From a virus: a DNA stretch of 25,297 bases. Shown here piece by piece: positions 1 through 25,297 of this stretch. Every line of letters starts with the position of its first letter. The stretch's first letter is position 1. The notes beneath the pieces were generated by a model. That model was not told the origin of the DNA and searched no databases. It worked only from the letters and a program-made list of their open reading frames with translations. Location: positions 1 to 25,297 of the IMG/VR virus record IMGVR_UViG_3300042868_007578. One strand, 5' to 3'. The translations under genes and the position numbers were made by a program.

Positions 1-984
1 GGTGCACTTGGTGGTATATATGCTAGTCATTCTAATAACGGTATTCCTGGAAAATTTGAACGTTTTGGTAGTAATAATACAGGTATAGCTACAATATTAG
101 ATATATATAATACATGTAATACTGGTCCTGCTACTGTTGGTTTAGGAGCTGATATTAACTTTAATATTGAAGATGGTACATCAACACTTACTTCTGCTGG
201 TTCTCTTGCTTATGCGTGGACTTCATTTGCTGGAGGTGATACATCAAAATTTATTATAACAACAAATCTTGCAGGTACTATTGCAAACAAACTTGAGTTA
301 TCAGGTGCAGGACAATTAAAGTTAAATAAATATGGTATAAATTCTTTTACAGGAACACCTGTATATTTATTAGCTACAACATCTTCAGGAGATATTGTTG
401 AAACCCCTATTCCTAGTGGTACAATGACTAACTTTAATGTTAGTGGTGATACTGGTTCTCCAGATACAATAACTAATGGTGAAATTTTAACAATTGCTGG
501 AGGTACTGGTTTATCATCAGTTGTAGCTTCAGGATTTGGTATTACTTTAAATTTAGATAATACTGCTGTTGTAGCAGGTACATATAATAATACAACTCTT
601 ACTATTGATGCACAAGGTAGGATTACTAATGCAATTGATAATGGTGTTGAACCTAAAAAACTTGTATTATTAGTTAGTCAAAATGGGGTACCGGGTATAG
701 ATCCAGACCCAATAGCTTTACAATCTACTTTAGGTTTTAGTGTTGTATTAGATTATGTTAGTGTTGGCGTATATACAATAACTTGTCTTCAACCTGTTTT
801 TACACTTAATAAAACAGCAGTATATATTACACCAGATGTAAATGCTGTAAAACCTTACTGTGCATCTATTGAAAGAACTAGCACTACAGTAATAACTTTT
901 AGTTCTTATAATATGGTGGGTATATATGAAGATGGTTTATTTAATTTAGCTACTATAAGAGTTGAAGTATATCCAAGCATTTAA
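1..984 (+). CDS. Tail-fibre-like protein, 3' part (5' end outside window)
   Basis: The frame is open from base 1, so the gene begins upstream and only its last 327 codons are here; the ATG at 424 is internal. The protein is rich in Gly, Thr, Ser, Asn and Ile, with short beta-like repeats, and carries the fibre-type motif TLTIDAQGRITNA near codons 199-211, common in trimeric phage tail fibres and their tip regions. The last 110 residues are less repetitive and could be a C-terminal knob or receptor-binding domain. It would sit on the virion tail and contact the host surface. Two small same-strand genes follow closely. The fibre role is inferred from composition and one motif; a head-decoration fibre or appendage protein is possible. 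Confidence 0.75.
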   Translation, partial: GALGGIYASHSNNGIPGKFERFGSNNTGIATILDIYNTCNTGPATVGLGADINFNIEDGTSTLTSAGSLAYAWTSFAGGDTSKFIITTNLAGTIANKLELSGAGQLKLNKYGINSFTGTPVYLLATTSSGDIVETPIPSGTMTNFNVSGDTGSPDTITNGEILTIAGGTGLSSVVASGFGITLNLDNTAVVAGTYNNTTLTIDAQGRITNAIDNGVEPKKLVLLVSQNGVPGIDPDPIALQSTLGFSVVLDYVSVGVYTITCLQPVFTLNKTAVYITPDVNAVKPYCASIERTSTTVITFSSYNMVGIYEDGLFNLATIRVEVYPSI

Positions 985-995
985 AAATAAATAAT

Positions 996-1172
996 ATGAA
1001 AAAATATCAAATAGGTGGAAGCACCCAGTCACGTACAAGTAATACATCAAGTGCTGAATTAAACCCTTTTAAAATTAAAAAACCGGTTGCACCTAACCCA
1101 AGTTTTGTACCATCTGGTTCAATGAGTCAGATGAAAAAAGGTGGTGAAATGAAAAAATCAAAAAAATGTTAA
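996..1172 (+). CDS. Small basic protein, 58 aa, unknown function
   Basis: ATG at 996 starts 11 bases after the fibre stop. The 58-residue product starts MKKYQIGGSTQS, is low-complexity and Ser/Lys-rich in the middle, and ends with Lys-rich repeats (QMKKGGEMKKSKKC). No domain is recognised. Its place between a fibre gene and a lipoprotein gene, with only 2 bases before the next start at 1175, suggests one late transcript. A small virion or fibre-associated protein is a guess. Confidence 0.6.
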   Translation: MKKYQIGGSTQSRTSNTSSAELNPFKIKKPVAPNPSFVPSGSMSQMKKGGEMKKSKKC

Positions 1173-1174
1173 TT

Positions 1175-1828
1175 ATGAAAAAACTATTATTATTGGCAGT
1201 AACAATTACAATGTTGATTGGCTGTGCAAAACAACAAGATGATCTTGATGAAAGAGAAGCTGGTGTACTAAGAATTCACAAAGGTAAATTTGCTTTTTGT
1301 GGTGCATCTGGTGCAGTACCAACAGGTAAAAAGATTGTTATTCAAGGTGTAACTTATGATGAAGGTTGTGCCATTTGTCCTGTATTAGATGGCCCTTCAA
1401 TTTCTAACTTAGCTATGTATGGTAGTGGTGGTACTTGGGGTGAATTCAATGTAGAAAATAATTTTAAAACTCCTGATGGAACAGATAGTACTGTTTGGTC
1501 TTTGTTTTGGTATTTTGATTCTACTGATAGTGTTCCTCAATTTAATCCAGAAACTAAAGAATGGGAATTATTGCCACCAAACAATAGAGCATTTGTAGTA
1601 AATACTGATTCACCATCTACAAGTGAAAGTAATATGTTTTGTATGCCTGCAGTAATATTTGATACAACTTCAACAGGTATTGTATTAGCTAAGTGCTATG
1701 GGCCCTTGAATGAAGCAGCTGTACCATTACGTAAAGCTGTTGCTGTAAAATCAGGAATGAAATCAATTACAGCAGCTAAAGTTGGTGCTCCTTATCCTGT
1801 AGGAACTCCTATTCCTGTAAAAGAATAA
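1175..1828 (+). CDS. Phage-encoded lipoprotein, 217 aa
   Basis: A lipoprotein signal peptide is clear: MKKLLLLAVTITMLIGC, a basic start, a hydrophobic core and a lipobox LIGC with the cysteine at residue 17. The mature protein begins CAKQQDDLDERE; an acidic run just after the cysteine resembles the surface-export signal of Bacteroidota lipoproteins. An upstream ATG at 1166 is in frame, but the 1175 start gives the standard signal sequence. The mature part has several cysteines (two in EGCAICP) and aromatic-rich segments, and I recognise no fold. Being last in the late operon, it could be displayed on the infected cell, for example to block superinfecting phage, or act in release. Export and lipidation are well supported; function is inference. 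Confidence 0.75.
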   Translation: MKKLLLLAVTITMLIGCAKQQDDLDEREAGVLRIHKGKFAFCGASGAVPTGKKIVIQGVTYDEGCAICPVLDGPSISNLAMYGSGGTWGEFNVENNFKTPDGTDSTVWSLFWYFDSTDSVPQFNPETKEWELLPPNNRAFVVNTDSPSTSESNMFCMPAVIFDTTSTGIVLAKCYGPLNEAAVPLRKAVAVKSGMKSITAAKVGAPYPVGTPIPVKE

Positions 1829-1836
1829 TAATGTCC

Positions 1837-1875
1837 CTTATAACGCACAAAATTAAGTTATTTGTGCGTTATAAG
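1837..1875. terminator. Bidirectional hairpin between convergent operons
   Basis: A perfect 15-bp inverted repeat (arms 1837-1851 and 1861-1875, starting CTTATAACGC) surrounds a 9-nt loop, 8 bases after the lipoprotein stop and 20 bases beyond the end of the leftward block. No long T run follows on the + strand. The position between convergent gene blocks supports termination in both directions. Confidence 0.75.
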
Positions 1876-1894
1876 ACACATTAAGATAGTAAAA

Positions 1895-2065
1895 CTAATT
1901 ATCAAGCCATTCCCATCCTAAACATAGTTTCATCATTTTTCTATGAAACCACTTTGGTTTAGTTTTAAAATAAATTTTCATTCCAACATTTCCTCCTAAA
2001 CAATAACAACCAACATAATTGAAATTAATTGGTTTAAAGTTTATATGTTCTGTTTCTTCTTTCAT
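1895..2065 (-). CDS. Small protein, 56 aa, unknown function
   Basis: ATG at 2065, stop TAG at 1895-1897. The product starts MKEETEHINFKPINFNY and ends LGWEWLDN, with a basic, aromatic middle (KPKWFHRKMMK). It is the last gene of the leftward block, 4 bases after the stop of the next upstream gene (2069-2239), and ends just before the shared hairpin at 1837-1875. No domain is recognised. Support comes from the tight spacing and the A-rich leader typical of neighbours. Confidence 0.55.
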   Translation of the reverse strand: MKEETEHINFKPINFNYVGCYCLGGNVGMKIYFKTKPKWFHRKMMKLCLGWEWLDN

Positions 2066-2068
2066 ATT

Positions 2069-2239
2069 TTATTTTTTTTCAGTTAATATATAAAAAGCAG
2101 TTAAAATTTTATTCCAGTGTTCAGCTAGCTTAAAATCTAAATCTACTAGATATAAACATTGTAATATATGTTTTTCTCCGTCAGCTTTACCCAACTTAAT
2201 AAAAATTTCTTTTGCTTTATCTTTAGTTATTTTACTCAT
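2069..2239 (-). CDS. Small protein, 56 aa, probably helical
   Basis: ATG at 2239, stop TAA at 2069-2071. The product starts MSKITKDKAKEIFIKLGKADG and ends FYILTEKK. It is charged at the N-terminus with a predicted helical, hydrophobic-patterned rest (HILQCLYLVDLDFKLAEHW). It lies between a hairpin at 2255-2278 and the last gene of the block. No family is recognised. Confidence 0.55.
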   Translation of the reverse strand: MSKITKDKAKEIFIKLGKADGEKHILQCLYLVDLDFKLAEHWNKILTAFYILTEKK

Positions 2240-2254
2240 TTTTTTAAAAGGTAA

Positions 2255-2278
2255 AGGGGATAGTTTTACCCATCCCCT
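2255..2278 (-). terminator. Hairpin with downstream T-rich tract
   Basis: On the minus strand AGGGGAT and ATCCCCT pair (7 bp) around a 10-nt loop, followed by TTACCTTTT. This fits an intrinsic terminator for the DUF932-like gene and the 23-aa ORF upstream, with partial read-through into the two small genes beyond. Confidence 0.55.
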
Positions 2279-2296
2279 GTTGGTTTACCTACATAA

Positions 2297-2368
2297 TTAT
2301 TTTGGATCATTTGTTATGCACAAATAAAAGCATATAAACGCAAATATAGCTGCTAACAAAGTCCACAT
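2297..2368 (-). CDS. Possible 23-residue membrane microprotein
   Basis: ATG at 2368, stop TAA at 2297-2299. The product, MWTLLAAIFAFICFYLCI followed by TNDPK, is a single hydrophobic span with a short polar tail. It starts two bases after the DUF932-like stop and ends before a terminator-like hairpin. It would insert in the inner membrane. Very short ORFs are easily fortuitous, so this rests on the clear membrane pattern and tight spacing. Confidence 0.35.
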   Translation of the reverse strand: MWTLLAAIFAFICFYLCITNDPK

Positions 2369-2370
2369 AA

Positions 2371-3279
2371 TTAATCTTTCATTAGATAGACATCCTGTAC
2401 TAATCTTGAACGCGTAATATCTTCATCTATCTCAATGGCATTTTCATTCCATTCTTGCATAGTGATGTTTAAATCTGCGTCCTGAGTTGTATTAAATTCA
2501 GATAAATCTAATGCATCACTCATTGTAATGTTCATCTTTGATAATACTTTAGCTGTCATGAAATCATGAAAGTTTTGACTATCAGATAACCAATCTCTTG
2601 GGTGAGCCTTTTTTAATGCATGTGTAACATGGTTATAGAATGTCCAAGCATTTTGTTGATCACATTGGTAATCATATGATGGTTTCTCTAACTCAGCTTT
2701 AACACAAGACATTTGTGCAGCATCAAGGATATCTTCATTGATATAAAGTCTTCCAGCAATCTCAGCTTGCTCTTGTAATGATAATTCAGTATTTCTCATT
2801 GCATCTCTATCATTGAGAATGCGTTTATAATACTTTTCAGCATTCTTGATCTGATTAGAAATTTGCATTCTAATATCATGATCAGCAGAACCAGTATGCT
2901 TTCTTCTAAAGTTCATCATGTCACCGGCAACCATACCATTATGGCAAACCATAACATATGCACCTATTGCACATTGAAAACGTGTGCTCTTATCATAAGA
3001 ATTTGTCCAGGCAAACATCATTCCCAACTCTTTCTCCTCCATAATAGTAGGATCAACAGTGTTGATTGGTAAGATATGATATATGCCTTGTGCTACATTG
3101 GCATCCATATTTGCTCTATATAATTCTTTTTGGATAATAAAACCGCTGTCTTCTAGCAGTTGTTTTGTGCTATCTATCACTTGTTTATGTGATATAACTG
3201 TATAACTTTTACCATGATTTGGTAAAGGTGCATTTTCTAGATAATTTCTAGTGGTTTCTTTTGGTTTATTATAACCCAT
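2371..3279 (-). CDS. DUF932-like protein, 302 aa
   Basis: The centre of the protein carries the pattern of the DUF932 (phage/plasmid-like) family: a region of about residues 85-135 with ...FQCAIGAYVMVCHNGM then a basic stretch with RRKHTG, matching the family's R-x-x-C-x-N-G and H-T-G signature. DUF932 proteins occur on phages and plasmids, often near replication or recombination genes; their activity is not established. Residues 140-290 are mostly helical and acidic at the end. It has its own Bacteroidota-type promoter (3300-3330) and a following terminator (2255-2278), so it may be an independently expressed unit. The family call rests on motif memory, not alignment. Confidence 0.6.
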   Translation of the reverse strand: MGYNKPKETTRNYLENAPLPNHGKSYTVISHKQVIDSTKQLLEDSGFIIQKELYRANMDANVAQGIYHILPINTVDPTIMEEKELGMMFAWTNSYDKSTRFQCAIGAYVMVCHNGMVAGDMMNFRRKHTGSADHDIRMQISNQIKNAEKYYKRILNDRDAMRNTELSLQEQAEIAGRLYINEDILDAAQMSCVKAELEKPSYDYQCDQQNAWTFYNHVTHALKKAHPRDWLSDSQNFHDFMTAKVLSKMNITMSDALDLSEFNTTQDADLNITMQEWNENAIEIDEDITRSRLVQDVYLMKD

Positions 3280-3299
3280 ATTCTTAAACTTTTAAAGTG

Positions 3300-3330
3300 T
3301 AAATGTACAAAAAATGTTTAGATAAACAAA
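3300..3330 (-). promoter_or_regulatory. Bacteroidota-type promoter for the DUF932-like gene
   Basis: On the minus strand TTTG (3330-3327) is followed after exactly 19 bp by TACATTTA (3307-3300). The Bacteroides primary sigma factor consensus is TTTG, 19-21 bp, TAnnTTTG; only the final G differs. Transcription would start a few bases further on, giving a leader of roughly 15 bases before ATG at 3279. Confidence 0.5.
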
Positions 3331-3339
3331 AAATAAATA

Positions 3340-3537
3340 TTAATTGTTTATATTTAATGCATTTGTTAGTGAATATGCACTAGAAGTACCAATACCCACA
3401 TTACCATCCGTTGCTGTAAAAAAACCATTTGTAGTACTTGTACTACCCGTACCTGTAAAGAAACTATTTCCAAAAGTACCTCCTGTGCTACCTATAGTAC
3501 TACTACTAAAGGTATTGGAAAACCCAGGAGATCTTAA
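3340..3537 (-). pseudogene. Orphan tail-fibre-like fragment without a start codon
   Basis: Read leftward, this frame gives LRSPGFSNTFSSSTIG then Gly/Thr/Ser-rich sequence and ATDGNVGIGTSSAYS, ending ALNINN-stop at 3340-3342. Segments like DGNVGIGTSS are typical of tail-fibre and adhesin repeats in Bacteroidota phages. The open frame extends to 3561 but holds no ATG, GTG or TTG in a starting position, and an in-frame TAA precedes it at 3562-3564. It looks cut at both ends. It begins exactly where the 66-residue gene at 3534-3734 stops, in that gene's -1 frame, so it is either a recombination remnant or a frameshift extension. No matching sequence was noticed in the fibre at 1-984. Confidence 0.6.
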
Positions 3538-3734
3538 AAATTTCTGATTATAATTTGAACATTATCAGGATTTACAGCATATTCTTCGGGAATTTGTCTT
3601 GTAATTTTAAATACAAGGTCTTTCTCTGATTTAGCTAATGCTGTGGTTGGTTCAATGATGATTTTTGAATCAACATAAACACCATCTTTGTCATTTTCAT
3701 GCAGAATTACTGCATATTGGAATAAATTTTTCAT
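3534..3734 (-). CDS. Small conserved-looking protein, 66 aa
   Basis: The product starts MKNLFQYAVILHENDKDGVY and ends NPDNVQIIIRNF. The N-terminus (QYAVILHE) and the ITRQIPEEYAVNPDNVQI part recall small phage proteins predicted to be compact alpha/beta folds; no function is known to me. It follows the MazG-like gene by 9 bases. The last codons and stop read A AAT TTT TAA, a -1 slippery-type heptamer directly before the terminator codon; slippage would continue into the fibre-like fragment beyond (3340-3537). Confidence 0.7.
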   Translation of the reverse strand: MKNLFQYAVILHENDKDGVYVDSKIIIEPTTALAKSEKDLVFKITRQIPEEYAVNPDNVQIIIRNF

Positions 3735-3743
3735 TTTTTTAGT

Positions 3744-4046
3744 TTAATTGTTTTTTACAAATTGTCCATTAACCATTTTACCGGTTCTTTTACTAATTAC
3801 ATTGTATGCTGATTCAAGACATTCTTCTAAAGATAAACCTTGCATTTTACATTGAATAATTAATGTAACTACAATGTCCCCAATAGCATCAATGATCTCA
3901 GGACGATTGTCCTCTCTAATAGCAGTGTATAATTCATTAACTTCTTCCTGTGTTTTATCACATTGTCTAAGTGTTGTGGCATTAGCTAAAATACCTTTTT
4001 CTTCTGCCCATGCTTCTACTGCGCATTCTAATTCAAAATAATCCAT
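3744..4046 (-). CDS. MazG-like nucleotide pyrophosphohydrolase, 100 aa
   Basis: The all-alpha NTP pyrophosphatase motif is visible: E34-E35-x-x-E38 (EEVNE) then E50-x-x-D53 (EIID) and D57 in AIGDIVV, matching EExxE-(11 to 28 residues)-ExxD, the Mg2+-binding core. The length of 100 residues fits a single-domain MazG-type protein. Such enzymes hydrolyse NTPs or dNTPs to monophosphates plus pyrophosphate; phage versions may clear non-canonical dNTPs or affect host (p)ppGpp signalling. It lies 11 bases after the dNMP kinase gene, in keeping with a nucleotide-pool role. Substrate is not readable from sequence. Confidence 0.8.
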   Translation of the reverse strand: MDYFELECAVEAWAEEKGILANATTLRQCDKTQEEVNELYTAIREDNRPEIIDAIGDIVVTLIIQCKMQGLSLEECLESAYNVISKRTGKMVNGQFVKNN

Positions 4047-4057
4047 CTTTTTTTTGT

Positions 4058-4750
4058 TTAAATTAATTCTTCTTTAACTAATATTTCTTTTACTTTTCTT
4101 ACTAAATCTTCCATAGTGCTATCATTGATGATTTCATAATCAAACTTAGCGTCATCAAGAGCTGTTTCACTAGGGTGAAGATCTTTGGCAATAACTTTAT
4201 CATCAACCATAAAAGAAGGTCTAACTACTCTAATTGTAATACCGTGTCTTTTTTCTACAGCTTCCATTTCATTAGGAAATCTCATGTCTGTAATAATCCA
4301 GTTGGGATATTGTCCTTTATAAGAAGGAGCAGAATAATATCCTCCATCTGATGCAACTCTTTCTCCTCCTTCAATTCCTCCTTCTTTTCTATAATCAGCA
4401 AACAAAGCATTAACCCATACATTTGTATGTAATCCTTCACGCATTGCTTCTGTTCCAAGTTTTTGAAGAAGAGTTCTAACTGTCATTGGTATGAGAACTG
4501 GTTTACCATTAACCCAGTCCTCACCCATTAATGCATAATCCCATTCAGAACTTAAATTAGTATTTTTAAATTTTTGATCTTCAAATTTTTTAATAGGAAT
4601 ACCGGTAAGTATTGAAGCAATTTGTTTTAGTTTGCCTGCAAACTTTTTAATTTCAGAAGATTGATTTTTTTTTGTTAAAAGCAATCCTTTAATTATTGCA
4701 CCAACTGTATCTTTGCCGGCACCTATTTTTCCATTTATTCCTATAATCAT
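4058..4750 (-). CDS. Deoxynucleoside monophosphate kinase, 230 aa
   Basis: A P-loop lies at the extreme N-terminus (GINGKIGAGKDTV, residues 4-16; K13 and D14-T15), as in phage T4-type dNMP kinases, followed by a helical region and WIITDMRFPNEMEAVEK, a D-x-R-F motif characteristic of that family. It should phosphorylate dNMPs to dNDPs in the cytoplasm to feed viral DNA synthesis. Length is normal. It sits between the polymerase and MazG-like genes. The middle has Gly- and Tyr-rich stretches (GGIEGGERVASDGGYYSAP) that look like an insertion loop. Nucleotide specificity is unknown. Confidence 0.82.
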   Translation of the reverse strand: MIIGINGKIGAGKDTVGAIIKGLLLTKKNQSSEIKKFAGKLKQIASILTGIPIKKFEDQKFKNTNLSSEWDYALMGEDWVNGKPVLIPMTVRTLLQKLGTEAMREGLHTNVWVNALFADYRKEGGIEGGERVASDGGYYSAPSYKGQYPNWIITDMRFPNEMEAVEKRHGITIRVVRPSFMVDDKVIAKDLHPSETALDDAKFDYEIINDSTMEDLVRKVKEILVKEELI

Positions 4751-4769
4751 TATGGTGTTTTTTTAAATT

Positions 4770-6761
4770 TTAAAATAATTTTAATTGATTTGATGATACA
4801 GTCAAAATATTGTTTATTTCATTTTCAATGGCCTGGCTATAGTAACCTTTATCAATATTGTATGAATCCCATTTAGGTTCCATTTTCATTTTATTAAAGA
4901 TTGTTTGTATCCATTTGCCCGCTTCTAACTGTATTTCTCTTTTGTCAACCCGGTTAACTTTTATAATCTTAACTCCACCCTTGGATATGTAATATCTATT
5001 AATTTTTTGAAGCTCATTTTCTACAAAATCACCTTCTTTAATAGATCTGGCCATACATTTCCAATCACCATTAGACTTACTTCCAATACAATAATCAAGT
5101 ATATTTTTGTTTTGTTCCAAGTATTCTTCAGGAAGAACATTATGTACAAAATATTGATAAATTGCTTTTGGTATAACTAATTTTGATTTGTTCTTGTGTA
5201 ACTGTAAGTTATGAAAATCAAACCTACCTTTTAACTTCACAGGTGCATAACTAAACTTATCATTTTCCACTTTAAACAAGTAATGCGGGTCTGATTGTTT
5301 AATCTCTCTCCATTTGGTAATATCAACTTCTTTGTAGTTATTGATGCCAATGTAGTTATTCACATCTGCTAGTACCAATTTTTGGTATTGGTCATGTTCT
5401 AAAGACAAATTAGTAATATTTTCCCATTCTTTACAGATAGCCATATACTCATCATAATACTTTCTAGGTATTAATGTCTCAATACCATCTGTATTTTGTA
5501 GTAAAGCAATTGCACCGGGGATTCTTTCCATAATTTGCTCATAAAGCATCATCAAAGTTAACTGACCATTAATTGTAATCTTCATACACAATTCAGGATC
5601 ATAAAAGAAGCTCTTTTCATCATTGCTAAGACCAAAAGTAGAGTTAAGTATAATCTTATATACATAGTTCATTGGATTGCTCTTAGAGAGCTTCTTACGC
5701 TCTTCAAAGAACCATTCATATTGATCACAGAATGCATCAACAGGAAAGTGTCCTGGAGACCATCTATTTCTGATTGCAAGATTAGGATAAAAACTGGTAA
5801 CATCTGAAGACATTATAATCATTTCTTCAGTGCTCTCATAAACACCCCTTCTTTTTGCACCATGTACACCACCCAAACCAAAGTCAGTTTTAACATCTTT
5901 ATAGTTTAAACTATATTTAAAACTACCTTTAAGATTCTTTCCGCTTATTTCTAATGCATTAAATCTTTGCAGTAAAGTTTTAAATTCACTAGAACTAAAC
6001 TTGATATAAGGTAATATGATGTCTTTGATTTTAATGATATCTCTATGTGTCCTCATGTCCCTTAATTCTTTTTTAGGAATATTTAGTTTTTCAGATAAGT
6101 AGTATCCAAAAAGCTCTTTACTAATCCTTGGTTCAGAGGCACTAAATAGATTAATACCATATGTTTTGGTCAATTCTTTTCTTAATCCTATTTGAGATTT
6201 TGATCTGTTGTATATTTCTTTGGTTGATCTTACATCATTAATACAATATTCTAGTATTGTATCAATCTCTTCTTTTGTAGTTATTGCTGACGTATGATGA
6301 ATAGGCATTTCAAGAATGTTATCCCAATCCATGCTATACTGAATCCATTTCAAACTAGAACGCTTAGCCGGGTTATCCCAGTGATGCATCTTAAAGATAT
6401 CTATTTGACCAATTGACATATTCCATTGAGAATAATCAGCAAACTCTTTTTTATTGCTTTTTTCTATAGCTCTTTGTGCACATTTATAAATGATATTTGC
6501 AACTTCACAACCTGTAAAATTACACCAATCAGTATAATTGTCCAATATAAAATGTGTTATTTGAGCATCAAAAGCTAAACCGTTGTAAGATATATGCCAC
6601 TCTTTGTTGGCTATATTTGTATTCAAAAAACTTACAAACTCATCTAAATCATTTTGCAGGTCATGAATTACAAAGACTTTTGTTTCCATAGTCTTATAAT
6701 CTTCAAATACACCTGTAAAACAATTAGATAATGTTTCATAATCCATCACCCAATGCTTCAT
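4770..6761 (-). CDS. Compact family B DNA polymerase with 3'-5' exonuclease, 663 aa
   Basis: Exonuclease motifs come first: Exo I D7-Y-E9-T, Exo II with N60 and D65 (YNGLAFDAQ), Exo III Y172-x3-D176 (YCINDV). Polymerase motif A is DVTSFYPN (D320), motif B is KIILNSTFG (K369, N373, G376) and motif C is LLQNTDGIE (D425). Order and spacing fit family B. The protein is short, about 660 residues, and the usual motif C D-T-D is N-T-D, leaving one acidic residue there, as in some viral relatives. It is the likely replicative polymerase, working with the DnaB-like helicase and primase in this block. A hairpin with a T run (6779-6814) lies upstream, so it may have its own promoter. Whether it is protein-primed is unclear; a primase in the block argues for RNA priming. 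Confidence 0.88.
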   Translation of the reverse strand: MKHWVMDYETLSNCFTGVFEDYKTMETKVFVIHDLQNDLDEFVSFLNTNIANKEWHISYNGLAFDAQITHFILDNYTDWCNFTGCEVANIIYKCAQRAIEKSNKKEFADYSQWNMSIGQIDIFKMHHWDNPAKRSSLKWIQYSMDWDNILEMPIHHTSAITTKEEIDTILEYCINDVRSTKEIYNRSKSQIGLRKELTKTYGINLFSASEPRISKELFGYYLSEKLNIPKKELRDMRTHRDIIKIKDIILPYIKFSSSEFKTLLQRFNALEISGKNLKGSFKYSLNYKDVKTDFGLGGVHGAKRRGVYESTEEMIIMSSDVTSFYPNLAIRNRWSPGHFPVDAFCDQYEWFFEERKKLSKSNPMNYVYKIILNSTFGLSNDEKSFFYDPELCMKITINGQLTLMMLYEQIMERIPGAIALLQNTDGIETLIPRKYYDEYMAICKEWENITNLSLEHDQYQKLVLADVNNYIGINNYKEVDITKWREIKQSDPHYLFKVENDKFSYAPVKLKGRFDFHNLQLHKNKSKLVIPKAIYQYFVHNVLPEEYLEQNKNILDYCIGSKSNGDWKCMARSIKEGDFVENELQKINRYYISKGGVKIIKVNRVDKREIQLEAGKWIQTIFNKMKMEPKWDSYNIDKGYYSQAIENEINNILTVSSNQLKLF

Positions 6762-6778
6762 ATTTTATTGTTTAGAGC

Positions 6779-6814
6779 AAAAAAAAAGATATACGTTAAT
6801 ACATCTTCTTTTTT
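6779..6814 (-). terminator. Intrinsic terminator between the 138-aa gene and the polymerase gene
   Basis: On the minus strand AAAAAAGAAGATGTAT and GTATATCTTTTTTTTT pair as a roughly 8-bp stem (two G-T pairs) extended by A/T, with a TAAC loop and a run of nine T. This is a classic A-hairpin-T layout just after the stop of the gene at 6834-7250. Confidence 0.6.
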
Positions 6815-6833
6815 AAATTATTGATTAATTATA

Positions 6834-7250
6834 TTATGCTGACAATATAATGCTAGATTTTTTAGTTGTTTTAGTATCAACAAAAAATGCTTTATAATCA
6901 AATGTAGATGCATTAATAGCAAACAAATGAATAAATTGCTCAATATCTAAAGCATCAGCTAAATAAAACTCAGAAAAAGTATCCACTAATCTTCTTTCTT
7001 CTTTAACTGTTTTACCACTTTGTGGATTTGGAGTTTTTAATCTAATTGGTTGACCATCTTCATCTAGTTTTGCAACCATATGATAGGATTGTTTCATCAC
7101 CTTACTAATTACAGCTAAAATGCCTGACGCGGGGTCATACATAGCTTCAACATATGGTGAGTCATTACTCACAGGAATCATGGTAAAAGATTTGGCATTT
7201 CTGAAACTAGATGTTACCAGCATCATGTTCTGCCCAATTGTTTGTGACAT
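6834..7250 (-). CDS. Protein of unknown function, 138 aa
   Basis: The product starts MSQTIGQNMMLVTSSFRNAK and is a mix of predicted strands and helices with no membrane span. The middle (PRLKTPNP-like turn, then KTVKEERRLVDTFSEFYLA) and the end (YKAFFVDTKTTKKSSIILSA) hold no motif I recognise. It lies 10 bases after the 193-aa gene and is followed by a strong terminator. Its position before the polymerase gene suggests a replication accessory role, but this is inference from context alone. Confidence 0.75.
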   Translation of the reverse strand: MSQTIGQNMMLVTSSFRNAKSFTMIPVSNDSPYVEAMYDPASGILAVISKVMKQSYHMVAKLDEDGQPIRLKTPNPQSGKTVKEERRLVDTFSEFYLADALDIEQFIHLFAINASTFDYKAFFVDTKTTKKSSIILSA

Positions 7251-7260
7251 ATTATTGGTT

Positions 7261-7842
7261 TTAATTTTTCAAAGATATAGAACTATTTTTGATTTTCTCA
7301 TAAAATAATTCATTTTTTTTAAAGTAAAGGGTTTCTTTCTCTAAATCTGGGATACTGCAAACTTCAAAAACCTCTTCAATTTGATTTAAAGGAACGTCTA
7401 AGGCTTCTGCATAAAGTTTATGTGCTGAATCAGGAGATAAAAACAAACTGATATATTCTGAAATATTACCTTTATTACCAAAAAAGTCTAAGATTATGTT
7501 TTTTGAATCTAAAGTAAATTTAGAATACTGTCCATCAAGAAATCTTTTAAAATCTGATTTGTATTTGGTAAAATCAAAAATAAATAAGTGTCTGTCTTCA
7601 TCAAGTTGTATGTATTCATGAAACAACGGATGCTTTTTAAGATATGAATTGCAGAACAATTCAAACTTTTCAGTTGTACCTACATTGTACTCACACATAA
7701 ACTTATTTTCATTGACAGTAATCACATGTTCCCAGCAGATATAAGTCTGCACGGGAACAAATGATAAACCTGATCTAAACCTCAATAGAGGATAAAGAAA
7801 TACTTTGCTTTTTTGAAAATAATCAGTGTATACACCTTTCAT
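7261..7842 (-). CDS. Protein of unknown function, 193 aa
   Basis: The product starts MKGVYTDYFQKSKVFLYPLL, is aromatic-rich and Lys-rich, and has no clear membrane span. Segments such as FVPVQTYICWEHVI and LFIFDFTKYKSDFKRFLDGQ suggest a beta-rich first half and a helical second half. I recognise no domain. It begins 2 bases after the PD-(D/E)XK nuclease stop and ends 10 bases before the next gene, so it is co-expressed with recombination functions. Confidence 0.75.
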   Translation of the reverse strand: MKGVYTDYFQKSKVFLYPLLRFRSGLSFVPVQTYICWEHVITVNENKFMCEYNVGTTEKFELFCNSYLKKHPLFHEYIQLDEDRHLFIFDFTKYKSDFKRFLDGQYSKFTLDSKNIILDFFGNKGNISEYISLFLSPDSAHKLYAEALDVPLNQIEEVFEVCSIPDLEKETLYFKKNELFYEKIKNSSISLKN

Positions 7843-7844
7843 AG

Positions 7845-8849
7845 TTATAATTTAATGTTTCCTAGAAGGAAATCATATGGTAATGAATAATTTTTTTCTG
7901 CATAATGATAACTAGCTCTTTCAATTACATCTTCTAAAGCAACAGCCCAACCATTTAATGTTTCATCTGTCACATCAAAAACATATACTTGATTGTATTT
8001 ATCTACAACAACAAATTTAAACAAAATATTGTATTCTTGTTCAGTTTCAGCTAAATTAGCAAAAACTAATTTGCAATATATAGCTGCTTGCAACCAATAA
8101 TTATAAAAATCAATGGTTTCTTTGAACTCTGAGATTGTTTTACTTGTTGTTTTAAGATCACAGATTGTTACTGTTTTTGTAGAGTGATTAATTTTATAGT
8201 AATCCAGGTAACCATGAAGGCCAAAAGGTTTTCCTAATAAATCAGATGTCAAATACTTCTCTGCATGTGTTTCAATAGGGTCTAACTCAAAATCAGTTTG
8301 AACATCTTCAAACAAAGCCATTACGTCTTTATTACTTTTAATGTTTTCAGCCTGATCTTTACATTTTGCTAGCGTATCTCCATCAATTGCATCTTTGCTG
8401 CTATTTTTTAGATATTCCCAATAAGACTCATTATCTGCAGTTTGTATTTTTTCTAACCTTGCATCATCTAACTTAAGTGTTTGATATAAGTTCTGGTCAA
8501 TCAATACCTTTAATATTTCTTGTTGAAATGTGGGGTCTTGACTTAATAAACTTAAAGCGCGGTTAACTGTAGTATTATACAATACAGTCAATACTTTGAT
8601 ATTACTGTCTGCAGGAAGCTTACCCGGTAAGATATTAAACTTATCATTAAGTTTATCTTCTTCAAATAATAAACAATGAATTAACTTACCTTCAACTAAA
8701 TGCTTATCAGTTCTGATCTCACGGTCTTCTAAAATATAATCCTTATAAAATAAGGAAGGTGAAAACAATAGTTTATTCAGTGATGAATAACTAAATTTAA
8801 AGTTTTTATTTGCATAAAACTTTTCTTCTTTTGCTAAATCTCTATACAT
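7845..8849 (-). CDS. PD-(D/E)XK (RecB-family) exonuclease-like protein, 334 aa
   Basis: The RecB-like nuclease motifs appear in order: an N-terminal SYSSLNKLLFSP segment, EGKLIH (His58), D216 in HGYLDYY, D231-L-K233 in TICDLKTT, and Q254-x3-Y258 in YWLQAAIYCK. These are the metal-binding and catalytic positions of the PD-(D/E)XK superfamily, close to the phage-type exonuclease group (DUF3799/YqaJ-like). It would resect double-stranded ends in the cytoplasm, giving single strands for the Sak4-like ATPase and SSB-like protein in the same operon. Its start overlaps the end of the upstream gene by 16 bases, suggesting coupling. Strand polarity is unknown. Confidence 0.8.
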   Translation of the reverse strand: MYRDLAKEEKFYANKNFKFSYSSLNKLLFSPSLFYKDYILEDREIRTDKHLVEGKLIHCLLFEEDKLNDKFNILPGKLPADSNIKVLTVLYNTTVNRALSLLSQDPTFQQEILKVLIDQNLYQTLKLDDARLEKIQTADNESYWEYLKNSSKDAIDGDTLAKCKDQAENIKSNKDVMALFEDVQTDFELDPIETHAEKYLTSDLLGKPFGLHGYLDYYKINHSTKTVTICDLKTTSKTISEFKETIDFYNYWLQAAIYCKLVFANLAETEQEYNILFKFVVVDKYNQVYVFDVTDETLNGWAVALEDVIERASYHYAEKNYSLPYDFLLGNIKL

Positions 8850-9979
8850 TCTTCTTTTTTTATTATTGAGTTTTTATATTTGTCTTCTAAATAAATAGAT
8901 TCTAGATCTATAGAGAACACATTGTTTTTACAACCAAAAGTGTTTTTAATTACTGAATCATACATTTTTTGAATTGTTTTTTTAACAATAAATTCTGTCA
9001 TTTTATTTTCAGCTTGTAATAACGTTATGTACTGATCATATGCCCATTGACGGTTATTGTCTTTACTACCTGAAAACTTTTCAAGTCTTTTGCGCAATGT
9101 TCTTACATTAATGTTATTCCAGTTGTTGGTATCTTTAAACCAATCATAATACCAAAAGAATAAATAGCTTACAATATCAAAAGACTCTTCAACATTACAA
9201 TTAGCCAGCATTTCTACAGCTAAAGTTCTATTGTCTTTGTCTTGACTTGTAATCATTTTAGATACTTGATCAAATTGATCTTCATCTATTATTGCTAAAT
9301 CTTCTGATATAATTTTATTGATTTCAACATCTCTTACAATTAATGCTTTTGCATCACGTAACTGCTCATAAATAGCAACGTCATTGTCTTTAATAATTAT
9401 ATCTCTATTACTACCATGACGCTGAAAGCTGGCTAATTTACTTCTAATATCATCTGCTGCAGTATGATTTTTAATAATATTAATTCTTATGTAAGCATCT
9501 TTTTCTATTAAAGATAAAATATCTTTACATTCATTTAATCCAGACTCACTTAAGTGATCATTTACTTTTAAAGTAGTAAATATTTCAAACATTTCAGCAT
9601 ATGAAACTGAATTTCCCCAATCAAGTGTAATTAAATTACTTATTAATTTATCTGACACAATATGAATATCTGCACTATTTGCATCTCTAATGATTTTTAC
9701 ATTAAATTTTGTTTTAAGTAAATCAACCTTTTGTCTTGGTAATTCAAGGTCTGGATATCTATATATTTTTTTATTTTGTAGATCAATTGTTTTATCTGAA
9801 GTAACTACATTTAATAAAGCAAGTTCTTTACTATTAGGATACCAACTTTGAGATCTACCAAAATAATAACCATCATATTTTAGCTTAAAACATGCCATAG
9901 TTATTTTTTCTTTTCCATCAGATAATGTTATATGTTCAGGTGAAAATGTTATGTTTAGTGTATAATGTTTTTTTTCCAT
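8834..9979 (-). CDS. Unknown protein, 381 aa; paralogue of the upstream gene
   Basis: No catalytic motif is seen. Comparison by eye with the product of 9982-11004 shows the same layout: an early aromatic YYFGRSQSWYPNSKE segment; LPRQKVDLLKTKFNVKIIRD then ADIHIV (versus LDRIKSALKEHGITVINDYELADIIIT); and a later helical stretch DQVSKMITSQDKDNRTLAVEML (versus EDIQKYLQSYSDEDRAMAAKVI). The ADIHIV part resembles a small alpha/beta Rossmann- or BRCT-like unit; the C-terminal half is helical with many aromatic residues. It starts 2 bases after its paralogue and overlaps the nuclease gene. Both lie between the MoxR pair and the nuclease, so a DNA-transaction role is plausible but unproven. Confidence 0.75.
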   Translation of the reverse strand: MEKKHYTLNITFSPEHITLSDGKEKITMACFKLKYDGYYFGRSQSWYPNSKELALLNVVTSDKTIDLQNKKIYRYPDLELPRQKVDLLKTKFNVKIIRDANSADIHIVSDKLISNLITLDWGNSVSYAEMFEIFTTLKVNDHLSESGLNECKDILSLIEKDAYIRINIIKNHTAADDIRSKLASFQRHGSNRDIIIKDNDVAIYEQLRDAKALIVRDVEINKIISEDLAIIDEDQFDQVSKMITSQDKDNRTLAVEMLANCNVEESFDIVSYLFFWYYDWFKDTNNWNNINVRTLRKRLEKFSGSKDNNRQWAYDQYITLLQAENKMTEFIVKKTIQKMYDSVIKNTFGCKNNVFSIDLESIYLEDKYKNSIIKKEECIEI

Positions 9980-9981
9980 TT

Positions 9982-11004
9982 TTATTTTGCGTATTTTAAA
10001 TATTCTGGTTTTACTTGTACTTTAAATACATATAACTCTCTGTTACTAATATGAATTTCTCTTCTAACAATTGGTTCTAAATATTTAAAACTTATTGAGT
10101 CAAGTTTTTCATTACTTTCTAACCAAAGAATCATATCATGTGCATTTTTTCTACAGAATTTATTGAAGTTAGATTGTTCTAGCCAATACTGGACATCTTT
10201 GTCTCTATTATAATGATACATATAACGTTCTGCTTTATGCGCAAACTCCCATAGTAAATGATAGTTTTGTAAGTAATCAATTGTTGGGATAACTTTTGCA
10301 GCCATAGCTCTATCTTCATCACTATAGGATTGTAGATATTTTTGTATATCTTCCAATAGTGTTTCATTTAAAACCTGTTTGTTAGCTGATTCATAAATTA
10401 CTGTATTTACATCAATTGTTGCTATTAAACCTAATTCAATTCTGTGAGCAAGATTTATGGCCATACCGGTAATCATCCATTCATCATATAATGAATCTCC
10501 TGTAATACAATGATGATATTTTACTTTGCTAGCTAAATTACCATCAAAAATTACATCTCTGGGATAATCATCTACGATTGAGACTGAACCGTTTGTTTCT
10601 TGAAGTGTTTGATAGTTCCATAACTTGGCCATTAATACAGTTGACTTAATAATATTTCCACTGTCAAATCTTTCATAGACATCTTCATGGGTAATAATTA
10701 TATCAGCTAATTCATAATCATTTATTACAGTTATACCATGTTCTTTTAGAGCAGATTTAATTCTATCTAATGAAACATTACACTTAGGTAATACAAAAGC
10801 TTTCTTTTTGGTTTTAAAAGTTGTACTATTTTCAGTACTGGTTGTTAATATATTTTGTATTTTTTTGAATGTTGTTTCATCTTGTGTAACTAATACTTCT
10901 TCAATCACATTGGATGATAGAACCCCATAATATGGGGCACTATCTAATCCAAAGTAATTTAAAGCACCAGCACCATATGATTGATAAACTGATTTATTTG
11001 CCAT
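9982..11004 (-). CDS. Unknown protein, 340 aa; paralogue of the downstream gene
   Basis: The product starts MANKSVYQSYGAGALNYFGL; residues about 65-115 contain KAFVLPKCNVSLDRIKS then ITVINDYELADIIITHEDVY, the part shared with the 381-aa neighbour. The middle is helical with Asp/Glu-rich linkers, and the C-terminus is basic with beta character (REIHISNRELYVFKVQVK). Its ATG lies one base after TAA at 11006-11008, the end of a leftover MoxR C-terminus, which shows that before the HNH insertion it followed the MoxR gene directly. No domain is recognised. Confidence 0.75.
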   Translation of the reverse strand: MANKSVYQSYGAGALNYFGLDSAPYYGVLSSNVIEEVLVTQDETTFKKIQNILTTSTENSTTFKTKKKAFVLPKCNVSLDRIKSALKEHGITVINDYELADIIITHEDVYERFDSGNIIKSTVLMAKLWNYQTLQETNGSVSIVDDYPRDVIFDGNLASKVKYHHCITGDSLYDEWMITGMAINLAHRIELGLIATIDVNTVIYESANKQVLNETLLEDIQKYLQSYSDEDRAMAAKVIPTIDYLQNYHLLWEFAHKAERYMYHYNRDKDVQYWLEQSNFNKFCRKNAHDMILWLESNEKLDSISFKYLEPIVRREIHISNRELYVFKVQVKPEYLKYAK

Positions 11005-11005
11005 C

Positions 11006-11053
11006 TTATTTCATTGTCATTCTGATGATATTAGGATCCATCATCATTTTGTT
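11006..11053 (-). pseudogene. Remnant of the MoxR gene 3' end (displaced by the HNH element)
   Basis: After the HNH stop, 15 codons and a stop read NKMMMDPNIIRMTMK. The intact MoxR-like gene (11667-12938) ends NRIMLNPDIVKMTMK. By eye 8 of 15 residues are identical and the others are conservative changes; about 33 of 48 bases match. The remnant ends TAAG directly before the ATG of the next gene, a tight operon join that must be the original order. It is therefore the native C-terminus, left without its gene when the HNH segment entered and brought a new one. Confidence 0.8.
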
Positions 11054-11597
11054 AATTAATTTCATTTTTTAAATATTTTATTGCTTGGTTTAATTTAATT
11101 ATATCATCTTTAAACATACCTATAGCCACATTACAGTGACCACAAAGTATACCTCTAACAATACCTGTGTTATGGTCATGATCAACACACAATCCTTTTT
11201 TGTGCTCATTGCCATCATTATGACATATTTCACATTCTTGATTTGCTCTTGTTAATTCATAATAAAAATCTTCTTTTGTAAAGATTTTACCTTGTCTGTT
11301 AAATATACCTTTAGCTTTCCAGCCAGCTTCTAACCATTTTTGTTTATTTTTTTTATAATATGCTTTAGAAGTTTTTTTAATTACTTCTTTATTTTCTGCA
11401 TAATAAACTTTTTGTCTGGCTAAATATTTGACTTTTCCTTTTTCATACGTTTCATTATGTTTAATTGGATCATATAAATCTTGTTTTCTTTTGCTTTCAC
11501 AAACTTTACAAGCAGATACATGTCCATCTTTACTTATTTTTGACTTATGATAATCAGTTAAAGATTTATTTACTTTACATTTAGTACATTTTTTCAT
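11052..11597 (-). CDS. HNH endonuclease (endonuclease VII type), probable homing enzyme
   Basis: I start at ATG 11597 (MKKCTKCKVN), not at 11654, because the zinc-finger N-terminus begins there and the extra 19 residues overlap a hairpin. Residues 4-33 carry C-x2-C ... C-x2-C (C4, C7, C30, C33), a zinc finger. Residues 45-100 are basic and helical. Residues 122-155 form the His-Me nuclease: C122-x2-C125, then VDHDHNTG (D139, H140, D141, H142, N143), then C152-x2-C155, as in recombination endonuclease VII. The enzyme should cut double-stranded DNA with one metal ion. Its insertion at the end of the MoxR gene, with that end duplicated (11006-11053), indicates a free-standing homing endonuclease. 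A T4 gp49-like resolvase role is a weaker option. Confidence 0.85.
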   Translation of the reverse strand: MKKCTKCKVNKSLTDYHKSKISKDGHVSACKVCESKRKQDLYDPIKHNETYEKGKVKYLARQKVYYAENKEVIKKTSKAYYKKNKQKWLEAGWKAKGIFNRQGKIFTKEDFYYELTRANQECEICHNDGNEHKKGLCVDHDHNTGIVRGILCGHCNVAIGMFKDDIIKLNQAIKYLKNEIN

Positions 11598-11611
11598 AAT
11601 ATAATTGTTTA

Positions 11612-11650
11612 ATGGTAACAAGAATAATATACAATTAAACTTGTTACCAT
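11612..11650. repeat. Inverted repeat between the MoxR stop and the HNH start
   Basis: Two 11-base arms, ATGGTAACAAG at 11612-11622 and its exact complement at 11640-11650, enclose 17 bases. It belongs to the inserted HNH segment (16 bases from the MoxR stop and 14 from the HNH start). There is no T run on the minus strand. It could end MoxR transcription, protect RNA, or hide the HNH start region from translation; no choice can be made from sequence. Confidence 0.6.
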
Positions 11651-11666
11651 CCAAACAATTTGACTA

Positions 11667-12938
11667 TTATTTCATAGTCATCTTAACAATATCAGGGTTT
11701 AACATTATGCGGTTAAACTTCTGTTTATTACCATTAAAGATTGTACGTACAATTAGATACTTAAGATCATTAGTAAAATAGTCTTTAGTACAAAGAGAGA
11801 TCAATCTGTCTGATATTTTTTGTCCTACAGTATTATCTTTACTGTAAACAACTGAATAGTTTGCTAATCTTGTTGCTAATGTAGCAGCAATGTCCGCACG
11901 GTATGTATCATCTTTACCAATACAACCTCTTAACTCACCTAAAATATATGATTCATTGTCATGAGTCAATAAATCTTTAGGTGTTACCAGTTTGTCCAGT
12001 TTGTTGTTAATAAATGTAGTAAACATAGAAGCAAATGTATCTCCAACAGAACCTTCACCAATCATTTGAATTAATGATAAGTTAGATTCAAAGTTATCAA
12101 AGCTAGATATAGCATTAAAGAATGTTGTAATAGATCTTGCATTTGTTTCTAGAGTAACTAATTCTGGATGTAACAATAAAAAGTTAATACATCTTGAGTC
12201 AATACCTGCTTCTTCTGCCCATTGTGCCCATACGTTTATATCAAACTTAAGGTTTGCTGTAACATATCTGGTTTTTTGTGCAGCATCTACTGAGTTTACC
12301 ATGTACTCACCGTTGTCTGGATTTGCTGTTAATATGATATGCCAATCTTTTGGTAATGTCCAAGAGATATAGGTTTGTCTATCTATTAACTCCATAACTG
12401 CTTGAATAAATCTTGTGTCAGCTCTATTCCAGTCATCTAGTAATAAAATACCACCTTCTTTTTTATCAGCAATCCACTCTGGTGGGCAATAAGACATCCT
12501 GTTCTTACCTGTCATTTTATATCCTGTTTTAAGATATTCTTGAACCGCAAGTTCATCAACCCATAATCCAACTTTTTTTGTTACTGCTGTTTGCATGTTG
12601 GCAAGGTCTGATGATGCAGCTGTTCTTTGTGCTGCAGTATAGGATAAATCATCTATTTTTGATTCTGAAACTCTTGTTTCTTTATACATTTGAAATTGAC
12701 GTACTGGGAATCCTACTAAGTCACCTAACTCTTCTATCTGTGCAAGGTTAACCTTTACAAAGTTTAAGTTGTTTTCTTTAGCTAGCTCAACAATGGTAGA
12801 TGTTTTACCAATTCCTGATTCTCCTAATACTTCTACTGATACAGATTGTTTACCCTGTGCTTGTAAAAATCTGTTGTTTGTAATAATGTGATTTACAAAT
12901 CCTTTTAATTCTGTTACGTTTAAATTTACTTGTGCCAT
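11667..12938 (-). CDS. MoxR-type AAA+ ATPase, 423 aa
   Basis: Walker A is GESGIGKT (39-46), Walker B ILLLDDWNRAD (164-174), sensor 1 about N206 in ILTANPDNGEY, and a candidate arginine finger R224 in DAAQKTRYV. The ILLLDDWNRAD and TANPDNGEY forms and the about 120-residue spacing fit the MoxR/CbbQ/NorQ branch, whose hexamers act with a VWA partner as chaperone or remodeller. That partner is the adjacent upstream gene (12948-14108, 9 bases away). The C-terminal about 170 residues are helical. The last 15 codons appear to have been resupplied by the HNH element, which may alter the tail. Its client is unknown. Confidence 0.85.
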   Translation of the reverse strand: MAQVNLNVTELKGFVNHIITNNRFLQAQGKQSVSVEVLGESGIGKTSTIVELAKENNLNFVKVNLAQIEELGDLVGFPVRQFQMYKETRVSESKIDDLSYTAAQRTAASSDLANMQTAVTKKVGLWVDELAVQEYLKTGYKMTGKNRMSYCPPEWIADKKEGGILLLDDWNRADTRFIQAVMELIDRQTYISWTLPKDWHIILTANPDNGEYMVNSVDAAQKTRYVTANLKFDINVWAQWAEEAGIDSRCINFLLLHPELVTLETNARSITTFFNAISSFDNFESNLSLIQMIGEGSVGDTFASMFTTFINNKLDKLVTPKDLLTHDNESYILGELRGCIGKDDTYRADIAATLATRLANYSVVYSKDNTVGQKISDRLISLCTKDYFTNDLKYLIVRTIFNGNKQKFNRIMLNPDIVKMTMK

Positions 12939-12947
12939 GTTTTTTAA

Positions 12948-14108
12948 TTAATTTAATTTTATTACTTTACCTGGTAATTCTTCATTCATTTGAGATATGC
13001 TACTTAATACCCATAGCGCATTCTTTGGACAATCTGATGGAGCACATGCTTCACCGTCTGTTAGATATATTAATGCTGTATAATACTTCTTTTCATTATA
13101 GTGATCAATTACAGGTTGAAAACTTGTTCCACCTCTGCCATGTATATTCCAATCTTTTTTTGGATTAAATTCTTCTACAATTCTAAGTGATGTATCACAC
13201 TGTGCAACAGTAATCTTATGACCGGTTTTATTCATGTGATGCAATTCATTGTAAAATTCTTTAAGCTCTGATGTATTTACAGATCCAGATGTGTCAATAC
13301 CAACAAGAATATGATTTTTAAATTTAATCTTTAGTCCTGGGTTTTCTGCATATCTTTTATTGTATTTACGTCTCAACTTTTTAGTATACACTACAGATGA
13401 GTTTCCAACAAATCTTCTTAAGTAAGCTTTCCAATCAAATTTAGCCGGCTCAATATGAAATAACTTTGCAATTAATTCACTTAACTCACCGGGTACACTT
13501 CCTTGTTTTTTAACAGTTTGTTCTGCAGCTTCTTTTAACTGATGATCTATTTGTTTTTGAACAAGTTTTTTATCAGCTTCTGGTAACTCATCAAACTCTT
13601 TCCATGTACTATGGCAATACTCTGATTCACCATCCATTTGACCCATTAGTGAATCTAATGAAGGAGATGTTCCATCTTGTTTGGCTTGTTCTAATAAATC
13701 ATAATAGACTTTAGTTCCTGCTTTAATAGGAAGATTTAATTCAGGAAAACTACTTAGTAATAATCCACCATCTGGTAGCATATTTGAACTAATATATTGG
13801 TTGATCTCTAGATCTGCAGCTATATTAAATAACTTGTGATCAGTATATAGATCTCTTAACAATAGATGTCCAAATGCTATGTGTAATAATTCATGCTTAA
13901 TCAATCCAACTCTATGTAATTCACTTAACTCAGTAAAAAAATTAGGGTTAATTGTTAACTGCATACCAATTCCGTGTTTACTTACACCTGCTGTAGGTAT
14001 ACGATCACTGAATTGTTTATTTATACCAATTAAAAAAAGCCCGTAAAAGGGCTCATCTAAAATTAAAGTTTTAGTGCTTCTTGCAACACTATCTTGTATA
14101 TTTATCAT
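12948..14108 (-). CDS. Metallopeptidase-like plus VWA domain protein, 386 aa
   Basis: The N-terminal half carries HELLHIAFGH (residues 72-81, H72-E73-x2-H76) and NIAADLEIN (95-103), the zinc-binding pattern of the putative metallopeptidase domain found with VWA-like domains in the DUF2201 family. The C-terminal half carries a MIDAS site: D272-T-S274-G-S276 in LVGIDTSGSV, a threonine in GRGGTSF (T329), and D351 in YLTDGE. The two halves are joined by a helical, charged linker (about 160-215). It should pair with the MoxR-type ATPase next to it, as CbbO with CbbQ or NorD with NorQ. Its start overlaps the 100-aa gene by 4 bases (ATGA-type). Whether the protease site is active is unknown. Confidence 0.83.
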   Translation of the reverse strand: MINIQDSVARSTKTLILDEPFYGLFLIGINKQFSDRIPTAGVSKHGIGMQLTINPNFFTELSELHRVGLIKHELLHIAFGHLLLRDLYTDHKLFNIAADLEINQYISSNMLPDGGLLLSSFPELNLPIKAGTKVYYDLLEQAKQDGTSPSLDSLMGQMDGESEYCHSTWKEFDELPEADKKLVQKQIDHQLKEAAEQTVKKQGSVPGELSELIAKLFHIEPAKFDWKAYLRRFVGNSSVVYTKKLRRKYNKRYAENPGLKIKFKNHILVGIDTSGSVNTSELKEFYNELHHMNKTGHKITVAQCDTSLRIVEEFNPKKDWNIHGRGGTSFQPVIDHYNEKKYYTALIYLTDGEACAPSDCPKNALWVLSSISQMNEELPGKVIKLN

Positions 14109-14407
14109 TTTTGTGGGTATAATATTTTTAATAATATTTTTTTGTAAACAATATGGTCTCCAACATCTTTTACTGCAGAGTTAATATTTTTACTAATTAA
14201 TTCTCCAGATGTATAAAGTCTATCAATAGCTTTCATAAAATGTAATCTTTTATTAAACAACAATGATTTAGTAAATAATAAATTTAAAATATCTTTGTCA
14301 TCAAAATCTAAGTTTTTATAATTTTCTAAAGCTAATTGAAAGTCTTCTTCTAGACCCATAAACATTTCACGTAATAAAAAAAACTCTTCAATTGTTATTC
14401 TTGCCAT
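14105..14407 (-). CDS. Small helical protein, 100 aa, unknown function
   Basis: The product starts MARITIEEFFLLREMFMGLE and is almost wholly helical, Leu- and Lys-rich, without a membrane span. Its start overlaps the RusA-like gene by 20 bases and its end overlaps the VWA gene by 4, so it is certainly translated with both. It may be an adaptor or a small DNA-complex subunit; no family is recognised. Confidence 0.7.
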   Translation of the reverse strand: MARITIEEFFLLREMFMGLEEDFQLALENYKNLDFDDKDILNLLFTKSLLFNKRLHFMKAIDRLYTSGELISKNINSAVKDVGDHIVYKKILLKILYPQK

Positions 14408-14771
14408 CTGGTAAAATTTCTATAATTACTCCAGGATTAACTTTGTCATATTTGTACTCTACAAATACAGGTAATATACAATCAGCATTATCATCTTCAA
14501 TCCAACCAAATGTAACCATATCATCTTGCACTGTTTGTGCGGGATTAATATAATCAAACTTATGTTTGCTGCCTCTGATAAATGTAAATTGGATATTTAC
14601 GGGTTGTTGATGTTTGGCTAATTCAGCTTTAAACTCTTCTGCATACTGTGCATAATATTCTTTAGCTACTTTTCTATAGTTTACAACTGTTTTACTTGCT
14701 ATAAAATACTTGCCAGTCCATCTTCTACCATTTTTACTACTTGGGACTGAGCCCGGTATAAACCATTTCAT
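14388..14771 (-). CDS. RusA-like Holliday junction resolvase, 127 aa
   Basis: The length and start (WFIPGSVPSSKNGRR) match RusA-type proteins, whose N-terminus reads PG.P.SKNR. The acidic catalytic cluster is visible: D73 in KFDYINP, D83-D84 in QDDMVTFG and D93-D94 in IEDDNA, with N95, fitting the D-x-D-N ... D pattern of the dimeric RusA fold. It resolves four-way junctions by paired nicks, finishing recombination or clearing branched replication DNA before packaging. It is placed 4 bases after the primase gene. Confidence 0.85.
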   Translation of the reverse strand: MKWFIPGSVPSSKNGRRWTGKYFIASKTVVNYRKVAKEYYAQYAEEFKAELAKHQQPVNIQFTFIRGSKHKFDYINPAQTVQDDMVTFGWIEDDNADCILPVFVEYKYDKVNPGVIIEILPDGKNNN

Positions 14772-14775
14772 TTTT

Positions 14776-15750
14776 TTATTTGTTTAAAATTTCTTTAAGT
14801 AAAGGTTTTAGTGTTTGATGTACAATATCAAAACCATGTTCACGCATAGAATCACTAATATCTTTAGATAAAGGTAAAGTAAGACCATCTAGATTATATA
14901 AGGTTTTATACTTATTGATAGCTAGATTGCCTGCAGTATCATTATCAAAGAATGTAATCACTTTTTTATATTTCTTTTTTAAGTGCTCAATAACATGGGG
15001 TTTTATCATTGTATTCTCACTGTCTGGTGCTAATACTTCAATATTATAACCAATACTTTTAAGACACAAGGCATCTTTTAATGATGAACAAATTACTAAA
15101 TAAGGTTCAGTGTAAGTCAATTGATCAAAACCTTGAAGATATGATTTTACTTTATGGAATTTATGTTTACTTGATGGTTGATATATTTTATATAATTCAT
15201 CATTTTTATCAAAATATCCATAAATAGAATGTCCTTCAATTTTTAATTTTCTTACTTCACCTTCTTCTTCTTTAATTAAGTTATAATACTCAATAGGTTT
15301 TACATTATATTCTTTTAACAAGTTAGAACCTATTCTAAAATTTAACCAATATTTGCCATCATTTTCAGTCCATTGTCTTGTATTGATAAAATCAATTTCC
15401 CATTTTGCTTGAACTTTAAAAGATACTTGTTCAAAATCATTTGTTTTAACATAGCTATTGTAATCTTCTACTACTTTTCTAACAGCATGTTTATATTCTA
15501 AATCAAACATAAGTTTGACTAAGTCTATCTTGTTACCGTTTTTACCAGTTGAGAAATCCTTAAATTTATATACATTTATAGATTTATCTACATATACACA
15601 AAAACTAGGAGTTTTGTCATTAGGATTAAAGATTGATTTTATCTTTACATCTTGACCTGTTAAGGGTTCTGATAAGTTTAAATAATATTGAAATACCCAA
15701 TAGCTTGGAACATCTGTTTCTTCTAATACTAAATTTTTTGTGTTAAACAT
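14776..15750 (-). CDS. DnaG-type primase with Toprim domain, 324 aa
   Basis: The N-terminal 100 residues resemble the primase DNA-binding part (KSIFNPNDKTPSFCVY then FKDFSTGKNGNKIDLV), but the usual zinc-ligand cysteines are missing. Residues about 217-300 form a Toprim fold: CSSLKDALCL (221-230) in place of the glutamate motif and FFDNDTAGN (267-275; D269, D271) as the D-x-D motif. It should make RNA primers for the family B polymerase, in concert with the DnaB-like helicase. At 324 residues it is shorter than DnaG and lacks a recognisable helicase-binding domain. A terminator-like hairpin (15766-15797) precedes it. Loss of the motif-1 glutamate is a feature of some phage primases. Confidence 0.78.
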   Translation of the reverse strand: MFNTKNLVLEETDVPSYWVFQYYLNLSEPLTGQDVKIKSIFNPNDKTPSFCVYVDKSINVYKFKDFSTGKNGNKIDLVKLMFDLEYKHAVRKVVEDYNSYVKTNDFEQVSFKVQAKWEIDFINTRQWTENDGKYWLNFRIGSNLLKEYNVKPIEYYNLIKEEEGEVRKLKIEGHSIYGYFDKNDELYKIYQPSSKHKFHKVKSYLQGFDQLTYTEPYLVICSSLKDALCLKSIGYNIEVLAPDSENTMIKPHVIEHLKKKYKKVITFFDNDTAGNLAINKYKTLYNLDGLTLPLSKDISDSMREHGFDIVHQTLKPLLKEILNK

Positions 15751-15765
15751 AAAAATATAAATAAA

Positions 15766-15797
15766 AATGGGACTGACGTATCTCAGTCAGCCCCATT
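15766..15797 (-). terminator. Terminator after the SSB-like gene
   Basis: On the minus strand AATGGG/CCCATT and CTGAC/GTCAG form a 12-position stem with one mismatch and an 8-base loop, followed by TTTTTATTTATATTTTT. It lies between the SSB-like stop (15811) and the primase start (15750), so primase expression needs read-through or a nearby promoter. Confidence 0.75.
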
Positions 15798-15810
15798 AGT
15801 AAATTAGTTA

Positions 15811-16488
15811 TTATAAATCAAAATCATCACCAGAAGCAGTTGAAGTAGGTTCAAACTTTTCCGTTGTAGGTGAATTTTTCTTTTCTATTTTTCTTAAGTG
15901 ATTAGGATTATTGCTATCAAAAATCAATAATTTTGATTTCTCAACATTCAATGCTTCTATGGGTACACCTTCTTTACTAACTTTGGGTAAATAAAGATCA
16001 TTGTTTACATAACCCTCGGTGTTTTCCCATTCACGTGCACCAAGACACATATTTACATATGTTGGACTTGACAACAATACATTACACTTTGCCATGAAGT
16101 CTTCAATTGTGTTAGCTTGAATAGCATCCAATCCGGCTCTTTTATCTAAAGCTTCAGCTAAAAATATCATTGCTTTTTGAATTTCAGTATCTCTACTGAT
16201 TTCTTTTCCATTAGGTAGTATGGTGTCTTTATATGGATAAGGTGAAAATCTAACTCTTCCTACTTGACCTTCATAACGTGCCCCATCAGGCTTATTCATA
16301 TCCTTCAAAAATCCTTGAAAATCTCCCGTTAAAGGCTCTGTTTCTACATGCAACATGATGTTGTATGCATTTGCATCATAAGGGGTTTTATCAAAACTAA
16401 TTGAATTGATTTTTACTTTGTGATTTCCTGTTCCAATTACTGGTTTTTCTTTGCCTGAACCGGCTGACATTCCTTTAGTACTTAACAT
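15811..16488 (-). CDS. SSB-like single-stranded DNA-binding protein, 225 aa
   Basis: The protein has a beta-rich body (KVKINSISF, YNIMLHVETEPL, VGRVRFSPYP) and a disordered Ser/Thr/Pro tail ending SGDDFDL. A short acidic tip ending in a hydrophobic residue is the hallmark of SSB C-termini that recruit partner proteins. Large Thr/Ser/Pro linkers are also usual. It lies between the Sak4-like ATPase and the primase, as expected for a replisome and recombination component, and a strong terminator follows. The OB-fold call is an inference from tail and context; residues that stack on DNA cannot be assigned. It starts MLSTKGMSAGSG, with a possible shorter start at residue 7. Confidence 0.65.
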   Translation of the reverse strand: MLSTKGMSAGSGKEKPVIGTGNHKVKINSISFDKTPYDANAYNIMLHVETEPLTGDFQGFLKDMNKPDGARYEGQVGRVRFSPYPYKDTILPNGKEISRDTEIQKAMIFLAEALDKRAGLDAIQANTIEDFMAKCNVLLSSPTYVNMCLGAREWENTEGYVNNDLYLPKVSKEGVPIEALNVEKSKLLIFDSNNPNHLRKIEKKNSPTTEKFEPTSTASGDDFDL

Positions 16489-16514
16489 AATTTTTCTTTT
16501 AATTAATTTGTTTA

Positions 16515-17198
16515 TTATTCTTCATATTTTTTGATGCAATCTTTTACAAATTGCAGATTGTTTGGGATGAAGTTTTCCTCAAACATACCTTGGGGTGATT
16601 TACATGTGTTCTCTCCGCTGTTTTGTGTTTCAAAACCATAGATAAGTTCACCATCATCATTTTTACTAACTTTGCCAAATAAAACAATTGAAAATAAGCC
16701 TTCCAAAGTTAAAGTATTATCAATCATTTTACCAATTGTTTTTGCTTTAATTTTTCTATTGCCATTAATATCTGTTGCATCCTCTGAGTGAGTTAAAAAG
16801 AATACAGTTAGATCATCTCTTAAATCTTTAGGTAGTTTAGCTACTTGAGCTAAATTTGCTGCAATTTGAGTAAATTTTTCATAACCTTTTTCATTTGCTC
16901 TATCAAAATATTCAAAAGAACTCATATACTGCCAATCATCTACAACCAATGTCTTGATGTGTAGCATTTTTTCATTAACATGCATAATAGCTTTAATTAC
17001 TCCTGCAGCAGATGAAGATGATGCAAGATTACCTTTTGGATTTTCTTTTGAAATAGGTAAATACATCCCTTTCCATCCTTTAAAGGGTAGTGGTTTGTTT
17101 GCAATGTTAATTACAAATGTTTCATCAGGATTTAGATGTCTGATTGATGTTGATTTGCCGGTTCCTGAATCAGCAATGATTAATACACTTTGTGCCAT
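16515..17198 (-). CDS. Sak4-like RecA-type ATPase (AAA_24), 227 aa
   Basis: Walker A is ADSGTGKST (9-17, K15), and Walker B-like residues are in KTLVVDDWQYM (about 83-93). The sensor-like FFLTHSED and a conserved FGKVS segment follow. The single RecA-type core of about 220 residues matches the Sak4 group of phage recombinases, which anneal or exchange single strands with SSB and an exonuclease. All three functions are in this operon. It is 26 bases from the SSB-like gene and 2 bases from the 180-aa gene. A role in loading the helicase cannot be excluded. Confidence 0.8.
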   Translation of the reverse strand: MAQSVLIIADSGTGKSTSIRHLNPDETFVINIANKPLPFKGWKGMYLPISKENPKGNLASSSSAAGVIKAIMHVNEKMLHIKTLVVDDWQYMSSFEYFDRANEKGYEKFTQIAANLAQVAKLPKDLRDDLTVFFLTHSEDATDINGNRKIKAKTIGKMIDNTLTLEGLFSIVLFGKVSKNDDGELIYGFETQNSGENTCKSPQGMFEENFIPNNLQFVKDCIKKYEE

Positions 17199-17200
17199 AT

Positions 17201-17743
17201 TTATTTTTTATTAAGAATATTGTTTAATGATAATTGAATTGATTTAAGTGTTTTATTAATTTCAACTAAAGCTTCAACTAAACCCGGTGCTTCTTTCTTA
17301 TCTGGATCTGGTAGATCTGGATTAGCAAAGTCATGGATTAATTTACCTCTATTTGTTACATCATTTATAATCTTTAATTCATTGACTGGGATAATGTGTC
17401 TAATAAATCCATTACTTGATTCAATTAACTCATATTCTTCTTTCCAATGAGGATTGTGTTTATGAAGGTACAAAGTTCTTTTTGGATCTTCTGTATCATA
17501 ATTTATACTTACAAATTCAGTATATATGTCTTCATTCTTTTCAAATTCACTAGGAAAAAAACTAAGATATAATTCATCTTTACCGGTTGGTCTATATGCC
17601 ATCTTAGGAATATATAATGCATTAGTTATTCCATTAGTTTGGAAATAATTTTCATGCTCTTCTCTTAAAGCGTTTACCTTGGTCTTACGTTCATCTGGTG
17701 TTATTGCCATTTCTTTTTTATTTAAGTTTTTAGTACTTATCAT
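17201..17743 (-). CDS. Unknown protein, 180 aa, tail with a helix
   Basis: Two starts are possible: MISTKNLNKKE at 17743, or MAITPDERKTK at 17710, which has an A-rich leader like its neighbours. The protein is mainly predicted beta (ALYIPKMAYRP, ELYLSFFPSEF, RTLYLHKHNPHW) followed by an acidic linker (NPDLPDPDKKE) and a short amphipathic helix (VEALVEINKTLKSIQLSL). A body-linker-helix layout could fit a protein-protein adaptor in the helicase-Sak4 complex. No family is recognised. It lies between the DnaB-like helicase and the Sak4-like ATPase, with gaps of 19 and 2 bases. Confidence 0.75.
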   Translation of the reverse strand: MISTKNLNKKEMAITPDERKTKVNALREEHENYFQTNGITNALYIPKMAYRPTGKDELYLSFFPSEFEKNEDIYTEFVSINYDTEDPKRTLYLHKHNPHWKEEYELIESSNGFIRHIIPVNELKIINDVTNRGKLIHDFANPDLPDPDKKEAPGLVEALVEINKTLKSIQLSLNNILNKK

Positions 17744-17762
17744 TATTTTTAAAATCTAATTG

Positions 17763-18719
17763 TTATCTTCTTTCTTGAACTGCTGGTGTTGACATTTCTT
17801 CAATTTGCATTGATTCAAACTTAGCTTTAAAGAAACTCATTCTAGTATCACCATTTCTTGCTTTAAGAAAGTGTAAAACTATAGTTTTATCATCTTCAAT
17901 GATATATCTATCTGGACCATAAAATCTAATCTTTTGTTTTGCTGGTCTGTTGATACCAATTAAAGTATCAGCATGTTGCAGCATTGCATCTGAACCAAAT
18001 ATATCTGACTCAAGAATATAGTTACCATACTTACCGTCTATTGCTCTTTCTGGGTTATCAATATTCCTATTAAGTTGTGATAAAGCAATAAATAAACAAG
18101 GATAGTCACGTTTACATTGTGTAAAGAACTCACCTAATTCAAATAACATATCTAATGTATTATTTTGATAAGGTGCTCTTTTAACCAACATAGTATGATC
18201 CAAAGTAATTATTGTTTTTATTCCTTTGTGTTGATTCATATACATGTCAATTTGCTCACGCATTTGATTTACAGTCATAGGAGTACTCACAATATCTACT
18301 GGATGTTTTACTCTTTCTTTAGCATATTGATGGCATGTATTAAGTGTATCAGCAGTAATTAAACTTCCTGCACTACATAACTCTTTATAAGTTTTGCCGG
18401 TGACTGATGAAAATTCTCTTATTGCTGAAGTTCTACCAACCATTTCATATTGAAACTCTAATACTCTAAATGCGTCATTAGGATTCAATGCAAAAGACTC
18501 TCTAATAATTTGATCTTTGATTAATGTTTTACCTGAACCGGGTCTTCCACCAATAACCGTCAATGTATTCCACTCTAAACCATCAGTTGTAGCATCATTG
18601 AATTTTGGCCATGGTGTATATATAGACTTCTCCTCACCGGTTTGTCTCTTGTACATGTATTTTAATGCTTCATTAAAGGCAGCATATTGACCTATCCATG
18701 ATTCTGTTGGTTTACTCAT
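17763..18719 (-). CDS. DnaB-type replicative helicase core, 318 aa
   Basis: The RecA-like helicase core carries Walker A GGRPGSGKT (57-65), a Walker B-like TIITLDHTML (169-178, D174), and ALSQLNRN (212-219), the DnaB motif H4, then an ESDIFGSDAMLQHADTLIGI region. The usual DnaB N-terminal domain is missing, so the protein is about 130 residues shorter than bacterial DnaB. It would unwind the fork as a hexamer. Its start is 5 bases after a 59-aa small gene. It is a typical part of the phage replication block. Confidence 0.85.
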   Translation of the reverse strand: MSKPTESWIGQYAAFNEALKYMYKRQTGEEKSIYTPWPKFNDATTDGLEWNTLTVIGGRPGSGKTLIKDQIIRESFALNPNDAFRVLEFQYEMVGRTSAIREFSSVTGKTYKELCSAGSLITADTLNTCHQYAKERVKHPVDIVSTPMTVNQMREQIDMYMNQHKGIKTIITLDHTMLVKRAPYQNNTLDMLFELGEFFTQCKRDYPCLFIALSQLNRNIDNPERAIDGKYGNYILESDIFGSDAMLQHADTLIGINRPAKQKIRFYGPDRYIIEDDKTIVLHFLKARNGDTRMSFFKAKFESMQIEEMSTPAVQERR

Positions 18720-18724
18720 AGTTA

Positions 18725-18904
18725 TTAACTGTTGTTGTTTTCTGTTGATATAAAATCAATAATTGTATCTATACTTTTGTTTGATATTAAAGACTTACAG
18801 TTTACAAAGTCATTAAAATAAGTAATTACATCTTCTCTAAGAAATGCGTTCCATAACTTTGTATGTTCATTGTAATGGAATAAATAATCTACTAGGTTTC
18901 TCAT
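18725..18904 (-). CDS. Small protein, 59 aa, unknown function
   Basis: ATG at 18904, stop TAA at 18725-18727. The product starts MRNLVDYLFHYNEHTKLWNA and ends IDFISTENNNS. It is mainly helical and has no membrane span. Its ATG overlaps the stop of the 85-aa gene as ATGA, a coupling arrangement used repeatedly in this block, and it fills the gap of about 180 bases before the helicase gene. No family is recognised. Confidence 0.65.
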   Translation of the reverse strand: MRNLVDYLFHYNEHTKLWNAFLREDVITYFNDFVNCKSLISNKSIDTIIDFISTENNNS

Positions 18905-19158
18905 AATTTTTCTATTTCTTCTTTAATTTCTTGAAAATAAGTTAAATATTTATTCATATCTACAATATCATACTGCGCTTTCCAGCTTATGTGATTCCAA
19001 CAGTGTTCAAATACATCTTTGGCCGTTTTTATCATTTCATCTACTGCTATTAAAGCACATTCTTTAGCTTCATACCAACTTAATAATTGACCTTCTTTAT
19101 TAATTCCAAAAGTATAATATTTTCTTACTAATTCTTTTGCTTTTTCTTTTGGTGTCAT
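18901..19158 (-). CDS. Small phage protein, 85 aa, helical
   Basis: It starts MTPKEKAKELVRKYYTFGIN and contains EAKECALIAVDEMIKTA, a pattern common in small accessory proteins of many tailed phages, with an unknown role. The rest is helical and aromatic. It follows the 76-aa gene by 2 bases and overlaps the 59-aa gene start by 4 bases (ATGA). Confidence 0.75.
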   Translation of the reverse strand: MTPKEKAKELVRKYYTFGINKEGQLLSWYEAKECALIAVDEMIKTAKDVFEHCWNHISWKAQYDIVDMNKYLTYFQEIKEEIEKL

Positions 19159-19160
19159 AA

Positions 19161-19391
19161 TTATAATTTTTGAAATAGTTTAAACCCATCCGGTATATCT
19201 GCTAATACAATATCTGTATACTGTATTAAAGTTTTTTCTACTATTAATAATAATTCTTTTTCACTATACATTCTTTCTGCTTGCCATTTAGCACCTGCTT
19301 TAAACATTTCTATAGATGGAAATCCTTTATTTGCTTCTGTAGAATCATAAGCAATCCTTTGTGCAGCTTCTTCAAGTGTTTCTTTAATCAT
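19161..19391 (-). CDS. Small phage protein, 76 aa
   Basis: The protein starts MIKETLEEAAQRIA and carries FKAGAKWQAERMYSEKELL, a motif seen in many small phage proteins of unknown function. It lies between a membrane protein gene, which it overlaps by 4 bases (ATGA), and the 85-aa gene. It probably belongs to a run of small co-translated genes. Confidence 0.75.
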   Translation of the reverse strand: MIKETLEEAAQRIAYDSTEANKGFPSIEMFKAGAKWQAERMYSEKELLLIVEKTLIQYTDIVLADIPDGFKLFQKL

Positions 19392-19612
19392 TCCTCATCT
19401 CCTTCTTTGAAATACTCAACTAAACCATTTTGTAATGATATAAACACTGTTATAATTATCATTCCTGACCATATTAATACTGCCATTGGTGGTATTAATA
19501 AAATGTATTTAACTTTTTTTGATGATGGATGTTGTTCATTATATAAAAAAGCTAAGAAACAATTAAGTAGTAGTGTTAGTGTAATTAATTGAATTGTATA
19601 TATTATTATCAT
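19388..19612 (-). CDS. Two-span membrane protein, 74 aa
   Basis: Residues about 1-23 (IIIYTIQLITLTLLLNCFLA) and 35-58 (VKYILLIPPMAVLIWSGMI) are hydrophobic spans, separated by a short polar segment with two lysines, and the tail is acidic (FKEGDEE). It starts inside the end of the upstream gene (4-base overlap). It could act on the host membrane, for example as a holin-like or exclusion protein, but its place within the early block rather than by the tail genes makes lysis less likely. Function is unknown. Confidence 0.7.
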   Translation of the reverse strand: MIIIYTIQLITLTLLLNCFLAFLYNEQHPSSKKVKYILLIPPMAVLIWSGMIIITVFISLQNGLVEYFKEGDEE

Positions 19613-20199
19613 ATTACATTTTCTTTAAAGTGTTTAGATTCTGTTTCTATACCATCTCTAATCATATCACAGTAATCTGCTAATGTGGATGATTTTACTT
19701 TGTGCTTATCTTGTTTGCATATAAAATATTGACTGGTTTGCATATACATATATTGTGCATCCCTATATTCATTTACATACATTTTAGTAGCTTTTATAAT
19801 TTGTTCCCAACTATAATCATATGTTTCAAACAACCATCTGAATGATTCAGATAACATCTTTACATTAACTCTGGCTGGTCTGCCGCTGGGAAGTTTTATA
19901 TTAGGAAATACTTCTCTATAGATATTTATTTTATTAACAAAGTCTTGACCCATTAATTGAGCATCAGTCTTTTTTTTTGCTTTAATAAAATAATTATCTA
20001 AATGTACTATAAAGCTTTTAGCTTCAGCACTCATTGTATATTTACCATCATCTAACATTAAATAACCTAATTTTTCTAAGGTTAACTTATCATCATTTGT
20101 AACTTGAGGCAAAGATATTCCTTGCTTTATTCCAAATAATAATAGTACTTGATTTGGTGTTAAATTGTTTTTCAGCATTATCTGAAATAGTTCCCACAT
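19609..20199 (-). CDS. Probable winged-helix replication-associated protein, 196 aa
   Basis: The chosen start is ATG 20199 (MWELFQIMLKNN); a longer frame to 20271 would add a hydrophobic, AT-derived stretch that overlaps the gap to the UDG gene. Residues 13-70 (LTPNQVLLLFGIKQG ... LTLEKLGYLMLDDGKYTMSAEA) have the helix-helix-helix-wing pattern of winged-helix proteins. The later part (PSGRPARVNVKMLSES ... YDYSWEQIIKATKMY) is helical and recalls replication initiator or primosome-like proteins. It could load the helicase or bind an origin. Both are inferences from fold and position between UDG and helicase. Confidence 0.6.
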   Translation of the reverse strand: MWELFQIMLKNNLTPNQVLLLFGIKQGISLPQVTNDDKLTLEKLGYLMLDDGKYTMSAEAKSFIVHLDNYFIKAKKKTDAQLMGQDFVNKINIYREVFPNIKLPSGRPARVNVKMLSESFRWLFETYDYSWEQIIKATKMYVNEYRDAQYMYMQTSQYFICKQDKHKVKSSTLADYCDMIRDGIETESKHFKENVI

Positions 20200-20274
20200 A
20201 TTGTTTGGTTTTATTATAAGTGTTTGATTATCAAATGTATGATTAAAAAGATAGACAACAAAAATAAACAATAT

Positions 20275-20949
20275 TTACCAAATAATCAAAGGTTTATCTT
20301 GTTTTTTTAGTTCTAAATTTACTTTATCAAACACATCATTATGGTCCCATTCACCACCTTTGTATGCAGCTGATGCTGGATGTGAACATTTAAGTATTTT
20401 ACAATCAGGAAGTAACGTTTCCCATTCTTCAGCTTTTTTTCCCATTAACACAAAAATTGTATTTTTCTTATGTTTGTTAATATTACTAAATATATAATTA
20501 GTAAATGGTTTCCATAAGTTATAGTGTGAACCTATTTTATTAACCTCAACGGTAAATGCTGTATTAATAAGTAATACTCCTTGATTAGCCCAATATCTTA
20601 GATCTGTATGATCTGTCCCTATGGCTTTGTTTATATATTGTAAAGACTTTTCTGCTATTCCTTTTTTAGAACAACTAAAAGCTAAACCATCTGCTGATCC
20701 TAACTGCGGATATGGATCTTGTCCTACTATAACAACTTTGACATTATCATATTTGCACTCTTTAAATGCATTAAATACATCTTTGAATGGTGGAGTAAAT
20801 CTAAGCCCTTTATTAACAGCTGATTCTAGATAACTAAATACATCGTCAAATGACTTGCTATCTACAAAAGGATTGAGTATTACATCCCATCCTGATGCTT
20901 CTGAATCAGTCTTTATTTGGTTTTTAAATTTATTTATGTTTGGTTCCAT
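20275..20949 (-). CDS. ung: Uracil-DNA glycosylase (family 1), 224 aa
   Basis: The start at 20949 (MEPNINKFKN) gives normal length; a longer frame to 21018 overlaps the divergent gene and is not needed. Motif A is GQDPYP (76-81, catalytic D78), then LLINTAFTVE (127-135), then HPASAAY (190-196, H190), the family 1 pattern with HPSP reduced to HPAS. The enzyme removes uracil from DNA in the cytoplasm, so the phage polymerase can proceed through a dUTP-containing pool. MazG-like and dNMP kinase genes in this block act on the same pool. It faces the + strand gene at 20995 across a short shared promoter region. Confidence 0.93.
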   Translation of the reverse strand: MEPNINKFKNQIKTDSEASGWDVILNPFVDSKSFDDVFSYLESAVNKGLRFTPPFKDVFNAFKECKYDNVKVVIVGQDPYPQLGSADGLAFSCSKKGIAEKSLQYINKAIGTDHTDLRYWANQGVLLINTAFTVEVNKIGSHYNLWKPFTNYIFSNINKHKKNTIFVLMGKKAEEWETLLPDCKILKCSHPASAAYKGGEWDHNDVFDKVNLELKKQDKPLIIW

Positions 20950-20967
20950 TTTTATTATTTTAATTTG

Positions 20968-20975
20968 TATATTTG
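20968..20975 (+). promoter_or_regulatory. Possible -7 box for the divergent small gene
   Basis: TATATTTG matches the Bacteroidota TAnnTTTG box and lies 19 bases before the ATG at 20995. The nearest upstream TTTG (20939-20942) is 25 bases away, longer than the usual 19-21, so the promoter is uncertain. Confidence 0.35.
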
Positions 20976-20994
20976 TCAATAAATACACTTTAAT

Positions 20995-21417
20995 ATGAGC
21001 AAAGAAAATAACTTGCAAACATTTGATACTTACAACATTAATGATATCATTAAGGATATTTCAGTATCAACAGCCTATATACAAGGGCTTCAAAGAATTT
21101 TAACAGACATGCTATTAAATTTTTCAGCAGGTACAGAAAAAATACCAGAAATGTTCAAAAAATTTGAATTAGCTATTTCTGATAATCCTGAAAATAAAGT
21201 TGATGTAACTCTTAATAGAGAAGAATCTGATATTTATACTTTATTTTCACTTCTTCAATTGTTTAAATATAATGCAAATGAACAAGGTTTAGCTAAAAAA
21301 ACAGAAACTACAGCTACTGTTGATGAGTTAAAAGAACTTGCAATGATGATGCATAGACAAGAAGATGTAACTGAAAAACTAAAAGAGATTCAAGAAAAAA
21401 TGACGGTCATAAACTAA
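20995..21417 (+). CDS. Unknown protein, 140 aa, encoded against the block
   Basis: The product starts MSKENNLQTFDTYNINDIIK and is almost entirely helical and charged (DELKELAMMMHRQEDVTEKL), which points to a coiled coil. It is the only + strand gene between 1829 and the right edge. It diverges from UDG with 45 bases between starts, and its stop TAA at 21415-21417 touches the stop of the NinB-like gene at 21418 with no gap. No family is recognised. Its opposite direction suggests separate timing from the early block. Confidence 0.8.
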   Translation: MSKENNLQTFDTYNINDIIKDISVSTAYIQGLQRILTDMLLNFSAGTEKIPEMFKKFELAISDNPENKVDVTLNREESDIYTLFSLLQLFKYNANEQGLAKKTETTATVDELKELAMMMHRQEDVTEKLKEIQEKMTVIN

Positions 21418-21801
21418 TTATCTTAGTTGCATTCCACTAAAGTCTCCAATTTCTATACATGCTTGTATAGCTAAGTTTAGTTCATCTTTATCACACTGAC
21501 CAAAAGACTTGCAGTACTCTTCTTTATTTTTTGTAAAGCAGAGTCCTGCTTTTCTTTTTACTGCTAATTTAGCTTCTTCAAATGTGTATCCTATTTCTTG
21601 AGCTATTTCTCTAATCATTGCATGCAGTCTGGCTAACTGAGGATTACTTCCTTTGTCACCACTTACACCAATAAATACTTCTAATTTAGATCCTTCAGGT
21701 AAATCACTCAAAAACTTTTGATACTTATTAGCTATAGCTTTCATTGGAAACTCTAATGCACCATTTTTTACAGTACATTGTATAAATAAACTATCTTTCA
21801 T
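21418..21801 (-). CDS. NinB-like recombination protein, 127 aa
   Basis: The layout fits NinB/Orf-type proteins: about 40 residues of beta (LFIQCTVKNGALEF), then a helical core with NPQLARLHAMIREIAQEIGY and FEEAKLAVKRKAGLC, where the family has Q-x-x-x-H and a lysine-rich segment. NinB binds single-stranded DNA and can replace RecFOR mediators in phage recombination. The Sak4-like ATPase, nuclease and resolvase genes support the role. It overlaps the 25-aa gene at its start. The call is a moderate-confidence pattern match. Confidence 0.55.
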   Translation of the reverse strand: MKDSLFIQCTVKNGALEFPMKAIANKYQKFLSDLPEGSKLEVFIGVSGDKGSNPQLARLHAMIREIAQEIGYTFEEAKLAVKRKAGLCFTKNKEEYCKSFGQCDKDELNLAIQACIEIGDFSGMQLR

Positions 21802-21875
21802 TTTAGTATCGTTGTTAGTGAATAACCCCCTTGTTCATCACCAGGATCTGAAATTATAATAACTGTTTCTTCCAT
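21798..21875 (-). CDS. Possible 25-residue microprotein
   Basis: ATG at 21875 and stop TGA at 21798-21800. The product starts MEETVIIISDPGDEQGG. Its start shares a base with the stop of the zinc-ribbon gene (TAATG) and its stop overlaps the NinB-like start (ATGA), so it is coupled on both sides. The double overlap supports real translation; it may simply be a leader that links two genes. Confidence 0.45.
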   Translation of the reverse strand: MEETVIIISDPGDEQGGYSLTTILK

Positions 21876-22108
21876 TATTTAAATCTTAAAGATAATTCAA
21901 CATAAATAAATTCTTGTGCACATACTTCACAAACAATATCTGTTTCATTTCTATGAAGTGTATTGTTTAAACAATTGGGGCACGGTGTACTTTGCATATA
22001 ACTAAATTCCTCACATGATTGTTTAGCTAATTCTTGTATATGAGCATCATAATCTCCATTGAAATCACGCTCTATTGTTTCCATAAAAACTTCTTTCATT
22101 TTTCCCAT
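21875..22108 (-). CDS. Small zinc-ribbon protein, 77 aa
   Basis: The C-terminal half has C-P-N-C and C-E-V-C (TPCPNCLNNTLHRN ... DIVCEVCAQEF), two cysteine pairs with a spacing of about 16 residues, a zinc-ribbon pattern. The N-terminal part is helical and acidic. A second in-frame ATG at residue 4 could be the real start. It may bind nucleic acid or a protein partner. No further assignment is possible. Confidence 0.7.
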   Translation of the reverse strand: MGKMKEVFMETIERDFNGDYDAHIQELAKQSCEEFSYMQSTPCPNCLNNTLHRNETDIVCEVCAQEFIYVELSLRFK

Positions 22109-22112
22109 AACC

Positions 22113-22241
22113 TTATTTTAAACTATTAATGTTATATTTTACAAAAAGCCAAAGTGCGCTTTTAAAACCACCTTCAGGGCATACATATAATGCCCATTTA
22201 ATTAGTAAAGATGTTAACCATAATCTTATTTCTTTTTTCAT
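22113..22241 (-). CDS. Small protein, 42 aa, possible membrane segment
   Basis: ATG at 22241, stop TAA at 22113-22115. The product starts MKKEIRLWLTSLLIKWALYV and ends VKYNINSLK. It is aromatic and basic with an amphipathic helix likely to lie on or in a membrane. It fills the space before the zinc-ribbon gene, 4 bases from its start. No family is recognised. Confidence 0.5.
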   Translation of the reverse strand: MKKEIRLWLTSLLIKWALYVCPEGGFKSALWLFVKYNINSLK

Positions 22242-22253
22242 TGTTTTATTTAT

Positions 22254-22499
22254 TTAAGCATACATTTCATGTTCATCATGAATTTCTATATTTTTTTTAT
22301 CTATTGGTAAAAATCTTTCAGCTCTATAACCAATCCAATGTAAACCAAATTGAGTACGGCCTTCATTAACAGCACCCTTAATAATATACACTTTTTGTTC
22401 CATACCATTAACATATTGTTCAATAACCTCATACTCTGTACCTTTTTTAACTGATGCTCCTTGTGGAAGTTTTGTATCATCTATGCAAACTACTTTCAT
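22254..22499 (-). CDS. Small phage protein, 81 aa, SH3-like pattern
   Basis: The protein starts MKVVCIDDTKLPQGASVKKG, continues with TEYEVIEQYV, and ends with a YRAERFLPIDK segment. This is a familiar small phage family with a beta-barrel (SH3-like) look and unknown role. It is 10 bases after the DnaJ-type zinc protein gene. No catalytic residues stand out. Confidence 0.75.
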   Translation of the reverse strand: MKVVCIDDTKLPQGASVKKGTEYEVIEQYVNGMEQKVYIIKGAVNEGRTQFGLHWIGYRAERFLPIDKKNIEIHDEHEMYA

Positions 22500-22509
22500 A
22501 ATAATTTAT

Positions 22510-22692
22510 TTAAAAGTCATTTTCTGTATGTACATCCCAATCATCTTCATCATATTCTGGATAATAATTACCAGAACCCTGGCAATCATCACACATTGTT
22601 TCTTCATAACAATTACCACAACATTTATCATTGTGGTTATCACAAGTCATAACTTCAATGGTTCCTATACCATCACAATTTGAGCATTTCAT
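22510..22692 (-). CDS. DnaJ-type zinc-finger miniprotein, 60 aa
   Basis: CSNCDGIG starts the protein (C3, C6) and CDDCQGSG (C34, C37) forms the second pair, the CxxCxGxG repeat of the DnaJ cysteine-rich domain, with CCGNC between. Two C-x2-C-x-G-x-G units can bind one zinc ion. The tail is very acidic (YPEYDEDDWDVHTENDF). The protein lacks a J domain, so it is not a complete chaperone; it may bind unfolded protein or act as an adaptor. It overlaps the helicase stop by 4 bases. Confidence 0.75.
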   Translation of the reverse strand: MKCSNCDGIGTIEVMTCDNHNDKCCGNCYEETMCDDCQGSGNYYPEYDEDDWDVHTENDF

Positions 22693-23786
22693 TTACTTAA
22701 GGGATTATAGTATTTAACTTTCTTTGAATCAAATTCTTTTAATGCTGTTTGTACCCACAATTCATCTTGGGTATTCTTATAGCATAAAATGTGGCAGGTT
22801 GCTTTCTCAGTTGGATTTAACCTTAATAGTCTTCCAATCCTTTGAGCACTCTTTCTTTCATTACCAAATGCATGCATAATGATACCTTGTTTTAAATTAG
22901 GTATAGTAATACCTTCACTTAACTGTAGTATACATGACAATCTATCAATTCTACCATCTGAAAATAGCTCTAGGTTTTCTTCATTCTTAGAGTTTCCAGA
23001 ATGGTAGCTGTGTTTTGATAGTTTATCCGCTTGCTTTTGAGTATTTGCAAAAATAATACATTTACTTCCTAAATTAGGTAGTAATGATTTTACATATTCC
23101 TCTTTGGTTGTGTATTCCATTAAAGCTCTCATTCTCATGATAGCTGCAAGTTGTTTAGCTTTCATTGATTGTGCTTCACCACAACGTGCAGTAACATACT
23201 CATAATCTTTTCTTTCTGAAGTCCACCAAAAACCACCTTTTCTTTTGGTTTTTTTTAATGTCAATAATTTTGACAGTTCTAATTGATGTACCACTATTTG
23301 GTAATCATTTAGTATTTTTGAATCAGTTGCTTCATCAATAGTAAAAGTGTATTTAATTGGACAGTACCTTTTTACCATTTTTCCTTTTTCAGAATCATTG
23401 TATTTGGGTGGTGTACCAGTTAAACCTAAGATTTTACCTTTAAAGTTAGATAGAAATTCAGAATGTGTTTCTAATAAATTGTGACATTCATCTAAGTATA
23501 CTATATCATACTCATTGGGATTTTGTTTTCCTATTGAAAGATATGTGGTAAATGTTAAATGATCAGCAAGTTTCTCTATATTAAGTTTCTGTAGTTCTTC
23601 TAACCAAGAATCTTTAATAGATAACTTTGGTATAACTACCAATGCTTTTATAAAAGGGTTGTAATTTTTTTGGAAATGCTGAATAGCAATTCTTGTCTTA
23701 CCTACACCCATGCTTATGGCCAAGCCACATCTCTTATGGTTTAATGCAATCTTTAATGCATCTTCCTGTACTGATTGTCTAGTCAT
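22689..23786 (-). CDS. SF2 (SNF2/DEAD-like) helicase, 365 aa
   Basis: Motif I is MGVGKT (26-31), motif II is DECH (99-102), motif III is GLTGTPP (121-127), and motif VI is AQRIGRLLRLNP (314-325). These show both RecA-like lobes of superfamily 2, with the QRIGRLLR form of SNF2/UvsW-like proteins. It should translocate on double-stranded or branched DNA, for example to regress forks or move Holliday junctions. Phages of this kind often code a helicase of this size. Its start overlaps the 143-aa gene by 8 bases. Confidence 0.85.
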   Translation of the reverse strand: MTRQSVQEDALKIALNHKRCGLAISMGVGKTRIAIQHFQKNYNPFIKALVVIPKLSIKDSWLEELQKLNIEKLADHLTFTTYLSIGKQNPNEYDIVYLDECHNLLETHSEFLSNFKGKILGLTGTPPKYNDSEKGKMVKRYCPIKYTFTIDEATDSKILNDYQIVVHQLELSKLLTLKKTKRKGGFWWTSERKDYEYVTARCGEAQSMKAKQLAAIMRMRALMEYTTKEEYVKSLLPNLGSKCIIFANTQKQADKLSKHSYHSGNSKNEENLELFSDGRIDRLSCILQLSEGITIPNLKQGIIMHAFGNERKSAQRIGRLLRLNPTEKATCHILCYKNTQDELWVQTALKEFDSKKVKYYNPLSK

Positions 23787-24210
23787 TAGAATTTTTCACA
23801 TTTAATAATATTTGATCCAGTGAATGTTTGACATTACTTAATACTTCATTCTCAATCTCATTGAAAGTTTTATAAAGTTTATTATCAAACTTCATTTTAA
23901 GATTGTAAAATTGTTTTCCTGTAATAGCTATATCATAACCATATACATGATTAACAAGTTGTATTCTATTAGAATCAATAACTATAAAATAGTCATTGTA
24001 TCTGATATATCTTTTTCCTGTAATAGGACATGATGATAATACACTATTATCATTTTTTAAAATAATTAATGCTATTGACAATGTTTTCTTTTCATTTTGA
24101 GATATTTCACCATCTCTCATGTCAGGATTTGCAACATTCTTTTTATACCAAATATACTTTTTTAAATACGCGCGTTTAAGTTTGTGTTTAGCTAATTCAA
24201 GTAATTTCAT
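23779..24210 (-). CDS. Unknown protein, 143 aa
   Basis: The start (MKLLELAKHKLKRAYLKKYI) is very basic, and the middle holds the beta-hairpin-like KRYIRYNDYFIVIDSNRIQLVN, which could bind nucleic acid. The C-terminus is helical (IENEVLSNVKHSLDQILLNV). It overlaps the SF2 helicase gene by 8 bases, so they are likely translated together and may act together. No family is recognised. Confidence 0.7.
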   Translation of the reverse strand: MKLLELAKHKLKRAYLKKYIWYKKNVANPDMRDGEISQNEKKTLSIALIILKNDNSVLSSCPITGKRYIRYNDYFIVIDSNRIQLVNHVYGYDIAITGKQFYNLKMKFDNKLYKTFNEIENEVLSNVKHSLDQILLNVKNSND

Positions 24211-24230
24211 AAGTTTTACTTTTTATTTGT

Positions 24231-24479
24231 TTAAAGTCTTTTAATAAATTCTATTAATTTGTTTTTTATTATGCCTCTATCTATTTCATCTTCTATTATT
24301 GGTATACATCTTTGCTCTTCAGTAAACATGTTTGCATCTTTATCATAGATATAAGCTTCTAATACCAGTTTAAGGATTTCAATTTTAGATACAAGTATTT
24401 CATTGTCAAGTCTTTTATTTTCTTTTTCTAAAGCTTCTTTTTCAATATTAGCTTTAGTTTTTGCAGCATTTTTTTCCAT
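24231..24479 (-). CDS. Coiled-coil protein, 82 aa
   Basis: The chosen start is ATG 24479 (MEKNAAKTKANIEKEA). A longer frame to 24512 would add an unlikely hydrophobic start. Residues 1-45 are a heptad-like Lys/Glu-rich helix, the rest is helical. It lies 20 bases before the 143-aa gene, and one pair of 20-bp-spaced repeats lies 68-103 bases upstream of its ATG. Function is unknown. Confidence 0.65.
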   Translation of the reverse strand: MEKNAAKTKANIEKEALEKENKRLDNEILVSKIEILKLVLEAYIYDKDANMFTEEQRCIPIIEDEIDRGIIKNKLIEFIKRL

Positions 24480-24546
24480 GATTACTGTTTTAATTTTGCA
24501 GTAAATATACATGAATCAAATGATTTATCCCAAAAAATTGTGATTT

Positions 24547-24582
24547 ACACCTATTTTTCTTATCTTGCGCCTATTTTTCTTG
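24547..24582 (-). repeat. Direct repeat pair, 20-bp period (left copy)
   Basis: On the minus strand AAGAAAAATAGGCGCAA and AAGAAAAATAGGTGTAA lie 20 bases apart. The first overlaps the last codons and stop of the 48-aa gene. The same unit, spaced by 20 bases, also precedes the tRNA-like gene (25183-25220). A 20-bp period puts both copies on one face of the helix, as for paired operators or promoter elements. Confidence 0.6.
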
Positions 24583-24717
24583 AATTTCTTCAATTTCTTC
24601 AATTAAAAGGTATTTTTCACCACTTTCTGTTTTTTTTACTTTACCTATCTGCATAAGTTCTTTTACAGCCTCCTGGTCTAGTATATCAAAAGTCTGTCTC
24701 ATATATATAATTTTCAT
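24571..24717 (-). CDS. Small protein, 48 aa
   Basis: ATG at 24717, stop TAG at 24571-24573. The product starts MKIIYMRQTFDILDQEAVKE and ends LIEEIEEIQEK. The ILDQEAVKELMQIGKVKKTESGEKY part reads like a small helix-turn-helix or winged-helix start, so a regulator is possible. It ends within the left repeat pair. It lies 10 bases after the membrane-protein gene. Confidence 0.55.
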   Translation of the reverse strand: MKIIYMRQTFDILDQEAVKELMQIGKVKKTESGEKYLLIEEIEEIQEK

Positions 24718-24727
24718 AGTTTATTTG

Positions 24728-24994
24728 TTAACTATTTAGTAATACTGATATGTAAATTCCTAGATAAGATCCAGCTACTGAGCCTAATACGTAACCAATC
24801 CATTGATGTACAGCATCATTGCTTTTAGCAATTTTCCTAATTACAAAGAAATTCATTGATGCTATTGTAAAGTCAGATATTGCTGCCTCATGGTAATGAG
24901 TTAAGGCAATAGCTCTATAATTAATACATAATAAACCATACAAAGCTAATTGTATAAAGAATAATATTGATGCTTCTTTTAATTTAATTATCAT
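24728..24994 (-). CDS. Small membrane protein, 88 aa, three spans
   Basis: Hydrophobic spans lie at about 8-25 (SILFFIQLALYGLLCI), 40-53 and 66-85 (IGYVLGSVAGSYLGIYISV), with a conserved-looking CINYRAIALTHY and basic VIRKIAKSND between. Similar small membrane proteins occur in many tailed phages and have no agreed function. It lies below a structured region (25027-25080) that could form the leader of its mRNA. Confidence 0.75.
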   Translation of the reverse strand: MIIKLKEASILFFIQLALYGLLCINYRAIALTHYHEAAISDFTIASMNFFVIRKIAKSNDAVHQWIGYVLGSVAGSYLGIYISVLLNS

Positions 24995-25026
24995 ATTTTA
25001 TTTATTAGTTCCCATCTTGAGAAATT

Positions 25027-25080
25027 TAAAGCTCATTATTCGTATAAATGTGTATCAATACGGCTAACTTTTGAGCTTTA
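25027..25080. repeat. Nested inverted repeats between tRNA-like gene and membrane gene
   Basis: Outer arms TAAAGCTCA (25027-25035) and TGAGCTTTA (25072-25080) pair over 9 bp; inside, CGTAT (25041-25045) and ATACG (25058-25062) pair over 5 bp. On the minus strand this lies 4 bases after the mature tRNA end, with no T run. It may help process the tRNA 3' end or form a leader structure for the gene at 24728. Confidence 0.5.
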
Positions 25081-25084
25081 TTTG

Positions 25085-25169
25085 TAGTCAGGACAGGATT
25101 CGAACCTGTAACCTCTTTGGGCGAGCTGTTCTTGCGGGAAGCCCTCGTCTACCATTCCGCCACCTGACT
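25085..25169 (-). tRNA. Class II tRNA-like gene (leucine-like), 12-nt anticodon loop
   Basis: The acceptor stem AGTCAGG/CCTGACT is a perfect 7 bp. TGGCG...GGTAGACG matches the leucine-type D-arm. The T arm is ACAGG-TTCGAAT-CCTGT. The variable arm is 13 nt with a GCC/GGT stem, typical of class II. The discriminator is A, as leucine tRNAs need; CCA is not encoded (ACAAA follows). The anticodon stem GGGCT/AGCTC (one G-T pair) encloses TCCCGCAAGAAC, 12 bases in place of 7, so no standard anticodon with a preceding T can be read; CAA (leucine) is present in the loop. It may be a degraded tRNA, one with an internal insertion, or a special form. Confidence 0.75.
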
Positions 25170-25182
25170 ATTTTTTCCACTA

Positions 25183-25220
25183 TTGCGCCCATTTTTCTTG
25201 CTTTGCGCCTATTTTTTCCA
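25183..25220 (-). repeat. Direct repeat pair, 20-bp period (right copy)
   Basis: On the minus strand GGAAAAAATAGGCGCAA and AAGAAAAATGGGCGCAA lie 20 bases apart, and a partial third unit GGAAAAAATAG runs into the first bases of the tRNA-like gene 21 bases further on. The unit matches the left copy (24547-24582). Their position just before a tRNA start suggests promoters or operators. Confidence 0.6.
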
Positions 25221-25241
25221 CCATAAGGCTAAAATTGGAAA

Positions 25242-25297
25242 TTATTTTCCAAATGTTTTGTTGTAGTATTTTTCTGCTGTTTCGTATGGCTTATCTC
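25242..25297 (-). CDS. 3' end of a leftward gene (partial)
   Basis: The last codons read DKPYETAEKYYNKTFGK, then TAA at 25242-25244. The frame is open to the window edge and the composition looks coding. It stops about 20 bases before the right repeat pair. Nothing can be said about its function. Confidence 0.55.
   Translation of the reverse strand, partial: DKPYETAEKYYNKTFGK

Follow-up and report, generated by a model that had tools for sequence, protein, structure and literature searches.

Does a small viral gene that ends in an ordinary stop codon also encode a longer protein? The question is raised by a 66-residue gene whose TAA is directly preceded by a slippery-like heptamer and followed, in the -1 frame, by a reading frame that has no start of its own. 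The window analysed here is an entire IMG/VR record of 25,297 bases. At its left end there is a partial fibre-like ORF on the + strand, and the remainder lies on the - strand and contains mostly early and replication genes, in the order DNA polymerase, deoxynucleoside monophosphate kinase, MazG-like protein, the 66-aa gene and a DUF932 protein. The features of the locus, with the basis of each assignment where there is one, are as follows.

3744-4046, - strand: MazG-like pyrophosphatase, upstream neighbour of the 66-aa gene (context)
3534-3734, - strand: core gene, 66 aa, of an unnamed family (ORF, homologue alignment and AF2 model)
3537-3543, - strand: slippery heptamer A_AAT_TTT (homologues keep A_AAT_TTT or C_CCT_TTN)
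3534-3536, - strand: 0-frame stop TAA, immediately 3' of the heptamer (sequence)
3340-3537, - strand: -1 frame extension, 65 aa and a stop at 3342-3340; S/T/N/G-rich and predicted to be disordered
3355-3381, - strand: conserved C-terminal motif, in the window SAYSLTNAL (motif scan)
2371-3279, - strand: DUF932 protein, downstream neighbour of the 66-aa gene (context)

The 66-aa gene ends AGA AAT TTT TAA, and the heptamer noted in the original prediction is indeed present at 3543-3537. The start-less -1 frame of about 65 codons that was proposed to run to position 3340 is also as described: it reads LRSPGFSNTFSSSTIGSTGGTFGNSFFTGTGSTSTTNGFFTATDGNVGIGTSSAYSLTNALNINN, 65 codons in length, with no ATG, GTG or TTG upstream, and the first start-type codon within it is a GTG at codon 47. 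A start near the 5' end of this frame is similarly absent in most of the 16 family members checked. The prediction had left two readings side by side, a frameshift fusion and a captured piece of a fibre gene; our analysis strongly supports the former and gives no support to the latter.

The core protein and its relatives

Relatives were identified with the core as query, which gave 14 loci at first and further ones by profile searches, and to these were added two loci from cellular genomes and a third from a genome of the Spirosomaceae. All conservation counts below cover 61 distinct cores from which duplicates were removed; these homologues share kinship, and the counts are not numbers of independent events. 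With the extension alone as a tblastn query, neither phages nor viral contigs yielded a relative, a consequence of its rapid evolution; searches with the core were effective. No isolate phage has a tblastn match to the core, and only the uncultured jumbo-phage records LR756501 and LR756503 matched. Bacteroidota hosts are supported for some loci, both by the Spirosoma and Bacteroidia contigs among them and by similarity of the MazG protein to those of Riemerella, Flavobacterium and Cellulophaga phages. A blastn search with window positions 3340-4046 matched 41 phage records at 90-95% identity with low query coverage, and 42 Staphylococcus phage records were matched, all likewise at low query coverage.

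The core family has the consensus LFxYAVLxHP...IPEEY..LDxVEIxVR(P/N)F and a dN/dS of about 0.05-0.3. The AF2 model is confident (mean pLDDT 89.8) and predicts a beta-beta-alpha-beta fold whose final strand terminates at the slip site. Residue H12 (window 3699-3701, - strand) is invariant in 59 of 59 aligned cores. There are no Pfam, PHROGs, NCBIfam or PDB sequence matches to the family, and the fold candidates PurS, eL20/LX, YkzG, phi29 p6 and p56 gave only weak scores (Z <= 6.5) and were set aside. At other loci, as in the window, most of the identified neighbours of the core gene are early genes, including those for replication and nucleotide metabolism.

Conservation of the slip site and the -1 frame

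The -1 frame is open for at least 44 codons past the stop in all 61 homologues (range 44-188, median 66), and 40 codons are attained by the +1 frame in only four and by the 0 frame beyond the stop in only two. A perfect X_XXY_YYZ heptamer (A_AAT_TTT or C_CCT_TTN) lies exactly before the stop in 55 of the 61, and the remaining six have the imperfect N_CCT_TTT; the tally is CCCTTTT 23, AAATTTT 19, CCCTTTC 7, CCCTTTG 5, CCCTTTA 1 and N_CCT_TTT 6. At the ends of 1354 further ORFs of these loci, used as controls, such a heptamer occurs 16 times, and seven times together with an open -1 frame, so that by sequence the combination at the end of the core gene is judged to be far beyond chance. Heptamer and frame are thus conserved in relatives, the pattern by which the original prediction had suggested that frameshifting might be recognised.

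Codon usage at the site is strongly biased. The slip-site proline codon is CCT in 42 of 42 sequences against a background of 0.27 (0.16 in GC-rich loci), the arginine codon before it is CGC in 36 of the 42 members of this CCT group, and in the A_AAT group the third base of the preceding codon is always A. Changes at the third base of an arginine or proline codon mostly leave the protein unaltered, and the bias therefore suggests that the heptamer itself is under selection. The site switches between C_CCT and A_AAT versions among AT-rich to GC-rich phages, and homologues that keep the extension in the same frame span GC contents from 0.27 to 0.61.

Several relatives have features of their own. 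At locus L109 the stop is one codon later than in the others, and L080, L083, L090 and L091 form a subgroup ending VRPL with C_CCT_TTG. A distant homologue in a 735-kb phage (L040; LR756501, 2992-3755) ends C_CCT_TTT_TAA, and the 188 residues encoded by its -1 frame are collagen-like, matching Pfam Collagen at E 8e-9. The Spirosomaceae cores L052 (5998-6731; cultured Spirosoma sordidisoli) and L150 have A_CCT_TTT or C_CCT_TTT as the slip site, immediately followed by a strong hairpin, and long, dissimilar -1 frames of 176 and 110 aa. At L065 (about 5001-5310) the extension continues directly from VRPF in one open frame (LEQSSVAFTGTSSTNGNFYVD...), and a frameshift is not needed. This is a single metagenomic locus, and the arrangement may reflect either a true gene fusion or a sequencing error or indel; an in-frame fusion would be expected if the extension is truly part of the protein.

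RNA structure downstream of the slip site

Sequences downstream of the site have a mean MFE z of -1.47, and those upstream are close to zero. The stem begins about 6 nt 3' of the heptamer among the relatives, and its 5' arm prefers its own downstream sequence over those of other members, ranking in the top 5% in 39 of 61 cases; in an upstream control for the same pairing test this is seen in only six of 61. The elements in the window are listed below.

3525-3532, - strand: pseudoknot stem 1, 5' arm ATCTCCTG, starting at +5 after the heptamer (covariation)
3515-3521, - strand: pseudoknot stem 2, 5' arm TTTCCAA, which the MFE fold leaves unpaired (covariation)
3489-3514, - strand: inner hairpin nested within stem 1 (MFE fold)
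3478-3485, - strand: pseudoknot stem 1, 3' arm CAGGAGGT (covariation)
3467-3473, - strand: pseudoknot stem 2, 3' arm TTGGAAA (covariation)

The original prediction had called for a search for a downstream pseudoknot, and in the window's clade one is found that is supported by compensatory changes. Pairs 1-3 and 7 of stem 1 have changed on both sides and are still paired in the 14 clade members, with one exception at pair 7. The pairs were counted in each sequence by script, since MAFFT lost the register of the 3' arm of stem 1; the clade members are related and these counts, too, are not independent. A second helix, between the loop and sequence 3' of stem 1, can form in all 14 members even though its sequence differs, with the variants TTTCCAA/TTGGAAA, TTGGTC/GACCAA, GTGGAT/ATCCAC, CCAACA/TGTTGG and GGTCTA/TAGACC. 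The MFE fold of the window (z -2.4) leaves exactly the 5' arm of stem 2 unpaired, and we assign the structure in this clade as a predicted H-type pseudoknot with an inserted hairpin. The clade thus combines compensatory changes with a spacer of about 5-9 nt, as in a stimulatory structure, which is weaker or missing in a minority of distant members. Rfam gives no match above chance near the slip site, and a convincing downstream stem is absent in L038, L039, L044, L056, L057 and L059.

The extension and its C-terminal motif

With a dN/dS of about 0.3-1, the extension changes more rapidly than the core, and its linker is accordingly weakly constrained. That of the window is predicted to be disordered (pLDDT 52, slightly higher at its end), and among relatives the linker ranges from S/T/N/G-rich to charged, with some GC-rich. 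Its end is conserved, approximating S-x-S-Y-T-(A/L)-S-x-A/L-L. When a motif was trained on half of 43 diverged extensions and scored on held-out ones, it exceeded the sequences' own shuffles (p <= 0.05) in 33 of 43 held-out sequences, where about two are expected. There is no convincing occurrence of the motif on other ORFs of three large phage records. The usual motif is missing from L080, L083, L090 and L091, two of which have another ending in common (LPPDFK...KEKKKE).

How the extension is probably expressed and where it may have come from

Conservation of the heptamer and of the frame, the codon bias, the covarying stem and pseudoknot, the C-terminal motif and the one in-frame fusion are consistent with a single interpretation, and the core gene very probably uses a conserved programmed -1 ribosomal frameshift that yields a tailed isoform. 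Most ribosomes translating the 66-aa gene would terminate at TAA, and a fraction, held at A_AAT_TTT by the downstream pseudoknot, would slip to AAA_TTT and read 65 further codons to give a 131-aa fusion. The abundant form would then be the bare beta-beta-alpha-beta core, and the rarer form the core with a fast-evolving disordered linker ending in a conserved peptide.

The alternative that the extension is an untranslated remnant of a fibre gene, or a donor for recombination that was captured downstream of an early gene, draws on the S/T/N/G-rich composition of the window extension with its GNVGIGT motif, as in fibres, and on its rapid evolution, but is almost certainly wrong. The extension is present in every homologue examined, always in the same frame and across the full range of GC content; its end keeps the conserved motif; and neither a second copy of it in the longer phage records searched, nor a matching fibre gene in the same or related genomes searched, G002 (a 118-kb record of a close relative) among them, was found. 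VGIGT does not recur in G002, although there is one VGLGT in its fibre-like ORF. The term fibre-like itself, used in the original prediction, suits the composition of the window's clade and the collagen match of the jumbo-phage homologue, but other relatives have charged or GC-rich linkers that end in the same motif. The extension is, from its distribution, an old partner of the core gene. It is also very improbable that it is a separate gene translated by reinitiation or from a non-standard start: although the stop codon is right at the junction and an internal ATG in L052 could open a 152-aa ORF, there is no ATG, GTG or TTG codon upstream, nor one close to the 5' end in most of the members checked, the heptamer and its synonymous bias would serve no role, and L065 is a straight fusion. 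Equally little credence can be given to a role of the downstream hairpin as a transcription terminator, or to slippage that is transcriptional rather than ribosomal. The hairpin is strong and lies 3' of the stop codon, and the slip site contains five T residues, but there is no terminator-like site at 3460-3536, the homopolymers are short, with no more than three T residues where the site is C_CCT_TTC or C_CCT_TTG, and the constant starting point of the pseudoknot agrees with a structure that stimulates slippage of the ribosome.

A further possibility accepts the same frameshift but places the products in the virion: the core would serve as a small subunit of the virion, or as one that decorates it, and the minority isoform would display an exposed fibre-like arm. 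The fibre-like composition of many members, the collagen-like extension of the jumbo-phage homologue, the rapid evolution of the extension and the known phage cases in which a frameshift extends a coat or tail protein (PMC5009743) are in its favour. We nonetheless regard it as rather unlikely, given the mostly replication, nucleotide-metabolism and other early genes among the identified neighbours, the charged, non-fibre-like linkers in many members, and a core for which no structural fold match was found. The mostly early gene context tips the balance, although only slightly, from virion display towards a function inside the cell, for instance as a docking tether. As a tentative first guess within the frameshift interpretation, core subunits would assemble together and the tail may act as a tether, so that only some of the subunits would carry a tip that docks a partner.

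Relationship to known systems

There are parallels in SSB-type proteins, which have a fold, a disordered linker and a conserved C-terminal tip. The core family resembles these by analogy only, in that a conserved core is followed by a variable linker and a conserved tip that may dock, in a replication-region context; the core has neither an OB fold nor an acidic tip, its tail would be optional and set by frameshifting, and it is not a member of this group.

The closest precedents are the gpG/gpGT tail assembly chaperones of phages and the Ig-like coat extensions made by frameshift (PMC5009743). As with gpG/gpGT, there is a small phage protein with a -1 slip near its end, a predicted minority fusion extended at the C-terminus, and wide conservation among phages. 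However, the core gene is not beside a tape-measure gene, and sits among early genes (MazG and DUF932 in the window); it slips exactly at the stop codon, and its extension is predicted to be disordered with a terminal motif. The core has no PHROGs, Pfam or NCBIfam match, although chaperone families of this kind diverge strongly. The Ig-like extensions of the phage T3 coat protein, Lactobacillus phage A2 and Listeria phages are similar in that a frameshift at the gene end adds a C-terminal segment to a fraction of the subunits, but no Ig-like Pfam domain is found in the window extension or in nine others scanned, and the core itself is not recognisable as a coat or tail protein.

The described phage frameshifts that we found mainly concern tail-assembly chaperones, coat proteins or tail proteins, and no published description of the core and extension element was found in the open-access literature. 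The predicted core-gene frameshift would be a separate one, nearly universal within an unnamed small early-block protein of many uncultured bacterial viruses, whose extended product is missed in annotation because gene callers end at the stop codon. Spirosomaceae genomes, among them that of Spirosoma sordidisoli TY50, contain the core and the same site in prophage-like copies, and the system is therefore open to laboratory tests. We suggest, with some hesitation, that frameshifting at the stop codon may set the fraction of early-protein subunits that carry a disordered tether and docking peptide, a translational control of tail number that would lie outside the known roles in virion assembly.

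Follow-up and report, generated by a model that had tools for sequence, protein, structure and literature searches.

A candidate phage homing element that carries a replacement end for its target gene MoxR, and related end swaps at other phage genes

Mobile ORFs that bring a foreign C-terminus to the gene they enter have been described in fungal mitochondria, for atp6 of Allomyces macrogynus and for atp6, atp9, cox2, and nad3 of Glomus sp. DAOM-229456 (PMC3630166). For these systems, that paper gives 91–98% identity to a close relative for the native part and 64–81% for the carried part. Introns with an N-terminal duplication are described from mitochondria of Tremella fuciformis (PMC7315562), and partial C-terminal duplications near homing ORFs from Endoconidiophora (PMC6279837). 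In phages, the free-standing seg and mob genes of T4 co-convert flanking markers (PMC2988022), and a DHHRN family has been proposed for F-CphI, a phage enzyme targeting psbA (PMC6083498). Neither a survey of phage nucleases (PMC10448857) nor the T4 review (PMC2988022) mentions end swapping in its accessible parts. A search of titles and abstracts, with subscription journals and preprints outside its scope, returned no end-swapping phage elements; such a search does not establish absence from print. This accords with an earlier note on the DNA analyzed here, which remarked that such elements seem rarely noted in phages, and further cases are reported below.

The locus lies in a stretch of 25,297 nt (the window, meaning the whole of the DNA analyzed) from IMG/VR virus record IMGVR_UViG_3300042868_007578. 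Its features are all on the minus strand and are given here in reading order. The target gene encodes a 423-aa MoxR-like AAA+ ATPase (11667..12938 in the ORF list; PHROG ATPase 2.8e-35, with Pfam AAA matches that are weak and below cut-off) and ends in NRIMLNPDIVKMTMK-stop (11667..11714). A 69-nt spacer with a hairpin (11598..11666; recognized by fold energy and an inverted repeat) separates it from an HNH gene of the endonuclease VII (DHHRN) type (181 aa, 11052..11597; assigned from Pfam, PHROG, and the catalytic motif). The HNH stop codon TAA (11054–11052) shares bases with a second copy of the MoxR tail, NKMMMDPNIIRMTMK-stop (11006..11053), which MoxR no longer uses. This copy ends in TAA, followed by a single G and the ATG, at 11004, of the next gene (9982..11004, 340 aa), which has neither a Pfam nor a PHROG match. 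The order of MoxR end, hairpin, HNH gene, second tail, and TAAG-ATG had been described in the earlier note, and every element proved right to the base. Elsewhere in the window, a tRNA at 25085–25169 (minus strand; 37.1 bits) is the sole Rfam match.

A recount of the two endings returned the agreement claimed for them, 33 of 48 bases (0.6875). The pair is the first direct-repeat family in a repeat search of the window (50 nt, 70%, spacing 661), and a degenerate pattern of the MoxR ending occurs twice in the window and not once in 100 shuffles. When the two HNH flanks are aligned as DNA, 7/200 shuffles score as well, a modest excess over chance that leaves the repeat undecided from the window itself. 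The relatives decide it, a 48-bp similarity no better than chance being one of the earlier note's refuting conditions. This DNA-level flank-duplication test, which covered 33 HNH loci and the window and also returned a low-complexity match common to L089 and L090, was superseded by a protein-level test (see below).

Relatives of MoxR were collected by a scan of IMG/VR, and the best 80 of 430 were analyzed. At E 1e-3, the HNH protein matches nothing in any of the 80, and no HNH relatives were found in the records of 24 of these loci (0/24). The next gene is kept after MoxR, forming the right flank of the empty site: it is visible in 78 of the 80, with a gap of −1 to +12 nt between the MoxR stop and its start in 72/78. 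For the other six (L015, L017, L055, L058, L062, and L080), the gap is 105–119 nt, and no second MoxR tail was seen in it. These gaps are filled by a small optional ORF with paired CxxC motifs. A second scan, with the next gene as query, returned 28 loci, mostly contigs already in the MoxR set; 26 are directly joined to MoxR, and the exceptions, L126 (the contig of L015) and L128, carry the small ORF. Close relatives without the element thus have a single, native-type end. The prediction that HNH-free relatives would run from MoxR through a tail like 11006–11053 into the next gene was borne out, and none of them was seen to carry both tails.

Comparison with these relatives distinguishes the two tails. 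The copy at 11006–11053 adjoins the downstream gene as in the empty site. Compared with the tails of the 16 nearest relatives that lack the HNH gene, it has 79–96% identity, against 69–83% for the tail in use by MoxR. The part of the window's MoxR that precedes GTTTAAC is ordinary for its lineage; immediately beyond that motif, the gene departs from all 16 (the departure point lies after GTTTAACCGCAT if the recipient bore the CGC allele of L007, L010, L012, and L013). When 49 distinct natural tails from 92 loci are taken as a wider reference, the best identity is 0.833 for the used tail (median 0.708) and 0.958 for the displaced tail (median 0.812); nearest-neighbor identity among the natural tails has a minimum of 0.792, a 5th percentile of 0.850, and a median of 0.958. 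The used tail is unusual in lying below the natural 5th percentile, yet it is above the natural minimum. Its codons ATA (position 3), TTA (5), and AAG (11) occur in 0/49 natural tails and its ACT at position 13 in 1/49, where position 5 is ATG in 49/49 and position 13 is ACA in 48/49. The displaced tail likewise has one codon absent from the natural tails (AGA at 11, 0/49). Judged by relatives' tails and by codons, the downstream copy is identified as the displaced native tail and the copy that MoxR uses as foreign. Both a foreign end in use and a native end displaced beyond the endonuclease gene are present at the locus; the native end of MoxR has been replaced, and the gene is open only because the imported tail is in use. 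The claim that a diverged tail had replaced the native end while leaving the host gene intact is well matched by the abrupt change at GTTTAAC and the two ranges of identity. The used tail may instead be a native allele that changed fast, and its best identity (0.833) does exceed the natural minimum. It also speaks against an imported end that only one occupied MoxR allele is known and that a donor of the tail was not found (0 matches to one near-exact pattern in viral contigs); among the compared relatives, its best match is 40/48 (L010, L012, and L013).

We regard the locus as a free-standing homing element carrying a replacement end for its target gene, at a probability of roughly 0.83. This reading, proposed in the earlier note for an element with a diverged MoxR tail, gains support from the HNH-free relatives, the foreign tail, and the open gene. 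The element would consist of the recoded last ~15 MoxR codons with their stop, the hairpin spacer, and the endonuclease VII-type HNH gene; it sits in MoxR at GTTTAAC, with the native tail displaced behind the HNH gene. In a co-infecting phage whose MoxR 3′ end is uninterrupted, the enzyme would make a cut there, and the element would be copied in during repair. One junction would form by homology inside MoxR and the other by microhomology, leaving the orphan tail; at the abrupt side, TTAAC is shared with the recipient and contains the HNH stop codon. The imported tail, with its changes at codons that hardly vary elsewhere, would escape cutting, as would the orphan tail, whose left half is lost. 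We infer cleavage, the repair route, and the immunity of the element from sequence comparison.

The HNH protein matches Pfam Endonuclease_7 (1e-19) and PHROG endonuclease VII (1.7e-27), and among proteins of solved structure it resembles Hpy99I and T4 endonuclease VII by sequence. Its CxxC-DHDH-R-CxxCN pattern starts at residue 122 of 181. The window protein and all 11 endonucleases examined have the catalytic pattern (CxxC, DHxH, R, and CxxCN), whose columns are invariant in the alignments. A motif near the C-terminus is, according to PMC6083498, the arrangement in most of the DHHRN endonuclease clade as against resolvases, and the HNH protein shares it. By motif and position, it is a predicted homing endonuclease of the DHHRN family.

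The spacer folds with −26.7 kcal/mol (z −6.45). The arms of its inverted repeat lie at 11612–11628 and 11634–11650, a longer imperfect stem surrounds them, and the pairing reaches into the HNH start codon, taking in its first two bases. For T4-type phages, start-site hairpins of homing genes have been described, and I-TevI represses itself via an operator that it binds like its homing site (PMC2988022). By analogy with the T4-type homing genes, the hairpin probably limits translation of the HNH gene. The sequence ATGGTAACAA is found in both hairpin arms and, in some relatives, in MoxR just upstream of the junction. In three of the six relatives examined (L002, L004, and L010), TTTAATGGTAACAA is the longest stretch of the spacer to recur exactly anywhere in the 9.3-kb locus, and this match ends 6 bp before GTTTAAC. 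L005 has an 11-nt spacer match there and elsewhere, and in L001 and L016 the best match is not there. The 14-nt match between spacer and site has P 0.003 (0.3% of dinucleotide shuffles have one as long), for a match noticed post hoc, and is only a hint that the spacer may serve as an operator or target mimic.

Replaced gene ends are not confined to MoxR. In one structural-protein gene, whose distant homologs are annotated as structural protein (Cellulophaga phages) or ring protein (phage csAssE-Sib) and whose phages, from these names, we take to be crAss-like, the heads rather than the tails are affected. A native head precedes the endonuclease in the occupied loci, and a second head, overlapping the endonuclease stop, opens the gene. 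Five lineages are occupied: L228 (the contig of L194 and L308) with L229; L309; L290 (the contig of L184); L299; and L301/L302, where the residual head ends after codon 12, not 18. Occupation of the same site in five lineages is suggestive of mobility and no more. The serine at position 4 is encoded by TCA or TCT in the 5/5 occupied loci counted (L309 also has TCA) and by AGT or AGC in 73 of 74 unoccupied loci; the 74th, L249, was misread one codon off and shows AGT, and L229 is outside both counts. A change from AGY to TCN takes two base changes. For L308, L309, L290, and L299, the imported heads have a mean mutual identity of 0.836, against 0.731 to their own residual heads; the residual heads among themselves reach 0.775. 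The residual head is closer than the imported one to 70 (L308), 68 (L309), 35 (L290), and 66 (L299) of the 74 unoccupied relatives. L290 is equivocal by this count; its best match to unoccupied relatives is 0.89 for the residual and 0.78 for the imported head.

To see how widespread such ends are, loci with endonuclease VII-type genes were surveyed (most sets being the best 80 matches listed for each, plus phage regions), asking whether the translated DNA before and after each endonuclease ORF has a gene end in common. The 279 loci gave 222 endonuclease places, among which 179 distinct ORFs had sufficient flanking sequence. To pass, a case had to score 45 or more, its shared end had to carry a start or stop, and the two copies had to lie close to the endonuclease. 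Among the matches listed, 11 of the 179 ORFs, the window included, have a gene end duplicated across the endonuclease (the window, L299, L290, L227, L308, L309, L352, L367, L302, L336, and L261), and 1 of 727 other ORFs from the same loci passes as a control (Fisher P 1.4e-7). Leaving out the window together with L367, a weak case, gives 9/177 (P 3.0e-6), and with one case per insertion site it is 4/172 (P 0.0055); these P values are descriptive because the criteria were set after cases had been seen. L367 was not kept as a firm case, since it passes by an out-of-frame match only and its six-codon shared ending is weak. High scores at L104, L205, L210, L211, L421, L435, and L438 come without the gene-end geometry. 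A further set of 58 loci with 59 ORFs (41 GTDB loci and 17 phage regions, of which 5 also belonged to the first set) gave, among its 15 best scores as read, a sole clear end swap, the already known L227. For GIY-YIG ORFs, the survey comprised five loci, which is too few. End swapping is a minority behavior of the endonuclease VII-type (DHHRN) family. As a separate observation, a long terminase-annotated ORF in L393 (Gordonia phage Nordenberg) and L398 (Mycobacterium phage Neos5) encloses an endonuclease VII match, possibly an intein.

The passing case L227 is from a cultured phage, Leptolyngbya phage Lbo-JY46, in which MSFKINSLYLADGYK precedes the endonuclease and MSFKINSLYWVDGYK opens PncB. 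The two PncB heads agree at 13/15 residues and 31/45 bases, and both serines differ as AGY and TCN. The PncB of Tenacibaculum phage PTm1, a 57% relative, has serine TCA, which does not decide the native copy in L227. L352 has a duplicated head of 34 residues. The tails of L261 and L336 end in LRKWNC and LRKWKC, and those of L336 are plainly different alleles. Over 57 loci, the displaced 21 nt of L261 match natural tails at up to 1.00 (median 0.95) and the used 21 nt at up to 0.95 (median 0.86). Near position 1349 of L265 and L267, an LRKWNC gene with no endonuclease after it has the CGT arginine codon of L261's imported tail, possibly an allele remaining after loss of the element. Three further tail duplications recognized on reading (L272, L315, and L328) fail the automatic criteria and are outside the 11. 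For L272, compared with 13 pattern-found tails among the 80 loci listed, the displaced tail reaches 0.93 (median 0.90) and the used tail 0.83 (median 0.80). The gene in L328, a cyanophage contig, is psbA; at 1190–1800, an F-CphI-like endonuclease ORF has as its in-frame ending an exact duplicate of the psbA (D1) C-terminus. As these two tails do not differ over at least 54 nt, recoding is not universal. An orphan psbA tail follows the endonuclease in none of five psbA-linked cases (S-PM2 with F-CphI, S-RSM88, S-B05, S-H68, and RB11-B). This absence at F-CphI and its four relatives, and the duplicate in L328 that is not recoded, weigh against an imported end.

The same cases bear on the proposal that the end of MoxR was duplicated locally within its lineage, that the HNH gene landed between the two copies, and that the upstream one then drifted, so that nothing was imported. 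The L328 copies are identical, and CGC and AACCCTGAT occur both in the imported MoxR tail and in the L010-type allele of its own lineage (the 40/48 match), so the source of this tail need not be distant. However, the used copy, which is under selection, changed while the orphan stayed like the relatives, the reverse of what drift would do, and the copies in L336 are different alleles; the imported heads of the ring gene resemble one another more than their own residuals. We consider a local duplication improbable. Still less probable is a group I intron or another spliced element, in which MoxR codons would be spliced to the tail at 11006–11053 and the upstream tail would be intronic. In L123, L124, L128, and L443–L445 (L441 and L442 being the contigs of L123 and L124), MoxR is interrupted at a Walker B-like LLLDDWNRA by ~1-kb inserts, with GIY-YIG ORFs in those of L124 and L128. 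These inserts look like introns, in the same gene and at another site, and those of L123, L124, and L128 have no Rfam match. Against splicing in the window, the spacer outside the HNH gene is 69 nt, and an intron would not need a full in-frame exon copy with a stop; no Rfam intron family was found in the window at the gathering threshold, in a search that also missed the inserts of L123, L124, and L128. Least credible is an assembly chimera of two related phages, which fits a single known occupied MoxR contig but neither the collinearity of both flanks with relatives nor the recurrence of the architecture, which is found in independent contigs as well as in a cultured phage, Lbo-JY46.

Tail swaps have their upstream junction within homologous gene sequence and an abrupt junction downstream; in head swaps, the order is reversed. 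The simplest account of the imported ends would be a cut repaired homologously on one side and illegitimately on the other, orphaning the native end, and its mirrored version would explain the head swaps in other phage genes. We lean, by a narrow measure, towards a recurrent class in phages, in which DHHRN-driven homing cassettes carry a recoded, cleavage-resistant head or tail of the target and the orphan native end marks the side joined without homology. Such cassettes would be a natural counterpart of engineered gene drives with recoded rescue copies. By means of a rewritten end, a selfish endonuclease can invade a conserved phage gene and leave it unbroken, probably removing its own target in doing so; the likely target is the recoded stretch, which can be read from the sequence. 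End swapping would also account for abrupt breakpoints of mosaic genes that lie no more than a few codons from the gene end.

Among known systems, the T4 seg and mob genes share with the HNH element their free-standing form, their place beside conserved genes, and their start-site hairpins; their insertions lie between genes or split a gene, and a carried end with an orphan native copy is not described in the available parts of PMC2988022. F-CphI of cyanophage S-PM2 is likewise a phage enzyme with an endonuclease VII motif at its C-terminus, free-standing beside its target gene. However, its self-protection comes from a psbA intron (collaborative homing; PMC6083498), and no orphan psbA tail follows it. 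The Tremella elements resemble the phage head swaps in that an N-terminal part is exchanged via a mobile element carrying a homolog, and differ in being described as introns of fungal mitochondria with larger fragments. Closest are Allomyces and Glomus, where the endonuclease ORF also sits at the 3′ end of a gene, the foreign C-terminus is used, and the native one is displaced behind it, with the same pattern of numbers. Those cases are from fungal mitochondria and involve LAGLIDADG or GIY-YIG enzymes; the fungal hybrids have been shown in mRNA, and the mobility of the earlier system biochemically (PMC3630166), whereas the MoxR case is known from sequence. The MoxR locus is a phage example of the fungal-mitochondrial kind, with another enzyme family and also a mirror-image form, and it is not unique.
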